Part shown: positions 1 through 64,000 of the stretch, piece by piece
How positions within the stretch are numbered: the stretch's first letter is position 1
How the letters are laid out: the number at the start of each line of letters is the position of its first letter
Assembly (NCBI GenBank): GCA_003149635.1
Contig: QCWI01000009.1
Span: forward strand, 62,001-126,000
Direction of reading: 5' to 3'
DNA: 64,000 bases
From: Fluviicola sp. XM-24bin1
Lineage (GTDB): Bacteria > Bacteroidota > Bacteroidia > Flavobacteriales_D > Crocinitomicaceae
Notes under the pieces: model-generated
Told to the model about the DNA's origin: nothing
Databases searched by the model: none
What the model saw: only the letters and a program-made list of their open reading frames with translations
Made by a program: the position numbers and the translations under genes

Positions 1-875
1 AACACGGAGACGGAGTGAAAGTAGTGGCATTGTGGGTAGAGGACGCGCGCAAAGCGTACGAAGAAACTACTAGTCGTGGTGCGAAATCGTACATGGAACC
101 AACTGTTGAAACTGACGAACACGGAGAAGTAGTTCTTGCTGGAATTTACACGTATGGAGAAACGGTTCACATGTTCGTGGAGCGCAAAAAATACGACGGG
201 CCATTCATGCCTGGTTTTGTTGAGTGGAAATCCGATTACAACCCTGAGCCGGTTGGTTTGAAATACATCGACCACATGGTAGGAAACGTTGGATGGAACG
301 AAATGAACATTTGGGTAAAGTGGTACGAGGACGTAATGGGCTTCGAGAACTTCCTATCCTTCGATGACTCGCAAATTCACACTGAGTACTCGGCTTTGAT
401 GAGTAAAGTTATGAGTAACGGTAACGGGCGCATCAAATTCCCAATCAACGAGCCGGCGGAAGGAAAGAAAAAGTCTCAGATTGAAGAGTACTTAGATTTC
501 TACGAAGGTCCAGGTGTACAGCACATCGCTGTCGCTACGAACGATATCATTTCAACGGTATCGGACATGCGTAAACGAGGCGTAGAGTTCTTGAGTACAC
601 CTCCTGATGAATACTACAAAGCCGTTCCAGATCGTTTGTTGGCACATAACCATGAGTTGCGTGAGGATATCGAAACCTTAAAAGGTTTGGGGATCATGAT
701 CGATGCGGATGAGGAAGGATACCTTTTGCAGATCTTTACGAAGCCCGTAGAAGATCGTCCTACATTGTTCTTCGAGATCATTCAACGTATGGGAGCTCGT
801 GGATTCGGTGCCGGAAACTTTAAGGCATTGTTTGAATCTATTGAGCGTGAACAGGAGAAACGCGGAACATTATAA
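1..875 (+). CDS. hpd: 4-hydroxyphenylpyruvate dioxygenase, 3' part
   Basis: This enzyme converts 4-hydroxyphenylpyruvate to homogentisate in tyrosine catabolism. The reading frame is already open at the left edge (codons start at base 3), so the N-terminal part lies outside the window and the GTG at 15 is an internal valine. The three iron ligands expected for the family are visible: His in IDHMVGNV, His in GVQHIAVATND, and Glu in TLFFEIIQRMG. The C-terminal helix GFGAGNFKALFESIE is typical of bacterial HPPDs. A hairpin with a T-run follows. Tryptophan 2,3-dioxygenase lies 3 kb downstream, so two aromatic amino acid degradation genes are near each other, though not in one operon. Confidence 0.97.
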   Translation, partial: HGDGVKVVALWVEDARKAYEETTSRGAKSYMEPTVETDEHGEVVLAGIYTYGETVHMFVERKKYDGPFMPGFVEWKSDYNPEPVGLKYIDHMVGNVGWNEMNIWVKWYEDVMGFENFLSFDDSQIHTEYSALMSKVMSNGNGRIKFPINEPAEGKKKSQIEEYLDFYEGPGVQHIAVATNDIISTVSDMRKRGVEFLSTPPDEYYKAVPDRLLAHNHELREDIETLKGLGIMIDADEEGYLLQIFTKPVEDRPTLFFEIIQRMGARGFGAGNFKALFESIEREQEKRGTL

Positions 876-896
876 GTTCTGAAGAATAGTAAGAAG

Positions 897-925
897 AAGG
901 TCGTTCGAAAGGGCGGCCTTTTTTT
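897..925 (+). terminator. Rho-independent terminator after hpd
   Basis: AAGGTCG (897-903) pairs with CGGCCTT (914-920), with one G-U pair, and is followed by a T-run. It sits about 20 bases after the hpd stop codon. Confidence 0.75.
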
Positions 926-935
926 GCAAGAATTA

Positions 936-1013
936 AGGCGGAAGGCTAAAAGTAGAAGGCAAAAGGCCTTTCTGCTTTCTGCTTTCTGCTTTCTGCTTTC
1001 TGCTTTCTGCTTA
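936..1013. repeat. Pyrimidine-rich intergenic element with six TTTCTGC units
   Basis: Six perfect tandem copies of the 7-mer TTTCTGC occupy 969-1010. They are preceded by a purine-rich arm (GGCGGAAGGCTAAAAGTAGAAGG) that can fold back on the pyrimidine tract. Similar purine/pyrimidine mirror arms lie at 44815-44880 and 59565-59622, so this looks like a dispersed intergenic or terminator-like family. The rest of the 876-1149 gap holds no gene I can support. Confidence 0.6.
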
Positions 1014-1149
1014 CGATCCGAAAATATCCACCATCCACCGACAATTTAAAAACACTTCCACTATTCACCGAATTATACCCACAGTTCACCGATTTCCTCT
1101 TTTAATACCTCAACCACCATCATACATTTGAATCATCAAACAACAAGTT

Positions 1150-1890
1150 ATGAGAAGAAGACATCACAAACCGTTTAACCAAAACTCGAAAATCCTTGCA
1201 GGACTCTTCGTAATTTTCTTTGGTTCTGTATTCTTGGCGCAACAATCAGGAGTTGCTATTCCTGACGGATTACTTTCATGGAAAAGTATTTTGATCGCTG
1301 CCGGAATTGTTTCCTTAGTGCGACACAGATTCAAAGCGTTTATGGGATATGCAATGATTGCTGTCGGGTCTGCCTTCCTTCTAGATGACTATTACCCGCA
1401 ATGGATCGATGCTAAAATGGTCCTACCGGTACTTGTCATCGCCTTCGGGGTGGGAATGCTTGGTAAAGCCTTGAACCTCTTCGGTTCAAAAAAAAAACGT
1501 TCGCGGGAACATGTCATGTTCGATGAGGACATCGACATAACCGGAGACGATTTTATCGAGGCGACAACTCTGTTTGGTGGTGTTAAAAAGAACGTTACAA
1601 GTCAAAACTTTCGCGGCGCTGATATCTCCACCACTTTCGGAGGAACCGAGATCAATCTTTCCAAAGCTGATATTCAACAACCGATAACAATCAATACTCG
1701 AACGGCATTTGGTGGCGTAACGATCATCGTACCATCGAATTGGCAAGTGCATTCAGAAGTATCTGCCGTGTTCGGTGCTGTTGAAGACCAGCGAGGAATT
1801 ATGGATAGCGCTCAGGTCGACGAAAACAAAGTTGTCACCCTTGAAGGATCGTGCGTCTTTGGCGGCGTAGAAATCAAGAGTTACGTGTAG
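1150..1890 (+). CDS. LiaF-like membrane protein
   Basis: This 246-residue protein has four predicted membrane segments in its N-terminal half (about residues 15-31, 42-58, 63-80 and 88-112). A soluble beta-rich domain follows with repeated FGG/FGA turns (LFGGVKK, TFGGTEI, AFGGVTI, VFGAVED, VFGGVEI), the pattern of the LiaF/cell-wall-active-antibiotic response domain. In Firmicutes LiaF controls the LiaRS envelope-stress system. Here the stop codon overlaps the GTG start of a LytS-type kinase (TAGTG), and a LytTR regulator follows, so a role as sensory partner of that kinase is a reasonable inference. The start is supported by the Arg/Lys-rich cytoplasmic N-terminus. Confidence 0.85.
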   Translation: MRRRHHKPFNQNSKILAGLFVIFFGSVFLAQQSGVAIPDGLLSWKSILIAAGIVSLVRHRFKAFMGYAMIAVGSAFLLDDYYPQWIDAKMVLPVLVIAFGVGMLGKALNLFGSKKKRSREHVMFDEDIDITGDDFIEATTLFGGVKKNVTSQNFRGADISTTFGGTEINLSKADIQQPITINTRTAFGGVTIIVPSNWQVHSEVSAVFGAVEDQRGIMDSAQVDENKVVTLEGSCVFGGVEIKSYV

Positions 1891-2933
1891 TGACCGAAGC
1901 ACTCAAAAAAATAGCGTATTCTGTGCAATGGCAGGCAATGATTATCACATCGTTGCTTGTCTTTGCATTGTTTTTAAATCTGAGGGCAATTGGATTTCAC
2001 TATCAAACGGTATTCGTTGATACGATATCAATTTTCGCTTTCATCACCCTGAGCATCTTCTTACTTGATGTCATTCAACGCTACTACAATTCCAAACTTG
2101 CCTTTAACACAGGCAATACAGCACTCATTGTTTTGCTTCTGGGAATCACCCTGACCGGAAATTATTTCATAAGTACTAGGCTTCGTCATCCAATTGATGA
2201 TGATTACAAAGGGTATCTGTACTTCACATTTGCTTACCGCATTATCATTCTTAGTCTTCTTTTCTCGTTTGTGCATTTGCGCCAATGGAGTGCACGACGA
2301 CAAATCCGTGAAGATGAAGCTAAGAAACTCGCCGTAGCTCAACAGCGCGATATGGTGCAGATAGAGATCAATAGCATTCAACAACAATTGAAGCCGCATT
2401 TCTTGTTCAACAGCTTGAATTCCATCAACGCACTTACCATGTCGAATCCGGAAGAAGCCCAGAAAATGGTGCAATTGCTCTCGGAGTTTATGCGTGGATC
2501 GATACAACAGCATCAGAACGAATTGGTTTCCCTGGAGGAAGAAATTAGACACTTACGACTTTATACAGAGATTGAAAAAGTACGATTCGGTGATCGATTG
2601 AAGGTGGAGTACCAATTGGACGATGAACTTTTATCGAAGCAACTTCCCTTCCTAATTCTGCAACCGATGATTGAAAACGCTATCAAGTATGGATTGTATG
2701 GCAACACCGATGCAGTTACAATAACCATTTCGGCGCAAATGGATGAGAACAATTTACTTATTGAGGTTTCTAACCCTTTTGATGCTATTACGCAGCAGAC
2801 GAATAAAGGAACGGGCTTCGGGATTCAATCGGTTCAACGTAAACTGTTGCTGATCTACCAACGGAGCAATCTCTTGAAAACTCAAACGAAAAATTCGATC
2901 TTCACAGCAACGCTTAAAATTCCGCAACTATGA
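1890..2933 (+). CDS. LytS-family sensor histidine kinase
   Basis: About 347 residues. Four hydrophobic segments in the first 140 residues form a membrane sensor without a large extracellular domain. A His_kinase (PF06580) module follows, with the phospho-acceptor box LKPHFLFNSLNSI, then an ATPase domain with N-box LQPMIENAIKYGL and glycine box GTGFGIQSV. I chose the GTG at 1890 because it overlaps the TAG of the upstream gene, suggesting translational coupling; the frame is open further upstream to 1851, but that stretch lies inside the LiaF-like gene. The downstream response regulator overlaps by ATGA. Confidence 0.93.
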   Translation: MTEALKKIAYSVQWQAMIITSLLVFALFLNLRAIGFHYQTVFVDTISIFAFITLSIFLLDVIQRYYNSKLAFNTGNTALIVLLLGITLTGNYFISTRLRHPIDDDYKGYLYFTFAYRIIILSLLFSFVHLRQWSARRQIREDEAKKLAVAQQRDMVQIEINSIQQQLKPHFLFNSLNSINALTMSNPEEAQKMVQLLSEFMRGSIQQHQNELVSLEEEIRHLRLYTEIEKVRFGDRLKVEYQLDDELLSKQLPFLILQPMIENAIKYGLYGNTDAVTITISAQMDENNLLIEVSNPFDAITQQTNKGTGFGIQSVQRKLLLIYQRSNLLKTQTKNSIFTATLKIPQL

Positions 2934-3661
2934 AAAAAGTAATCATTATTGACGATGAGCCTTTGGCAAGATCTGTTGTGGAATCTTACTTGAAAGCGTT
3001 TCCAGAACTCGAAATTGTGGCCCAATGCCCAAACGGTTTTGAAGGATTAAAGGCCATTGAAGAACATCATCCCGAATTGGTTTTCCTGGACATTCAAATG
3101 CCAAAAATCAATGGATTTGAGATGTTGGAACTTATTGACGAGCCGCCAGCGGTCATCTTTACCACGGCTTTTGATGAATATGCCATCAAGGCGTTTGAAA
3201 CATCCGCAGTAGATTATTTATTAAAACCGTTCGCCAAAGATCGATTTGAAAAGGCGATAAACAAATGGATGGATTCGAATGTTCCAAGCACACCAGAACA
3301 ATTTCAAAATCTTGCGCAGTCACGATCTGATGAACATTTGAGAATCGTAGTGAAAGACGGAGGTGAAATCAAGATCATTCCAACCGTTGACGTCATCTTT
3401 ATTGAGGCCTATGATGATTACGTGAAAATTCACACCAAAGACGGCTATCACCTCAAGAAAAAGACGATGGGACATTATGAAAAAGCTCTTCCAGCGGAAA
3501 AATTCATGCGGATTCATCGATCTTACATTATCAATATTGATGCACTAAGTAAGATTGAATCGTTCGAAAAGAACAGTTATCGCGCGACGCTACTAGATGG
3601 AAACATTGTTCCTATCAGTCGCACCGCCTATCCCCTGTTAAAATCTACGCTAGGGCTTTAA
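2930..3661 (+). CDS. LytR/AlgR-family response regulator (LytTR)
   Basis: This 243-residue regulator has a receiver domain with acidic pocket DDE at residues 8-10 and phospho-acceptor Asp54 in LVFLDIQMP. The conserved Thr (FTTAF) and Lys (LLKPF) are present. A C-terminal LytTR DNA-binding domain has the typical IHRSYIINID core. It overlaps the kinase gene by four bases (ATGA) and is surely its partner. Its targets cannot be read from the window; autoregulation of the LiaF-like/LytS/LytR operon is plausible. Confidence 0.95.
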   Translation: MKKVIIIDDEPLARSVVESYLKAFPELEIVAQCPNGFEGLKAIEEHHPELVFLDIQMPKINGFEMLELIDEPPAVIFTTAFDEYAIKAFETSAVDYLLKPFAKDRFEKAINKWMDSNVPSTPEQFQNLAQSRSDEHLRIVVKDGGEIKIIPTVDVIFIEAYDDYVKIHTKDGYHLKKKTMGHYEKALPAEKFMRIHRSYIINIDALSKIESFEKNSYRATLLDGNIVPISRTAYPLLKSTLGL

Positions 3662-3700
3662 AATCCGTTGAAATCCAACATACAACTGATTAATATCATG

Positions 3701-3729
3701 TTTGCAGCGCGAAGATTTCCGTACATTTG
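3701..3729 (+). promoter_or_regulatory. Promoter of tryptophan dioxygenase gene
   Basis: TTTG at 3701-3704 and TACATTTG at 3722-3729, separated by 17 bases, fit the Bacteroidota housekeeping promoter (-33 TTG, -7 TAnnTTTG). The ATG at 3751 lies about 21 bases beyond the -7 box. Confidence 0.65.
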
Positions 3730-3750
3730 GAAGCAAGATTACCTGCACTT

Positions 3751-4716
3751 ATGACAAGAGAAGAACTACTGAAAGCCATTGACGAGAAGTATGGCGCCAT
3801 GGGACAAAATCCTGACACGTATTTATCCGGATTACTTCATGCCGAACCCATTACGTATTGGGATTATATTCAGGTAGAATCATTGCTTGGGCTTCAGATT
3901 CAACGCACCAATCTCAAAGATGAGATGGTTTTTATCATGTACCATCAGATCAATGAATTGCTTTTCAAAATGATTCTTTGGGAGATGGATCAAGTTTCGC
4001 ATGATGAAAGCATCTCAACGAAGAAATTTACGAAGCACTTGGATCGCATCAGTCGTTACTTCGATATGCTGGCCAACTCCTTTACGATTATGGGCGACGG
4101 AATGGACGTAGATCAATACATGAAGTTCCGTGATACGCTTACTCCAGCCAGTGGATTCCAAAGTGCACAGTACCGTAAAATTGAGTTCGCTTCCACGGAA
4201 TTGATCAACTTGATTGATTATCGTTTCAGAAGTTCAATTGATAGAAATACTCCGTACAATCATGCTTTCAATCACTTGTATTGGCAAGCAGCAGGATTGG
4301 ATCATAAGACGGGCAAGAAAACTAAACTTCTTTCCAACTTCGAGGATAAATACAAGGACGATTTCATTGGCTTCATGAAGGAATACAATTCGATCAACCT
4401 TTGGACGAAATTCAAAACACTTCCTGATGAAGATCGTAAGGATTTGGATCTGATCAACTCGATGCGCCATTACGATCATACGGTAAATGTGAAATGGGTG
4501 ATGCATCACCTCAATGCAGCGAGAAAATATTTGGAAAGCGGAAATGAAACCGCAGAAGCTACAGGTGGAAGTGAATGGCAAAAGTACATGCACCCAAGAT
4601 ATCAGCGTCGTATTTTCTTCCCGGAACTATGGACGGAAGCTGAAATGGAAAACTGGGGCGTTGACAATCTAGAGAATCATGCTGACTTGACCGATGCTGG
4701 TCAGATTCGATTGTAG
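3751..4716 (+). CDS. kynA: Tryptophan 2,3-dioxygenase
   Basis: This heme enzyme opens the indole ring of tryptophan to N-formylkynurenine, the first step of the kynurenine route. The 321-residue protein carries family hallmarks: the heme-pocket region DEMVFIMYHQINELLFKM with its conserved His, the motif SGFQSAQYRKIE, and the C-terminal substrate loop TGGSEWQKYM. The frame extends 24 bases upstream to a TTG at 3727, but that TTG is inside the -7 box, so ATG 3751 is the better start. It forms a single-gene unit; a repeat element follows. Confidence 0.96.
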   Translation: MTREELLKAIDEKYGAMGQNPDTYLSGLLHAEPITYWDYIQVESLLGLQIQRTNLKDEMVFIMYHQINELLFKMILWEMDQVSHDESISTKKFTKHLDRISRYFDMLANSFTIMGDGMDVDQYMKFRDTLTPASGFQSAQYRKIEFASTELINLIDYRFRSSIDRNTPYNHAFNHLYWQAAGLDHKTGKKTKLLSNFEDKYKDDFIGFMKEYNSINLWTKFKTLPDEDRKDLDLINSMRHYDHTVNVKWVMHHLNAARKYLESGNETAEATGGSEWQKYMHPRYQRRIFFPELWTEAEMENWGVDNLENHADLTDAGQIRL

Positions 4717-4746
4717 GTCAAGTTTAAACATCTAAATTTTCTTTTT

Positions 4747-4883
4747 ACCGCAAAGGCGCAAAAGGCGCTATCTGAAGGGCTGTATTTAATTGGTAATGAA
4801 CGCTAGATTATGACGCCGTCATAATCCCTTGCGCCCCTACTCATTCTACATAAATTTGTCTTGCTCCCTTGCGCCTTTGCGGT
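4747..4883. repeat. Intergenic element with 15-bp inverted terminal arms
   Basis: ACCGCAAAGGCGCAA (4747-4761) is the exact reverse complement of TTGCGCCTTTGCGGT (4869-4883). Between them lies a further palindrome, ATTATGACGCCGTCATAAT (4807-4825). No coding sequence is seen in the element. Partial matches to the arm (CCGCAAAGGC near 37253, CTTTGTGCCTCCGCG near 47527) suggest a dispersed family of the CGCAAAGGCGCAAAG kind often met between genes in Bacteroidota. Confidence 0.65.
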
Positions 4884-4968
4884 TGAAGATATTCTCTGGG
4901 CTTCCCAGTTCGGTGGTGGTAATATCTCTTTATTGGGGATTCCTTATTTTTACGGCAAAATCTATAAC

Positions 4969-5463
4969 ATGGCAGCAGAAGTTGGAATTATCATGGGAAG
5001 TACGTCGGATATGCCGGTAATGCAAGAAGCTATCGACATTCTGAAAGAATTGAACATTGAAACGGAAGTGAACATCGTTTCGGCGCATCGTACTCCAGAA
5101 TTAATGTTCGACTATGCAAAATCTGCTCACAAGCGCGGTGTTAAGGTAATCATCGCAGGTGCTGGTGGCGCTGCACATCTCCCTGGAATGACGGCATCTT
5201 TGACGCCACTTCCTGTAATCGGTGTTCCTGTGAAATCTCGAAATTCAATTGATGGTTGGGACAGTATCCTTTCCATTCTTCAAATGCCGGGAGGAATCCC
5301 AGTTGCTACTGTTGCACTGGACGGAGCTAAAAACGCTGGAATTCTTGCTGCGAAAATCATTGGTTCTGCGAACCCTGAGGTATTGGCTCGTATGGAAGCG
5401 TACATGGATGGATTGAAGCAAAAGGTGTTGTCGAACGCGGCTGAGATCAATACGTTTAAATAG
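4969..5463 (+). CDS. purE: N5-carboxyaminoimidazole ribonucleotide mutase PurE
   Basis: This 164-residue enzyme moves the carboxyl group of N5-CAIR to C4 to give CAIR in de novo purine synthesis. Class I PurE motifs are all present: GSTSDMPVM near the N-terminus, SAHRTPE with the catalytic His, AGAGGAAHLPGM, and GVPVKS. The start is the ATG of MAAEVGIIMG; the open frame reaches 36 codons further upstream, but only through the repeat element. The usual partner purK is not in the window. Facing it downstream is the NamZ-like gene on the other strand. Confidence 0.96.
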   Translation: MAAEVGIIMGSTSDMPVMQEAIDILKELNIETEVNIVSAHRTPELMFDYAKSAHKRGVKVIIAGAGGAAHLPGMTASLTPLPVIGVPVKSRNSIDGWDSILSILQMPGGIPVATVALDGAKNAGILAAKIIGSANPEVLARMEAYMDGLKQKVLSNAAEINTFK

Positions 5464-5487
5464 AGATAAGAACGCTCCTTCGTCGCT

Positions 5488-5590
5488 TAAAGAGTAAAGA
5501 TAAAAGACTTGTTCTTGGTTAGACCTGACGTCTTTTGGTGATAAATACGGAATTCGAGTAGATTATAGGTCTTTGCTCTTTTTTCTTTCC
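5488..5590. repeat. Intergenic inverted repeat, terminator-like
   Basis: A purine-rich arm (AAAGAGTAAAGATAAAAGAC) can pair with a downstream GTCTTTGCTCTTTT arm between two convergent genes. The 16-mer CTTTGCTCTTTTTTCT recurs in the gap after the LolC/E-type gene (about 8642-8657), so the same element flanks the namZ-lolE pair. Confidence 0.45.
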
Positions 5591-5606
5591 GTTTTTTGTC
5601 TTTCAT

Positions 5607-6875
5607 CTACTCATAGTACAAAAGATACTTCTTTCGCATCTCTTTATAGGTGTTTAAATCCTCTTGCCAGGTCTTCTTAATCTCCTCTTCTGTCATTCCT
5701 GCTTTCAACTGCTTTAGGATTTCATCCGTACCACAAAGCAGAAAGAACATACGCGTTTTCTTACCGCGGAATAAATCGCCATTCAATAATTGATAGGCAT
5801 CGATTAAATAACTGAGATCAATTTCATTCAGTCGATCATAAGTTCCGATTTCTGGTTTAACACCGTAGCAAAGCGATCCATTGTGTTTTGGGTTCTTGGC
5901 TCCGAAATCAGGCTCTGGGGTAAAGGAATACTCCAATGAATCCGGGAAGTCTGGGTGTCCGTAGTGTTCAAATGGATAAGGCGTTCCTCTTCCAACCGTA
6001 ACATCGGTAGCTTCTAACAAGCAAAGACTTGGGTACAATGTGATCGATTTATCGGAACGTAAATTCGGAGAAGGGCGCACGGAAACAGGCCAGTAAGAAT
6101 TGTGATAATAATGGTCACACTTCACCACGGTCAAATCGCATTTAATGCCGCCTTTTAACCATCCTTCGCCATTAATCATAGTTCCGTATTCACCGATGGT
6201 CATTCCATGTACTATCGGCACTGGATGCATTCCGACAAACGATTTAAATTCCGGATCCAACACAGGCCCATCGACGTAATGTCCATTCGGATTCGGGCGA
6301 TCTAAAATCATTACGGGGATATTTTGCTCTGCGCAAGCCTCCATCACGTAATGCAAGGTGGAAATGTAGGTGTAGAATCGAACACCGACATCTTGAATAT
6401 CAAATACCACAATATCGACTCCTCTTAACTGTTCCGCACTTGGCTTCTTATTCTTCCCGTACAAAGAGACTACCGGCACACCAGTTTGCTGATCGATACC
6501 GTTCGCGACATACTCTCCGGCATTGGCTTCTCCGCGAAATCCATGTTCTGGAGCGAATACTTTGGTAATCTTAATTCCACTGCTAATCAAGGTATCAACG
6601 AGATGTACCTGATCCACCAAACTGGTTTGATTTCCTACCACCGCGACATTCTTCCCTTTTAATGAATCTAGGTAAGCGTACATTTTCGACGCTCCCACCT
6701 CGGGAATCATTACGATTTCATCTTTCACCTTCTCATTTGAATCCTTGTTGGGTTCAGACGCTTCGGTATTCGCTGTGCACGAAAAAATCAAAAAAATAAA
6801 AATGCTTTTCAGGCAAAAAAGCTTTGTGTACTTTAGCCGAAAACCAGTCCCTTTATTGGCATTTGAATATTTCAT
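5607..6875 (-). CDS. NamZ-type exo-beta-N-acetylmuramidase (DUF1343)
   Basis: The protein belongs to the DUF1343 family, whose characterised member NamZ releases terminal MurNAc from peptidoglycan fragments. Recognisable blocks are NVAVVGNQTS, FAPEHGFRG, VVFDIQDVGVRFYTY, ILDRPNPNG, VHGMTIGEYG and the ERGTPYPFE-like segment GRGTPYPFEHYG. A short hydrophobic stretch ending in LIFSC reads as a lipoprotein signal, so it is probably anchored in the envelope. The start is uncertain: ATG at 6875 gives a long N-terminal extension before the signal and overlaps the divergent gene, while a CTG at 6812 would place the signal at the very N-terminus. Cell-wall recycling is the likely role. Confidence 0.88.
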   Translation of the reverse strand: MKYSNANKGTGFRLKYTKLFCLKSIFIFLIFSCTANTEASEPNKDSNEKVKDEIVMIPEVGASKMYAYLDSLKGKNVAVVGNQTSLVDQVHLVDTLISSGIKITKVFAPEHGFRGEANAGEYVANGIDQQTGVPVVSLYGKNKKPSAEQLRGVDIVVFDIQDVGVRFYTYISTLHYVMEACAEQNIPVMILDRPNPNGHYVDGPVLDPEFKSFVGMHPVPIVHGMTIGEYGTMINGEGWLKGGIKCDLTVVKCDHYYHNSYWPVSVRPSPNLRSDKSITLYPSLCLLEATDVTVGRGTPYPFEHYGHPDFPDSLEYSFTPEPDFGAKNPKHNGSLCYGVKPEIGTYDRLNEIDLSYLIDAYQLLNGDLFRGKKTRMFFLLCGTDEILKQLKAGMTEEEIKKTWQEDLNTYKEMRKKYLLYYE

Positions 6876-8583
6876 ATCAAGAAGAACGCTCAAGAGTGTT
6901 GTGCAAGGTAAGAAAGTTTCGAGACCTATTGTCCGAATCTCCATTTACAGCATTGCACTTGCGGTTATTGTGAACCTCGTCACTCTCGCTGTTGTTACTG
7001 GTTTCCAGCAAGAAGTTCGCCAAAAAGTAAAAGGCTTCGGTGCACACATCTTCATCATGACTGCCAGCGACTACAGTATCTTCGAAAGTGACCCTATTCG
7101 AAAGGATCAGGATTTCGTCGAGGAAATTGCTGCTATTGAAGGCGTTAAATCCATTCATGCCGTTGGTTACAAGCCGGTTTTGTTTCAGTCAAAAAAAGAA
7201 GAGATTTCGTATCAATTACCGAGCGGAAAAGACACAACAGAAACCCAACAAAACGTTTTCGCGACGGTCATCAAAGGAGTAGAAGATTCTTATGATTGGT
7301 CATTCTTCAAGAAGCACATGGTAGAAGGGAAGATTCCTGAATTTGGAGATAGCATTTCGAACAAGGCACTAATCTCAAAGAAACTAGCTGACGATCTACA
7401 TTTCCAAACGGGAGATACCGTGGGCGCTTTCTTCGTTAGGAACATGCCAATCAAGCAGAATTTTATCATCTCAGGAATTTACGAGACGGGATTGGAAGAA
7501 TTCGATAAGAAATTTGTTCTTGGAGATTTGCGCTACGTTCAAGTGTTGAATGATTGGGGTATCCATGCGTTGATAGAACTGGAAGACACTTTAAAGACGG
7601 ATTATCCCTACGAAGATTTTCCAAATATTCCTTACCGACGATTGGCATTTCGAGCTAATGTTACGGGCGGAAATGGATATCACCGATATAATTGGGGACG
7701 CGGCTTTAGCAACAATAAGTTTCATTATATCTGCCCAACAAACGATACGATCATTCAACTCATTGCCAGTGATCATTTGGGTGATTATTACGCACCGATT
7801 GAAACAACGGCGATTCCAGATACCGCCTACGTCAAGATTTCCATTGAAGGCGAACCATATGCACCTTGTAATTGCGAAATGGATGAAACGGGGGAACTCA
7901 AACGCGAATTCGATCCATCGACGGGTAAGTTCAGCGTAAGCACACCCTACAAACGAATTACCTACGAAATCATTCCGGGAAAAGGGCAGTCGCACCATTA
8001 TGTAGGAGGTTTTGAGGTCAACGTCCACGATTGGGAGAGACTGGATGAATTGCACGAGAAAATAGACCAGCAAGTCTCGTTTATTCCAAGTCCCCACAAC
8101 GAGCAATTAAAGGTGACATCGATTAAAGAGAATGAGAACGACATCTTCGTTTGGCTCGGATTCTTGGACATCAACGTGATTATTATTCTGGTTCTGATGA
8201 TCATTATCGGAATCATCAACATGGGATCGGCATTGTTGGTGCTTATTCTGATTCGTTCAAACTTCATTGGAATTTTAAAATCTATCGGTGCCACCAACTG
8301 GAAAATCCAGAAGATCTTTTTGATTCAAGCTTCCTTCTTGATTGGCCGCGGAATGATCATCGGAAATATCATTGGCTTGGGAATTTGCTTCGCTCAGAAA
8401 TGGTATGGAATCATTCCATTAGATCCGAAGGTGTATTACTTAAACCAAGTACCAATTGAATTGAACTTCTGGCACTGGCTCTTCCTGAATATAGGTACAC
8501 TGCTCGTTTGTGTTTTAGCCCTCACCATTCCAAGTCGCGTGATTAGCCGTATTTCTCCTGTGAAAGCAATTAAGTTTAATTAG
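6802..8583 (+). CDS. LolC/LolE-type ABC transporter permease (FtsX family)
   Basis: A lipoprotein-releasing-type permease of about 594 residues. There is one N-terminal membrane segment (ISIYSIALAVIVNLVTLAVV), a large periplasmic domain, and three C-terminal membrane segments including the FtsX motif LVLILIRSNFIGILKSIGAT. In Bacteroidota this single-permease form is thought to take lipoproteins out of the inner membrane for delivery to the outer membrane. ATG 6802 is used here, but TTG 6856 (MAFEYFISRRT...) would give the usual family N-terminus, would remove most of the overlap with the divergent NamZ gene, and is preceded by TACTTTAG, a near -7 box. The matching ATPase is not in the window. 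Confidence 0.9.
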   Translation: MLFRQKSFVYFSRKPVPLLAFEYFISRRTLKSVVQGKKVSRPIVRISIYSIALAVIVNLVTLAVVTGFQQEVRQKVKGFGAHIFIMTASDYSIFESDPIRKDQDFVEEIAAIEGVKSIHAVGYKPVLFQSKKEEISYQLPSGKDTTETQQNVFATVIKGVEDSYDWSFFKKHMVEGKIPEFGDSISNKALISKKLADDLHFQTGDTVGAFFVRNMPIKQNFIISGIYETGLEEFDKKFVLGDLRYVQVLNDWGIHALIELEDTLKTDYPYEDFPNIPYRRLAFRANVTGGNGYHRYNWGRGFSNNKFHYICPTNDTIIQLIASDHLGDYYAPIETTAIPDTAYVKISIEGEPYAPCNCEMDETGELKREFDPSTGKFSVSTPYKRITYEIIPGKGQSHHYVGGFEVNVHDWERLDELHEKIDQQVSFIPSPHNEQLKVTSIKENENDIFVWLGFLDINVIIILVLMIIIGIINMGSALLVLILIRSNFIGILKSIGATNWKIQKIFLIQASFLIGRGMIIGNIIGLGICFAQKWYGIIPLDPKVYYLNQVPIELNFWHWLFLNIGTLLVCVLALTIPSRVISRISPVKAIKFN

Positions 8584-8771
8584 AAAAAAGAAGAAAGAAC
8601 CGCTTCACTAAAAGAAGAAAGACTATGACCTGTCTTTTCTCTTTGCTCTTTTTTCTAGCATTCCGTTCGCTTCGCTCTCTTCTAGACCTGTTCTTTCTGC
8701 AAAACCTGAATCTGACTAGCGTCTGGTGTTTTCCAGTCCAGCATCTATTCCTACAATCAAACGCACAAAAA

Positions 8772-8799
8772 AATCCGGTAGACATACATCTACCGGATT
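8772..8799 (-). terminator. Terminator of the T9SS/adhesin operon
   Basis: AATCCGGTAGA (8772-8782) pairs perfectly with TCTACCGGATT (8789-8799) around a 6-base loop. On the minus strand it is followed by seven T residues, right after the PD40/SprB-repeat gene. The rest of the 8584-8826 gap holds pyrimidine-rich repeat sequence and no gene. Confidence 0.9.
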
Positions 8800-8826
8800 C
8801 CCAATACAAATTATATTGTGCCGATC

Positions 8827-10341
8827 TTATTCCGTTTCTAATCGAACGAACTGGTAAGGTCCGTACTTGCTGCGATTTCCTGCGTCGTTCTCGTACGCTG
8901 GCCCGTCTACTTTCGCAGAGACAATTACCACGTTCACTTTGTCTGCGTAATTCTTCTTGAAGTAATCCAATAGATCGTACTTCATGTTCTCCGCACGCTT
9001 GTTCGCCAATGCTTCGTTGGATCCAAATGTTTGTGTTGGAACCGTTGAAGCAGAAGAGTAGATTTTGATCGTTACAGAAGTACGACCTTCATCCAAATCC
9101 TTTTTGATAGACTTCAAGAACTTTTTCAAATCTCCCTTGCTTGGAGACAACTTGTTCTTGTTGTAAGCGAACAAGTGTTTGAAATCGTAGTTTTCGTATT
9201 GTCTAACTACAACAGGATCGATAACTTTTTCTGGCTCATCCAATGAACACATAGTAATTGCTTCTTGCCCAACGGCGTCAATTACAGTAACCGAGTAATC
9301 ACCAGCCTTCAATCCGAAGATATCTTCTGAGCTATCGCCATTTGACCATTTGTAGGTGTAAGGCCCGGCTCCACCGTTAATTCTAAGATCTACTGAACCA
9401 TCTTCTCCACCATATACGGATACATTGGTTCCAACACATGAAATTACCAATGGCGGTGGCGTAAGGATGTCAATCATGTAGATATCACTTCGTTCGCCTT
9501 CTCGGTTACTTGACCAATACGCGCTTTTTCCAGTGTAGCTAAAATAAGCGTCAAACTTCTCAGAGTTAATTCGATTTCCAAGGTTTACTGGAGTCGACCA
9601 ATCAGTCCATCCGCTTTGTTTCACACTATAAAAAATGTCTGCATCTCCTTCTCCACCCATTCCATTGCTGGAAAAGAATAAAGTGTCCATGGAAGCTGTT
9701 AAGAACGGAGAAATTTCATATCCTGTTGAATTGATTGCATTCCCCATGTGTTGAGGTGCCGACCAAGAGTCACCAGTTTTCGTAGAAACATATAAATCCT
9801 CCTCACCAAGTGATCCTGGCCCTTTGTGGGAAATAATGATTGCATCTCCATTTGAACTCACATGGAATCCATAAAAGTCACCATCAATGTCCAACCCTGG
9901 GATTTCAATTCCCTCGGGCTTGCCCCATGATCCGTTTTTGTTCTTAGATCCTGCGATTCCTTTCTGCGTATCTTTCTTTCCTGCGTACGTATTCAAAAGA
10001 TACAAGATGTCGCCGCCACTGGACAACCCAACAATACCGTTGTGGAACTTGTTATTAAGTCCACTTACCTTTTTTAGGTCGCCGTAGCTTCCATCTTCCT
10101 GACGCATACTTTGCCAGATATCTTGATCATTCATACCTCCCGTATTCGACTCATCAAATGTTCGCACGAAGTATAAGATGGAGCTGTCATTCGAAAATAC
10201 AGGCATACTTTCCTCTGATGCTTCTCTGTTGACAGTTCCCGGCAGTTTTACCGGATCAGTGTAATCCCACCATTGTGCATTAAGTCCAAGAGATACCAGA
10301 CATCCGATTGTTCCGAGAATAATCTTCTTTTTCATCATCAT
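8827..10341 (-). CDS. PD40-propeller / SprB-repeat envelope protein with OmpA-like C-terminus
   Basis: A secreted protein of about 504 residues. A signal peptide (MMMKKKIILGTIGCLVSLGLNA) is followed by repeated PD40/WD40-like blades (ASEESMPVFSNDSSILYFVR, SPFLTASMDTLFFSSNGMGG, DAYFSYTGKSAYWSSNREG). One SprB repeat follows (GGEDGSVDLRINGGAGPYTYKW ... LKAGDYSVTVIDA), then a C-terminal region with OmpA-like spacing (SNEALANKRAENMKYDLLDYF). The layout recalls PorE-like subunits and the proteins encoded with PorP/SprF. Peptidoglycan binding is an inference; the classic OmpA motif is weak. The start at the ATG triplet avoids overlap with the upstream gene, though the frame opens at 10374. Confidence 0.8.
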   Translation of the reverse strand: MMMKKKIILGTIGCLVSLGLNAQWWDYTDPVKLPGTVNREASEESMPVFSNDSSILYFVRTFDESNTGGMNDQDIWQSMRQEDGSYGDLKKVSGLNNKFHNGIVGLSSGGDILYLLNTYAGKKDTQKGIAGSKNKNGSWGKPEGIEIPGLDIDGDFYGFHVSSNGDAIIISHKGPGSLGEEDLYVSTKTGDSWSAPQHMGNAINSTGYEISPFLTASMDTLFFSSNGMGGEGDADIFYSVKQSGWTDWSTPVNLGNRINSEKFDAYFSYTGKSAYWSSNREGERSDIYMIDILTPPPLVISCVGTNVSVYGGEDGSVDLRINGGAGPYTYKWSNGDSSEDIFGLKAGDYSVTVIDAVGQEAITMCSLDEPEKVIDPVVVRQYENYDFKHLFAYNKNKLSPSKGDLKKFLKSIKKDLDEGRTSVTIKIYSSASTVPTQTFGSNEALANKRAENMKYDLLDYFKKNYADKVNVVIVSAKVDGPAYENDAGNRSKYGPYQFVRLETE

Positions 10342-10357
10342 TTTTTGCAGGATTATT

Positions 10358-11353
10358 TTAGTCATTTCTACCAATCATGAGACCCAATACCAATTCATGT
10401 CCTCCTGAAGAGTAATTATTGAATTCTGAAATGGAGAAATCGTACGAGTAACCCAATTTGAATCTTCTACTTATGTTGCATCCAAGCATTCCGATAATAG
10501 CGTCTGTGTGACGGTACGAAGCCGCAAACCACAACCATTCATTGTACTCAAACTGCAAAGATCCTTCGATCGTTGTCGGTGCTGGACTCATCATCTTTAC
10601 CAAAATCGATGGCATCATTGTCCATTGATCAGTAAGATTGAATCGATAACCTCCTGTAAAGTTCAAGTGAATTTGCGGATCGAAGTTCGCTGTTCCTTGT
10701 CCAAAACGAACCAAGTCAGTAGTCAATTGATCGGCTGATACCCCAGCGTACACTCCATCTCCGTAAAAGAAAAGTCCTGCTCCGATATCCATAAAGTTCA
10801 AGCTGCTTTGATTTGCCATGTAAGTATCGTACACGGCATCGGTAACAACTGGCCCCGTATAACCTGGCATCTGAGACAAAACAGTCGCTCTATCCTGCAA
10901 GAAGGTACTATTCGAGATACCCAACTTTGTTCCGAACGAGATGTTATAATTTCTCGAGATCGGTAAATGGATCGCATAAATCCCGGAGAACGAAATATCG
11001 CGGAAGGCCCCGTACTGATCGGCAACCACCTGTCCGGCAATCGCATGTTTGATTTTTCCGGTATTCACCTTTGGACTTGGCATCGGGCCGTAACTGGTAC
11101 GCAACGATGGGTTGTAACGTACTTTGTTTCTGGACAACACCGTTGATCCGTAAGCATAAGCAGTATTCGGTGAGTTTTCAATTCCCACCCATTGCATGCG
11201 GCCTCCTAGCGTAATGTCTAAGAAGTCGTACATACCTGCTGCTCCGGGGTTCACCATAATTTGGTTCCGGTTGTACTGACTGTACTGTGGTAGCTGTTGG
11301 GCAAACGAATACCCACTAACACCAACGAGGAAAAGTAGTAATAGCTTTTTCAT
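10358..11353 (-). CDS. PorP/SprF-family type IX secretion membrane protein
   Basis: This 331-residue outer-membrane protein has a cleavable signal (MKKLLLLFLVGVSGYSFAQ) and then the PorP/SprF start QLPQYSQYNRNQIMVNPGAAGM. Amphipathic strands run to the end. PorP/SprF proteins work with type B sorting-domain cargo, as SprF does for SprB in Flavobacterium. The gene is nine bases downstream of a giant adhesin with just such a domain and upstream of a PD40 protein, the usual cluster. It is therefore probably the dedicated attachment partner of that adhesin. Confidence 0.93.
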   Translation of the reverse strand: MKKLLLLFLVGVSGYSFAQQLPQYSQYNRNQIMVNPGAAGMYDFLDITLGGRMQWVGIENSPNTAYAYGSTVLSRNKVRYNPSLRTSYGPMPSPKVNTGKIKHAIAGQVVADQYGAFRDISFSGIYAIHLPISRNYNISFGTKLGISNSTFLQDRATVLSQMPGYTGPVVTDAVYDTYMANQSSLNFMDIGAGLFFYGDGVYAGVSADQLTTDLVRFGQGTANFDPQIHLNFTGGYRFNLTDQWTMMPSILVKMMSPAPTTIEGSLQFEYNEWLWFAASYRHTDAIIGMLGCNISRRFKLGYSYDFSISEFNNYSSGGHELVLGLMIGRND

Positions 11354-11362
11354 GGCTTTTCA

Positions 11363-14300
11363 TTATTTCATGATGGTAACAGTTCCCTTTGCAGAACCGC
11401 CTTCTTCATCATTGAATTCGATAATATAGTAATAAGATCCCACAGGTAGTAGTTGTCCGTTATAAGATCCATCCCATTTCTGCGTGTCATATCCTCCTTG
11501 AGGTGACTCATATAATTGAGAACCCCATCGGTTAAAGATACGAACCACATGATTAGGATAAGCATTTGTTAAGTTTTCAATTTCCCATACATCGTGAGCA
11601 TTATCATCTCCCGGTGTGAACGCTGTAGGTACAATGATATCACAAACGGTAATTGTAATAATCACCTCGCTAGCAGGTCCTTCACATCCGTTCAACGTTT
11701 CAGTCACGTAGTAGGACGTAGTACCAACCGTGTTCGTTGGCTCGTAAACGGCTGTTGTTGCTAATACACCTGTCAATGTTGCGTCATCGTACCAAGTGAA
11801 AGTGCCTCCTGAACCTGAAGCCGTCAATGGATCCAAGGTTGCTGTAGAACAGAACTCTCCACTTGTACCAGCAGTTGGCGCCGCAGGAATTGGATTCACA
11901 ACGATCGTCTCGGTACCTGTCGCTGAATTGCTACATACGGCATCGTCGATTGACTGCAATACATATACACCTGGAGCATTACCCAAATCAATTGGAGACG
12001 TTGCTCCCGTTGCTTGCTGCGGTGTTCCATCCAATGTGTAATTGATCGTCCATGACGACTGCCCCGCAACATCCACAAGAATGTTATTGATGGCATCGCC
12101 TTGACAATACGTTGCTCCTCCCGATATTGCAGATACGGTCGGAAGTACGTTCACAGTCAAGTTGAATGGCTCTTCGCTTGAACATCCATTTGCACCGTCA
12201 AATGCATAGAGTGTAATTGTCCCTGCTGTGCTGTAGCTATCTCCTACCAAATATTCTGTTCCTGTACCTCCCATTCCTGTCCAGTAAGACGCGTTTCCAG
12301 TTACGTTAGTTCCTGTAATTGCTGAGAATGTGAAATCAGCACATACCGCTGTATCGGCAATTGGGTCGATCACTGGCGTATCGAATACTGTTAAGTCAAT
12401 TGTCGAAGTGGCCGTACAACCATTGTTATCCGTAACCGTGTAAATCAAGTTGTACGATCCTCCAGTTGCATTGCTGAAGTTTGGTGTTTGGTTGTTCGTA
12501 GCATCCAATGATCCAGCACCAGCGCCCGTCCAATCGTGCGTAGTATAAACGCCACTACCACCACTTGGGTTTCCATCCATCGCAAGAACATCTCCTGCAC
12601 ACACCTCAGCTGGGTTCGGAAGGATGCTTGCCGTAGGATTAGGATTTACCGTTACGGTTGTTGTAATGGAATCTGTACATCCGATGGCATCAGAAATAAC
12701 CACTTGGAAGATTTCTCCATCGGTTACACCTGTTGCGGTTGTGGCAGCTGTACCCGGAGAGTTAATCGCTGCAGTTCCGTTCAATGAAGTCCAATTCCAT
12801 GAGGTGGCAACTCCTCCGTTTTCAGTCAATGTAACGGTTGTTCCGTCACAAATTGGCCCATCGTTAATTGCTGCCACGTTTGGAGTCGGGTTTACTGTAA
12901 CAGTAGTTGTGATGGAATCCGTACAACCACTAGCATCAGAAATGACCACCTGGAAGATTTCTCCATTTGTTACTCCCGTTGCAGTCGTCGTTCCTGTGCT
13001 TGGTGTATTAATCGCAGCTGAACCGTTCAATGATGTCCAGTTCCAAGTAGTTGCGGCTCCACCATTTTCGGTCAATATAATCGTTTCTCCATCACAAATT
13101 GGCCCGCTGTTAATAGCAGCCACGTTTGGAGTTGGATTCACGGTTACGGTTGTTGTAATGGAATCCGTACATCCACTTGCATCAGAAATTACCACTTGGA
13201 ATACTTCTCCGTTGGTTACTCCCGTTGCGGTTGTCGTTCCTGCACTTGGCGTGTTAATCACTGCTGATCCATTCAAAGAAGTCCAGTTCCACGTTGTAGC
13301 AGCTCCTCCGTTCTCTGTCAATGTCACTGTTTCACCAGCACAAATTGGCCCGTTGTTAATAGCTCCTGCGTTTGGAGCAGGGTTCACCGTTACCGTTGTT
13401 GTGATTGAATCTGTACAACCGTTCGCGTCGCCTACCACAACTTGGAAGATTTCACCGTTCGTAACCCCTGTTGCTGCAGTTGAAGCATTACTTGGTGTTG
13501 CAATCACAGCTGAACCGTTCAACGATGTCCAATTCCATGATGTACCATCACCAGCATCTTCAGTCAAGTTTAATGTTTCACCAAGACAAATTGGGCTGTC
13601 GGTAGTAATGTTCATCATTGGAGCTGCATTTACGGTAACAGAAACGATATCGGTTGCCGTACATCCACTGTTGTCAATTACGGTATAATCCAAATCATAG
13701 ATTCCGGCCGTCGTAGTATTGAAAATCGGATTTGGAATCGTAGTGTTATCCAATGACCCCGCTCCTGAATTTGTCCAGGAGTGCGATGTGTAAACTCCGC
13801 TACCACCAGTTGGGTTACCATTCATTTGAAGATCCTCTCCAACACAAACCGTCCCCGGATTTGGCGTAATATTCACCGTTGGATTTTCATTGATTGTGAT
13901 GGTAAAGCTCAATTCGACATCACAAGCTCCGTTACTGTCATATGCATATACCGTGATGTTCGTAGGTGCCGTAAATACCGTATCATCCAAGATCGGGCTT
14001 GAACCTCCAGAATTGTAATAGAATCCTACTCCAGCTGTTAAATTTGTTCCCGTGATCATGGAATAATCCAAAGTGTAATCGACGTTACATGCCGTAGTAT
14101 CTGGAATGAAATTAATTACAGGAGCTCCTGGGTTAATTAATACTTCGCTCGTCACGTTTGAGATACATCCGTTGGCATCTGTAAATGTTACGTTGTATGA
14201 CCCTGCTCCAAGTCCAGTAATGTCGTCCGGCAAAGTCATCGCCTGTGGCCCGCCAGAAGTAGTTCCTGTCCAAGAAACAGTTCCGTTCGGCGTAGCTCCT

Positions 14301-16903
14301 GATGTCAAGGTAACTTGAATGCTTCCGTCTGTAAGGTTACATCCAGATGGCGTTGTCGTATCTGAAGCAATCACTGGATTGTCCCAAACATTTACTGTAA
14401 TATCATCAGTTGCCGTACACCCATTATCGTCAATAACAGTGTACGTGAGATCGTAAGTTCCTCCCGTCGCATTGTTGAATATTGGATTTACAATATTGGT
14501 CGCATTCAAAGATCCTGCACCGGTATTCGTCCAAGCGTGCGACGTGTAAACGCCACCTCCTCCCGCCGGATTTCCGTTCAGCCCTAAATCAACCCCAGCA
14601 CAAACGTTGGCTGGATCGGGAGTGATATTGGCTGTCGGATTTGGATGTACAGTTACGGAAATAGTATCGGCACCCGAACATCCGGCGTCATCCACAACGG
14701 TGTAAATAATTTCGTATGCACCCGGGATAGCATTATTGAACGTTGTAGTTGGAGTGTTCAATGGTGTCAAAGAACCTGCTCCAGCTCCCGACCACGTATG
14801 TGTTGTGTACGTTCCACTACCTCCAGAAGTATTTCCGTTCAACGCAAGATTGAGACCCGCGCAAATTTCGGCTGGGTTCGGTGTAATTCCAGTCGTTGGC
14901 CCGGCTGTAATCGTTACTGTAAAAGAAACTTCATCGAAACAAACAGGTGAAGTCGCCGTTGCATCATATGCATAGAGCGTAAGGGAAGTTGAAATCCAAT
15001 CTCCTGCATTGTACTGCGTACCTGTTCCGTTTGGTCCTGTGTAATACGCTTGGTTTCCAGTTAAGAAGGTTCCAGAAATAGCACTCAATTGAACACTATC
15101 ACAGTTGGCAAGATTCGTAATTGGATCCAAAATTGGCGATTGCACAATTGTCAATTGGAAGGTTTCTTCATCAAAACACGTCGGCGTTGACATAGTGCTA
15201 TCATAAGCATAAAGTGTTACTGGGTATCCTGGGAAATCTGCATAGTTGATTGTTGCTCCCTCGGCATATTGCGTTCCAGTTCCACCTGCCCCTGTGTAGT
15301 ACGCCTCGTTTCCTGTCAATGTTCCAGTAAGGTTTGGCAATACGTATGAATCACATGCAGTAACATTCGAAATCGGATCGATGTCCGGTTGTGGTGTAAC
15401 TGTTACGTCTACCGTAATCGGAGGGCCAACACATCCTGCAGCTGTTGGTGTTACCGTGTATTGAACCAACTCTGGCCCAGCTCCTGTCAATGTCAATGCA
15501 TCATTGATTGTTGATGTTGTCTGAGTTGTAGTTGTTTCACCCGTTACGTTTCCATTTGGTGTAGCTGACCACTCCCAAGTCGTTCCTCCAATGTTACTTG
15601 TCAATGCAATATTGACTGCATTTCCAGAACAAACCTCAGTTGGGTTCGGAGTACCCGTAGCTACAGGGAAGTTAACAGTGATATTCACACTTGATGTTGT
15701 TGTACATCCTAAAGCGTCTGTAACCTCTAAAGTAACAATGTAGTTTCCTGTTGTGGTGTACGTATGTGAAGGGTTCTGTGCTGTTGACGTCGTACCATCT
15801 CCAAATGTCCAAAGGAACGTCGAGTTCGTTGTTTGACATGTTTTTGAGAAGTCATAAACGCCACAAGCTGGGTTTGTGAATGAAAACGCAGCGTCTGGTC
15901 CGATAAGCGCAGTACCGCCACCACAAGCACCACCCCACGTCAAGGTGAATCCACTGTTTGAAGAACTAAAGTTGTCAACAAGAAGTGCGTAGGTTTGACC
16001 AGCCGTAGCATTGATCACTACATTTTCCCATGCTGCTGGCCCACCAAAACATCCAGACCCACTGGAAACGGCTCCGGGTTCGTCATTGGCAATATCTGGG
16101 CATGTCGAAATTCCTGTTGAGCCTCGACATCCGCTCCAGTTACACGCTACCGCCGATGGCGTTGCACTTGCCGTAGTCGGACATCCAGCTGTTGTAATAT
16201 CAAAGAGTGCCCAGTCGTAGTCATCGTTGCTCACGGCCGGGTTAATGTTAAATTCTAGGGTACCGCTACATCCAATAGTAAACTGGAACCATTTTGATTG
16301 GCGCTCTCCTCCAGATCCCCAACACGTGTTACTCGTGGTTATCTCCTGGACACCAAATCCAGCCGAAGATGTGGTTTGAGATACTTGAGAGTCATCACAC
16401 AAAATTGCAGAAGTCGGACAGTCCTGACCAGAAACAACTGGTGGATTGTAGTTATTGATACACAATTGGAAGTCACCCTCCGTTCCCGTATTTTCGTTGG
16501 AAATGGTAATGTAGTATAGTGTTCCTGGTTGTAATCCGTTGACTGTTCCCGTCAAAACGGATGGTCCACAATCGGAACCTGCAATACCAAGACCCGTACA
16601 AGGCCCCGTTGCTTCTGCTAAAACAAACTCTATATCTCCCGTCCAAGCTCCAGAAGTCAGCACCGTGTAATCCAGGGACGCACTCGTTGCAGTAAATGTG
16701 TACCAGACATCAGGGTGGGTTCCACCTCCTTGACATCCAACCGCTCCTACCCAGTTATCGGCAGCGAGAACAGTTGTTCCGTTTACACACCCGTTGGATG
16801 GGTTAATAGGTAAAGCACCAGCACATGCATCATTTGCAGGCTGAGCGTATGATAAAATTGACGTTAACCCGAAAGTTAAGACAAGGGTAATTTTCTTAAA
16901 CAT
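11363..16903 (-). CDS. Giant repeat adhesin with type B T9SS sorting domain
   Basis: An 1846-residue secreted protein. A signal peptide (residues 1-20) leads into two Cys-rich N-terminal domains (21-330) and a PKD domain (about 337-410, WTFGDGTTS...HTY). Three interleaved Ig-like repeat families follow: C-type units (about 508-586, 592-665, 930-1004, 1512-1583), B-type units (673-752, 757-838, 1010-1090, 1425-1507) and four A-type units of exactly 82 residues (1092-1419). A SprB-like unit lies near 845-922. The C-terminal about 90 residues (from IIVPTAFTPGDDNAHD, with IFNRWGSQLYES) are the gliding/type B sorting domain recognised by T9SS. A cell-surface adhesin or gliding role is inferred. 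Confidence 0.93.
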   Translation of the reverse strand: MFKKITLVLTFGLTSILSYAQPANDACAGALPINPSNGCVNGTTVLAADNWVGAVGCQGGGTHPDVWYTFTATSASLDYTVLTSGAWTGDIEFVLAEATGPCTGLGIAGSDCGPSVLTGTVNGLQPGTLYYITISNENTGTEGDFQLCINNYNPPVVSGQDCPTSAILCDDSQVSQTTSSAGFGVQEITTSNTCWGSGGERQSKWFQFTIGCSGTLEFNINPAVSNDDYDWALFDITTAGCPTTASATPSAVACNWSGCRGSTGISTCPDIANDEPGAVSSGSGCFGGPAAWENVVINATAGQTYALLVDNFSSSNSGFTLTWGGACGGGTALIGPDAAFSFTNPACGVYDFSKTCQTTNSTFLWTFGDGTTSTAQNPSHTYTTTGNYIVTLEVTDALGCTTTSSVNITVNFPVATGTPNPTEVCSGNAVNIALTSNIGGTTWEWSATPNGNVTGETTTTQTTSTINDALTLTGAGPELVQYTVTPTAAGCVGPPITVDVTVTPQPDIDPISNVTACDSYVLPNLTGTLTGNEAYYTGAGGTGTQYAEGATINYADFPGYPVTLYAYDSTMSTPTCFDEETFQLTIVQSPILDPITNLANCDSVQLSAISGTFLTGNQAYYTGPNGTGTQYNAGDWISTSLTLYAYDATATSPVCFDEVSFTVTITAGPTTGITPNPAEICAGLNLALNGNTSGGSGTYTTHTWSGAGAGSLTPLNTPTTTFNNAIPGAYEIIYTVVDDAGCSGADTISVTVHPNPTANITPDPANVCAGVDLGLNGNPAGGGGVYTSHAWTNTGAGSLNATNIVNPIFNNATGGTYDLTYTVIDDNGCTATDDITVNVWDNPVIASDTTTPSGCNLTDGSIQVTLTSGATPNGTVSWTGTTSGGPQAMTLPDDITGLGAGSYNVTFTDANGCISNVTSEVLINPGAPVINFIPDTTACNVDYTLDYSMITGTNLTAGVGFYYNSGGSSPILDDTVFTAPTNITVYAYDSNGACDVELSFTITINENPTVNITPNPGTVCVGEDLQMNGNPTGGSGVYTSHSWTNSGAGSLDNTTIPNPIFNTTTAGIYDLDYTVIDNSGCTATDIVSVTVNAAPMMNITTDSPICLGETLNLTEDAGDGTSWNWTSLNGSAVIATPSNASTAATGVTNGEIFQVVVGDANGCTDSITTTVTVNPAPNAGAINNGPICAGETVTLTENGGAATTWNWTSLNGSAVINTPSAGTTTATGVTNGEVFQVVISDASGCTDSITTTVTVNPTPNVAAINSGPICDGETIILTENGGAATTWNWTSLNGSAAINTPSTGTTTATGVTNGEIFQVVISDASGCTDSITTTVTVNPTPNVAAINDGPICDGTTVTLTENGGVATSWNWTSLNGTAAINSPGTAATTATGVTDGEIFQVVISDAIGCTDSITTTVTVNPNPTASILPNPAEVCAGDVLAMDGNPSGGSGVYTTHDWTGAGAGSLDATNNQTPNFSNATGGSYNLIYTVTDNNGCTATSTIDLTVFDTPVIDPIADTAVCADFTFSAITGTNVTGNASYWTGMGGTGTEYLVGDSYSTAGTITLYAFDGANGCSSEEPFNLTVNVLPTVSAISGGATYCQGDAINNILVDVAGQSSWTINYTLDGTPQQATGATSPIDLGNAPGVYVLQSIDDAVCSNSATGTETIVVNPIPAAPTAGTSGEFCSTATLDPLTASGSGGTFTWYDDATLTGVLATTAVYEPTNTVGTTSYYVTETLNGCEGPASEVIITITVCDIIVPTAFTPGDDNAHDVWEIENLTNAYPNHVVRIFNRWGSQLYESPQGGYDTQKWDGSYNGQLLPVGSYYYIIEFNDEEGGSAKGTVTIMK
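12647..13630 (-). repeat. Four tandem 82-codon repeats in the adhesin gene
   Basis: The motif [SG]PIC falls at residues 1103, 1185, 1267 and 1349, an exact 82-residue (246-base) period. Each unit also carries WNWTSLNG, ATGVT[ND]GE and GCTDSITTTVTV. DNA identity between the middle units is high, which suggests recent duplication and possible length variation by recombination. Confidence 0.9.
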
Positions 16904-16911
16904 TTCGGGTA

Positions 16912-17208
16912 TTATTTAGATTTCAATTCATCACGAGACGGAATATAAACCGTCAAAAAAGGACTGTAAAAGATGTACACTCCTTCATGATCGCGACGTT
17001 CTAAAGTTACCATCTGACGGAGCTTAATGTACTCTTCTGTGGTCAAAACCGGCTCCACTTTAGAGCGACGTTGCAATTCAAAAGTGGCTTCATCGGCCAT
17101 GATTGCATTTTGGGCTGGGTTTTGATACGTGAATTGACCCAAGGTCACTTGGCTCTGACCGACGAAAGGTAATAACGCCAGCAGACATACTTGTAGCAGT
17201 AGTTTCAT
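16912..17208 (-). CDS. Small secreted protein at head of adhesin operon
   Basis: A 98-residue protein I do not recognise. It has a clear signal peptide (MKLLLQVCLLALLPFVGQSQ) and a mature part of about 78 residues with many charged residues (RRSKVEPVLTTEEYIKLRQM) and a Tyr/Phe-rich strand (VYIFYSPFLTVYIP). It ends eight bases before the giant adhesin gene on the same strand, so it is the first gene of that operon. It may help assembly of the adhesin, but nothing in the sequence proves that. Confidence 0.7.
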   Translation of the reverse strand: MKLLLQVCLLALLPFVGQSQVTLGQFTYQNPAQNAIMADEATFELQRRSKVEPVLTTEEYIKLRQMVTLERRDHEGVYIFYSPFLTVYIPSRDELKSK

Positions 17209-17325
17209 TAGTCAAAAATTTAGCGGTTGTGAATATTACAAAAATTCGATGATTTGTTAATTTTTCACATTTCAGTTATAGTAAGGTTGTACTATAACTC
17301 ACCATCTCTAACCGTCAACGGAGTC

Positions 17326-17907
17326 CTACTCCATACAGTTGCACGGTTCTTCGAAAATAAATTTGACTTTCGGTAGCTTAGCATACCAATCTTCCTGAAA
17401 ACTAGGCGAAAACTTAATTCCGCTGAGGTCAATTTTTTTCAAATTCTCCAACGAAATAAGCGATTCAGGAAGTGTTCGAATGGGATTGTCCCATAAATCG
17501 ATGTATGTTAGTGATGAAGCACCTGAAATGCATGCAGGAAGCGTTTGCAAATCATTTCTGTTCAAGATCAACTTTTGCAAAGACGTTAATTGACAGACTT
17601 CGTCTGGGAGGGTTTTGAATTTGTTTTGCGACAAATCAAGGTAAATCAATCCCTTCATTTCGCCAATGAAATCTGGCAAATCAGATAGCCTATTCTTCGC
17701 TAAAATGAGATATTGGATGTTTTTGAATTCGGCCAATTCAGCCGGAAGCTCCTCCAGCTTCAATTTATGAAAACTCAAAGCAACTACTTGCTCACGATCC
17801 GTGGAGTCCGATACATCGGCCCAGTGAATTACCTCTACTGAATCCGGAACCTTCGCGAAAGTTGGACTAGTGAGAAGTAGCAAAGAAATTGCGAATAGCA
17901 TCTTCAT
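17326..17907 (-). CDS. Secreted leucine-rich-repeat protein
   Basis: A 193-residue protein with a signal peptide (MKMLFAISLLLLTSPTFA) and about five leucine-rich repeats of 23 residues, for example NIQYLILAKNRLSDLPDFIG, GLIYLDLSQNKFKTLPDEV and SLQKLILNRNDLQTLPACI. It ends with a Cys pair (EEPCNCME). LRRs usually bind proteins; the partner is unknown. The gene start lies inside the end of ribF (41-base overlap), so its translation is probably coupled to ribF. An alternative ATG at 17901 would also overlap. Confidence 0.88.
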   Translation of the reverse strand: MKMLFAISLLLLTSPTFAKVPDSVEVIHWADVSDSTDREQVVALSFHKLKLEELPAELAEFKNIQYLILAKNRLSDLPDFIGEMKGLIYLDLSQNKFKTLPDEVCQLTSLQKLILNRNDLQTLPACISGASSLTYIDLWDNPIRTLPESLISLENLKKIDLSGIKFSPSFQEDWYAKLPKVKFIFEEPCNCME

Positions 17908-18808
17908 CTTTGGTCAATTGCTCTTTTAATTCGTAAACGGATTCAAACTGTCGTTCGTCTCGGAATCGTGACAATAATTGTACCGTTACGTATTGATTGT
18001 AAAGATCTCCTTCAAAATCGAAGAGATGCACTTCTATGCTCAATTGATCCGAATCTGTCAACGTTGGTTTGGTGCCGATGTTCATCATTCCCTCTAGGAG
18101 AATCCCATCTCCCATTACGATGTTTACAGCATAAACTCCCGTTTTTGGCAACAGTTTGATTTCGCTTTCTACATCAATATTAGCGGTTGGAAATCCGATT
18201 TGACGACCCATCGCTTGACCTCCAACTACACGTCCGTGCAATTCAAACGGCTCGCCTAAAAAATGTTGTGCTTGTTCCAGCTCTCCTGATATAATCGCGT
18301 TTCGAACTTTCGTCGAACTTACATTGACGTCATTAATTTCCTTCGCTGGAATTTCAATCACTTCGAACCCGTAAGTATCACAAACATCTCTCAGAAATTC
18401 AATCGAACCTTCGCGATTCTTCCCAAACTGATGATCATAACCAATCACAAGCTTCCTCACATGCAATTGATTCACCAAATAATCACGAACAAACTCCAAA
18501 GCTGTCAATCGTGAAAACTCCTTCGTGAACGGATGTACAATGATGTTCTGCAATCCGAAGCGTCGGAGCTTATCAATCTTCTCCACTTGCGTTTGGATCA
18601 GTTTGAGTCCATGTGTTTCTGGGTACAACACCATTCTCGGATGCGGATAGAACGTGAACAGCACCGACTCTCCTCCCACCTTTTCGGCTTCTTCATTCAG
18701 TCGATTGATGATTTTTTGATGGCCTAAATGCACACCATCAAACGTTCCGATGGTCAATACCGGATTGGGAATTTCTTCGAGCGTTTCGAATCCTTGAAAT
18801 ATTTTCAT
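17867..18808 (-). CDS. ribF: Bifunctional riboflavin kinase / FAD synthetase RibF
   Basis: A 313-residue enzyme that phosphorylates riboflavin to FMN and adenylylates FMN to FAD. The N-terminal nucleotidyltransferase has GTFDGVHLGHQ (about residues 22-32), TFYPHPR and the SSTKVR block. The C-terminal flavokinase has GRVVGGQAMGRQIGFPTANI (about 192-211) and the Glu in SIEVHLFDF. Length is normal for the family. Its last 41 bases overlap the start of the LRR gene. Confidence 0.96.
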   Translation of the reverse strand: MKIFQGFETLEEIPNPVLTIGTFDGVHLGHQKIINRLNEEAEKVGGESVLFTFYPHPRMVLYPETHGLKLIQTQVEKIDKLRRFGLQNIIVHPFTKEFSRLTALEFVRDYLVNQLHVRKLVIGYDHQFGKNREGSIEFLRDVCDTYGFEVIEIPAKEINDVNVSSTKVRNAIISGELEQAQHFLGEPFELHGRVVGGQAMGRQIGFPTANIDVESEIKLLPKTGVYAVNIVMGDGILLEGMMNIGTKPTLTDSDQLSIEVHLFDFEGDLYNQYVTVQLLSRFRDERQFESVYELKEQLTKDEDAIRNFFATSH

Positions 18809-18842
18809 TCACACGGTTTCTATAACAAATGTATTGAATCCC

Positions 18843-19082
18843 TTACTTAGGAGCACATTCCTTGAGGCGTTTTTTTATGTCCTCGGCCGCTTCAGGATCA
18901 AAAGCGTATTTGTTGGAAATCTTTTTCATCTTGGCCATGCACACATCCCGCCCCGCCTCACTTTCAGCATTTTTAATGCACTCACACACTTCATCCACTT
19001 CATCTTCTACGGATGGCTGATTACAGGCCGCTGACACACTTAAAATCAGGGCGAAAAAGAAAAATAATTTGATTCCTCTCAT
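18843..19082 (-). CDS. Small Cys-containing lipoprotein
   Basis: A 79-residue protein with a lipoprotein signal ending in VSAAC (Cys20), so the mature part is about 60 residues. That part is acidic, predicted helical, and has four further Cys residues (VCECIK, DVCMAK, KECAPK), which could form disulfides. I do not recognise the family. It is transcribed away from the suf operon and towards ribF, 34 bases upstream of ribF. Confidence 0.65.
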   Translation of the reverse strand: MRGIKLFFFFALILSVSAACNQPSVEDEVDEVCECIKNAESEAGRDVCMAKMKKISNKYAFDPEAAEDIKKRLKECAPK

Positions 19083-19099
19083 TTATGACAATTCTTTGC

Positions 19100-19130
19100 T
19101 TGCAACAATACCACAAATTAGGTATTTTTG
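19100..19130 (+). promoter_or_regulatory. Promoter of the suf operon
   Basis: TTG at 19100-19102 and TATTTTTG at 19123-19130, 20 bases apart, match the Bacteroidota -33/-7 pattern. The leader to the sufA ATG is about 60 bases and AT-rich, leaving room for regulation by iron or Fe-S status. Confidence 0.7.
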
Positions 19131-19195
19131 TCCTGATATTTATCTTTATTTATATTCAGTCTAAATAAAAAGACAACGAATTAAATTAGAATAGT

Positions 19196-19519
19196 ATGAT
19201 AAAAGTGACAGATGCCGCTAAGAAGCAAGCCGCTCGACTCATGGAGGACGACGGCAAAGAGGGGTACTTCATTCGCGTCGGTGTTCAGGGGGGAGGTTGT
19301 TCAGGCCTCATGTACCAGTTGGACTTTGACAATGAAGAGAAAGAGGAGGACAAGGCATTTGAAGACAACGGTGTAAAAGTTGTCGTAGATAAAAAGAGCT
19401 TTCTCTACCTCGTTGGAACCACTTTGGATTTTTCAGGCGGATTGAACGGTAAAGGTTTCGTATTCGTAAATCCAAACGCAGACAGAACGTGCGGTTGTGG
19501 TGAATCATTTTCTATTTGA
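19196..19519 (+). CDS. sufA: A-type iron-sulfur carrier SufA/ErpA
   Basis: A 107-residue A-type carrier that takes Fe-S clusters from a scaffold to target proteins. The three conserved Cys ligands are present: one in GGGCSGLMY and two in the C-terminal TCGCGESF. It is the first gene of the suf operon, 12 bases before sufB. An acidic insert (DNEEKEEDKAFED) replaces the usual mid-loop. Confidence 0.94.
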   Translation: MIKVTDAAKKQAARLMEDDGKEGYFIRVGVQGGGCSGLMYQLDFDNEEKEEDKAFEDNGVKVVVDKKSFLYLVGTTLDFSGGLNGKGFVFVNPNADRTCGCGESFSI

Positions 19520-19531
19520 TAACGAGAAATT

Positions 19532-20980
19532 ATGGCAACATACACAGAAGACGATTTAGCAAAAGACCTTGAAGGCAAAGAGTACGAGTTCGGATTCACC
19601 ACGGATATCGAATCGGACAAGGCTCCAAAGGGATTGAATGAGGACATCATTCGTTTTATTTCTGCTAAGAAAAATGAGCCGGAGTGGTTGTTAGAATTCC
19701 GATTGGATTCCTACCGCACTTGGTTGCAAATGACAGAACCTGAGTGGGCTCACGTGAAATACAACAAACCTGATTTTCAGGATATCACGTATTACGCTGC
19801 TCCGAAACAGTCGAAGAAATATGAAAGCTGGGATGATGTAGATCCTGAAATGAAAGAGACCATGAGCAAACTAGGCATCTCATTGGAAGAGCAGAAACGC
19901 TTGACCGGAGTGGCCGTTGATTTCGTAATGGACTCGGTTTCAGTTGCAACATCCTTCAAAGCAAAATTGAAAGAATTGGGGATCATCTTCTGTTCTTTCT
20001 CTGAAGCGGTGCAGGAATACCCAGAATTGGTACAAAAATACATGGGTACCGTAGTTCCAAAACAAGATAACTACTATGCGGCGTTGAACTCGGCGGTATT
20101 TACGGATGGTTCGTTTTGTTATATTCCGAAAGGCGTTCGTTGTCCAATGGAATTGAGTACTTACTTCCGAATCAACGAGTCTGGAACAGGTCAGTTTGAG
20201 CGCACGCTGGTAGTAGCGGATGAAGGATCATACGTTTCCTACTTGGAAGGATGTACAGCACCTCAGCGCGATGAAAACCAATTGCACGCGGCGGTAGTTG
20301 AATTGATCGCGTTGGATGATGCAGAGATTAAATATTCAACGGTTCAGAACTGGTTCCCTGGAGATAAAGATGGAAATGGTGGAGTATTCAACTTTGTTAC
20401 GAAACGTGGAATGTGTCATACCAATTCCAAAATCTCTTGGACGCAAGTGGAAACTGGATCGGCGGTAACATGGAAATATCCTTCATGTGTTTTGAAAGGA
20501 GACAATTCTGTAGGAGAATTCTACTCTGTAGCGGTAACGAACAACTTCCAACAGGCAGATACCGGAACGAAGATGATCCACCTTGGAAAGAATACGAAGA
20601 GTACTATTATCTCTAAAGGTATTTCAGCTGGTGAATCACAAAACTCGTACCGTGGATTGGTGCAGATTCACAAGAATGCTGAGAACGCGAGAAACTTCTC
20701 TCAATGTGATTCCCTTTTGATGACCGATCGTTGTGGAGCGCACACGTTCCCATATATCGAATGTAAAAATAGCACGGCAAAAATTGAACACGAAGCAACG
20801 ACCTCCAAAATTGGGGAAGATCAAATCTTCTACTGCTTGCAACGTGGAATTGATGAAGAAAAGGCAATTAGTTTGATTGTCAACGGATACGCAAAAGAAG
20901 TATTGAACCAGCTTCCAATGGAATTCGCAGTGGAGGCACAGAAATTATTAACGATTAGCCTGGAAGGCTCAGTAGGATAA
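19532..20980 (+). CDS. sufB: Fe-S cluster assembly protein SufB
   Basis: This 482-residue protein is the scaffold core of the SufBC2D complex. The SufB signatures are present: the [20 protein letters not shown] region, the Cys in [20 protein letters not shown], and the C-terminal block containing [17 protein letters not shown]. It sits between sufA and sufC, as in most Bacteroidota suf operons. The sufB-sufC gap of 87 bases carries a small inverted repeat. sufS and sufE are not in the window. Confidence 0.97.
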
Positions 20981-21051
20981 TCTCGACTTCGCTCGATAAC
21001 CGGATTCAAAGCAATTCTAGTCCATCAAAGAGCGCAGCGAGTCTAATCTAT
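20981..21051. repeat. Inverted repeat between sufB and sufC
   Basis: CTCGACTTCGCTCGATAA just after sufB faces GAGCGCAGCGAGTCTAAT, which can pair imperfectly (GACTTCGCTC with GAGCGCAGCGAGTC). It resembles the small palindromic intergenic repeats seen elsewhere in the window. It could trim or stabilise the suf transcript, but that is inference. Confidence 0.4.
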
Positions 21052-21067
21052 CTAAAAAGTATAAGGT

Positions 21068-21823
21068 ATGATTACAATTAAGAATTTACACGCGAATATC
21101 GAAGATAAGGCCATTTTGAAAGGCTTGAATCTTGAAGTGAAAGCAGGAGAAGTGCATGCGATTATGGGGCCGAACGGAGCTGGTAAAAGTACGTTGGCGT
21201 CTATTCTAGCGGGGAAAGAAGATTACGAGATCACGGAAGGAAGCGTGGATTTCGACGGTGAAGATTTGTTGGAGATGGAAACGGAGGAACGCGCTCGTGA
21301 AGGCTTGTTCTTGGCGTTTCAATATCCTGTTGAAATTCCAGGAGTATCGAACATCAACTTCTTGCGTACTGCAATCAACGAAAAGCGTGAGCACAAAGGA
21401 GAAGATCCGATCTCAGCGAAAGATTTCATGGCTTTGGTGCGTGAAAAATCAAAGTTGGTAGAGTTGGACGCAAAATTGGCATCTCGAAGCGTAAACGAAG
21501 GATTCTCCGGTGGAGAGAAGAAACGTAACGAGATCTTCCAAATGGCAATGTTGGAACCAAAATTGGCCATCCTAGATGAAACAGATTCCGGTTTGGATAT
21601 CGACGCTTTGCGAATTGTGGCGAACGGAGTAAACACCTTGAAAAGTGATGACAACGCAACGATCGTGATTACGCACTACCAGCGATTGTTGGATTACATC
21701 GTTCCAGATTTCGTACACGTTTTGTACGATGGACGCATTGTGAAATCAGGGCCGAAAGAATTGGCGTTGGAGCTTGAGGAGAAAGGATACGACTGGATCA
21801 AGGAAGAATTAGTTGAAGCGTAA
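21068..21823 (+). CDS. sufC: Fe-S assembly ATPase SufC
   Basis: A 251-residue ABC-type ATPase that powers the SufBCD scaffold. Walker A (GPNGAGKS), the signature (SGGEKKRNEIFQ), Walker B with the SufC-specific LAILDETDSGLDIDAL, and the H-loop (ITHYQRLL) are all present. It is soluble, with no membrane partner. sufD starts 20 bases downstream. Confidence 0.98.
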   Translation: MITIKNLHANIEDKAILKGLNLEVKAGEVHAIMGPNGAGKSTLASILAGKEDYEITEGSVDFDGEDLLEMETEERAREGLFLAFQYPVEIPGVSNINFLRTAINEKREHKGEDPISAKDFMALVREKSKLVELDAKLASRSVNEGFSGGEKKRNEIFQMAMLEPKLAILDETDSGLDIDALRIVANGVNTLKSDDNATIVITHYQRLLDYIVPDFVHVLYDGRIVKSGPKELALELEEKGYDWIKEELVEA

Positions 21824-21843
21824 GCACTGAAAATTATTCGGTT

Positions 21844-23100
21844 ATGAATAACAATTTGAAATTCATCAAAGGACTGACTCCGACGAACTTGTCGGTGAAC
21901 ACCAATGCGCAGAAAAACGCATCCAATGTCCTTGATACAACAGACTTGCCAACGACACGAACAGAGGCTTGGAAATATACTCGCGTAGCCAAAATTGGAA
22001 AGATCGACTTTACCAACGAAGCTACGACGGTAACTTCTATCAAGGGTAAAAAAGTGATCGATTCACCTTATACCTTGGTATTTGTGAATGGGCGATTCTC
22101 AGAGGAATTATCGGCGAAATCATTTCCAGAAGGAGTAACGGTAACTCCCCTTTCAACTTTGGAAGGAATAACGACTCAAGAAGAATTCGAAGGAGACATC
22201 TTCGGAGCCTTGAACTTGGCGTATTTGAATGATGGTTTACATATTACGATTACTAAGAACAAAGTAGTCGACGAGCCCATTCAAGTGATTCACCTTTTGA
22301 AAGGTGACGCACAGCTCTCCAATTTTAAGGTGCAAATCGATGCGGAGGATTTCTCAAAAGCAACCGTAGTTCAAGGATTCTTCTCTGAAGATTCAAACAA
22401 CAGCTTCGTAAACTATACGTCTGACATCCAAGTTGGGGTAAATACGTACTTCACAATGGAGAAAATTCAGGACGAAGAGGCAGGAAACTTCCACATTGGA
22501 ACCGATACGGTTACGCAAGACAAAGATTCAACATTCACGATCAATACAATTACCCTTAATGGAACGCTAGTTCGTAATAACCTCAATATTGCGGTTAATG
22601 GTGAGAATTGTACCACGAACTTGAACGGTGGCTACTTGTTGAAGGAAAAGCAACACGTCGACAATCATACCGTAGTTGATCACAAAGTGCCGAATTGTAA
22701 CTCGAACGAGTTGTACAAAGGCGTGATGAATGAGAATTCAACGGCGGTATTCAACGGAAAAGTATTTGTACGTCAGGATGCGCAGAAGATTAACGCGTTC
22801 CAATCGAACAGAAACGTATTGCTTTCGGATAATGCTACGGTAAACTCAAAACCAGAGTTGGAAATTTATGCAGACGACGTTAAGTGTTCGCATGGATCAA
22901 CGACGGGCCAATTGGATGACGAAGCCGTTTACTATTTACGCGCTCGCGGGTTGTCCAAAAGTGCGGCAGCCCAATTGCTCGTTTCCGCATTCATTGCAGA
23001 AGTAATTGCAGAAGTGGAAAACGAAGACGTGAAATCGTATATCTACAAGAGACTCAACGAACGCTTCGGGTGGGATATCAATCCTGAAGATTTCGGTTAA
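21844..23100 (+). CDS. sufD: Fe-S cluster assembly protein SufD
   Basis: A 418-residue SufB paralogue that pairs with SufB and SufC. The N-terminal part has the membrane-free PTTRTEAWKYTR motif common to SufD; the C-terminal block has the conserved KCSHGSTTGQLDDEAVYYLRARG run with its Cys and His. The last 23 bases overlap the end of a convergent gene. It is the last recognisable suf gene here. Confidence 0.96.
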   Translation: MNNNLKFIKGLTPTNLSVNTNAQKNASNVLDTTDLPTTRTEAWKYTRVAKIGKIDFTNEATTVTSIKGKKVIDSPYTLVFVNGRFSEELSAKSFPEGVTVTPLSTLEGITTQEEFEGDIFGALNLAYLNDGLHITITKNKVVDEPIQVIHLLKGDAQLSNFKVQIDAEDFSKATVVQGFFSEDSNNSFVNYTSDIQVGVNTYFTMEKIQDEEAGNFHIGTDTVTQDKDSTFTINTITLNGTLVRNNLNIAVNGENCTTNLNGGYLLKEKQHVDNHTVVDHKVPNCNSNELYKGVMNENSTAVFNGKVFVRQDAQKINAFQSNRNVLLSDNATVNSKPELEIYADDVKCSHGSTTGQLDDEAVYYLRARGLSKSAAAQLLVSAFIAEVIAEVENEDVKSYIYKRLNERFGWDINPEDFG

Positions 23101-23626
23101 TATCTTTTAATAACAGCGCAATTTCACTTAGGAGTTGCGCTTTTTGTTCGTCCTTATCGCCCGATTGCTCTAAGTAATTCTTTAAATGCAATTGCGCCTC
23201 AAGGATGTTCTCCTCCATGAATGGCCCTTCCAAGTTTTCAATGATCGTCAAACAATCTAGGGTCTCCATGAAATCACCATCCACGGCAATCTGAACGAAC
23301 TCATCGATGTAATCGCTGAAATCAACCTTCGTATTCCAGATAGTAGAAAGCAACAATTGACGGATCGGCAAGAAATGCTCATCTTCGATAACGTCCATCA
23401 TCTCGGCGGTCACATTTGAATCTTTGAAGCTAGAGAACAATTCCAAGATTTCTTTTTGGTTCTTCTCTGAAACACCCGACAACAACTTTTCCGAAAGCGG
23501 CTTAATCACAGAAGGATCACCATGCGCCTCCAACGCTTTGATTGCCTTGGAAATTTTCTTGCTATCATCAGTTGCCAAATCCATTAAAATTTGCTTCAAT
23601 TTCGTGTCTTTCTTCTTATCCGCCAT
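23078..23626 (-). CDS. Helical HEAT-like repeat protein
   Basis: A 182-residue cytoplasmic, acidic, all-helical protein. It starts MADKKKDTKLKQILMDLATD and contains HEAT-like pairs (AIKALEAHGDPSVIKPLSEKL, EILELFSSFKDSNVTAEMMD). I know it only as a conserved hypothetical type of protein in Bacteroidota. The frame opens to 23749, but ATG 23626 is chosen because a perfect promoter lies just upstream. The 3' end overlaps sufD tail-to-tail. Confidence 0.8.
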   Translation of the reverse strand: MADKKKDTKLKQILMDLATDDSKKISKAIKALEAHGDPSVIKPLSEKLLSGVSEKNQKEILELFSSFKDSNVTAEMMDVIEDEHFLPIRQLLLSTIWNTKVDFSDYIDEFVQIAVDGDFMETLDCLTIIENLEGPFMEENILEAQLHLKNYLEQSGDKDEQKAQLLSEIALLLKDINRNLQD

Positions 23627-23641
23627 CTTCGAAAATTTGGA

Positions 23642-23671
23642 CAAAAATAGGGATAAAGACGCTAGATGCAA
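23642..23671 (-). promoter_or_regulatory. Promoter of the helical-repeat protein gene
   Basis: On the minus strand TTG (23669-23671), 19 bases, then TATTTTTG (23642-23649): an exact Bacteroidota sigma-A promoter. The ATG at 23626 follows about 15 bases later and fixes the start choice. Confidence 0.8.
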
Positions 23672-23725
23672 GACTCGCAGACGTTGATAGTTTCGCTCCT
23701 TGTGAAAAGAGGAAGAGAAACAGTT

Positions 23726-23781
23726 CACAGAGGCACTCGAAGTGAACAATTTTAATTGCTCCGGCTTCGAGAACCTCAGCC
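23726..23781. repeat. Dispersed palindromic intergenic repeat, copy 1
   Basis: GTTCAC...GTGAAC arms are followed by GCTTCGAGAACCTCAGCC (23764-23781). The exact reverse complement of this 18-mer is found at 55100-55117, there again inside GTTCAC...GTGAAC arms. Confidence 0.7.
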
Positions 23782-23820
23782 ATCACTGATTCAAAAACTA
23801 ATAATTCATAACTTCGTAAA

Positions 23821-24738
23821 ATGCGCTGGTGCCTCTTCTTTCTTATAATGCTTTTAATTGTCAGATGTGACGTCCCGAAAGCTGCTCCTGAGAAAAATCC
23901 TACGTTAGTGGTTGCTACTGATCGTTTATCAGAAGGAGACAGCTTGTTGCTGGCAGAATTCGGTCAGAAACATCAACTGGAGATCGTTGTGAAAGAGATG
24001 ACTGCAGATTCCTTGATGCAACTATATCTGCAGGATCCGTATGGCTTGGGAATTGACGTCGTTTTACTGCATCATGCCTATGACATGCGACGGGTTCAGA
24101 ACAAAAAAATGCTCGAGCCATTGAAACAGGGAAAGTTCCCGGAAGAAGCGTTACTCACCGAATCGAAATTATTCATTACCTGCGGAATTGATCCTTTTAT
24201 CTGTGTCACGAAGGAAAACGTGCGAATCAATATTTACGATGACTTGAACAATCATCCCTTCTTTTTGAATTTGAGTCACAAATCGAAAACGCAATTCTTT
24301 GCACCTTATGAAGAACGCTTGCATCGAGCTAAGACTTTTGAGAAATTGGAGCAATTGCACACGAATGTAGTCCCGATGAAACGCTGGATGGCCGATTCTT
24401 CTCATGCCTTCTTGACCACCTATTCGGACTATCGAATGAAAACTCCCGAGGATTCACTATGGAACAAATTCACAGAAGTGCAGTTTCCGAACAGCGCTAC
24501 TTCAGGTGTATTCCACGACGTTCTTTCTGCCGGAATTATTCAGCAAAGTTCTCATTTCGCCACCGCAACGAAGTTGTTGGAATGGTTGACATCGCCAGAA
24601 ATCAACAAACGACTAACGGCAAATCGTGGCTATGACTCCATCTATTCAAACGGCGAATACCGCAGGTTTACTACACCATCCGAAGCATTGATGCAATATC
24701 ATACCATGATCGAAAGGATGCTCAAGGAAATCGAATAA
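23821..24738 (+). CDS. Extracellular solute-binding lipoprotein
   Basis: A 305-residue lipoprotein (signal ends LLIVRC, Cys16). After the signal it has the alternating fold of periplasmic binding proteins of the iron/thiamine ABC type (LVVATDRLSEGDSLLLAEFG..., FANSATSGVFHDV-like segment, and a C-terminal helix LLEWLTSPEINKRLTANRGY). No transporter genes lie next to it; the rhomboid gene follows. The ligand cannot be told, and it could act as a sensor or scavenger alone. Confidence 0.78.
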   Translation: MRWCLFFLIMLLIVRCDVPKAAPEKNPTLVVATDRLSEGDSLLLAEFGQKHQLEIVVKEMTADSLMQLYLQDPYGLGIDVVLLHHAYDMRRVQNKKMLEPLKQGKFPEEALLTESKLFITCGIDPFICVTKENVRINIYDDLNNHPFFLNLSHKSKTQFFAPYEERLHRAKTFEKLEQLHTNVVPMKRWMADSSHAFLTTYSDYRMKTPEDSLWNKFTEVQFPNSATSGVFHDVLSAGIIQQSSHFATATKLLEWLTSPEINKRLTANRGYDSIYSNGEYRRFTTPSEALMQYHTMIERMLKEIE

Positions 24739-24791
24739 CTGCCAACATGACAGCAATTTCGTTTGGGCATGGTAGTTGACCAAAATTCTTC

Positions 24792-25679
24792 GTGAAAACA
24801 AACAGACATCCATTTGGATTTACTTCAGAAGCAATCATTTATCCAGCGCTTTTATTGTTGCTGATGTGGTTGGCGCATTGGGCAGATCATCTGTTCCCTT
24901 TGATGAAGTTTTATCAATACGGCGTGCAACCGGGCGAGGTAAGTTCGCTTTCGGGAGTTTTCTTTATGCCTTTGATCCACTCGAAAGCAGGCTTCGAGCA
25001 TATCATCAATAACTCCGTTCCGACGGCTATTTTGCTGGGAACACTCATCTATTATTACCGACAAGTAGCCTTGCGCGTCTTCGTAATTTCCTGGTTGGCA
25101 ACTGGTATCGGATTGTGGTTGTTCGCAACTAACACTAATAGCTATCACATCGGAATGAGTGGTGTTGTTTACGCATTGGCGAGCTTCCTTTTTGTTTCTG
25201 GAGTTTTGCGAAAATATATGCCTTTGCAAGCTATCTCTTTGTTCGTCGCATTCATTTACGGATCGATGATCTGGGGAATTTTCCCAACCGAATCGCATGT
25301 GTCTTGGGAAGGGCATTTATCGGGAATGGTAACGGGAGTTATTTTAGCGTTCATCTTCCGTAAACTTGGGCCGCAAGCACCAAAATATCAATATGAAATT
25401 GAAAAAGAACTCGGCATTGAACCACCAGATCTAGAGGGCGAATGGCGAGAGCGAGTGCGTTTGGAAAAAGAACGACAGGCGGCCATTGAAGAGTTGAGAC
25501 GTCAACGTGCGGAATATTGGAAGACGGAACAACAAAGAGCAAAAGAAGAAGGTAGAGAACCAAGGCCTCCTCAAAGACAACAACGTCATCTGGGTGAGTC
25601 ACCCGATCCTTTGCGTGTTATTTATACGTACAAGCCGAAAACGCCTCCTACACCTCCGGACGATACAACTGATGAATAG
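24792..25679 (+). CDS. Rhomboid-family intramembrane serine protease
   Basis: A 295-residue protein starting with GTG. It has six hydrophobic segments, with the catalytic dyad Ser123 in HIGMSGVVY and His175 in SWEGHLSG, and the conserved FEHIINN block (about residues 68-74). Rhomboids cut transmembrane segments of other proteins. The C-terminal about 100 residues are soluble, charged and Gln/Arg-rich, ending in a Pro-rich tail, an unusual extension. The 3' end overlaps the convergent phosphatase gene by 32 bases. Confidence 0.9.
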   Translation: MKTNRHPFGFTSEAIIYPALLLLLMWLAHWADHLFPLMKFYQYGVQPGEVSSLSGVFFMPLIHSKAGFEHIINNSVPTAILLGTLIYYYRQVALRVFVISWLATGIGLWLFATNTNSYHIGMSGVVYALASFLFVSGVLRKYMPLQAISLFVAFIYGSMIWGIFPTESHVSWEGHLSGMVTGVILAFIFRKLGPQAPKYQYEIEKELGIEPPDLEGEWRERVRLEKERQAAIEELRRQRAEYWKTEQQRAKEEGREPRPPQRQQRHLGESPDPLRVIYTYKPKTPPTPPDDTTDE

Positions 25680-26112
25680 TTCCGGTTCCACGGGAAGTTT
25701 CTTTCCAGGAATCACAATCGAAGGAAATACACGCGTATTGCCCCGTTCGTAGTTCGATGTCCGAATCGCAGAAATAATTGACCAAATCAGAGATCCCGAA
25801 ATTGTGCCCTATTATCAAGATATCTCCTTCAGCTTCGGTATTCCACAACATGTCCTGCATCGTTTTGTGAGAGCACAAATAGAGCTCATCGAAGAATTGA
25901 GCGTTCGGTAATCCTTCCAAAACTGCGTGTGTTTCTCGCGTACGTTTCGCACTGCTGCACCATACGTGTTCAATGTTCGGAATGGTTTGGAAAAATTGCT
26001 TTAAATCATCGCGTTGTCGCAATCCCTTTTTCATGAGGTAGCGATCGAAATCTTTACCCGTTGGAGAAAATTGTTCGGTTTTCGCGTGTCTTAGTAAGTG
26101 CAATCGGAGCAT
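25648..26112 (-). CDS. SixA-like histidine phosphatase
   Basis: A 154-residue member of the histidine phosphatase branch. The N-terminal LRLHLLRHAKTE carries the RH catalytic pair (Arg8, His9); CSSAKRTRET gives the second Arg and IIGHNFGISDLV the second His. Members such as SixA remove phosphate from phosphohistidine; the substrate here is unknown. It overlaps the rhomboid gene tail-to-tail. Confidence 0.92.
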   Translation of the reverse strand: MLRLHLLRHAKTEQFSPTGKDFDRYLMKKGLRQRDDLKQFFQTIPNIEHVWCSSAKRTRETHAVLEGLPNAQFFDELYLCSHKTMQDMLWNTEAEGDILIIGHNFGISDLVNYFCDSDIELRTGQYACISFDCDSWKETSRGTGTIHQLYRPEV

Positions 26113-26254
26113 AAGCGATTATTTTTTTCGATTTCTATCCAACCAAAAGTGGAAATGGATCGTTTTTGAATATGAAACCAAACGTAAGATAGGCAAACTG
26201 TGCTCCAATTTGTGTAAATTACGTTAGAAAAATTGGGAAAAGAACAGCAACTAC

Positions 26255-26824
26255 ATGGATGTCACGCAAGAAATAATCGAAGCATGCAATCGTGATGACA
26301 GAAAGGCAATTAATCGTTTGTACGAGTATTGCTTTGAGTTGTTGATGCCTGTATGTTTTCGTTACAACAAGAACGAAGAAGACGCGAGGGCTTCTTACAA
26401 CAATGGTTTCATGAAAATCCTGAAAGGGATGAAAAAGGTGGATGAAGGCATCAACTTCAACGCCTGGGCAAAGCGTATCATGGTAAATACGCTGATTGAT
26501 GAATACCGAAAGGACAAAAAGTACAATACGCAGATCACCAAGAGTGATAACGAACGCGAACTGGACTTCTACTCTACCGGACATCAAAACGACGCTGAGA
26601 GCAATTTGGGATATGAGAACATTATGATGCTCGTGAAAGAATTGCCTCATACCACAGCGCGTGTATTCAACCTGTATGTTATTGACGGATACTCGCACAA
26701 AGAAATTGGAGAAATGTTGGAAATGTCAGAAGGTACTTCGAAATGGCACCTTTCTACGGCAAGAAAACAATTGAGAGAACGACTTGAAGATTTGGAGAAT
26801 CGCAACCAGCGATTGGTAATATGA
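26255..26824 (+). CDS. ECF-type RNA polymerase sigma factor
   Basis: A 189-residue sigma-70-family factor with only regions 2 and 4. Region 2 covers about residues 20-92 (LYEYCFELLMPVCFRY...FNAWAKRIMVNTLIDEYRK), and region 4 about 128-180 with a helix-turn-helix (YSHKEIGEMLEMSEGTSKWH). The linker is acidic and polar. The stop overlaps the ATG of the next gene (ATGA), which encodes a probable membrane anti-sigma factor, so the two are co-translated. The upstream region has a TTTG but no clear housekeeping promoter, in keeping with autoregulation. Confidence 0.96.
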   Translation: MDVTQEIIEACNRDDRKAINRLYEYCFELLMPVCFRYNKNEEDARASYNNGFMKILKGMKKVDEGINFNAWAKRIMVNTLIDEYRKDKKYNTQITKSDNERELDFYSTGHQNDAESNLGYENIMMLVKELPHTTARVFNLYVIDGYSHKEIGEMLEMSEGTSKWHLSTARKQLRERLEDLENRNQRLVI

Positions 26825-28533
26825 AACTAACGGACGAACAAATAGACAAACTATTTAGGGATAGTGTGTCGAAGCAATCCTTCGCGTACAAGCCTGAGTA
26901 TTGGGAGGAGTTTTCTGCTTCTCTGTCCGATAGTGCCCCACTGTCTGAGGCTTCGGACGATGATCTGGACGCAGCTTTCCAAGAAGGTGCTGCGAATCAA
27001 TCCTTTGAATACAAACCTGAATTTTGGGAAGCATTTGCTGCTACTCTACCGGATAACACGCCGTTATCACAGGCTCCGGACGATGCATTAGACGCAGCTT
27101 TCCAAAATGATGCCTCGAACATTTCGGTGGATTACAAACCTGAGTTCTGGAGTGAATTCAGTGACGAATTATCATCTATTGCAGCCACTGAAGACGTTAC
27201 AGATGCAGAAGTTGATGCATTGTACCGAGAAGAAGCATCGAAATTATCATTTGTATATCATCCTTCTTATTGGGAAGAGATGGCAGCTTTGTTGCGTCGC
27301 CGTCGCAGACGTCCAGAATTCCTTTGGTTCGGATTGTCAGGTGTATTTGCTACAGCGATTGTTGCGATGCTATTCATTGAACTAAATCCAATGAGTGCTC
27401 CTCAAGCTATTTTGGCATGGGATGTAGTAAATCCAATGGAGCAAGTTGCGAATGGAACTTCGAACAACGTGGCATCAAACAATGCAAATGGATCTGAAAA
27501 CGATGTATTCCAAAATGCGAATGACGTTCAAAACGGAAATAATCCTGAGTTGAACCCAGCCAATAATGGAGCAACACCAAATTACGTGAACAACGGAGGC
27601 AATCCTGTAAATAACGGGAAAAACCCTTCGAACAACGAAGGTGTGGTAAATCCATCTATCGCGAACAATCCAACGCAGGCGAATCCGAACAATGTGCAGA
27701 ACATGCCCCGCATGAACCGCGTGATGCCGAGTTTGGTTATGACAACTGGTTTTGTAGCTCCGACACGCATCGCTGTTACTAATAGAAATGCGAATGCAAC
27801 AAACGATATCACTTTGAATCCGTTATCGACGCGACCTCTTGGAAACTTGACGACCTTTAATAATACGTTGGCAGATGCTTATTCAGCGTTACCGCAGTAC
27901 CGAGGTGGTTTGATGACATCGATGTATGTACAAGGTCTTGGAGGAATTTCTCAATCGTTGATTACTCCTTCTGATGCCGTTGGTACTTCGTATGGATTTG
28001 GTTTGGGAATTCAAACGCATGTACGCAATTGGACATTCAATCTTGGATCCAACTTGATCATTGAGAACTTTAGCGATCTTGAATTGACACGTGTGGCAAA
28101 ACAATACGTTGGATTCAGCTCAAGCATCAGTACGCAAGACCTTCGTTACAAAAACTTGTATACGGTAGAATTAGATCTTGGATTTGGATACAACTTTGGA
28201 AGACATCAATTCCGCATGGGAATCCGTCCTTCATATACGTACAACGCACGCGTTGATTACGCGGAAACAAACGTGTACAATAATCACGGAGAAAACATCC
28301 AAACAAGTGAGATCAATCAAAGCCAATACGGATACCTTGAGGCATTGCAACTGTTCGGGTTGAAGCCGACTATTGGTTACGCGTTCAACTTCCCATCTAA
28401 CTGGACGTTAGGATTTAACATTGGAACTGAATTAAGACCGTCTATCAATGAGGACTTCATTTCTGGCGTAAATAATCGCCTACCTTTCGATGGACAATTG
28501 TATATTCGCAGAACTTTGAACTTTACTAAATGA
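26821..28533 (+). CDS. Putative dual-membrane-spanning anti-sigma factor
   Basis: A 570-residue protein with four parts. Residues 4-167 are cytoplasmic and consist of four repeats of exactly 41 residues, each with a D-x3-F...SF-x-YKPE[FY]W-x-EF core. An Arg run (RRRRRR, about 159-164) precedes a single transmembrane helix (about 167-188). Residues 205-300 are Asn/Pro-rich and probably disordered. From about 355 to the end there are alternating amphipathic strands (SYGFGLGIQTHVRNWTFNLG, YTVELDLGFGYNFGRHQFRM) that look like an 8-stranded outer-membrane barrel. The layout matches Dma anti-sigma factors described in Bacteroides thetaiotaomicron. It overlaps the sigma gene (ATGA) and the next lipoprotein gene (ATGA). 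Confidence 0.8.
   Translation: MKLTDEQIDKLFRDSVSKQSFAYKPEYWEEFSASLSDSAPLSEASDDDLDAAFQEGAANQSFEYKPEFWEAFAATLPDNTPLSQAPDDALDAAFQNDASNISVDYKPEFWSEFSDELSSIAATEDVTDAEVDALYREEASKLSFVYHPSYWEEMAALLRRRRRRPEFLWFGLSGVFATAIVAMLFIELNPMSAPQAILAWDVVNPMEQVANGTSNNVASNNANGSENDVFQNANDVQNGNNPELNPANNGATPNYVNNGGNPVNNGKNPSNNEGVVNPSIANNPTQANPNNVQNMPRMNRVMPSLVMTTGFVAPTRIAVTNRNANATNDITLNPLSTRPLGNLTTFNNTLADAYSALPQYRGGLMTSMYVQGLGGISQSLITPSDAVGTSYGFGLGIQTHVRNWTFNLGSNLIIENFSDLELTRVAKQYVGFSSSISTQDLRYKNLYTVELDLGFGYNFGRHQFRMGIRPSYTYNARVDYAETNVYNNHGENIQTSEINQSQYGYLEALQLFGLKPTIGYAFNFPSNWTLGFNIGTELRPSINEDFISGVNNRLPFDGQLYIRRTLNFTK
26830..27321 (+). repeat. Four 41-codon repeats in the anti-sigma gene
   Basis: The YKPE[FY]W core (YHPSYW in the last copy) starts at residues 23, 64, 105 and 146, an exact 41-residue (123-base) period. 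Copies 2 and 3 are most alike (DAAFQ...YKPEFW); copy 4, next to the membrane, has diverged most. Confidence 0.92.
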
Positions 28534-29612
28534 AACAACTTACCTACATATCATCTTGTGCGCTTGTATTGAGCTTGCTTGTTCTGGTAGGTTGTCAGAA
28601 ACAAGAACTTCCTTACGAGGATTCAAACACTCCTATTTTTGAAGTACGCGGTACCATCGGAAACGAAGAGTTGGTGGTAGTTGCTGGTGATAACAACGCC
28701 TACATGTACACCTCAACAAAATTGGTAAATGGTGTTCGTGTTTTCACAGGAGAATTAAGCGACGGTGAAACGTCTATTGAGTTCGGATTGTTCGACGGAA
28801 ATATTGATACTCCAAATAGTACTCCTGAAGTTGACTTACAGAACGTAGTCTTGGAATTTGCCCGAAGATATCAAGATCCACTAGCGATTTTGGATATGGC
28901 GAGCATCGTTCCAAATCAAAATGGAACCCACGTAGAATGGTACATCAATGGTTCATTCGCTGGTTCTGGTGAGATTGCGATCTACGAGCCAGGGAAATAC
29001 GATGTTTGTGCTCACGTGACATTCTTGACGGGTCAGACAGAACAATTGTGTGATGAAATCATCTTAGGATATCAGCGCAATGCAAACTGCAACATTGATC
29101 TTAGTTTAGGACAAAACGCTATCGATGCAGATATCAATCCGAATGGAGAACCTGTTCAGAATGTAGAATGGTTCCTAAACGATTCATCGATTGCTACAGG
29201 AATGAGTTTGAACTATCCTATTACTTATGGGATTGGAAACAAACTCACGGCAAAAGTGACATTCGCTAACGGTGTGGTTCGTGAAAAATCATGCTTCATC
29301 GATGGAACGGATTCTTCTCAGTGGATTTCAGACTTCTCGGTATTCGAGTATGGTTCTACACCATCGATTACACCTCAAGATTACCAGGCACGCTTGATCA
29401 TTCAAAAGGATGGTAAAACGTATCGATCGATGCAGGCGGATAACGAAGGATCGACTATTACTTTACTCTCGTTAGAGCCTTACGAGGACAACGCGAATGG
29501 TAATAGCACCTATAAGGCAGTACTCCAAATCGAAGGAGTTGTGATGGAAATGAGTACGGAGAAAATGATTCCTGTGAATTTCACAACTGCAATTGGAGTT
29601 GAGGTTCCTTAA
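28530..29612 (+). CDS. Lipoprotein encoded with sigma/anti-sigma pair
   Basis: A 360-residue lipoprotein (signal ends VLVGC, Cys22). The mature part has two PKD/Ig-like modules in the middle (VEWYINGSFAGSGEIAIYEP and VEWFLNDSSIATGMSLNYPI, each followed by YDVCAHVTF- or LTAKVTFA-type strands and a Cys). No enzyme motif is visible. The ATGA overlap with the anti-sigma gene implies coupled translation. It may be a surface or periplasmic partner of the barrel domain; that is inference. Confidence 0.8.
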   Translation: MKQLTYISSCALVLSLLVLVGCQKQELPYEDSNTPIFEVRGTIGNEELVVVAGDNNAYMYTSTKLVNGVRVFTGELSDGETSIEFGLFDGNIDTPNSTPEVDLQNVVLEFARRYQDPLAILDMASIVPNQNGTHVEWYINGSFAGSGEIAIYEPGKYDVCAHVTFLTGQTEQLCDEIILGYQRNANCNIDLSLGQNAIDADINPNGEPVQNVEWFLNDSSIATGMSLNYPITYGIGNKLTAKVTFANGVVREKSCFIDGTDSSQWISDFSVFEYGSTPSITPQDYQARLIIQKDGKTYRSMQADNEGSTITLLSLEPYEDNANGNSTYKAVLQIEGVVMEMSTEKMIPVNFTTAIGVEVP

Positions 29613-29651
29613 CCACTCAGAATCATTATCTTCGTGGAAAATAACGCATCC

Positions 29652-30737
29652 ATGAGATTCCTTCTAGCCCTATTAATTCTACCCACAATTGGATTTGCCC
29701 AAATTACCGTTACCGAAGCTGATTTTGGTAACGCTGGTGATACGGCACGAATGAGTTCAACTACCGATTTTACGGTAGATTACACTTCGACGGGTACTAA
29801 CTTTTCATGGGACTACTCCTCCTTTTTAGCCGAAAGTCAAACGCTTTTGCAATTCAACGGGATGTCAGGAGTCTCTCCATTGGTTGAGTTTCTTTTTGGA
29901 AGTTTTGCCCCTTCCACATATCAAGCAGATTACTTCGCAGAATTCGACGACCTTCCAATCGATCAATTGGATCAGTTGTTACCGGTGTATATTTCGAACT
30001 TATTACAATTCACGAAGATTACCGCAGATTCTGTTTCATCCATTGGAATTTCAATCGATGTGGATGGAAACCAAATCCCTTTCCGCTCCGACTTAATTGA
30101 AAAGCGATACGCATTGCCTATGAACTTCGGAGATAGCTGGACAGGAGTTGGATTCACTGAGATGGATTTGAATCCATTTGCGGATATTATTTGGCGTCAG
30201 AATCGTACCAGAACATCTGTTGTAGACGGATGGGGAACGATTACTCTCCCGATGGGCACATTCGATGTATTGCGTGTGAAGCACACCATTGAAGAAAACG
30301 ACTCACTGTATCAAGATTTGCTCGGAACCGGAAATCCATCATGGTTCGGATTGGACTTACCAACTGCGCATATCTACGAGTGGATCACTAATGGAGAAAA
30401 GGAAGTAGTTCTTCGCATTGAAACTTCTGAAATTGGTGGGTTTGAGACGGTAACTAATATCGAATACCGAGATACTTACGATCCACTTTTGGCCTCCGTA
30501 AACAACTTGAATTGGATCGAAGCTTCCGTATATCCGAATCCTGCTTCAAATGAATTGCACGTGGACATAGAGACGACACGATTAGATTATTCTCTTGTCG
30601 ATGTCAACGGAGCGATTTTAAGAATTGGTTCGCTTTCAAAGCCTACTATCGATATTTCAAATCTTACTCCAGGTCAATACATCCTTCTAGGACAAACTGA
30701 TCAGGGAACCTTGCGCGTTCCATTCATTAAGGAGTAA
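29652..30737 (+). CDS. Secreted protein with type A T9SS sorting domain
   Basis: A protein of 361 residues with signal peptide MRFLLALLILPTIGFAQ. ATG 29652 is preferred over the GTG six codons upstream. The body is beta-rich with no enzyme motif that I recognise. The last about 75 residues form a type A sorting domain (SVYPNPASNELHVDIE ... LTPGQYILLG), which targets proteins to T9SS and the cell surface. It is 39 bases downstream of the lipoprotein gene, so it may belong to the sigma operon. Confidence 0.87.
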   Translation: MRFLLALLILPTIGFAQITVTEADFGNAGDTARMSSTTDFTVDYTSTGTNFSWDYSSFLAESQTLLQFNGMSGVSPLVEFLFGSFAPSTYQADYFAEFDDLPIDQLDQLLPVYISNLLQFTKITADSVSSIGISIDVDGNQIPFRSDLIEKRYALPMNFGDSWTGVGFTEMDLNPFADIIWRQNRTRTSVVDGWGTITLPMGTFDVLRVKHTIEENDSLYQDLLGTGNPSWFGLDLPTAHIYEWITNGEKEVVLRIETSEIGGFETVTNIEYRDTYDPLLASVNNLNWIEASVYPNPASNELHVDIETTRLDYSLVDVNGAILRIGSLSKPTIDISNLTPGQYILLGQTDQGTLRVPFIKE

Positions 30738-30741
30738 TCCG

Positions 30742-30749
30742 TACATTTG
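30742..30749 (+). promoter_or_regulatory. -7 box of rnpB
   Basis: TACATTTG matches TAnnTTTG and lies five bases before the 5' end of the RNase P RNA. No good -33 TTG is seen at the usual distance. Confidence 0.55.
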
Positions 30750-30753
30750 CCCG

Positions 30754-31130
30754 GAGGCAAATCAGTCTATCGCGACAAACTTCGGTTTGGCGAGGAAAGT
30801 CCGGACAGCATAGAGCAGCGTACTTCCTAACGGGAAGGTATTCTGATTTCATCGGGATAACAGCCAGTGCCACAGAAAAGAAACCGCCTTTCGGGGTAAG
30901 GGTGAAAAGGTGGGGTAAGAGCCTACCGGATGTTTGGTGACAAACGTTGCAAGGTAAACCTTACGCGCTGAAAGATCATGTAAACCACGAACTTGAGGTA
31001 GCTCGCTTCAGTTCTTCGGATGTCGTGGAGGGTAGATCGTTAGAGGTTATCGGTGACGGTAACTCCAGATAAATGATAGACACTACGCAATTTGCGTTAG
31101 CACAGAATCCGGCTTATGATTTGCCTCTTT
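30754..31130 (+). ncRNA. rnpB: RNase P RNA (M1-type)
   Basis: This is the catalytic RNA that removes 5' leaders from tRNA precursors. Conserved blocks appear in order: GAGGAAAGTCCGGAC near the 5' end, ACAGCCAGTGCCACAGAAA, GGGTAAGGGTGAAAAGGTG, GGTAAGAGCCTACCG, GCAAGGTAAACC, AGATAAATGATAG and ACAGAATCCGGCTTAT. GAGGCAAATC (30754-30763) pairs with GATTTGCCTC (31118-31127) to close the molecule, followed by a T-run. The 3' end overlaps the end of an antisense coding region. Confidence 0.96.
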
Positions 31131-31604
31131 TTTCTTCTCTTTAGCAACCGCTTTCATCTTTCTGGTTTCCGCGATTTCGTCTTTGATTACTTGTTCAGGA
31201 GACAATTCTTGCGGCCTGGTGAACACAAAGAAACGGGATAATCCGCCGTCGATTTTGTAACGAATGCGTGTGAGCTGCAAACCTAAGAAAGCGCTACTCT
31301 TCACTTCACGAATACTTCCTACAGGGACCACGACATTAATATCACTCATTGTTTTCATGATGATATTACCGGCTTTCAAACTCACCGAACGTGCGTTCTT
31401 CCAGAAAAATCGAATTAATAAAAGACCTGTGATTCCAATTCCAGCAACGATTCCAAGAGAAGGAAAAGTGATTCCTAAGGCTAGGAGAGTAAATCCGCAA
31501 GCTACAGCGCTCAAGCCTGCCAAAAGCATACAAAAGCCTCTCATCCTCTTAAGGTAGGATTTAGATGTAATGTAGACGCGTTTCTTTTTCGTATAGTGTT
31601 CCAT
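31083..31604 (-). CDS. Small membrane protein overlapping rnpB 3' end
   Basis: A 173-residue protein with two adjacent transmembrane segments (about residues 24-45 and 49-67), then a soluble beta-rich part (VSLKAGNIIMKTMSDINVVV) resembling a PH-like or bPH fold, and a charged Lys/Glu-rich tail. I do not recognise a family. The last about 16 codons (EANHKPDSVLTQIA) are read from the strand opposite the rnpB 3' end, so either this tail tolerates whatever rnpB dictates or the real reading frame is under RNA constraint. Confidence 0.72.
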   Translation of the reverse strand: MEHYTKKKRVYITSKSYLKRMRGFCMLLAGLSAVACGFTLLALGITFPSLGIVAGIGITGLLLIRFFWKNARSVSLKAGNIIMKTMSDINVVVPVGSIREVKSSAFLGLQLTRIRYKIDGGLSRFFVFTRPQELSPEQVIKDEIAETRKMKAVAKEKKKEANHKPDSVLTQIA

Positions 31605-31818
31605 TCGCTTCTCAAGTTTTACGTAGGCAAGCGATAGTTAGTTCGTTGTCAGCGAATTTGTCAAAAATTGATCAAAAACGCAACTTATTTCACACTAACG
31701 TGATCCTCAGAATATAAAGATCAACCTGAAACAGCCTAAAACACTGGGATTGCGATCTTTGAGAAAGATTTTAAAAGTTATTCAATACTCGCTCTGATTG
31801 CAAATATTTTATCAAAAA

Positions 31819-33039
31819 TTACAATTTCTGCACGCTTTGAACACTAATTCCGTTTCCGGAGATGAGTCTTACGAAATATACTCCGGGTGCTAATGAAGAC
31901 ACATTAAGGGATTGAGCATCGCCTGATGTCACCTCTTGAATAAGAACATTCCCCATGGCATCGACCAACTCAATTGATCGAACTTCTTCCGCCGACCATG
32001 AAACCGTGAATTCAGTCTCCGCTGGATTCGGTGCGATGGTAACGCCGTCTACATTTGACAACTCTTGCGTATTGGCGTACTGAGGACAGATGATGTCATA
32101 AAGGAACGATGTGGACTCCCATAATACTGAATCTGCAATTGCCTGAGATCCCTGAAAGTAGCTAACATGTCCAGTACCGGGGAAGGTGATTAATTCTGTG
32201 TTCACCCCAACATTTTGCGCTTCTTGATCCATTAGTAGAGAACCTTCCATGTTGATGATCGGGAATCCTACCACGCTTGCCGCACCAGAACCGTAAGGCA
32301 CTACGTTGTCTCCATCGTCATGCACAGAGAAAAGGGGGGGATCGTTGGCATCTATATATCCCGCATTACGCAAAGCACCCGAGAAGTTCAAGAGTCCTCT
32401 TACATTATCTGTGTATTGTGTATTCGCAGAGCTGTTTCCTGTCCATCCTCCGTTGGCATTTAAAAGCGGGACGATGTACGGCTCTAAAACGTCATTCGAA
32501 TCTAATAGTGCGACATGCGAAGCGACAATGGCACCTGCGGAAATTCCACCAACAAAAATGTTATTGGTATCAATTCCATAATTGTTTACCGTCGCAGCAT
32601 CTTCTTTGAAAAATCGAATTGCTGCTTTCATATCAGATACAGCCATGAGTACTTCTTCAGTCATTGCCACGGAATCCGGCAAGGGAATCAAAGGCCCATC
32701 GTACAATCGGTAATCGATGGTAGCCGCTGTATATCCCATTGCGGTGTAGTATTCGCACATCCACTGCATATCCTGACGGGTTCCAGAAATGAAACTTCCT
32801 CCGAAAGCGACAATCACCAAAGGCCGTTCTGCTGCCATATCACCAGTCGGCTCATAGAAATCAAGGTATAAGTCCTGATTGTTTCCTCCAATCGTAGTTG
32901 CGTTACCGAATAAAATACCAGTAGTCGCCGATGGTGTGTAAGTGAATGATTCGTATCGAATTCCATCGCAGGTTGCAACTTGTGCGAAAGAGAATGATCC
33001 CGTAAAAAGGGTTAATGCCAATAGTTGAAGTAGCCTCAT
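31819..33039 (-). CDS. Secreted alpha/beta-hydrolase (esterase) with T9SS sorting domain
   Basis: About 406 residues. The signal peptide (MRLLQLLALTLFTGSFSFAQ) fixes the start at ATG 33039 rather than 33090. The body is a carboxylesterase/lipase fold with the nucleophile in GGISAGAIVASHV, an oxyanion-type AFGGSF, and a likely catalytic His in GTGHVSYF. A type A sorting domain closes the protein (IAPNPAETEFTVSWS ... LAPGVYFVRL). It should be released or attached at the surface by T9SS. The 31605-31818 gap upstream of the neighbour holds nothing I can name. Confidence 0.9.
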   Translation of the reverse strand: MRLLQLLALTLFTGSFSFAQVATCDGIRYESFTYTPSATTGILFGNATTIGGNNQDLYLDFYEPTGDMAAERPLVIVAFGGSFISGTRQDMQWMCEYYTAMGYTAATIDYRLYDGPLIPLPDSVAMTEEVLMAVSDMKAAIRFFKEDAATVNNYGIDTNNIFVGGISAGAIVASHVALLDSNDVLEPYIVPLLNANGGWTGNSSANTQYTDNVRGLLNFSGALRNAGYIDANDPPLFSVHDDGDNVVPYGSGAASVVGFPIINMEGSLLMDQEAQNVGVNTELITFPGTGHVSYFQGSQAIADSVLWESTSFLYDIICPQYANTQELSNVDGVTIAPNPAETEFTVSWSAEEVRSIELVDAMGNVLIQEVTSGDAQSLNVSSLAPGVYFVRLISGNGISVQSVQKL

Positions 33040-33110
33040 GTGTAATTTTTTACGCAATATATAAAAAGTAACACAAAGCTCTAAAAACATTGTGATGAGC
33101 GGGGCTCCAT

Positions 33111-33145
33111 AAAAAAAAACGGACTCCGATTTACATCGAAGTCCT
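33111..33145 (-). terminator. Terminator after isocitrate dehydrogenase gene
   Basis: GGACTCCGAT (33121-33130) pairs with ATCGAAGTCC (33135-33144) with one mismatch; on the minus strand nine T residues follow. Confidence 0.85.
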
Positions 33146-33182
33146 TCAAATTCAAATAAATACGTTTCGTATCTATACTATC

Positions 33183-34685
33183 TTATTCACCTTGACCCAA
33201 CGAGAATCCTCGTCCGTCATTGAAATGATATAGGTTTTCTGTTTTAATTACGTCGAAACCAGCGGCATTCGCATTGTTCAACAATTCAAGCACTGAAGAG
33301 TATGGCTCCTCTACGTAATTTGGCTGTCCATCCTTATGCGGCACGAAACGACATCTCCAGTGATCCGTACAGAACGTTTCTGGCATTCCGTTCGGGAATA
33401 CTTTCACTCCACGGTTGGTGATCATTTTCAATTCAAAGTTTCCACCAGTCACCTTCGAAAGATTGTTTCCGATTTCGTTGGCATCTGATCCTTCCCAGTC
33501 GATGAACAAATCAACACCTACTAACGTTTTCTCTTCTTTCTCACGCTTGAAATCAGGAATTGTGATTGCTCCGCTTCCAGATGCCAATGTACTTACTGGC
33601 AATTTCTCAGGCTTCTGACCCAAACGCTCAATTACAGCATCTGCGAATTCACCTGTATTTACTTTCTTCGCGCTTTTTCCTTCTTGGTAGATATCCGCCG
33701 TGTGGAATCCATCTTCCAAAGTACGCAACCATGCATTCTTGATATTGTCCGCCGTTTCGTTCTGTCCGAGGTGCGCCAACATCATGATGGCTCCGTTCAA
33801 CAATCCTGAAGGGTTCGCAATTGCTTGCCCTGCGATATCCGGAGCTGATCCGTGAATCGCTTCGAACATCGATACTTCTTTCCCGATGTTTGCCGATCCA
33901 CACATTCCAACAGACCCAGCGATTTCCGCTGCGATATCAGAAATAATATCTCCGTACAAGTTTGTTGTTACGATTACGTCGTAGTCTTGGGGTCGTGCTG
34001 CCAAACGTGCTGATGCGATATCAATAATTTGCGTATCGTTTTCGATATCCGGGTATTCCGCTGAAATTTCATCAAATACTTTATGGAACAAACCATCAGT
34101 GATTTTCATGATGTTGTCCTTCACCATACACGTTACCTTCTTACGACCGTAAGCTCGTGCATAATCAAACGCATAACGAACGATTTTTTCCGTTCCTGGA
34201 CGTGTAATCAATTTCAAACACTGATAAACGTCTTGCGTTTGACGGTGCTCAATTCCTGCATAAAGATCTTCCTCATTCTCACGAACAATCACAACATCCA
34301 TATCAGTATGGAATGTTTTGATGTATGGGTGCAAAGAAGTTACCGGACGTACATTCGCGAACAATCCTAACGACTTTCGCATCGTTACGTTCAAGCTCTT
34401 GTATCCTTTTCCTTGTGGTGTAGTGATCGGTGCTTTCAGAATGATCTTGCACTTGCGGATCGTTTCCCACGCTTCTTTGCCAATTCCAGCCGTTTCACCA
34501 GACAGGTACACTTTCTCCCCTACTTCAATGGTATGTGGTTCGATGTTGGCACCTGCTGCATCCAGGATGCGCAGTGTTGCTTTCATAATTTCTGGTCCAA
34601 TTCCATCTCCCATTGCTACGGCAATTGGAACCGCAACTCCTGTATTTGTTTTAGTTTCTTCTGACATCACTGAATTATCTATCAT
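33183..34685 (-). CDS. icd: NADP-dependent isocitrate dehydrogenase
   Basis: This TCA-cycle enzyme oxidises isocitrate to 2-oxoglutarate. The 494-500-residue protein belongs to the isocitrate/isopropylmalate family (AMGDGIGPEIM, SLNVTMRKSLGLFANVRPV, VIVRENEEDLYAGIEH, TTNLYGDIISDIAAEIAGSVGM, AIHGSAPDIAGQ). After the catalytic part it has about 130 extra residues (from GVDLFIDWEGSDANE), the C-terminal domain of the Thermus/Rickettsia-type enzyme. Two starts are possible: ATG 34685 (MIDNSVMSEE) or ATG 34667 (MSEETK), the latter closer to the family start. A -7 box lies just upstream and a terminator follows. Confidence 0.93.
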   Translation of the reverse strand: MIDNSVMSEETKTNTGVAVPIAVAMGDGIGPEIMKATLRILDAAGANIEPHTIEVGEKVYLSGETAGIGKEAWETIRKCKIILKAPITTPQGKGYKSLNVTMRKSLGLFANVRPVTSLHPYIKTFHTDMDVVIVRENEEDLYAGIEHRQTQDVYQCLKLITRPGTEKIVRYAFDYARAYGRKKVTCMVKDNIMKITDGLFHKVFDEISAEYPDIENDTQIIDIASARLAARPQDYDVIVTTNLYGDIISDIAAEIAGSVGMCGSANIGKEVSMFEAIHGSAPDIAGQAIANPSGLLNGAIMMLAHLGQNETADNIKNAWLRTLEDGFHTADIYQEGKSAKKVNTGEFADAVIERLGQKPEKLPVSTLASGSGAITIPDFKREKEEKTLVGVDLFIDWEGSDANEIGNNLSKVTGGNFELKMITNRGVKVFPNGMPETFCTDHWRCRFVPHKDGQPNYVEEPYSSVLELLNNANAAGFDVIKTENLYHFNDGRGFSLGQGE

Positions 34686-34703
34686 GGTTTATGCAAATTT
34701 CAA

Positions 34704-34711
34704 CAAAAGTA
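34704..34711 (-). promoter_or_regulatory. -7 box of isocitrate dehydrogenase gene
   Basis: On the minus strand the sequence reads TACTTTTG, a full TAnnTTTG match, 18 bases before ATG 34685. The -33 element is weak. Confidence 0.55.
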
Positions 34712-34857
34712 ACTTATGCTTATGTACTTTGAAATAATGGGGGTAATTTAAGGATTTAATTGGCTTATTTGTTTCATAAATTCGGCTTATTCTTTTATAA
34801 TCTGAGCTGTTTGGTTTGAATTGCTTATTTTGGATCACAATTCAAACTACAAATTCT

Positions 34858-35433
34858 ATGGATGCTCAAGAAGCACTGAAAATTCTAAAAGAAGGAAATG
34901 AACGTTTCGTCGCTGGGGAGCTAAAACACCCTCATACGAGTAACACTCGTCGTGATAATTTGACAGAGTCGCAACACCCGTTCGCGGTCGTTTTAAGCTG
35001 CGCCGATTCACGTGTTGTTCCCGAATTGATTTTCGATCAAGGACTGGGAGATTTATTCGTGATTCGTGTTGCGGGAAACATTGCGAAGGACAAGGTACTT
35101 GGAAGTATGGAATATGCGGTGAAGTTCCTGAACTCTAAATTGATCATCGTTCTTGGGCACGAAAGCTGCGGAGCGGTTGGAGCAAGTTTAGGCGATAGCG
35201 ATCCAGGAGGACACATTGGAGCCATTATTGAAAAAATCAAACCAGCGGTTTACATGGCGAAACGCATGCCAGGTGATCATTTAACAAATGCCATTCAGGT
35301 GAACGCGCAGTTGGTATCTGAAGAAATCAAAGAGGCAAAACCCATTTTGAATGAAGCGGTAAAACACGGCGGACTTGAAGTGATTTCTGCGTATTACGAA
35401 TTAGCGACAGGAAAAGTGAAATTCTTCGATTGA
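34858..35433 (+). CDS. Beta-class carbonic anhydrase
   Basis: A 191-residue zinc enzyme interconverting CO2 and bicarbonate. Zinc ligands Cys48, His101 and Cys104 and the Asp50-Arg52 dyad are in SCADSRVVPE and LGHESCGAVG. ATG 34858 is taken as the start since residues upstream of it are not family-like. It converges on an SbtA-like bicarbonate transporter gene 75 bases away, which suggests a joint role in bicarbonate supply for carboxylases. Confidence 0.96.
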   Translation: MDAQEALKILKEGNERFVAGELKHPHTSNTRRDNLTESQHPFAVVLSCADSRVVPELIFDQGLGDLFVIRVAGNIAKDKVLGSMEYAVKFLNSKLIIVLGHESCGAVGASLGDSDPGGHIGAIIEKIKPAVYMAKRMPGDHLTNAIQVNAQLVSEEIKEAKPILNEAVKHGGLEVISAYYELATGKVKFFD

Positions 35434-35458
35434 TCGCTACTTAACTCAAACAAACGAA

Positions 35459-35488
35459 AAAGGCTCTGAATTCATCAGAGCCTTTTTT
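35459..35488. terminator. Bidirectional terminator between carbonic anhydrase and SbtA-like genes
   Basis: AAGGCTCTGA (35460-35469) and TCAGAGCCTT (35475-35484) form a perfect 10-bp stem, with A residues before and T residues after, so it can serve both convergent genes. Confidence 0.9.
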
Positions 35489-35508
35489 CATAAGTGGTAG
35501 GTGTAATT

Positions 35509-36501
35509 TTATCCGTGCATGGCGTGAATGATGTTGGCGTAAATCGAAATTCCAATCATTACGTTGATCGGGAAGGTAATTCCGAGTGCCATCGGCAAGT
35601 ACAAACTTGGATTCGCATCGGGTACCGCTTGTTTCATTGCTGCTGGAACCGCAATGTAAGAGGCGCTCGCACCGAGAATTGCAAACAACAATTGATTTCC
35701 GCCCGAGTCGGTGATTTGCATACTGATGAACAAGGCAACGAATCCTCCGAAGAATGGCATCAGCGTGGAAAACAAGAATGGATAGACCCCTCTTTTGACG
35801 ATAATCCCCAGTTGTTTTCCACTGGTCAATCCCATATCCAGCAAGAATACGGCTAAGAACCCTTTGAAAATATCTGTTGTAAATGGACGTACATCGGCGG
35901 CTTGTTTTTCCGACGCCAGGAATCCGATCACCAAACTCCCTATGATCAACAGCACACTACCGTTGGTGATCGAATGCCAGACTACTTTTCTGAAACTCGT
36001 AGTTTCGCCTTTTTCTCCGTTCGTCTTTTTGAAGTATTTGATCAATAGAATTGCGACTATGATCGCCGGTGCTTCCATCATGGCCATCACCGCTACCATG
36101 TATCCGTCGTAGTTCATCATCTTATATTCCAACTTCTCGAAATCCAAAAAGGACATAGCAGTTACGAAAGTCACCGCACTCACAGAACCGTACGAAGCGG
36201 CAATAGCTCCCGCGTTGGAAATACTGAACTTTCTTTTCAGGATGAAGAAACTTACAATAGGAATGAACAGCGCCATGAAGACTCCCAATCCCAGACTTAG
36301 GAACACTTCTGCCCCCAAATCACTGTGAGATAACTCCTGCCCTCCTTTAAATCCGATGGACAACAAGAGGTAAATCGAAATAAACTTACCGCTGCTTTCC
36401 GGGATTTTTAAATCGCTTTTGAATTGGACGGCGAGAATCCCCAATAAGAAAAAGAGTAGGGCCGGATTGGTGAAATTATCGATGAGCGCCTGAAATTCCA
36501 T
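35509..36501 (-). CDS. SbtA-family sodium-dependent bicarbonate transporter
   Basis: A 330-residue membrane protein with about ten transmembrane segments in two halves, the PF05982 (SbtA) pattern. The characteristic segments IAASYGSVSAVTFVTAM and GASASYIAVPAAMKQAVPDANPSLYLPMALGITFP are present. The cyanobacterial SbtA imports bicarbonate with sodium. Here, in a heterotroph and next to a carbonic anhydrase, it may feed anaplerotic or biosynthetic carboxylation. No SbtB-like PII gene is seen next to it. Confidence 0.9.
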   Translation of the reverse strand: MEFQALIDNFTNPALLFFLLGILAVQFKSDLKIPESSGKFISIYLLLSIGFKGGQELSHSDLGAEVFLSLGLGVFMALFIPIVSFFILKRKFSISNAGAIAASYGSVSAVTFVTAMSFLDFEKLEYKMMNYDGYMVAVMAMMEAPAIIVAILLIKYFKKTNGEKGETTSFRKVVWHSITNGSVLLIIGSLVIGFLASEKQAADVRPFTTDIFKGFLAVFLLDMGLTSGKQLGIIVKRGVYPFLFSTLMPFFGGFVALFISMQITDSGGNQLLFAILGASASYIAVPAAMKQAVPDANPSLYLPMALGITFPINVMIGISIYANIIHAMHG

Positions 36502-36599
36502 TTCCTTTGTTTTTGAATTTTCGCCGGCAAAGGTTCAATAATTATTTGATAAGGGTTCATTTATCTTTTCAATTACAGATATAACGCTTTATTAATACT

Positions 36600-36731
36600 T
36601 CAATGGTTACCGGCACTGTAGCTTTCCCAAAAAATGTAGCCTTCATAAATTTCCAATTGAACTAATGCAGTTCCATCCTGTCTTAACTTTTTCTTTCGAT
36701 TGTGGTGAAGTCTATAATTTATCATATCCAT
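36600..36731 (-). pseudogene. Remnant of a tyrosine-recombinase Arm DNA-binding domain
   Basis: A 43-codon frame not linked to a longer gene. Its residues NYRLHHNRKKKLRQDGTALV are like the N-terminal Arm-binding domain of Bacteroidota site-specific integrases (consensus of the form ...YNRKKKLNKxGxALxQIE). The sequence then loses similarity and stops after about 40 residues; no catalytic domain follows. It lies 200 bases from tRNA-Gln, a common integration target, so it may be the scar of a lost integrative element. It could still be a small expressed protein. Confidence 0.5.
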
Positions 36732-36749
36732 GTGTTTTCGCTACCCTAA

Positions 36750-36892
36750 ATAAATCTGTAGCAACTGGGTAGCCAAATGGATGATAGGAATTGACTAAAA
36801 TTGATAACTAATGATCAAAATTGATAAAAAATGAGAAAGCTCTATTGGACTAAAAATGCGTGGTTTTGATAAAAAATGATAGCTAAAAATAA
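36750..36892. other. AT-rich gap with degenerate ATTGATAA repeats
   Basis: AATTGATAA-type words (AAAATTGATAACTAATGAT, AAAATTGATAAAAAATGAG, TTTTGATAAAAAATGATAG) recur between the integrase-like remnant and the tRNA terminator. An inverted GCTACCC...GGGTAGC pair lies at about 36740-36769. I see no gene. Confidence 0.4.
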
Positions 36893-36922
36893 AAAAGCCA
36901 CCTTTTGAAAAAGGCGGCTTTT
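36893..36922 (-). terminator. Terminator of tRNA-Gln gene
   Basis: AAAAGCCACCTTTT (36893-36906) and AAAAGGCGGCTTTT (36909-36922) pair with one G-U pair; on the minus strand the hairpin follows the tRNA by a few bases and ends in T residues. Confidence 0.85.
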
Positions 36923-36923
36923 G

Positions 36924-36996
36924 TTGTCCCACTAGGGCTCGAACCTAGACTCTTCTGAACCAAAATCAGACGTGTTGCCAGTTACACCATGGGACA
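36924..36996 (-). tRNA. tRNA-Gln (anticodon TTG)
   Basis: On the minus strand the acceptor arms TGTCCCA and TGGGACA pair over 7 bp. The anticodon arm is TCTGA-TTTTGGT-TCAGA with TTG at positions 34-36, and the T arm has GGTTCGAGCCC. The 3' CCA is not encoded. A promoter lies upstream and a terminator directly downstream. Confidence 0.96.
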
Positions 36997-37042
36997 GTTT
37001 CACAACGTTCTCCGAAAACTAACGTGTTTGTCGTTGGGACGG

Positions 37043-37072
37043 CAAATTTAGCAACAAAAATCAATTCAACAA
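37043..37072 (-). promoter_or_regulatory. Promoter of tRNA-Gln
   Basis: On the minus strand TTG (37070-37072), exactly 19 bases, then TAAATTTG (37043-37050): a full Bacteroidota promoter about 47 bases upstream of the tRNA 5' end. Confidence 0.8.
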
Positions 37073-37304
37073 AAAAACTGGAAAAAATTCAATTCCCTTT
37101 TTTTTCTGCACGATTTACATTTTACCACCCCCCCTTGCAACAAGCTGTCTATCAGGATTTCACAATCCACTTATGACCACCATTAAAGCTTATTGGGATT
37201 TTTTCACTTTTAGGCACCAAATGTCAAGGTTGAATTTTTTAAATTCGCATTGCCGCAAAGGCTGGGCTTTCTATTGCCCAAACTTTACTTTATAACCAAG
37301 AAGA

Positions 37305-40300
37305 ATGGACTACAAGAAAATTAACACCTACCTCGGTTGGCTCATCTTTATCATCGCCACTACGGTATATTTCATGACCCTTGAAGACTCTGTGAGTTTA
37401 TGGGATTGTGGTGAGTACGTTACAGCCGCTTACAAACTCGAAGTAGGTCACCCACCGGGAGCACCGTTGTTTATGGTATTAGGACGCTTGGCGTCTTTCT
37501 TTGCCGACCCGGAAAATGTCGCTATTTGGATCAACCGCTTGTCGGCCCTATCCAGTTCCGCGACCATTCTCTTCATGTTCTGGTCCATTACCCTACTGGT
37601 TAAAAAGATGATTCTTCGTACCAAAGAGGAATTAGAAACAGGCGATAAAATTGCCATCTTCGGGAGTGCCGTTGTAGGTTCATTGGCATACACATTCTCC
37701 GAGTCTTTCTGGTTCTCGGCTGTAGAAGGCGAGGTATATGCGATGTCATCTTTATTTACCGCGATTATCTTCTGGGCAGCACTAAAATGGGACGAAGAAA
37801 TGATCCAAGTGCAGAAAGGGAAATTGCTTCCGAAAAGCGTTTCACCCGATCGCTGGATGCTCCTGATCATGTTCATGCTTGGACTAGCAGTCGGGGTTCA
37901 CCTCTTGGGTATTCTTGTGGTTCCAGCAATCGCTTACATCGTTTACTTCCGTTACAACGGAATCTCCAACAAGTTCTTCCAGATCTACATCGGTGTGGCC
38001 ATTTTTAGTGCCGTTGTTGGAATGTTCAAGATGGGGAACGGCGGTGGAGACATCGTCGGCGAAATCGTGAAGCAAGGTTTGGTTCTCTTGGTATTGTACG
38101 GACTATTTGTTTGGTCACGATCGCAAAAAATTATTGAGTTCTTATTGGTTGGATTAATGTCCATCGTGCTCTTGAGCTTCATTCAGGATGGTGTGATCAC
38201 AGGTTCTGTTTCCTTCGCTGCATTCTTAGAAATCAGCTTGGTGACAACCTTGGGAATGCCATTCTACGCAGGAACTATTTTATTCTTTATGATCCTCGTC
38301 GGATTGTTCTTTTACATGCTGCGCCGTTCCAGAAAGAAAGGAAACCGTGCGGTGTATAGCGCTGTGATGGGACTCCTACTACTTTTGATTGGTTATGGAT
38401 CGTTTGCTGTAATTGTGATTCGTTCAAATGCCAATACACCGTTGGACGAAAACGACCCTGAAAACCTTGTAACACTTCACTCCTACTTGAAACGTGAACA
38501 ATACGGATCTGCGCCATTGGCGGTCGGTCAATTCTGGAACTCTCGTGAAAATGGTGGTGAATTTGTAGACGTAGGAAACGGTCAGAAACAATGGAATGCT
38601 GGTGCGAATCGTTCTCAGTGGGACGACCAATCACCGGTTCACCTACGTCGTTTCGTTGTAAAACAAGGAGACGATGTTGTTCGCGCTTTCCAAGATGAGA
38701 AACGAGCGAAAGCATACGTGAACAAAAACAAAGGTGGACTTACCATTGAAGAAACATACTTCGTATCCAACGAAGGGACACGTGAGGAAGCCATTCCGAC
38801 ATATTCTCAGACTACGTTGTTCCCTCGAATGTACTGGTCTGCAGATGGAGCTCGAATTGAATCCTACAAGGAATGGTCAGGATATGATTCCAGTGACGAT
38901 ACCGCAACAGAAACTGGAAAGGACGGAAATCGTATTCCTACAATGGGAGAAAACATGCGCTTCTTCTTCCGCTATCAAGTGAACTGGATGTACTGGCGTT
39001 ATTTCTTCTGGAACTTCTCCGGTCGTCAGAATGATATTCAGGGAAGTCGCGGTGGAGCCATGCGCGGAAACTGGCTATCAGGATTTAACCTAGTTGATAA
39101 CGCCCGATTGGGAGATCAAGATGCTGCACCGTACTACACGAAAGAAAATAAATCGAACAATAACTTCTTCCTTTTACCATTAGTACTTGGATTGATTGGA
39201 TTGTTCTTCCACGTGTACCAATCGCCGAAGCAGGCATTTGTACTCTTCTTAGCATTCTTGTTTACTGGGATTGCAATTGTGGTTTATCTAAACCAGAAAC
39301 CGCTCGAACCACGTGAACGAGATTACGCCTACGCTGGTTCCTTCTACTTCTTCGCGATGTGGATTGGAATTGGAGTCTATGGACTCTACGAAACCTTTAG
39401 GAACCTCTCAGCAAATACCTTGAAGAAGCTCGGAATAGCAGCCGGAGGTGGATTGATACTGTTCTTCATCTTCGACATGGCAGCACCAGTAGGAATGCCA
39501 GCAACCATGGGATGGCTCATCGTTCTCTTGCTCTCAGCCGTCATGATGGGAGTCATGTTCGGAGCCAAGAAAGTCACCCAGAAGAATACACATGGAGCCC
39601 TACTCGCTTCGGTTCTCGCCTTGATTGTTCCTGTGATTATGGGAATGGAAGGTTGGGACGATCACGATCGTAGTAACAAGACATCAGCACACGATTTGGC
39701 TTACAACTATCTGGTTTCATGTCAACCAAACGGAATCATCTTCACGAATGGAGATAATGATACGTTCCCGCTCTGGTATATGCAGGAAGTGGAAGAAAAA
39801 TTCACGAGCGTTCGTGTATGTAACCTTTCATTGATGCAAACCGACTGGTACACCAACCAGATGAAGATGAAGGCGTACGACTCTGAACCGTTGCCAATCA
39901 AGTTTACAGAAGACCAAATTTTGATGAACTACGGAGGTACGGATCAGGTCTTCTTCAAACGATTGATCGATTTGATGCGTGAAGACTTCAAAAACGATAA
40001 AATTATCAAGAAGATGTTAGAGCTTCGTATCAAGGCGAACCCAGACATCGCAATGCAAAAAACACAAGCGTTAGTAAATGCTATTCCTCAAATCTTGGCA
40101 GGAGCTCAAGCAAGTTCGGCACAAGGTGAGAAGCAAATTCGTAAATACATCGCGATTGCAAGAAAGCCATTGAAAGGATCAGACACTACTTCGTACGTGT
40201 ACGAGAAATTGGCTGTTGGAATGCGCATTTACAACGATATGGATGCCGGAACGATCCAATTGGATCAATCGAAATTCAGCTTGTTCAACAAACACGTATT

Positions 40301-41744
40301 TAAATTTGAAGACGGATGGGATATTACCAATCTTCCGGATGCCATGGCTTTCGTTCGTGACGATGAGAACATGATGCCTTTGGAAATGGGTGGTGATCTT
40401 TACCGTTACTTCCCAAGTACAGGATTCGTGATGGATGTAAACAAGGAGAACTTGGTGAAATCCGGATTGGTAACTAAGAAGCAATTGAAAGATTGTCGTA
40501 ACAGCATCCGATTCCGTTTCCGTTACAGCACAGAGCAGAACCCAGGTCGCCAAGGATATACAGTGGAAGGAATTCCAATGTCCCGGGCGCGTCAGCTGAG
40601 CAAGTCTTACTTGAAGAAAGAACAAGTAATGATGTTAGACATCATCGCGAACAACGATTGGGAGCGTCCTTTGTACTTCTCTTCGCCATCAGGTTCAGAA
40701 GTAGCGAGTGCAATCCTTCACGGATACTCTGGAGACTTCGGAGATGGTGCCATCAAGCAAAACGGTATGGCGTTCGAGTTGACTCCGTTGGATGGAACTC
40801 CAGGAATCAACCGCGATCGTATGTACGATAACTTGATGAACAAGTACCACTACGGAGACATGAAAAATCCGGATGTACTTACAGATTATTACACGCGTCG
40901 TCACACAACTCAGTACAGAAGTCACTTCTTGCGATTGGCATCAAGCTTCTTGCGTGAAATCGAATACGCTGAGCGTGTAGCAGCAACGAATGCGAACATG
41001 GAGGTTTCTGATGTTCTTTCTGAAGAAAAACAAAAGGAGTACAAACAGAAAGCGATCAAGTTGTTGAAGAAGTCATTGGAGGTAATGCCTGCTGAGATTG
41101 TAATCGATCACAGCGAGCCTTCGCAGAACGGAGATCAATATCTTGTGAACGGTGCAATGCGCCGAGGATTTACGGACGGCGTTCTTCACGACTATGTAGA
41201 TATCTTCTACGTGGCAGGAGACAAAGAGTCGGCTCGTAAATTGGCAAAAACATTGGCAACTCAATACGAGTCTGTTTTCGAATACTTCGATAAGTCAGAC
41301 GCGCGTATTTCAGGACACAAGAATAACGTAAAAGATCTTTACGCAGCATTGGAGTCGTACTTCGTGATCTACGGAGCGGTTTCTAGTGAAGATTCGGGAA
41401 GTGAATTGGATAACCGCATGTTTAAAGCTTTGAGTAACGTGTACTCTAAGACTATCCCTAACATGATTTCGACGCTCGAAGAAGCAGCTGAGAATAACGG
41501 TGAATCCGTTCGTCGGGGATCTTCTGAAGTTGGGCCGTATGCACAACGTGCCTTCGACATTATCGACTTTACTGATGGAATTGCATTCCGAGTTGGATTT
41601 AAAGAAATGCCAAAAGAACCGGCTCCGGCACCTGCGGGTCAAAGACCAGCGACTGGACAGCCAGCGCCAGGACAGGGACAGCCTGCTCCGGGACAAGGGC
41701 AATCAGCTCCAGGGCAAGGACAACCTGTGCAGATTCCGCAATAG
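37305..41744 (+). CDS. DUF2723 membrane glycosyltransferase-like protein
   Basis: A 1479-residue multi-spanning protein whose N-terminal 170 residues match DUF2723 (PF11028), a family related to GT-C/protein O-mannosyltransferases: LGWLIFIIATTVYFMTLEDS, then LWDCGEYVTAAYKLEVGHPPGAPLF with the acidic catalytic-type Asp-Glu pair. About 13 membrane segments lie in the first 800 residues; the rest is a large soluble domain. The C-terminal tail is Pro/Gly/Gln-rich with three PAPGQGQ-type heptads. Bacteroidota glycosylate secreted proteins, so a role in that is likely but unproven. The deacetylase gene starts six bases downstream. Confidence 0.88.
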   Translation: MDYKKINTYLGWLIFIIATTVYFMTLEDSVSLWDCGEYVTAAYKLEVGHPPGAPLFMVLGRLASFFADPENVAIWINRLSALSSSATILFMFWSITLLVKKMILRTKEELETGDKIAIFGSAVVGSLAYTFSESFWFSAVEGEVYAMSSLFTAIIFWAALKWDEEMIQVQKGKLLPKSVSPDRWMLLIMFMLGLAVGVHLLGILVVPAIAYIVYFRYNGISNKFFQIYIGVAIFSAVVGMFKMGNGGGDIVGEIVKQGLVLLVLYGLFVWSRSQKIIEFLLVGLMSIVLLSFIQDGVITGSVSFAAFLEISLVTTLGMPFYAGTILFFMILVGLFFYMLRRSRKKGNRAVYSAVMGLLLLLIGYGSFAVIVIRSNANTPLDENDPENLVTLHSYLKREQYGSAPLAVGQFWNSRENGGEFVDVGNGQKQWNAGANRSQWDDQSPVHLRRFVVKQGDDVVRAFQDEKRAKAYVNKNKGGLTIEETYFVSNEGTREEAIPTYSQTTLFPRMYWSADGARIESYKEWSGYDSSDDTATETGKDGNRIPTMGENMRFFFRYQVNWMYWRYFFWNFSGRQNDIQGSRGGAMRGNWLSGFNLVDNARLGDQDAAPYYTKENKSNNNFFLLPLVLGLIGLFFHVYQSPKQAFVLFLAFLFTGIAIVVYLNQKPLEPRERDYAYAGSFYFFAMWIGIGVYGLYETFRNLSANTLKKLGIAAGGGLILFFIFDMAAPVGMPATMGWLIVLLLSAVMMGVMFGAKKVTQKNTHGALLASVLALIVPVIMGMEGWDDHDRSNKTSAHDLAYNYLVSCQPNGIIFTNGDNDTFPLWYMQEVEEKFTSVRVCNLSLMQTDWYTNQMKMKAYDSEPLPIKFTEDQILMNYGGTDQVFFKRLIDLMREDFKNDKIIKKMLELRIKANPDIAMQKTQALVNAIPQILAGAQASSAQGEKQIRKYIAIARKPLKGSDTTSYVYEKLAVGMRIYNDMDAGTIQLDQSKFSLFNKHVFKFEDGWDITNLPDAMAFVRDDENMMPLEMGGDLYRYFPSTGFVMDVNKENLVKSGLVTKKQLKDCRNSIRFRFRYSTEQNPGRQGYTVEGIPMSRARQLSKSYLKKEQVMMLDIIANNDWERPLYFSSPSGSEVASAILHGYSGDFGDGAIKQNGMAFELTPLDGTPGINRDRMYDNLMNKYHYGDMKNPDVLTDYYTRRHTTQYRSHFLRLASSFLREIEYAERVAATNANMEVSDVLSEEKQKEYKQKAIKLLKKSLEVMPAEIVIDHSEPSQNGDQYLVNGAMRRGFTDGVLHDYVDIFYVAGDKESARKLAKTLATQYESVFEYFDKSDARISGHKNNVKDLYAALESYFVIYGAVSSEDSGSELDNRMFKALSNVYSKTIPNMISTLEEAAENNGESVRRGSSEVGPYAQRAFDIIDFTDGIAFRVGFKEMPKEPAPAPAGQRPATGQPAPGQGQPAPGQGQSAPGQGQPVQIPQ
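41661..41723 (+). repeat. Three 21-base repeats coding PAPGQGQ heptads
   Basis: Three adjacent 21-base units (41661-41681, 41682-41702, 41703-41723) encode PAPGQGQ, PAPGQGQ and SAPGQGQ at the end of the DUF2723 protein, a low-complexity tail. Confidence 0.75.
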
Positions 41745-41750
41745 GATAGC

Positions 41751-42359
41751 ATGAAACAATTTAGAACCCCATATTTTTTTCGATGGATTTTTCATCGAAG
41801 AGTATGGGGTTTTTCTCGTAATAGCGGGATTGTTTACCTCACGTTTGATGACGGCCCTACGCCGGAATGCACCAATTGGATCGTAGATACACTTGCTGAT
41901 AAAAACATCAAAGCCACTTTTTTCTGTGTCGGGGCCAATGCCCAGAAACATCCGGAATTAATGGAGCGAATGCAATCAGAAGGACATGCCATTGGCAATC
42001 ACACGATGCGTCACGAAAAAGGTACGAAGACCAGCAAAAAGGAATATTTCGAAAGCGTAGCAGAGGCTGCTGAGTTTATCCCTTCCAAACTTTTCCGACC
42101 GCCTTATGGAAGGATCCCCATGGCCTTTACCAAAGAACTGCGTAAAAAGTACGACATCATCATGTGGACGTGGCTTTCATACGACTACCATCCGGAGGTA
42201 AGCGCAGCAGAAATTCTCCAGCGTGCCCAAAGCATCCAATCAGGGGATATTTTGGTGTTGCATGACAATGTCAAAAGCTTCGAGAAGCTTAAAGAGACAC
42301 TTCCACAACTCTTGAAAATCATCGAAGAAAAGGGATTGAAATTCTCAGTTATTTCTTAG
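41751..42359 (+). CDS. Polysaccharide deacetylase (NodB domain)
   Basis: A 202-residue carbohydrate esterase family 4 protein. Metal and catalytic motifs are present: TFDDGP (about residues 31-36), GNHTMRH, RPPYG and the C-terminal LVLHDN. No signal peptide is seen; the N-terminus MKQFRTPYFFRWIFHRRVW is typical for short Bacteroidota members. It removes acetyl groups from N-acetylated sugars, probably of the envelope. A strong hairpin lies within the first 20 codons. Confidence 0.93.
   Translation: MKQFRTPYFFRWIFHRRVWGFSRNSGIVYLTFDDGPTPECTNWIVDTLADKNIKATFFCVGANAQKHPELMERMQSEGHAIGNHTMRHEKGTKTSKKEYFESVAEAAEFIPSKLFRPPYGRIPMAFTKELRKKYDIIMWTWLSYDYHPEVSAAEILQRAQSIQSGDILVLHDNVKSFEKLKETLPQLLKIIEEKGLKFSVIS
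41765..41815 (+). other. Strong hairpin with T-run inside the start of the deacetylase gene
   Basis: AACCCCATA (41765-41773) pairs with TATGGGGTT (41803-41811), and TCGATG (41780-41785) with CATCGA (41793-41798), with further A-T and G-U pairs between. T residues follow. It looks like a terminator yet lies in the coding sequence, 14 bases after the ATG. Confidence 0.6.
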
Positions 42360-42409
42360 ACTAATACTGTAAATTCTTTGTTGTCACCTTCCGCCCGTGG
42401 TTATCGAAA

Positions 42410-42483
42410 ACTCTAGGTCGTTTCCTCTTCTCAAGGAAGGAGGAAGAACGACCTCTCCCCTTGAGGGGAGAAAGAGAGGGGTG
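42410..42483. repeat. Pair of hairpins in the gap after the deacetylase
   Basis: AGGTCGTT...AACGACCT forms one hairpin and CTCCCCTTGAGGGGAG a second. The ACCTCTCCCCTTGAGGGGAG form is common between genes in Bacteroidota. It lies between two convergent genes and may serve as a terminator. Confidence 0.55.
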
Positions 42484-42528
42484 ACAATTATAAAGCTTAT
42501 TCCTAATTAATCTACAGCAATCGTAGAT

Positions 42529-43032
42529 CTATCTTCTTTTGTAAACAGGAACTGTAGAACATGGCTCGCCGTACATAATGCTTTTGGCTACGGGCTGTAA
42601 TTTTCGCACCAATTCAGACATCGCCACTTCCGGCTGATGTACATCGGCACATCCCTTGATGATGATGCGTCCGTCTTGATACTCCGAGAGATCCAAAGCG
42701 TGAATCTTGTCCATTAGTAACTTCGAAGAAAGCTCCTCCACCGAACCAATCACGTAATCTGCACCGCTTTCCTGAAGCTTCGATGCCACCAACATATACG
42801 CCCATGTAGGAACAATGGCATCAGCCGAGCAATAAACATACACCGCCTTCGATGCAAAAGATTCCCAATCATTCGATTTGATCCATGCACGAAAATCCTT
42901 CTCCTTCAACACCAATCCTTGCCACAACTGTTCTGCCAAATCAATCCCGGTCAATTCTACCTTAGGTTTGAAATCAGCGAGATCCATGGCAATCAGCCCG
43001 CTCTCTTTTACGCGATTCACTATCTCATCCAT
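42529..43032 (-). CDS. DUF2480 family protein
   Basis: A 167-residue cytoplasmic protein of the DUF2480 family (PF10652), found in Bacteroidota and of unknown function. Family segments are IVNRVKESGLIAMDLADF at the N-terminus, FKAWIK-like KDFRAWIKSNDW, CSADAIVPTWAYMLVA in the middle, and IIIKGCADVHQPE near the end. It is divergent from the MFS transporter gene, whose ATG is 46 bases away. Confidence 0.85.
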   Translation of the reverse strand: MDEIVNRVKESGLIAMDLADFKPKVELTGIDLAEQLWQGLVLKEKDFRAWIKSNDWESFASKAVYVYCSADAIVPTWAYMLVASKLQESGADYVIGSVEELSSKLLMDKIHALDLSEYQDGRIIIKGCADVHQPEVAMSELVRKLQPVAKSIMYGEPCSTVPVYKRR

Positions 43033-43078
43033 ACTTCAAAAATACAACGTTCCATGCAAATATGCTTACTTTCACTAT

Positions 43079-44324
43079 ATGGAAGTCAATTGGGCGAAGT
43101 GGCGTAGCATTCTCTTACTGATCCTAGCAGGTGAGGCCGTCTTTCTGCTTCCATTTGTATTGGTGCGGATCTTCCGACCTACCTTTATCAAGGTTCTTGA
43201 TTTGTCCAATACCGAATTGGGATATTGCTTCTCTGCCTATGGTTTTGTAGCACTGGGCGCATATTTCCTCGGTGGATTTATTGCCGATCGGTTTCCTCCC
43301 GAAAAACTTATTGGAACTGCGTTAATTTCGACCTCGCTTGGCGGATTGTACTTAGGAACCATTCCTTCTCCGAACGCGCTTATTGTTTTGTACGTATTGG
43401 GGCGTTACGACCATTTTATTGTTCTGGGCACCTTTAATTAAGGCTACACGAGCTTGGGGGACAGATAAAAATCAAGGAATGGCTTTTGGTCTTTTGGACG
43501 GTGGCCGGGGAGCCGTTGCAGCATCCATCGGACTTATTGGAATCGCTTTGTTCTCAGAAACTGGTGATGCTGATGGATTGAGCAATGCTGACCGTTTGGC
43601 TTCCTTTCAAGGAATTGTTTGGACGACATCGGGAATTGTAGGTGCCGCCGGAATCTTGGTTTTCACATTCCTTCGAACTGGCAATAAAGTCGGAAACTCT
43701 GATCAAATTGACTTTGGGACCCTTCCATCTTTACTGAAAGACAAACGGATCTGGTTATTGATGATTATCGTTCTAACAGCTTACGTTGGTTATAAAATCA
43801 CGGACTTCTTTCCGCAGTACGCCACAGATGTAATGAAAATGGACGAAGTCACTGCTGGAAAAATGGGAACAACCTTATTGATCTGCCGTCCCATCACTGC
43901 CATTCTAGTTGGAATTTGGGCAGATCGATTCGTTAAGTCGAAATTGATATCGATATTCTTTGCCCTCATGCTCTTGGAAGGACTGTTGTTCGCTTCAGGT
44001 GTTATTAACAAAGAATTCGCTGTAGTATTTACCCTGAATATGCTCCTAACTGGGATTGCCATTTATGGTGCACGTGCTCTGTATTTTTCTCTGATTGAAG
44101 AAGGTAAATTTTCCTTGAATCAAACGGGGCAAGTAGTAGGATTTGTATCCATCATAGGATTTACACCTGATATCTTCGTTGGGCCAATATCTGGATACTT
44201 TCTGGACAATTATCCGGGTTTTGATGGATTCCGATACATTTTCCTAGGCTTGGTAATTTGCGCAGTTCTCGGCGGCATTGCGAGTTATTTCTTTAATTCG
44301 AAGGGACCTATTACTCGAAATTGA
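43079..44324 (+). pseudogene. MFS transporter interrupted by a frameshift
   Basis: Two overlapping frames make one major-facilitator transporter. The first (from ATG 43079) codes segments 1-3 and runs off at 43441; the second, one base ahead, resumes with VTTILLFWAPLIKATRAWG and continues through about nine more segments to 44324. The join is at the GGGGCG at 43399-43404: VLG in the first frame and VTTILLFW in the second fit together if one base is extra or two are missing. The motif GFIADRFPPEKLIG (loop 2-3) is intact. Sequencing error or a true inactivating mutation are both possible. The substrate is unknown. Confidence 0.85.
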
Positions 44325-44395
44325 CGTCATTTAAAATACCAAGAGTGATGTACATAATTGTCACGTCAATCAATCAGGAATTGTATTTTTAACCC

Positions 44396-44800
44396 ATGAT
44401 TTCGAAGAAAACGAAATACGGACTCAAAGCCCTAAGCTATCTAGCAAAACAAGAAACACGCAAACCTGTGTTGATTTCAGAAATTGCTAAAACTCAGAAC
44501 ATTTCTCAAAAATTTCTGGAGTCTATCCTATTGGAATTAAAGAAAAAGGGATTTGTAGGTTCCAAGAAAGGTAAAGGTGGTGGATACTACTTGTTGCGTT
44601 CTGGAGAGGAAATCACGATTGCTGCCGTTTTTCGTGCCTTGGAAGGTCCAATTGCTTGGTTGCCTTGCGTTAGTTTGAATTACTACGAGAAGTGCGACGA
44701 CTGTCAGGATGAAGAAACTTGCTCTCTCAATGGTGCTATGATTCAGGTTCGAGATTCTATTTTATCCGTTGTTGAGAAACAGACGATAGCGGATTTGTAG
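44396..44800 (+). CDS. Rrf2-family transcriptional regulator
   Basis: A 134-residue winged-helix regulator. The N-terminal HTH (KTKYGLKALSYLAK...ISEIAKTQNISQKFLESILLELKKKGFV) is followed by the Gly wing GKGGGYYLL. Four Cys (91, 100, 103 and 109) form a cluster-binding pattern as in IscR/CysR-like members, so it may sense Fe-S or redox state. It lies 71 bases after the MFS gene. Confidence 0.94.
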   Translation: MISKKTKYGLKALSYLAKQETRKPVLISEIAKTQNISQKFLESILLELKKKGFVGSKKGKGGGYYLLRSGEEITIAAVFRALEGPIAWLPCVSLNYYEKCDDCQDEETCSLNGAMIQVRDSILSVVEKQTIADL

Positions 44801-44814
44801 AGAAGTTCTGAAGG

Positions 44815-44880
44815 GCTGGGTTGGTAGAAGGTGGTAAGCAGAAGGTTGAAGGCGGAAAGATTTCTTCCACACCTTAATTC
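44815..44880. repeat. Purine-rich intergenic repeat
   Basis: GGTAGAAGGTGGTAAGCAGAAGG-type sequence, related to the elements at 936-1013 and 59565-59622, lies between the Rrf2 gene and a convergent response regulator. Confidence 0.4.
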
Positions 44881-44921
44881 TAATCATTTAACTCAGACTC
44901 GCTCTCCCACTCTCACTGAGC

Positions 44922-45578
44922 TTATAGCTCAACTAATTTGTGTTTTACTGCATACATGACAATTCCAACCACGTTTCTTGCTCCAATCTTCTTCATGATA
45001 CCAGCGCGATAACCATCAACGGTTCTTTTGCTTCGGTATAATAAGAGTCCGATTTCTGAAGCTGATTTTTCCTGACAGATGTACTTGATGATTTGTAATT
45101 CCACACGGCTGAATTCAACCGCTCCGTCAAAGCTTGGAACTACTTTCCCTTGACGTACCAATTCGCCAATCAGGCATTTGGATGTTCTATCGTTCATGTA
45201 GTATCCAGTCTCAACTGCACTTTCAATGGCTTGCAAGATCTCTTCTGGCTCATCGTCTTTGGATAAATATCCATTGGCTCCGCATTCTACTGCTCTGACA
45301 ACAAACTCTTGATTGTCAAAATAGGAGAGCAAGAGGATTTTTACGTTATCGTATTTTTCGCGGATCTTCTTAGCAACGTCGATTCCGTTCATTTCCGGCA
45401 TTCGATAGTCGAGCAGAACGACATCCGGAACATTTCCTTTCATTTTTAGAAGTAATTCGACTCCAGACTCTGCTTCAATCGTCACCTTACAGTTCTCGGT
45501 TCCGTTAAGCATGGCAATCAGCCCATCTCGGTAGATCTTCTGGTCTTCAGCTACTCCAATGGTAATCTTGTTCTTCAT
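44922..45578 (-). CDS. NarL/FixJ-family response regulator
   Basis: A 218-residue regulator with a receiver domain (Asp57 in VVLLDYRMP) and a C-terminal LuxR-type HTH (VELQIIKYICQEKSASEIGLLLYRSKRTVDGYRAGIMKKI). It is the last gene of a four-gene cassette and overlaps the kinase gene by ATGA. Targets are unknown. Confidence 0.95.
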   Translation of the reverse strand: MKNKITIGVAEDQKIYRDGLIAMLNGTENCKVTIEAESGVELLLKMKGNVPDVVLLDYRMPEMNGIDVAKKIREKYDNVKILLLSYFDNQEFVVRAVECGANGYLSKDDEPEEILQAIESAVETGYYMNDRTSKCLIGELVRQGKVVPSFDGAVEFSRVELQIIKYICQEKSASEIGLLLYRSKRTVDGYRAGIMKKIGARNVVGIVMYAVKHKLVEL

Positions 45579-46327
45579 TTCAATGATTTACTCATTTCAA
45601 CAGTGGTACCTCGTTGTTTTCGTAAAGTACGAACCATCGAGCCGTTAATATAGCGCAATCTACTAACAATGTTTTGAAGTCCGAAGGAACCAGGGTGATC
45701 TTTGGGCATTGTAATGATGCCGTTTCCGTCATCTACAATTTCTAGTTTCATGGTGCTTTCTCTCATTGTTAGCAGAATGTCAATATACGAAGCTTCAGCG
45801 TATTTTACGATGTTGCTCAACAATTCTTGAACAATTCGGTACATAGCGAGTTCCTCGTTTTGATCTAATATAACGCTTTTATCATCGGAAATAAGGATGA
45901 AATTCACATCAATCTCAACGGTATCGTTCAATCGTGTGATCATGTACAACAGTGAATCCGCGAGTCCAAGCTCCTCCAACGTATAGGGCAGTAGTTCATT
46001 ACAAACGTTCCGAACTTTGTACGTTGTTTCAGAAAGGGTTTTGGTCATTGCACGTTTTTGTGGACTATCTTGCAATTGTGCAATATGGAAGCGTAACGAG
46101 GTCAAGGATGCCCCGGTATCATCATGAAGATCTTGCGCAATGCGTTTCTGTTCGCGTTCCGTTGCTCGAATCTCCGCCTCTATCAATCGCTTCTGATCTG
46201 CCAGTTCCAGTTCGATGAGCTTGTGGTGCTTCTCGTACATTCTTCGCTGATAAACAAGTACGAACACCACAATGATCAGCGCCACAAAAACCATGAGGGC
46301 AGACCCAATAATCAACAATCCATTCAT
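45575..46327 (-). CDS. NarX-type (HisKA_3) sensor histidine kinase
   Basis: A 250-residue kinase with one N-terminal membrane segment (LLIIGSALMVFVALIIVVFVL), a coiled coil (about residues 30-60), the HisKA_3 box with phospho-acceptor His68 in RIAQDLHDDTG, and an HATPase domain (ELLSNIVKYAEA, DDGNGI, GSFGLQNI). It has no sensor domain of its own, so input probably comes from the membrane protein encoded just before it, which overlaps by four bases. Confidence 0.94.
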   Translation of the reverse strand: MNGLLIIGSALMVFVALIIVVFVLVYQRRMYEKHHKLIELELADQKRLIEAEIRATEREQKRIAQDLHDDTGASLTSLRFHIAQLQDSPQKRAMTKTLSETTYKVRNVCNELLPYTLEELGLADSLLYMITRLNDTVEIDVNFILISDDKSVILDQNEELAMYRIVQELLSNIVKYAEASYIDILLTMRESTMKLEIVDDGNGIITMPKDHPGSFGLQNIVSRLRYINGSMVRTLRKQRGTTVEMSKSLK

Positions 46328-46956
46328 AATCTCCTGCCCTTTACAAAGCTGATTACATAAATCACGTTAAGTCCAATATTGAGAATTGCATGAATCTGGA
46401 AGAATTGAAAGCTATCCAATTCCAACAGCTCTTTACTAAATAAAAATAGGTACAAAGTGCCTGCGAAATAAATGAGCCAGCCCGATGCCAACCAGAACAT
46501 CGGTTGCTGTTCAAGATATCTGTGTATTAGCCTTCTCAAAAGCGAGATATAATAGCCCGCACAAAGCACAATTACCATGAGTCCTTCGGCGTATCGTTCA
46601 TTGGCGTTGAATGGATCCCATGCATCGAAGAACAAACGACTAAGTACTGAAAAACCTAAAAAAGAAACGAGAAACACCCCCACAACGCCACGCCAGAACA
46701 CTGAATCATAACTAAAAAAGAAGATGGCCAGAATGGCAAAAAACTCTATATAGATGTGCGCATTGAACAGAAATAGATTGTTCATTTCATAAGCGCTCAT
46801 TACACTCGCCACTAATTCTAAGGGGCCAGTAATCGCGACATAAATGAATAGTATGCGCAACGCAAATGGAAGAGATTTGAAGTAGAAAGCCCCAATCAAA
46901 ATTGGGGCTACAATCGAACATGCCGATATCAAATGCAAATTAATACTCATTCCCAT
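46324..46956 (-). CDS. Seven-segment membrane protein of sensor cassette
   Basis: A 210-residue protein with about seven hydrophobic segments and short loops. I do not recognise a named family. It overlaps the kinase gene (ATGA) downstream and shares one base with the small gene upstream (TAATG), which means all four genes are translated together. A receptor role for the kinase is a sound guess. Confidence 0.8.
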   Translation of the reverse strand: MGMSINLHLISACSIVAPILIGAFYFKSLPFALRILFIYVAITGPLELVASVMSAYEMNNLFLFNAHIYIEFFAILAIFFFSYDSVFWRGVVGVFLVSFLGFSVLSRLFFDAWDPFNANERYAEGLMVIVLCAGYYISLLRRLIHRYLEQQPMFWLASGWLIYFAGTLYLFLFSKELLELDSFQFFQIHAILNIGLNVIYVISFVKGRRL

Positions 46957-47264
46957 TAACTGTTAAATACATTGGCATTGCCACAAACTCCGGGGCAAGG
47001 CATTGACAAATCCGCCACGAGAGCAGTCATGTCGTCTTCATTGGCATCAGCACCTACTAAAACTAATTCTTTATTACCTTCCTCGTCAATACCGTAATAC
47101 ATACGGATGCCAATGCATCCAGTCTGATTAAGTATTTCTTGCAGAATGTCTTTTCCGAAGAAATGACCTTTGGTCGCTCCTGGATTTAGTTTTCTGTACT
47201 CCTCTGTTAATGCGGCTCCCGCCGTTAATGGGATTGATCCTCCCTCTGTTCCGTCAAATGACAT
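46956..47264 (-). CDS. Small conserved protein at head of sensor cassette
   Basis: A 102-residue soluble protein without signal or membrane segment. Its pattern (MSFDGTEGGSIPLTAGAALT, YRKLNPGATKGHFFGKDIL, TGCIGIRMYYGIDEEGNKEL, VLVGADANEDDM) resembles a small Bacteroidota hypothetical type I have seen as orphan genes. Three Cys are present, two close together (CPGVCG). Function unknown; the coupling with a two-component pair suggests a signalling or target role. Confidence 0.75.
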   Translation of the reverse strand: MSFDGTEGGSIPLTAGAALTEEYRKLNPGATKGHFFGKDILQEILNQTGCIGIRMYYGIDEEGNKELVLVGADANEDDMTALVADLSMPCPGVCGNANVFNS

Positions 47265-47595
47265 AGGTTAAATTTTAAATGATTAATAAATGATTCCTTA
47301 CCAAAGTAGAATCCTGAAAAACGAGATTCAATATTACACTATATCCTCATTTAATTCCCATATATGATAATTTACATCTCACGCTTAATTCACACTTATT
47401 GCTTCATTCTAAAAATCCGTAATTGTGCGTTACATTTTGCGTAAATGTTGCAGCTAAAGCACGCATAAGTTGCATGTGGAAATCGCGTAGTGTTTTAACT
47501 TCTATACCAAGCGTCCCAACTTCGTACTTTGTGCCTCCGCGTTAAGCCTTTCAATTACATTAACAAACCATAAGAGTTCTGGTCAGGAAGTTTCG
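47265..47595. other. Gap between sensor cassette and thiL
   Basis: About 330 bases, AT-rich, with no gene I can support. It contains the imperfect palindrome ACATTTTGCGTAAATGT (about 47431-47447) and a CTTTGTGCCTCCGCG match to the CGCAAAGGC repeat family near 47527. Confidence 0.5.
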
Positions 47596-47603
47596 TAGTT
47601 TTG
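47596..47603 (+). promoter_or_regulatory. -7 box of thiL
   Basis: TAGTTTTG matches TAnnTTTG and is 14 bases before the thiL ATG. The -33 region is weak. Confidence 0.55.
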
Positions 47604-47617
47604 CAAAAAAATTAGAT

Positions 47618-48658
47618 ATGTCAGAGAAACGTACCGAAATCGATCAGTTGGGTGAATTTGGTTTGATTGAACATTTGACCAGCAACGTGAATATCCATCA
47701 CGCATCCACTTTGAAGGGCATTGGCGACGATGCAGCAGTGCTTGCGCTGAACGACGATGAAGTGCAGTTGGTTTCAACCGATTCCATGGTTGAGGGCGTA
47801 CATTTCAACCTGATGTACACTCCTTTGAAACATCTTGGATACAAGCTGGTGGCGACGAATGTCTCTGATATCTGCGCCATGAACGGAAAGGCAGAACAAA
47901 TCACAGTATCCTTGGCGGTTTCCAATCGTTTTCCGATAGAAGCGCTGGAAGAATTGTACGACGGAATTAAAGCGGCGTGTAATGTCTACAAAGTGGATCT
48001 CGTGGGTGGAGACACAACTTCTTCCCTATCTGGATTGATGCTCTCCATTACCGTTATCGGTCGTGCGAAGAAGGAAGAAGTTACGTATCGAAATGGCGCG
48101 AAAGAACACGATTTGGTAGTAGTAAGTGGCGATTTGGGGGGGGCGTACATGGGACTTCAAGTATTGGAACGCGAGAAAGAGGTCTTCAACGCCAATCCCA
48201 ACATTCAACCGGATTTAGATGGTCACGATTACATCATGGAACGTCAATTGAAACCAGAAGCTCGTGTAGATGTCATCCAATTTCTGAAGGAGCTAGATGT
48301 CGTTCCAACCTCTATGATTGACATCAGTGATGGATTGGCCTCAGAATTAATGCATATCTGTTCTCAAAGCAATACAGGATGTCGCGTGTACGATGAGAAG
48401 ATTCCAATCGATGGAAAGACATCGATGACTGCCATTGATTTTAATCTGGATCCGATCACTTGTGCTTTGAATGGCGGTGAAGATTACGAACTTCTGTTCA
48501 CGGTGAAACAGTCCGATTTCGATAAGATCAAAGGAAATCCACATATGACAGTTATCGGTCACATTACCGATGCTTCAGAAGGATTGTACTACGTGGATAA
48601 GAACGGTTCTATGGTAGAACTTCAGGCACAAGGCTGGAATCACTTCGATAAAGAGTAA
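47618..48658 (+). CDS. thiL: Thiamine-monophosphate kinase
   Basis: A 346-residue kinase that makes thiamine diphosphate from the monophosphate. Motifs are GIGDDAAVL, STDSMVEGVHF, NVSDICAMNGKAEQITVSLAV, LVGGDTTSS and ISDGLASEL. The frame order and length fit ThiL well. The gene stands alone, convergent with the helical-protein gene. Confidence 0.95.
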   Translation: MSEKRTEIDQLGEFGLIEHLTSNVNIHHASTLKGIGDDAAVLALNDDEVQLVSTDSMVEGVHFNLMYTPLKHLGYKLVATNVSDICAMNGKAEQITVSLAVSNRFPIEALEELYDGIKAACNVYKVDLVGGDTTSSLSGLMLSITVIGRAKKEEVTYRNGAKEHDLVVVSGDLGGAYMGLQVLEREKEVFNANPNIQPDLDGHDYIMERQLKPEARVDVIQFLKELDVVPTSMIDISDGLASELMHICSQSNTGCRVYDEKIPIDGKTSMTAIDFNLDPITCALNGGEDYELLFTVKQSDFDKIKGNPHMTVIGHITDASEGLYYVDKNGSMVELQAQGWNHFDKE

Positions 48659-48665
48659 AGAAGGA

Positions 48666-50231
48666 CTAAGACGCTTGTCGTACGGTGCGATTGTACTTTT
48701 CGCGCACCACGCTTTCAAAATCTTTCCCTTTCAATTTCGCCTCGGCCCACGATTGGAAATCAAAGTAATCTAATGCTACGCTTTCAAAGGCGTCGTCGTC
48801 TGCTAGTGTTGCTAGCTCATCGTATAGGTTTTCCCAATATTGATCTACTTCGAAGCGATCATCGCATTTCGCTAGCTTACCGATGAACTGTAAGAACACC
48901 TTCTCAAAGCTGTACAATCTGTTGCGTGTTTTGAGAAAACGTTGCGTGCTCTTAATAGAGTAAGGCAACAATTTGTCGTGATTCAATTCCAGGTGAATCA
49001 ACAGCTCCAATAATTGCGTGAAACTGATGATATCTTCGGTTTGATCCAACTCACCATCGTTCAAAATTCGATTGACCCATCTCAACGCTTGCGAGAAATC
49101 TCCCACACCGATATACGCCACTGCGACTTTGAATTCTAGGAACGCGCGTCGTGCTGGAACCACCTTGTCGCCAAATTGATCCAATTTCTCTTTCACTTCA
49201 TCAGCGATTCGAGACGCGCGACCGAAATCTCCTTTTCTTAGGTTCATGCTGAGCTCAATGCTATTGATACTAGAGAACAATTTGATCTCCAGATCTTCAT
49301 TGGCCGTTACTTTACTCGCAACCGTTTTTAGTTGATTCAAGTAGGAAATTGAACTTTTGTAATCACCGAGTTTGTCCGATATATATATGGCATTCGTCAA
49401 AACCGAAACCTGCTTATTCACTTCAATTGCAATTGGCCCTGTGCTGGATTCCATCAACTGGAGATTCTTATGCAAAGCCTTTAGGGATGCATCCAAATTG
49501 GCCGTCGCATAGTAATACGCACTCATTACATGATAATATAAGTAACGTGCTTCTGTCGTCACTTGTTCTGAAGGTTCAGGATGCTCCAATACTTCTCTAC
49601 AAATTTCCTTGTATTGCTCTGCATCTTCATGGGAACGCGATACTCCTTTCTTCGACAATTGACTGAACAATCGGCTTTTTACTTGCCAAAGCATAGCATA
49701 ATATTGCAAGGATTTGATTTGCGAATTTTCCTGTTCTGAAAAAGCATTCATTTGTGCATCTGAAATGCCGGAGTACCCCATCGTTTCATGGATTCGCTTC
49801 TGCTTATTCGCAATTTCAATAACAAGGGCCGGTTTTTCATGCTTCAAGGCTAGTTTCTCCGCACTTCTGAGCAATCGACGGCTTTGATCATAAAGGGATC
49901 GGTCGTATAAAATATCAGAAGCATGAAGCATTTTGTGAATCTGAGCTTCAATAGAACTGGATGCATGAAAGGCGTCCAATGCACTCAAGATATGATCATA
50001 CAGTCGTTTTTTGGTAATAGAAAAGCGTTTGAGAAATGCTTCTCCTTTGAAAAAAGCAAACAGCGCCTTTTCGTCGTACGAAGGTATTTTATCAAGATAA
50101 TCGAAGATGCGTACGTAGTTGTTTTCACCACCGATTGTATGGCGGGAGGACATCAACTTAAAGTACCTTTTTTCGGATTTTGACATGGATTGAACCAAGT
50201 CAAACAACGCTTCATTTACCTTTCCAGACAT
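48666..50231 (-). CDS. Large helical protein, TPR-like, unknown function
   Basis: A 521-residue cytoplasmic protein that is helical throughout, with TPR-like helix pairs (YRLSFE- and AEKLALKHEKPALVIEIANK-type, LKALHKNLQLME, ALRWVNRILNDGEL). It starts MSGKVNEALFDLVQSMSKSEKRYFKLM, a stretch I recall only from hypothetical proteins in related marine Flavobacteriales. No catalytic motif or signal peptide is seen. It is likely a scaffold or regulator. Confidence 0.7.
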   Translation of the reverse strand: MSGKVNEALFDLVQSMSKSEKRYFKLMSSRHTIGGENNYVRIFDYLDKIPSYDEKALFAFFKGEAFLKRFSITKKRLYDHILSALDAFHASSSIEAQIHKMLHASDILYDRSLYDQSRRLLRSAEKLALKHEKPALVIEIANKQKRIHETMGYSGISDAQMNAFSEQENSQIKSLQYYAMLWQVKSRLFSQLSKKGVSRSHEDAEQYKEICREVLEHPEPSEQVTTEARYLYYHVMSAYYYATANLDASLKALHKNLQLMESSTGPIAIEVNKQVSVLTNAIYISDKLGDYKSSISYLNQLKTVASKVTANEDLEIKLFSSINSIELSMNLRKGDFGRASRIADEVKEKLDQFGDKVVPARRAFLEFKVAVAYIGVGDFSQALRWVNRILNDGELDQTEDIISFTQLLELLIHLELNHDKLLPYSIKSTQRFLKTRNRLYSFEKVFLQFIGKLAKCDDRFEVDQYWENLYDELATLADDDAFESVALDYFDFQSWAEAKLKGKDFESVVREKYNRTVRQAS

Positions 50232-50365
50232 GTATAAAAATTATTGTTTCACAAGTAGTATATCTAAGATAGGTAAAGAACAAGGACGTTTTTTGAGAAA
50301 CATTTGAAGTGTATAATTTATTGAGTGTGCGGAATGATGTTGGGCTTCCACACGTTGTTGATCTT

Positions 50366-50480
50366 ATAAGTACACTGAGCTAGAAGAAGTACTGCTTCTG
50401 ATGGACTAGAAGTGTACTTTTTTATCAGGCTGAATTTTTGATTAGTGCACGTTCGGCTACGCTCAGTGCACTAGCAAAGT
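50366..50480. repeat. Palindromic intergenic repeats
   Basis: AAGTACACT...AGTGTACTT (about 50367-50420) forms a hairpin with T residues, and TAGTGCAC...GTGCACTA (about 50443-50473) around TTCGGCTACGC forms a second. The second is the TTCGGCTACGCTCAGTGCAC form common between flavobacterial genes. The remainder of 50232-50538 shows no gene. Confidence 0.55.
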
Positions 50481-50494
50481 GTGCGCACAAAAAA

Positions 50495-50516
50495 AGGCAT
50501 CTCAAAAAAGATGCCT
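50495..50516 (-). terminator. Terminator of small lipoprotein gene
   Basis: AGGCATCT (50495-50502) and AGATGCCT (50509-50516) pair perfectly; on the minus strand T residues follow. Confidence 0.85.
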
Positions 50517-50538
50517 GTCATTAGAATTTCGTTTTTTC

Positions 50539-50838
50539 TTAATCTTCGTCGGAATCACCTGTTTGAGGCCCGTCTTCGTCTGGATCTGTATTTGGATCAG
50601 TAATTCCACCATCGAATACTGTTCCATCTCCATTGTCTGTCGGCATACCTTGGTCATCTTCACCCACTCGTGCATCCGAATTGTTATTCGAATTTGAGGA
50701 GCGAGCGTTTTCTTCACTATCAGGTGCTTCCTGCCAAACTGGCGCGTCTAATTCTTGCGCTGGAGTGATCTCTTGCTTCTGACAAGAAACGAACCCAAGT
50801 CCAAGAATTACTGCTGATATGTAAATAACTTTTTTCAC
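50539..50838 (-). CDS. Small acidic lipoprotein
   Basis: A 99-residue lipoprotein (signal ends GFVSC, Cys19). The mature part is highly acidic and rich in Asn, Ser, Gly and Asp (NSNNNSDARVGEDDQGM, DPNTDPDEDGPQ), so it is probably disordered on the surface or in the periplasm. It lies 51 bases after a large propeller histidine kinase gene, on the same strand, and has its own terminator. Function unknown. Confidence 0.7.
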   Translation of the reverse strand: MKKVIYISAVILGLGFVSCQKQEITPAQELDAPVWQEAPDSEENARSSNSNNNSDARVGEDDQGMPTDNGDGTVFDGGITDPNTDPDEDGPQTGDSDED

Positions 50839-50889
50839 TCTTTCTAATTTATTATCACCGAGAGTATTACCAAATATAGGTGAATATCT

Positions 50890-53874
50890 CTAATCTTCCA
50901 AACTATCGGAGCGCAATTTGAGTAAAACGTATGTTCCATTGATTGAACCGTCATCGCCAATTAACTCCTCTGGGCCGATTAATTCCATGGCATCATCAGA
51001 GAATTTCTGCATTAATTCGATCCGTTTGCTGGTAATTTCCATCCCTTGAGATCGGTGGTCTCCTGTGTCCATTGCCTTCATCGACATACTCTGGTTAACC
51101 CCGATTCCATTGTCTTTTATGAGGATTTCCAATAAATTTCCATTGCGCTCAATGTTGATTTCAATCAATCCTTTGATGTCTTCATTTGGTAGGATCCCGT
51201 GAATGATACTATTCTCAATAAATGGCTGCAAAATCATGGCTGGAATGGTGTAGAGCTCCAAATCAAGGTCATTTGTCGTGATTTCGTACTCAAAACGGTC
51301 TTTAAATCGCATAGATTCAAGCGATAAGTACAATTCTATGCGCGAAACTTCCTCTTCCAGAGTGATGCGGTTGTCCTCTACCGATGCCGAATCCAAGTTC
51401 TTTCGAATCAACTTGGCGAAATTGGTCAAATACTTATTCGCAGACAATCGATCTCTCGTATTGATAAAATATTGGATGGAGTTGAGCGAGTTGAAGATAA
51501 AATGTCGGTTCATACTTGCATTCAACGACTTTTGCTCTAATGCGAGTAATCGCGCTTTGTAAGCGAACATTTCGTTTTCATTCACTTGACGGATGCGTCT
51601 CAAACGCAATCGGAAGATGAGAAGTACAATCCCCGCTGCGGTAAGTAGACATAGCGCGATAAACCACCAGGTTTTGTAAAATGCTTCTTCAATAACGAAA
51701 GGAATGGCGAGCGCTTCCGATTGCCTTCCTTCTAAATCAACCGCGCGTACCATGAGCTTATAGTCACCAGCCGGCAAGTTGGTGTAAGTAATTGATGCGA
51801 CAGAAGATAAGGGAGACCATTCATCGTTCAGTCCGACTAATTTGAACTGATACTTAAGTTCTTTATGATTGACCAATGCCACACCATCGAAGTCAAATAC
51901 AAGATTATTCTTGTTGAATGGAAGCACCATTTTCTTCGGAATCCCGCTAGGCAAAATCTCTTCGCTGTACAGACTGTAGTTGAAGGGTGCATAATTCAAT
52001 AAAATGGATTTCAAATGAATCAACGGCTTCTTCGCACCTACTCCCGTAAAGTTCTCTCGAAACTTTACCAATCCGTTGGAAGTGCCAAAATAGAAGGTTT
52101 TATCATCTGAGCCGAAGAATCCTGAATTCAGATTCGTTTCTACATCTGGAATCCCATCATCGGGCCCGTAGCGCTTCACTTTGTATCCTTCACCACCGCG
52201 CGTTTCCGAAACAACGAGCAATCCGTTATTCGTACCTACGTATAACTTGTTATCGCGGTATTTCATGAAGTTAACAATGTTCGCACGCGGATCGTCTTGT
52301 AGCAATCGCAACTGGGAAAATTTGCCATTTTTGTATCGGAATAACCCTGATTCCGACCCCATCCAAATGGTACCAGAAGCGTCTGCGACGACACTGTAAT
52401 ACACGCGTCCCATGCTCGCCGAGATTGGATGAAAATCGCCGTTTCGAAGCTCGAACGCCCCTAAATTACTGACACAGTAGAGCACTCCATCAAGCACTTC
52501 CATGTCTCTTACTGTTCCTAGATATTCATCCGGTCTTTTCCCAACTTTGGTAAACTGTCCATTTTGGTAAATGCTCACTCCGTCATTTCCACCGATGTAC
52601 ATGGAATTATCATCAATCTGCTCAAAACACACGATTTTCGTTCCAGGAAGTCCTGGATACTCATGTTTATAATGCACTTTTGCATTTCCAGCGGCATCAA
52701 TGGAAACGAGTGCGTTTTGCGTTCCGAACCAGTGTTTTCCGTCTATATCCTTTTCAGCGGCCCAGATCGTAAGGCTTGAGCCCGAGGCATCCACTTTTTC
52801 CATGGGTTTGCCTTTCGGCTGGAAAAGAATCCCTTGATCGAAGGTACCATAGTAGGCATCTCCATTAACCAGCTCGAAACCGCAGGTGATCAAGTCAGAA
52901 AGGAAACCGGAATTCTGATCAAAGTACTGGAAGCGCATCCCCGGGAATCTAAATACTCCCTTTCCTTCGGAACCAATCCAAACGTTCCCGTTCATATCCT
53001 CGTAAACACATTGAATTCGATCTACCGGCAATCCGTTTTCCGAATTGTACACGTATCTCTTTCCATCGGGTTTGATTGCAACAACACCTTGGTTTCCATG
53101 TAACCACAAGGTTTTATTGCTTGCGATGTAGCATCCACGAATCGAACTCAATCCATCGGGATTATCGAGGGTGATTTTATTGGTATTCAAATCCTTGCGG
53201 ATCAACAAGGAATCGAAAGTGGTCGCAATGATTTCATTTGCATCTCCCGTTACTCCCGAAAAACTATGATCACCGAATCCAGTAAGCATCTCAAAACGCT
53301 TGAGATCTTCCGTAACTACCATCCCCTCCTTCATGGCGAGATATAATTTTCCTCCGCTTACGTGACCTCCTCGTACCTTTTTGGATGTGAGCTGAACCTC
53401 GTTTCTTTCTGTCAACTTTTGAAGATCGATGTTGATCAACTTTTCGCTCTTCAACTCGAAGAGTCCTCCACTATTTGAGCAAATTACCAGGCGGTCTTTA
53501 AACTTTACGATTTGCTCTACTGGACGAGATTTGTCTTCTCCTGTGAAACCATAACTTTTGATAGTGCTTCCCTTAATGGAAGAAATTCCACCATCGTGTC
53601 CTACCCAAAGCGTATTATCGAAATATTCGAGACATGTAATTCTGTTGTTGAGCAATCCCTCACGTGAAGTGTAAGGGACAAAATCCTCACCGTTGAAACG
53701 CGTTAATCCACCAATAGTTCCAATCCAAAGATAGCCTTCGTTATCCTGGACAATGGCGTTCACCTGAGACTGTGGAAGTCCTTCCTCAGTACTGTAGGTA
53801 ACGAAGGAGTACTTCTGACCGAAGCCAACAAATGAAAACGAAAAGAAAGTGAGTAGAAGCGCTAAAAATCGCAT
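50890..53874 (-). CDS. Propeller-sensor histidine kinase (LytS type)
   Basis: A 994-residue membrane sensor. A signal sequence (MRFLALLLTFFSFSFVGFG) is followed by a long two-component regulator propeller region (repeated GLPQSQVNAIVQDNEGYLWIG-like units, about residues 25-640), a Y_Y_Y domain (about 655-725, KYQFKLVGLNDEWSPLS...AGDYKLMVRA), one membrane segment (about 731-753) and a LytS-type kinase: MNRHFIFNSLNSI with the phospho-acceptor His, ILQPFIENSIIHGIL and DNGIGV. It is coupled (TAATG) to an upstream LytTR regulator gene. Similar sensors often respond to carbohydrates, but here no polysaccharide genes are adjacent. Confidence 0.93.
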   Translation of the reverse strand: MRFLALLLTFFSFSFVGFGQKYSFVTYSTEEGLPQSQVNAIVQDNEGYLWIGTIGGLTRFNGEDFVPYTSREGLLNNRITCLEYFDNTLWVGHDGGISSIKGSTIKSYGFTGEDKSRPVEQIVKFKDRLVICSNSGGLFELKSEKLINIDLQKLTERNEVQLTSKKVRGGHVSGGKLYLAMKEGMVVTEDLKRFEMLTGFGDHSFSGVTGDANEIIATTFDSLLIRKDLNTNKITLDNPDGLSSIRGCYIASNKTLWLHGNQGVVAIKPDGKRYVYNSENGLPVDRIQCVYEDMNGNVWIGSEGKGVFRFPGMRFQYFDQNSGFLSDLITCGFELVNGDAYYGTFDQGILFQPKGKPMEKVDASGSSLTIWAAEKDIDGKHWFGTQNALVSIDAAGNAKVHYKHEYPGLPGTKIVCFEQIDDNSMYIGGNDGVSIYQNGQFTKVGKRPDEYLGTVRDMEVLDGVLYCVSNLGAFELRNGDFHPISASMGRVYYSVVADASGTIWMGSESGLFRYKNGKFSQLRLLQDDPRANIVNFMKYRDNKLYVGTNNGLLVVSETRGGEGYKVKRYGPDDGIPDVETNLNSGFFGSDDKTFYFGTSNGLVKFRENFTGVGAKKPLIHLKSILLNYAPFNYSLYSEEILPSGIPKKMVLPFNKNNLVFDFDGVALVNHKELKYQFKLVGLNDEWSPLSSVASITYTNLPAGDYKLMVRAVDLEGRQSEALAIPFVIEEAFYKTWWFIALCLLTAAGIVLLIFRLRLRRIRQVNENEMFAYKARLLALEQKSLNASMNRHFIFNSLNSIQYFINTRDRLSANKYLTNFAKLIRKNLDSASVEDNRITLEEEVSRIELYLSLESMRFKDRFEYEITTNDLDLELYTIPAMILQPFIENSIIHGILPNEDIKGLIEINIERNGNLLEILIKDNGIGVNQSMSMKAMDTGDHRSQGMEITSKRIELMQKFSDDAMELIGPEELIGDDGSINGTYVLLKLRSDSLED

Positions 53875-54650
53875 TAGAGTTCTTTGAGCATTTTTACGAA
53901 GTCTGTAACACGGTTTCTGGCGATTGGTACTCGGATATCTCCATCCAATACGGCAAAATGCCCATCTTCATTTACGTATTCACGCATCAAGTTTAAATTG
54001 ATGATATGTGATTTGTGTACACGACTGAACTTTGATGGGTTCAACAAGTTCTCGTAAATCTTGAGCGTCCGTGTATCCAAATAACGTGTTCCGTCCTTGA
54101 AATAGATCGTGGTACAGTTTCCGCTCGCTTCCAAATGCGTGATGGTATCATCATCCACCAATTTCAATCCTTTCGTATGGGAAATGGCAATTCGATTACT
54201 TGTTTTGTTATTAAGCAGATTGTGCGATAAATCTTTCAGCGAATCAAAATACGTCGAATAATTCTCCGGTGTTTCATTGTACACACTTCGAGTTTCTTTT
54301 ATGCGCTCTACTGCCAATTGCAATTCTTCGATATCAACTGGCTTCAATAGATAGTACACAGCACTGGCATTAAATGCACGGATTGCGTAATCTTTAAACG
54401 CGGTTACGAAAACGACAAGAAAATCTTTGTTTTCGATCTCCTCCAACAATTCAAATCCCTCTGCTCCAGAAGGCATTCGGATGTCAAGGAAAACGACATC
54501 AGGGTTTGATGATTCAATAATTGCTTTCGCCTGTTCTTTGCGTGAGGCTTCTCCGATAACTTCTACATCGGGACAGTATTCCTCCAACATCATCGACAGG
54601 TTTTTTCTTGCAAATTCCTCGTCGTCTACAACCAGTGCTCTTAATTTCAT
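53874..54650 (-). CDS. LytTR-family response regulator
   Basis: A 258-residue regulator: receiver domain with Asp56 in VVFLDIRMP, Thr in FVTAFKDYAIRAF and Lys in LLKPVD; C-terminal LytTR DNA-binding domain (KFSRVHKSHIINLNLM). It precedes its kinase gene, the reverse of the usual order and of the 1890-3661 pair, and they overlap by one base (TAATG). Confidence 0.95.
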   Translation of the reverse strand: MKLRALVVDDEEFARKNLSMMLEEYCPDVEVIGEASRKEQAKAIIESSNPDVVFLDIRMPSGAEGFELLEEIENKDFLVVFVTAFKDYAIRAFNASAVYYLLKPVDIEELQLAVERIKETRSVYNETPENYSTYFDSLKDLSHNLLNNKTSNRIAISHTKGLKLVDDDTITHLEASGNCTTIYFKDGTRYLDTRTLKIYENLLNPSKFSRVHKSHIINLNLMREYVNEDGHFAVLDGDIRVPIARNRVTDFVKMLKEL

Positions 54651-54857
54651 ATTCCGTGCAGTTTTAGTTCTAAATCGAATATAGTACTTTCCAAAGACTT
54701 GGATTCTAAAAAAGGGCCAATTGCTTGTTTATTCTAACCACTTAAAAATAGGAGGAGAACCGTTTAATAAATCCGAGCCGCACTTTAGGTTTTTTCCAAA
54801 ACTTCAGACCTTAATCACTGTATATTAGCTACATATCAACCCCACAAAACAAGGCTT

Positions 54858-54975
54858 ATGAATTCAAATTTACATTCTACCCGCCAGTTTATCTGGATCT
54901 TTAATGATAACGGCAACTAAGATCTTCATAGAACCGTAGAAGATCCCGACGAGTGCAGGACGTAGGGATTTTTTT
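54858..54975 (+). promoter_or_regulatory. Leader peptide with attenuator-like hairpins, no downstream gene
   Basis: A 20-codon frame (54858-54920, MNSNLHSTRQFIWIFNDNGN) is followed by GATCTTC (54921-54927) that can pair with GAAGATC (54939-54945); the latter in turn overlaps the left arm of a terminator (ATCCC-ACG/CGT-GGGAT, 54943-54969, then T7). ATCTT within the peptide (54897-54901) can also pair with AAGAT (54919-54923). This 1:2, 2:3, 3:4 scheme is that of an amino-acid attenuator with clustered Phe, Ile and Trp codons, but the genes that follow are on the other strand. It may be an orphan attenuator or small RNA. Confidence 0.45.
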
Positions 54976-55089
54976 ATGTCCGAAATTTTTCATTCATCCT
55001 TACCTCACTCCATCTCGAGAGCCTCAATGATTGCTCGTTAGAGAACTTTGGTCTGATCAGATCAATTTTCTTGGTTTGAGTAATTTGTT

Positions 55090-55133
55090 CACTGCAGGTG
55101 GCTGAGGTTCTCGAAGCGCCGAAGTGAACACTA
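55090..55133. repeat. Dispersed palindromic intergenic repeat, copy 2
   Basis: GTTCAC...GTGAAC arms enclose GGCTGAGGTTCTCGAAGC (55100-55117), the exact reverse complement of 23764-23781. It sits at the end of the hydrolase operon. Confidence 0.7.
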
Positions 55134-55868
55134 TCATGAAAGCACGTCTCTCAAAATCTCCCTTACTTCTTCTGTCGCTTCCAAATGCGCCATATGTCCT
55201 GTGTGAACTTCAAAGTATCGCTCCATTTGATTGACCATGGTACGTCGCATGGAATCTACATTTGCGATTGGGTCATTAATTCCCTGGATGACGTAAACTT
55301 CCAGCGCACCCGAATACGCCCATTCTACCCGATCGTATCTTTCAGACATGGCAATACTTGCTCTCGCGACGGCTTCGGATGAAATCTGCTTCGCTTCCTC
55401 CACCAATTCAGCTACTTGTTCTGGATAATTCTCAGGAGCCTGAAATAAATTGGGAATGGCTTCAGAAACAAATCGTTCTTTCTTGGTTTGAACCAATTTG
55501 GCCACACGTTTACGATCTTCCTTTTTCTGTTCGGAATCCGACCAAACATTGGAATTCATTAGAATGATTTTATCGCATCTCTCGTCAAGATCTTTCAACA
55601 TCAATGCTACATATCCCCCCATGGAGTGTCCAATGACATCATAAGATTCAATGTTCTCTTTCGAAACCACCTGTTTGACTTTTTCAGCCATCTCGGACAT
55701 AGAGTCGATTCCTTCTAAACCACTTTTTCCGTGTCCGGGAAGGTCGATAAGAATTAATCGGGCAAATTGATCCAGCTCCAACACATTCCACATGGTTGTG
55801 GATTCCAAAAAACCGTGAAGGCAAACAACCGTTTTGTTTCCCTCACCTACGATTTCGTAATGAAGCAT
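55134..55868 (-). CDS. Alpha/beta hydrolase
   Basis: A 244-residue hydrolase with the fold order CLHGFLES (oxyanion), DLPGHGKS, nucleophile elbow GHSMGGYVALM, Asp in VIQGINDPIA and His in HTGHMAHLEA. It is soluble without a signal. It follows the aminopeptidase gene and overlaps its stop by one base. The substrate is unknown. Confidence 0.93.
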   Translation of the reverse strand: MLHYEIVGEGNKTVVCLHGFLESTTMWNVLELDQFARLILIDLPGHGKSGLEGIDSMSEMAEKVKQVVSKENIESYDVIGHSMGGYVALMLKDLDERCDKIILMNSNVWSDSEQKKEDRKRVAKLVQTKKERFVSEAIPNLFQAPENYPEQVAELVEEAKQISSEAVARASIAMSERYDRVEWAYSGALEVYVIQGINDPIANVDSMRRTMVNQMERYFEVHTGHMAHLEATEEVREILRDVLS

Positions 55869-57160
55869 TAGGAATTCATGATATCTTCAATCTCGTCGGC
55901 TTCAATAGGAATGGTTCCCATTAGATTCAAAGGTGCACCTGATTCCTGCACAACCAAATCATCTTCCAGACGAATTCCGAGATTTTCCTCTGGAATGTAG
56001 ATTCCCGGCTCACACGTGAATACCATTCCAGCTTTCATTGGCTTGTTCCATGGCCCTACATCGTGCGTATCCAATCCAATATAATGCGATGTTCCATGCA
56101 TGAAGTACTTCTTGTATGCCGGCCAATTAGGATCTTGATTCTTCACATCTGTTTTATCGATAAGTTTCAAATCAAGCAATTCGGATTCCATCAATTTCCC
56201 TACCTCTTTATGGTATTCAGCAAGCATGGTTCCCGGAACCAACATTTGTTCGGCTGCTTTTTTGACACGAAGCACGGCGTTGTACACTGCTTTTTGACGA
56301 TCTGTATAGCGCCCGTTCACAGGGAAACTACGTGTAAGATCCGATGCGTAGTTGGTATATTCGGCTCCGACATCCAATAGGATAACATCGCCGTCTTTAC
56401 ACTGCGCGTTGTTTTCGATGTAGTGCAAAACACATGCATTCGCTCCAGAGGCAACAATCGGTGTGTAGGCAAATCCATTAGAACGTTGACGAACAAACTC
56501 GTGCAACAATTCTGCTTCAATTTCATATTCCCAAACGCCTGGCTTGATGAACTTCAACAAGCGTTCGATTCCCGCTTTTGTCAAATTACAAGCATGTTGC
56601 ATCAACTCAATTTCAATCGGATGCTTGATGGAACGAATTTCATGCATGATCGGAGCGCTGCGTAGCGTCTGATGACCTGGATAATCTGCTTTCACTTTTT
56701 TAATGAAGCGATCTTCACGTGTTTCTACAGTCGTGTCCGCACGCAAATGTTCGTTTGTATTGAGGTAAATGAATGAAGTCTCACTCATCAATTCTTTGAA
56801 AACACGATCGAAATCTTTTAACCAATACACCGTTTTAATTCCTGAAACTTCGAAAGCTTGCTCTTTGTTCAATTTTGCGCCTTCCCAAACAGCAATATGT
56901 TCGTTGGTCTCACGCAAGAACAATACTTCACGATGCTCTGGTTTCGTTGTGTTCGGTGCAATCACCAAAATGCTTTCTTCCTGATCTACTCCGGATAGAT
57001 GCAGGATATCACGATGCTGTTGAAACGGCATGGTACTATCCGCACTGATTGGATAAATGTCATTGGAATTAAAAACGGCTAATGCATCGTCTTGCATCAA
57101 ATTCACGAAGCGCTCGCGGTTATGGATATAAAGTGCTTTGTCTATTCGATCGTATTTCAT
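55868..57160 (-). CDS. pepP: Aminopeptidase P family protein (Xaa-Pro peptidase)
   Basis: A 430-residue metallopeptidase with an N-terminal creatinase-like domain and a C-terminal pita-bread domain. Metal ligands are in ILLDVGAEYTNYASDLTRSF (two Asp), MHGTSHYIGLDTHD (His), TCEPGIYIPEE (Glu) and IRLEDDLVV (Glu). It removes N-terminal residues before proline. It is the first gene of a two-gene unit with the hydrolase. Confidence 0.95.
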   Translation of the reverse strand: MKYDRIDKALYIHNRERFVNLMQDDALAVFNSNDIYPISADSTMPFQQHRDILHLSGVDQEESILVIAPNTTKPEHREVLFLRETNEHIAVWEGAKLNKEQAFEVSGIKTVYWLKDFDRVFKELMSETSFIYLNTNEHLRADTTVETREDRFIKKVKADYPGHQTLRSAPIMHEIRSIKHPIEIELMQHACNLTKAGIERLLKFIKPGVWEYEIEAELLHEFVRQRSNGFAYTPIVASGANACVLHYIENNAQCKDGDVILLDVGAEYTNYASDLTRSFPVNGRYTDRQKAVYNAVLRVKKAAEQMLVPGTMLAEYHKEVGKLMESELLDLKLIDKTDVKNQDPNWPAYKKYFMHGTSHYIGLDTHDVGPWNKPMKAGMVFTCEPGIYIPEENLGIRLEDDLVVQESGAPLNLMGTIPIEADEIEDIMNS

Positions 57161-57208
57161 GGGAATGGAATTCTAGTTTGACCCCGAAAAATACAGTTTC
57201 TCTATCGA

Positions 57209-57243
57209 AAAAAGTACACTGAGGCTCTCGAAGTGACTTTTTT
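57209..57243. terminator. Intergenic hairpin of the CACTGAGGCTCTCGAAGTG type
   Basis: AAAAAGTACACT pairs with AGTGACTTTTTT around GAGGCTCTCGA, flanked by A and T runs, between a minus-strand and a plus-strand gene. It is related to the CTCGAAGTGAAC repeats elsewhere. Confidence 0.5.
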
Positions 57244-57259
57244 CAATCAACTTTTACAT

Positions 57260-57293
57260 CGTAAATAGTTTACGCCCTGCTCTTCCATTTTTG
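57260..57293 (+). promoter_or_regulatory. Palindrome and promoter of first small paralogue
   Basis: CGTAAATAGTTTACG (57260-57274) is an inverted repeat with arms CGTAA/TTACG. After 15 bases comes TTTG (57290-57293), the end of a -7-like box. The same arrangement with the same spacing precedes the second paralogue, so it is a good candidate operator or sigma site. Confidence 0.65.
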
Positions 57294-57315
57294 TATCAAC
57301 AAAAAAGACAACGCT

Positions 57316-57636
57316 ATGGAAGCAGCAAATACAATTTTCAATATTGAGAGTATTCTTTTCGAATCGAACGATCCCGAAGTACTCATGCGCGGTACAATGG
57401 TGAAAGGAGTGATGCAGTATGAATCTGAATTGATCCTTTCGCATACGCAATTGAACAAGGTGATCAATTTGTTGCAACGTCAGAACGCCGAGACCACTAT
57501 TCACGATTTAATTTCGAGCGAACCAATGTATAACGGAGCGTTGTTGTACTCGGGAACTTTCGCGGGATTATCGAATCCAAACATCTCTCTGGATTCCATT
57601 TCCGCGGACGTCCCGATGCGTCAAATTCGCGCTTAA
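57316..57636 (+). CDS. Small protein of duplicated family, copy 1
   Basis: A 106-residue soluble protein with no signal or membrane segment. It shares about 80 percent of its residues with the next gene, including FESNDPEVLMRGTMVKGVMQ and TIHDLISSEPMY. Family unknown to me; the name of the domain cannot be given. The acidic, mixed alpha/beta composition and the conserved upstream palindrome suggest a regulated cytoplasmic protein. Confidence 0.8.
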   Translation: MEAANTIFNIESILFESNDPEVLMRGTMVKGVMQYESELILSHTQLNKVINLLQRQNAETTIHDLISSEPMYNGALLYSGTFAGLSNPNISLDSISADVPMRQIRA

Positions 57637-57657
57637 TTATTCGGCGTTAAAGTAGAT

Positions 57658-57691
57658 CGTAAATAGATTACGAACTAAGACCGAATCTTTG
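57658..57691 (+). promoter_or_regulatory. Palindrome and promoter of second small paralogue
   Basis: CGTAAATAGATTACG (57658-57672), 15 bases, then TTTG (57688-57691). It differs from the first copy by one base within the palindrome, while the spacer sequence has diverged, which argues for selection on the palindrome. Confidence 0.65.
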
Positions 57692-57715
57692 TAGTGTACA
57701 ATAAAACACAGCAAC

Positions 57716-58033
57716 ATGGCAGCAAATACGATTTTCAATGTTCAGAGCATCCTCTTCGAATCCAATGATCCGGAAGTACTCATGCGAGGTACTATGGTGA
57801 AGGGAGTTATGCAGTATGAATCTGAATTGATCCTTTCACAAACACAATTGAACATGGTCATCAATTTGTTGCAACGTCAGAACACCGAAACCACTATTCA
57901 CGATCTTATTTCGGGCGAGCCTATGTATGACGGTGGAATGTTGTACTCAGGAACTTTCGCGGAATTACCAAATGCTGCCATCACCTTGGACGCAATCTCC
58001 ACAAATGTCCCGATGAAACAAATTCGTGCGTAA
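57716..58033 (+). CDS. Small protein of duplicated family, copy 2
   Basis: A 105-residue paralogue of the preceding gene, aligned end to end (first lacks only one N-terminal residue difference). Differences cluster in the loop SSEPMYNGALL / SGEPMYDGGML and the tail. It has its own copy of the CGTAA-TTACG palindrome, so the duplication included the regulatory region. Confidence 0.8.
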   Translation: MAANTIFNVQSILFESNDPEVLMRGTMVKGVMQYESELILSQTQLNMVINLLQRQNTETTIHDLISGEPMYDGGMLYSGTFAELPNAAITLDAISTNVPMKQIRA

Positions 58034-58166
58034 CTCCCGATAACCATCGGGATTCACCCAACGGATTTGCGTAACCTTTCGTTATTTTTTTCGTAGCTTA
58101 GCTGTAACTAATGTTGCGGTCTGTTTGTTACACTACTATAGACTAATACAATTAAAACTGCGGATC

Positions 58167-58814
58167 ATGCTTAAGAAAGGTATCCTTCTAATCGGAATTT
58201 CATCATTTGTCTTGTCCTCATGTATTGAGCACGAGGTAATTCCGCCACCTGAGCCTAAAGTAGAATTGAATGCTCACTTTTACGGTGAAGTTAATGGAGC
58301 TCCTGTAGAGTTTACTGAAAATGTACTCGGATATACAAACAATTGTACCTCTGCAAAATACATTCTTCCTCCACCAGATTTTTCTGAGGCGGTATATTTT
58401 GCTGAAATGTCTTCTCTTCAAATCGCTACTTCGGTAAAAATTGGTTTGGGAGCGGCTACATGGGATGCAAGTTTGACGGGTGAACCGACATTGGCAACAT
58501 TCAATGCCTTCCATCAAGCGAATCTTTTCCCAACATATTCTGATGATGCTTTGGCAGGATTCGAGGCGACTTATCGCGACGGAACAGGTCGTGAGTGGAA
58601 ATCAAGTGAAAACAGCGTGAACGTTCAAAATGTAGAATTCACAGCAGTTGTTCAGGAATCTGACAACACTGGAGATTACTCTAAGTTCATCTGTAACTTC
58701 GATTGCTGGATGTATAGTTTGCACCCAGACAGTCTCGCTCTAAATCCTCCGGTAATTCAGTTGGATTCAGTTCACATGGAAAACGCCGTTTACGAAGGTT
58801 GGTTCTGCAGATAA
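58167..58814 (+). CDS. Lipoprotein of unknown function
   Basis: A 215-residue lipoprotein (signal ends LSSC, Cys about 19); ATG 58167 is chosen because the signal begins there, though the frame opens 14 codons earlier. The mature part is beta-rich and has four Cys (NNCTSAKY, ICNFDCW, GWFCR), perhaps disulfides. No domain recognised. It ends 20 bases before the CTP-synthase-related gene. Confidence 0.78.
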   Translation: MLKKGILLIGISSFVLSSCIEHEVIPPPEPKVELNAHFYGEVNGAPVEFTENVLGYTNNCTSAKYILPPPDFSEAVYFAEMSSLQIATSVKIGLGAATWDASLTGEPTLATFNAFHQANLFPTYSDDALAGFEATYRDGTGREWKSSENSVNVQNVEFTAVVQESDNTGDYSKFICNFDCWMYSLHPDSLALNPPVIQLDSVHMENAVYEGWFCR

Positions 58815-58834
58815 GCTAACGATGACGTGATCAC

Positions 58835-59545
58835 ATGTCCCTTGAAGGAATGGATCAAAGTATCAAAATAGCGATCGTTGGTGATTACAATTTCACTTAT
58901 AATTCGCATCACGCGACAAACCTCGCGATTGACCATTCTGCCCAGTTTCTAGACATTGAAGTCAGTTATTACTGGATCAAATTAGCCGAATTTATCAAAT
59001 TTCGACCGCAGCAATTTGATGAATACGATGCTATTTGGGTAGCCCCAGGCCCGGTGAAAAACCCCTTCTTCCTTCATGGGATCATCAAGGAGATTGTTTC
59101 CAAAGAACTTCCTGTTTTAATAACAGGCGAAGGATATAGAACCATGGTTGAGGTACTCATTCAAATGTACCAGCTGAATACCAAAGGTGAGAAACTCATT
59201 TCGGAGAATTTGGTTGAAGGAGAGCAGTTTGAAAAGATTCACATTGCACCGCACTCAGACATTTTCCAAAAGTTGTACGAAAACTATTCAAAGGAAGAGT
59301 TAACATCTTCCCGATACAGTTTATATCCTCAACTGATTAACGCTTTGGCAGATGATATTGCCGATGTGGAGGCGTACAACCAATTTGAAGATCCCGAAAT
59401 TATCAGCTTAAAGAACCACAACTTCTTCGTAGGATGTGGCTTCTGTCCACAAATTAGCTCTACCCGCGAAATTCCACACCCTGTCATTTATACGTTCATG
59501 AAAATGGCCATGGCGAAAACGAATGATTCGAAGAAAGGAGCTTAA
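58835..59545 (+). CDS. CTP synthase C-terminal region-related protein
   Basis: A 236-residue protein similar to the glutamine amidotransferase half of CTP synthase, a family sometimes annotated as CTP synthase C-terminal region-related (seleno)protein. The nucleophile elbow reads LITGEGYRTM, without the catalytic Cys of true amidotransferases, so it is not expected to hydrolyse glutamine. The VGCGFCPQISSTREIPHP block with two Cys marks the family. There is no sign of a selenocysteine codon. Start ATG 58835 or 58850. Confidence 0.82.
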   Translation: MSLEGMDQSIKIAIVGDYNFTYNSHHATNLAIDHSAQFLDIEVSYYWIKLAEFIKFRPQQFDEYDAIWVAPGPVKNPFFLHGIIKEIVSKELPVLITGEGYRTMVEVLIQMYQLNTKGEKLISENLVEGEQFEKIHIAPHSDIFQKLYENYSKEELTSSRYSLYPQLINALADDIADVEAYNQFEDPEIISLKNHNFFVGCGFCPQISSTREIPHPVIYTFMKMAMAKTNDSKKGA

Positions 59546-59564
59546 TTCTAGAAGTGCTAAATTG

Positions 59565-59622
59565 GTAAAAGGCTGAAAGTTGAAAGCAGAAGGCTTTTTA
59601 CTTTCTACTTTTCGCTTTTCGC
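59565..59622. repeat. Purine/pyrimidine hairpin between convergent genes
   Basis: GGCTGAAAGTTGAAAGCAGAAGG folds on CTTTCTACTTTTCGCTTTTC with a T-run in between, a terminator-like element of the same style as 936-1013. Confidence 0.5.
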
Positions 59623-59629
59623 CAAAATT

Positions 59630-60448
59630 CTACTTCCTTCCGAAATCCGCAGGAATTTCACCCCAAACTTTTGTTTCCCACTTGAGAATAGGATTGCTAA
59701 AGGAATTGGATGCCAACCAGGCTTCGGCCCTTTGAATCAATTGCGCGACTTCTCCGCTGGGACGTGCTTTTGTTTTGCACTTCTTCGCTTTGATCCACCC
59801 CATGGCAATTTTTGAATCGGAATAAATCGGCATAGTCTTGAATTTGGGATCGCTTTCTTTACTGAAATATGCCAAGGCATGCACGAGGGCCAAAAACTCT
59901 CCAATATTATTGGTTCCGCCATTGTAAGGTCCTTTTCGAAACAATACCTGATCGCGATCGAATGTCCAGATTCCTTGGTATTCCATAACGCCCGTCATTT
60001 CGTTACATGCTGCATCTACTGCTAGACTTAATTCAATCGGATCTCCAATCTTTGTAATCTGCTCCTCGGACAAATCTTGGGTTTTACGGAAATCTTTTCC
60101 TTTATACGCTTCAGGGCCTTCCTTCAGCGCTTTCTCAGCAAGAACTTTGCTCCCAAACGTTTTGAAATGACCCCTCGGAACGCCTTTCAATTTCTTTTGA
60201 GCGACATCCCAATCGGTATAGATTCCAGAATTCTCACCATCCCAGATTACGTAGTATCGCGTCTTCTTTTTCTTAGGAGTTGATTTGACTGATCCAGGAT
60301 TTTTGTACGCGGCCTCAGCTTCCGCTCTAGATGGAAACGATTTGTACTTAGCACCCGAAAATCCCTGGATCAAAGTTTTCACCTCGTTCCACGATTCGAA
60401 CACTCCCGTCTTCTTACCCTCCCATACTACGTAGTACTTACTTGCCAT
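59630..60448 (-). CDS. rnhA: Ribonuclease H1 with two hybrid-binding domains
   Basis: A 272-residue RNase HI that cuts RNA in RNA-DNA hybrids. Two N-terminal hybrid-binding (viroplasmin-type) domains are visible: YYVVWEGKKTGVFESWNEV...KYKSFPSRAEAEAAY and YYVIWDGENSGIYTDWD...HFKTFGSKVLAEKAL. The catalytic domain has Asp (VDAACNE), Glu (NIGEFLAL), Asp (IYSDSKIA) and a final Asp (ADFGRK). ATG 60448 (MASKYY) is preferred over 60472. Two hybrid-binding domains are less common than one. Confidence 0.93.
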   Translation of the reverse strand: MASKYYVVWEGKKTGVFESWNEVKTLIQGFSGAKYKSFPSRAEAEAAYKNPGSVKSTPKKKKTRYYVIWDGENSGIYTDWDVAQKKLKGVPRGHFKTFGSKVLAEKALKEGPEAYKGKDFRKTQDLSEEQITKIGDPIELSLAVDAACNEMTGVMEYQGIWTFDRDQVLFRKGPYNGGTNNIGEFLALVHALAYFSKESDPKFKTMPIYSDSKIAMGWIKAKKCKTKARPSGEVAQLIQRAEAWLASNSFSNPILKWETKVWGEIPADFGRK

Positions 60449-60508
60449 ACCGTTCATCCTGATTTTCGACATCTAAGATATCTAAATCTATCGTTGCCGT
60501 AAAACAAC

Positions 60509-60561
60509 GGAAACTTTTTTCATGCAAATAGTTTCCAAAGTAAAATAAGTTTCTACATTTG
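60509..60561 (+). promoter_or_regulatory. Promoter and possible operator of TetR-efflux operon
   Basis: TACATTTG (60554-60561) is a TAnnTTTG box 7 bases before the ATG. Upstream lie GGAAACT (60509-60515) and its reverse complement AGTTTCC (60530-60536), with another GTTTC at 60549-60553 - a candidate site for autoregulation by the TetR protein. Confidence 0.6.
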
Positions 60562-60566
60562 CCCTT

Positions 60567-61181
60567 ATGGATGAAAAAAGATTGGAAATTTTAGAACGCG
60601 CCGGCTCAGTTTATATGCGACTGGGAATCAAGAGCGTTACCATGGACGATCTTGCGCGAGAACTGGGAATATCGAAGAAAACGATCTACAAATACTTCGA
60701 TGACAAATCCGATTTGGTTCACTCAATCGTGGAAATGAAAATGCAGATGGATCAAGCTCTCTGTATGAATTGCATCAATCAGAGCGGAAACGCGATTGAT
60801 GATTTGATACAGGTCAGCAAGTTAGTTGCCGAACATATCGGCAACGTCAATCCGACTGTTTTCCACGACGTGAAGAAGTACCACTCTGATGCTTGGCAAC
60901 TCATGGAAAGTCACCGCTGGGGATTCGTGCTCAATATGATTGTTAGCAACATTGAAAAAGGAAAAGAAGAAAACCTTTATCGCAACGATCTAAATGCCGA
61001 AGTAATCGGCCGATTGTATGTATCATCCATTGATACTCTCTTTAATCCGGACATTTTTCCGTGGCCAAAATTCACTTTCCAGGAAGTGTATTCGGAACTG
61101 ATCCGCTTTCATATAAAAGGGCTCGTTAATGACAACGGGCTGGAATACTTACGACAAAAAATATACAATGGAGAATTCTAA
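60567..61181 (+). CDS. TetR-family transcriptional regulator
   Basis: A 204-residue repressor with an N-terminal HTH (GIKSVTMDDLARELGISKKTIYKYFDDKSDLV). The C-terminal ligand domain is helical and not conserved by name. It heads an efflux operon: the TolC-like gene starts inside its last codons. By analogy it represses the pump and is released by a substrate, which is not predictable here. Confidence 0.94.
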   Translation: MDEKRLEILERAGSVYMRLGIKSVTMDDLARELGISKKTIYKYFDDKSDLVHSIVEMKMQMDQALCMNCINQSGNAIDDLIQVSKLVAEHIGNVNPTVFHDVKKYHSDAWQLMESHRWGFVLNMIVSNIEKGKEENLYRNDLNAEVIGRLYVSSIDTLFNPDIFPWPKFTFQEVYSELIRFHIKGLVNDNGLEYLRQKIYNGEF

Positions 61182-62505
61182 ATTGCTTCTTGGAGCGTTG
61201 TTGTTTTGGGCGGGAACTTCCTTTGCTCAAACCTCCAGCTTTAGCTTAGAAGAAGCGAAAAATTATGCTCTAGAAAACCACATCTCTGCACTGAATGCCG
61301 AGCAAGATGTTATCGCGGCTGAATACCAAAGACGCGAAACAGTTGCTATGGGACTTCCGCAAATCAATGCGACAGGATCGTTTTCTAACTTTCTGAACCT
61401 TCCTGTACAGGTATTGGATGCATCTTTCTTCGGTGGACAACCGGGAGATTTGATTTCCTTCCGAGCGGGAACGGATTACAGTTCATCCTTCAATTTCAAT
61501 GTGAACCAGTTGGTATTTAGCGGTTCATATATTGTTGGATTGAAGCTCTCGAAGCATTATGCGGGAATGAAAACGAATGCGGCTTCTTTATCGAAAGAGG
61601 ACGTGATCTACCAACTAGTGCAATCGTATGAATTAGCAGCGGTAACGAAAGAGAACGTAACCTTCATGGATTCTATCGTGGATTTGACACAAAGCTTGGT
61701 AGACAAACAACAAAACTATCTTGAACTTGGGTTGATTCTTCAAGAAGACATGGATCAGTTGAACTATAGCCTTCTTACGGCGAAACAATCTCAAACGCAA
61801 GCGGTATTACAATACCAAAACGCATTGGAGCTGTTGAAGTTCAGCATGGGATACCCGATGGATCAAGAAATTGAAATTTCCGCTACTCCGCAGGACTTAA
61901 TGAGCACGCCAGGAATGACAGGTGGCGATGTTAAGACGAACCTTACGTATCAAGTAATGAACGATCAGGTGACTTTGCAGGAGTACGTAATTAAAAACGA
62001 TCAATCGGCGTATTTGCCTACTTTGAATGCGTACTTGCAACACGGATTTAATGCTTTCCGTAATGAGTTCAATTTCTTCGATTCGGATCAAAATTGGTTC
62101 ACGCAGACTTCTTGGGGATTGCAATTGAACATCCCGATTTTATCAAGCGGTCAGCGTTACTATAAAACGGCACAATCGAAAGTTGCTTTGCTTCAAGCGC
62201 AAAACAACCTAGAGCAAATGGAACAAACGTTGACAATGCAGTCTCTTCAGGCGCAGAACAACTTGGAAAGCGCTCGTTCGAATTACGAATTGCAACAAGA
62301 AAATGTACGATTGGCTCGATCCATTTATGAAAATGAAGCGGCCAAAGAAGAAATCGGAAAAGGAAATTCGATTCTCGTAACACAGAAATACAATCAGTTG
62401 GTGATGGCCCAAGCACAGTTGGTCGGATCGACATTGGAACTGTTACAAGCGCAATTAGAACTCAACAAAATTTATAACAATCTATTACCTAACGGTCAAC
62501 AATAG
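61168..62505 (+). CDS. TolC-family outer-membrane efflux protein
   Basis: A 445-residue outer-membrane channel. ATG 61168 begins a signal peptide (MENSKLLLGALLFWAGTSFAQ); the frame also opens at 61129 inside the TetR gene. Two long coiled-coil halves with TolC repeats are visible (LEEAKNYALENHISALNAEQ, NSILVTQKYNQLVMAQAQLV). It starts 14 bases before the end of the TetR gene and is followed after four bases by the adaptor. Confidence 0.93.
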   Translation: MENSKLLLGALLFWAGTSFAQTSSFSLEEAKNYALENHISALNAEQDVIAAEYQRRETVAMGLPQINATGSFSNFLNLPVQVLDASFFGGQPGDLISFRAGTDYSSSFNFNVNQLVFSGSYIVGLKLSKHYAGMKTNAASLSKEDVIYQLVQSYELAAVTKENVTFMDSIVDLTQSLVDKQQNYLELGLILQEDMDQLNYSLLTAKQSQTQAVLQYQNALELLKFSMGYPMDQEIEISATPQDLMSTPGMTGGDVKTNLTYQVMNDQVTLQEYVIKNDQSAYLPTLNAYLQHGFNAFRNEFNFFDSDQNWFTQTSWGLQLNIPILSSGQRYYKTAQSKVALLQAQNNLEQMEQTLTMQSLQAQNNLESARSNYELQQENVRLARSIYENEAAKEEIGKGNSILVTQKYNQLVMAQAQLVGSTLELLQAQLELNKIYNNLLPNGQQ

Positions 62506-62509
62506 CGAC

Positions 62510-63562
62510 ATGAAAAAACAAGCAATCATATACGCATTACTAGTTGGAGCAGCATTTATTGTACCTGCCTGCGCACCAGCCGAGGATAAAGAAAAAGAAG
62601 AAGAGCAAGGTTCTTCCGCTGCGAAAGTTGAAGTAGCAGATGTAGAACTCACCTCTTTCGAACACCGGATCCGCGTGCAAGGAAACGTGGAAACGGATGA
62701 AGACGTCATGCTTACTGCAGAAATGGGAGGACTTATCACTTCCGTTCGCGTGAAAGAAGGACAAGTAGTCAACAAAGGAACCATCATTGCAACAGTTGAC
62801 GCTTCCATTCTAGCATCAAACATGCAAGAGTTGAAGACCCAATTGGAGTTTGCCGAATACATGCTCGAAAAGCAAGAAGAGCTGAACAAGCGGGGTGTTG
62901 GATCCGAATTCGAATTGGAGCAAGCAAAGAACCAAGTGAACTCATTGAAAGCAAGTATGGCTTCATTGGGGACACAACAAGGAAAAGCGGTAATTCGTGC
63001 TCCGTTCAAAGGAACCATTGATCAGGTTTATGCAGTAAAAGGTCAAATGGCTGGCCCTTCTGCACCTGTAGTACGATTGGTAAACAGCAACGAAGTAAAC
63101 ATCACAGCTTCTATCTCTGAAAAGCACTATAAAAGTGTAAAAGAAGGAACTGAAATGGAAGTTTCTTTCCCAAACTACGGAGACATGAAAATGAATCTGA
63201 AGGTGGAGACAGTAGGAAACTACATCGAACCAACAAACCGTACTTTCCGCATCAAAACAACAGTGAAGGACAACAAGGAATTACTTCCAAATATGTTGGC
63301 TGAGATCAGCATCACAGACATGTCTGTTGAAGAAGGAATCGTTATTCCAGCGGAAGCTATTTTGATTGATCAGGAAAGTAACGATTACGTTTACGTAGTT
63401 GATAATGGAAAATCCAAGAAGCAAATCGTTGAAGTAATTGAGCGGTACGAAGGTAAAGCCCTAATTAAGGTAGGAGTCCTAAACGAGGGTGATCAAGTGG
63501 TCGTGAAAGGTGCCAGAGGTATCGGAGACGGAACTACTCTCAAGATTGCCACATCTAAGTAA
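62510..63562 (+). CDS. HlyD-family RND efflux adaptor
   Basis: A 350-residue periplasmic adaptor with a lipoprotein signal ending VPAC (Cys21). Barrel-sandwich halves are GNVETDEDVMLTAEMGGLIT and TQQGKAVIRAPFKGTIDQVY with a coiled-coil hairpin between (QELKTQLEFAEYMLEKQEEL). It links the RND pump to TolC. The pump gene starts 12 bases after. Confidence 0.94.
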   Translation: MKKQAIIYALLVGAAFIVPACAPAEDKEKEEEQGSSAAKVEVADVELTSFEHRIRVQGNVETDEDVMLTAEMGGLITSVRVKEGQVVNKGTIIATVDASILASNMQELKTQLEFAEYMLEKQEELNKRGVGSEFELEQAKNQVNSLKASMASLGTQQGKAVIRAPFKGTIDQVYAVKGQMAGPSAPVVRLVNSNEVNITASISEKHYKSVKEGTEMEVSFPNYGDMKMNLKVETVGNYIEPTNRTFRIKTTVKDNKELLPNMLAEISITDMSVEEGIVIPAEAILIDQESNDYVYVVDNGKSKKQIVEVIERYEGKALIKVGVLNEGDQVVVKGARGIGDGTTLKIATSK

Positions 63563-63574
63563 GAACGGTTAGAA

Positions 63575-64000
63575 ATGGAAAAGAAATCGAAAGGCTTTGG
63601 GTTATCAACCCTTGCCGTAAACAATAGAAAAACCGTCTTCCTGATTGCCGTGGTAATCATCTTGGGAGGACTGGGTGCCTATCAATCAATGCCGAAGGAG
63701 AATTTCCCGGAACTTCAAATCCCGGAAATTTATATCGGTGTTGCGAAACCAGGTTCATCGCCTGAGTACATGTCTGAGAAAATTGCCAAGAACGTCGAAA
63801 AGGAACTTGGTGGAATCAAACTCGTTGACGAAATCAATACGAACTCAGTTCACGGATATACGACGATTCGTGTGAAGTTCGACTTCAAAATGCCGGTAGA
63901 TAAGGCATTGCAGAAAGTGAAAGATGCCGTTGACGATGCACGAGCGGATGCTAGCTTCCCAGACTTACCGGTAGAACCGAATATCTTCGAGATGGATCCA
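63575..64000 (+). CDS. RND efflux pump inner-membrane subunit, N-terminal part
   Basis: The frame runs open to the window end, giving the first 142 residues. It begins MEKKSKGFGLSTLAVNNRKT with the first membrane helix (VFLIAVVIILGGLGAYQSM), then the porter-domain start NFPELQIPEIYIGVAKPGSS, which fits an AcrB/HAE-type transporter. It is the third pump gene of the TetR-led operon. Confidence 0.93.
   Translation, partial: MEKKSKGFGLSTLAVNNRKTVFLIAVVIILGGLGAYQSMPKENFPELQIPEIYIGVAKPGSSPEYMSEKIAKNVEKELGGIKLVDEINTNSVHGYTTIRVKFDFKMPVDKALQKVKDAVDDARADASFPDLPVEPNIFEMDP

Follow-up and report, generated by a model that had tools for sequence, protein, structure and literature searches.

Organization of the locus

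The window, i.e. the whole stretch of 64,000 nucleotides analyzed here, was located on contig 9 of the 3.63-Mb genome of Fluviicola sp. XM-24bin1. It carries the following features (window positions, strand, description and basis).

26139..26164, +: predicted ECF-type promoter of the operon, CCAACC-N16-CGTT (conserved upstream pattern)
26255..26824, +: ECF sigma factor, 189 aa (Pfam; NCBIfam TIGR02937)
26821..28533, +: Dma-type trans-envelope protein, predicted anti-sigma, 570 aa (predicted architecture; beside the sigma gene in 71 of the best 80 loci)
26833..26928, +: module R1, aa 5-36, two-helix hairpin (profile, structure prediction)
26956..27051, +: module R2, aa 46-77 (profile, structure prediction)
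27079..27180, +: module R3, aa 87-120 (profile, structure prediction)
27202..27297, +: module R4, aa 128-159, membrane-proximal (profile, structure prediction)
27319..27381, +: inner-membrane helix, aa 167-187, with an Arg-rich run before it (structure prediction; hydropathy)
27385..27858, +: disordered Asn/Pro-rich periplasmic tether, aa 189-346 (low pLDDT)
27913..28518, +: 8-stranded outer-membrane barrel, aa 365-566 (predicted structure)
28530..29612, +: lipoprotein, 360 aa; aa 183-261 form a PKD/Ig-like domain
29652..30737, +: T9SS-sorted secreted protein, 361 aa (PF18962, E 2.8e-8; TIGR04183); the ORF list begins this gene at GTG 29634

Two ATGA overlaps couple the sigma gene, the gene of the 570-residue protein and the lipoprotein gene, and the reading frames and both overlaps are as described in the initial annotation of this DNA. 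The fourth gene, encoding the predicted T9SS-secreted protein, had been overlooked, as had the predicted ECF-type promoter upstream of the sigma gene and the differing module number among related proteins. Upstream of the operon, a rhomboid-family gene (24792-25679, + strand; PF01694, E 1.2e-13) and a histidine-phosphatase-family gene (25648-26112, − strand; Pfam) were found. Immediately behind the operon lies the class A RNase P RNA (30754-31131; RF00010, 259.9 bits), which is among the most conserved stretches across the three nearest genomes.

For comparison, named genomes were scanned with 24 sigma orthologues and the best 80 loci were retained. The sigma gene is followed by a Dma ORF in 71 of these; among the remaining nine, eight contigs stop 323-741 nt past the sigma gene and one locus (L176) has its Dma gene in two ORFs. 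L176 and the contig-end loci were left out of the Dma locus counts, and L153, in which the Dma gene is cut and masked, was excluded from the Dma alignment and from the tree labels. An ATGA overlap between the sigma and Dma genes is present in 50/71 loci. The three-gene order that the initial annotation had proposed seeking in relatives recurs there, the lipoprotein gene following the Dma gene in 59 of the 71 loci, and a T9SS homologue lies at most 200 nt away (E <1e-30) in 58. Gene order as computed makes this a conserved four-gene operon. The observation in the initial annotation is confirmed. A histidine-phosphatase homologue was present anywhere in 71 of the best 80 loci, ending within 1500 nt upstream of the sigma gene in 69; for the rhomboid homologue these numbers were 47 and 44.

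The sigma subfamily was found in 120/395 genomes of the phylum at E 1e-25, and the 570-residue protein was detected in 64/150 genomes at E 1e-3 in a family-wide search. Among the best 80 loci, the sigma protein is 98% and 95% identical to that of its two nearest genomes. In NCBIfam it matched TIGR02937, and among the 25 models listed no finer one scored above its cut-off. The genome has several related pairs of a sigma factor and a one-helix protein. In one of these (L182; G000:C5:252000-256000), the N-terminus of the one-helix protein resembles two module copies, and its C-terminus is not barrel-like by eye; further pairs are found at L181, L183, L184 and L192. Four loci labelled Glaciecola, Chryseobacterium gleum or Chitinophaga pinensis (L149, L143, L124 and L131) group with Crocinitomicaceae sequences in the sigma tree, and their record labels are probably wrong.

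Predicted architecture of the 570-residue protein

The initial annotation described a cytoplasmic part, one membrane helix, an Asn/Pro-rich linker and a C-terminal part resembling a short barrel, and all four were predicted here. Behind the cytoplasmic N-terminal part, a single helix is predicted at residues 167-187 (hydropathy peak of 2.17 from residue 168). The tether holds 40 Asn and 16 Pro among its 158 residues, with pLDDT <50 over residues 189-261 and 264-329. Structure prediction, which had been put forward as the check on the barrel, returned an 8-stranded, OmpA/NspA-like C-terminal barrel, and OMP_b-brl was matched by 17/71 aligned proteins. The window protein itself scored above cut-off with nothing in Pfam or NCBIfam, and PDB sequence searches with the Dma, module and lipoprotein profiles gave no usable relative. 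From these predictions we infer that helix 167-187 would hold the protein in the inner membrane while the barrel would fix it in the outer membrane. As this predicted architecture equals the published Dma anti-sigma architecture, proteins of this kind are already known.

Out of 30 loci with the sigma subfamily, the downstream protein was read at 18, the window among them. At the 17 non-window loci, which come from other families, this protein has one helix between a short N-terminus and a linker. The helix begins at residues 33-64, so that the N-terminal part is short, like that of single-module proteins. Of the 17, four are only 217-259 aa long, which leaves no space for a barrel.

In many membrane anti-sigma factors, such as RseA and FecR-type proteins, the signal is released by regulated proteolysis. 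Release here could likewise proceed by cleavage of the tether and the membrane helix instead of direct mechanical coupling, which we regard as tenable but somewhat improbable. A disordered tether of 158 residues would be a good protease target, and the rhomboid-family gene lies close upstream in the window and in many of the best loci. However, a tether of an estimated 103-257 residues is found in 71/71 proteins measured, as a physical link would need, and among the four operon proteins no protease was recognised with Pfam or NCBIfam.

Tandem modules in the cytoplasmic part

The N-terminal part of the window protein is predicted to consist of four two-helix modules. With a 32-residue profile, module copies were counted in 72 proteins, the window protein included: 51 have a single copy, 3 have three, 6 have four and 11 have five (one of the five matches being a short partial one), while the cut and masked L153 has none. 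The cytoplasmic length falls into two separate classes, 42-54 residues in single-module and 128-170 in multi-module proteins. In the 51 single-module proteins the region before the membrane helix is made up of the module. Since it is their sole cytoplasmic part, the module must bind sigma there, if cytoplasmic sigma binding occurs.

A profile built from 49 single-copy proteins alone recovers all four window copies, with R1 at 52.3, R4 at 39.6 and R3, the lowest, at 22.6 bits. Crocinitomix-type copies are recovered more weakly by this profile, several scoring 3-10 bits vs 7.4-11.7 for the best decoys; as several of these matches are no better than decoys, those arrays are less certain outside the iterative profile. 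A PDB sequence search with the modules turned up no anti-sigma factor of solved structure (best E 0.48, unrelated).

All four window modules are under purifying selection. Their pN is 0.02-0.12 when the window is compared with L100 and L101, and up to 0.16 for L100 vs L101; values are 0.015-0.025 for sigma, 0.35-0.40 for the linker and 0.16-0.35 for the barrel. Module constraint hence exceeds that of linker and barrel and is below that of sigma in most comparisons. In the same window comparisons, the region of R1 (window 26821-26952) shows a pS of only 0.13-0.27, vs 0.55-0.81 for R2-R4 and 0.37-0.44 for sigma, which might reflect constraint on the DNA itself.

In the sigma tree, the multi-copy label falls on separate branches; three changes are needed, at least two of which are forced by well-supported branches. 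The two multi-copy clades stand apart, a pattern that allows either one gain with losses or several gains.

These data bear on how many modules hold sigma. A single module might bind it, probably the membrane-proximal R4 or else R1, with the rest serving as a stalk or binding further sigma factors encoded in the genome, which has several related sigma/one-helix pairs. R1 and R4 score higher than R3 against the single-copy profile, and R3 is also the least constrained of the four vs L100 (pN 0.12). Nevertheless, the module pattern is preserved in each of the four copies, all of which are predicted to form hairpins and are under purifying selection, and multi-copy arrays persist throughout the separate Crocinitomix-like clade; we consider binding by a single module rather doubtful. 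A more far-reaching reading is that an outer-membrane-anchored sensor with 3-5 sigma-binding modules may store several sigma factors, may release them in a graded or threshold manner, and carries an array that apparently arose more than once in the Crocinitomicaceae. Taken together, these points are put forward tentatively, at a little under an even chance.

Lipoprotein and T9SS-sorted protein

Of the 59 lipoproteins encoded behind the Dma gene, 51 matched the window lipoprotein by BLAST, and eight, all from Crocinitomix-like loci, were assigned by a lipoprotein-type N-terminus and alignment. The lipoprotein gene is missing, with the T9SS gene directly behind the Dma gene, in 10/71 loci, six of which are labelled Fluviicola; of the last two loci, L118 has a broken lipoprotein gene and L172 reaches the contig end. 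The window lipoprotein matched nothing above cut-off in Pfam and NCBIfam, and DUF4943, at E 0.01, was matched by none of 60 members of the operon lipoprotein family. Position K24 is nearly invariant in the alignment, and the window reads C-Q-K-Q-E. The surface lipoprotein signal LES of Bacteroidota is given, in the available part of PMC5080379, as K-(D/E)2, in which acidic residues come after a Lys at +3; the full motif was seen in 6 rows by a pattern search that misplaced some cysteines, that of the window row included, so that the alignment is relied on here. In the 13 loci outside the 58 with a close T9SS homologue, it is farther or weaker in four and without match in nine, three of which have <2.2 kb of contig left.

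The lipoprotein and the T9SS protein could be outputs of the operon, acting in repair or surface remodelling, and not parts of the sensor; to us the chances of this are evenly balanced. In line with outputs, the lipoprotein is absent from the 10 loci in which sigma, Dma and T9SS genes stay, and the dma2-operon neighbours of Bacteroides thetaiotaomicron are strongly induced, yet dispensable for the vesiculation phenotype (PMC13088901, available part). Weakly against it, outputs alone would not require the gene order that is preserved in most loci.

Promoter and candidate targets

ECF promoters typically have AAC in the −35 and CGT in the −10 element. The pattern CCAAC-N17-CGTT was found upstream of the sigma gene in 68/78 regions from the best 80 loci, at 82-162 nt ahead of the assumed start; in one block-shuffled control the best pattern reached 7. 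Five more regions carry CGTC, and with the last base left free CCAAC-N17-CGT is present in 76/78. Within the window, a second CCAAC-N17-CGTT match lies at 58058-58083 (+ strand).

A relaxed site, CCAAC-N16-18-CGT[TCA], was searched before orthologues within the genus. It stands 32-38 nt before the gene of a 526-aa predicted lipoprotein in 27/30 orthologues, and a second ECF gene (198 aa) has it 164-198 nt upstream in 18/30; the strict form is present in 14/30 and 15/30, respectively. The shuffled control with 0.15 and 0 expected belongs to an earlier count of target sites at fixed start offsets. For the 526-aa lipoprotein gene, the site occurs in 25/26 genomes with the sigma gene and in 2/4 without a detected one, of which G546 is only 79% complete. 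For the second ECF gene, 18/27 genomes with sigma have the site (9/27 do not) and 0/3 without. Three genomes of the same genus (G018, G120 and G544; 91-99% completeness) have no window-type sigma, and their second ECF gene is not preceded by the site either.

CCAACC-N16-CGTT might be read by another sigma factor, e.g. the 198-aa ECF that carries it in 18 of 30 orthologues, which would make the sigma/Dma operon a cascade target and not autoregulated. This is unlikely. Where the 198-aa ECF is kept but the window-type sigma is absent, the ECF site is gone in 3/3 genomes (small numbers), two of which also have no site before the 526-aa lipoprotein gene, and the site is near-universal before window-type sigma genes.

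A genome-wide promoter scan was rejected as a regulon finder, its matches being barely above the reversed-pattern control (46 vs 34 in the own genome, 69 vs 50 in five genomes together). The regulon is therefore drawn from conservation, and our claims are limited to conserved sites. A third candidate target, a TPR protein, was discarded, the site being present in only 3/24 homologous loci, the three nearest.

Comparison with known systems

Cell-surface signalling of the FecR/TonB-receptor kind relies on separate outer- and inner-membrane proteins. The window system resembles it in that an outer-membrane event would reach an ECF sigma factor; it differs in that one protein is predicted to span both membranes.

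Dma1 and Dma2 of B. thetaiotaomicron, which share the design predicted here, act on their sigma factors, and dma2 stands in an operon with das2 and BT_1557 (PMC13088901, as far as available). The Dma1/Das1 and Dma2/Das2 pairs share with the window an N-terminal anti-sigma part, one helix, a long disordered tether, a C-terminal barrel and an adjoining ECF sigma. The comparison with Dma1 and Dma2 was made by described design; the window protein has four N-terminal modules. The published Dma definition asks for a neighbouring sigma of group ECF21; the window neighbour is an ECF sigma by Pfam and TIGR02937. According to the same partial text (PMC13088901), Dma3 is a family member with a sigma domain at its own N-terminus, whereas the window sigma is a separate gene. 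Compared with the three-gene dma2 operon, the window has another lipoprotein family and a T9SS protein downstream, and a promoter element was found.

In CnrY, a class II anti-sigma factor (CnrH/CnrY), two short helices per binding unit suffice (PMC7406223, available part). The window modules are alike in having two predicted helices each and unlike in showing no sequence match to CnrY, which has one binding unit as described there.

The initial annotation had called this version undescribed. Its three-gene operon has a precedent in dma2/das2/BT_1557 (PMC13088901, available part). A literature search, mostly below full text and excluding the founding Dma paper (PNAS 2024) and the ECF classification paper, returned no description of such a tandem array or of the window operon. 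Within the known Dma kind, the window system is a variant marked by its tandem modules, by another conserved pair of genes downstream and by a defined promoter.

Proposed mechanism

Our account is that of an autoregulated four-gene envelope-signalling operon round a Dma-type anti-sigma factor, a trans-envelope switch whose multivalent array would hold sigma, and we think it probable. The cytoplasmic array of four two-helix modules would hold sigma, and each module would probably be able to bind one sigma, by analogy with the two helices of CnrY, which clamp regions 4 and 2 of CnrH. Sigma binding by the modules is suggested by their being the sole cytoplasmic part in single-copy relatives, by the Dma design and by the sufficiency of a two-helix unit in CnrY. 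The signal would start with an outer-membrane change that affects either the barrel or a partner, for instance the lipoprotein or the T9SS-exported protein encoded in the operon; it would travel along the disordered tether and free sigma directly or by cleavage. Freed sigma would then transcribe from CCAACC-N16-CGT[T/C] promoters, its putative targets being its own operon, the 526-aa lipoprotein gene and, in many species, the second ECF sigma gene. With modules outnumbering sigma copies per protein, the switch would be held firmly off, and sigma would be released stepwise or with a threshold. One sigma per module, the route of release, and sensing by the lipoprotein or the T9SS protein are steps that we infer. 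Several points count against the account as a whole: the modules match no solved anti-sigma factor in sequence, the promoter pattern is little enriched genome-wide over the reversed control, the 526-aa lipoprotein gene retains its site in 2/4 genomes without a detected sigma, and the four outgroup proteins of 217-259 aa have no space for a barrel. In addition, the product of the second ECF gene, which has the site itself but lacks it in 9/27 genomes with sigma, could be the factor that really reads it.

The interpretation in the initial annotation, in which outer-membrane events pass directly to sigma with no protease cascade, is supported in part, namely in its Dma design (helix, disordered tether, C-terminal barrel, adjoining ECF sigma); for the release of sigma, both routes are kept here, and the role it suggested for the lipoprotein, as a lid or ligand sensor, stands as a conjecture.

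If each module holds sigma, anti-sigma stoichiometry would have been tuned by evolution, and natural versions with 1, 3, 4 and 5 module hits are at hand for comparison. The promoter element and the two conserved candidate targets offer a ready reporter for what a Dma barrel senses, a question left open in the available part of PMC13088901. If the account is true, Dma-type signalling would reach from gut Bacteroides to the Crocinitomicaceae, where it would be linked to a T9SS-sorted protein.
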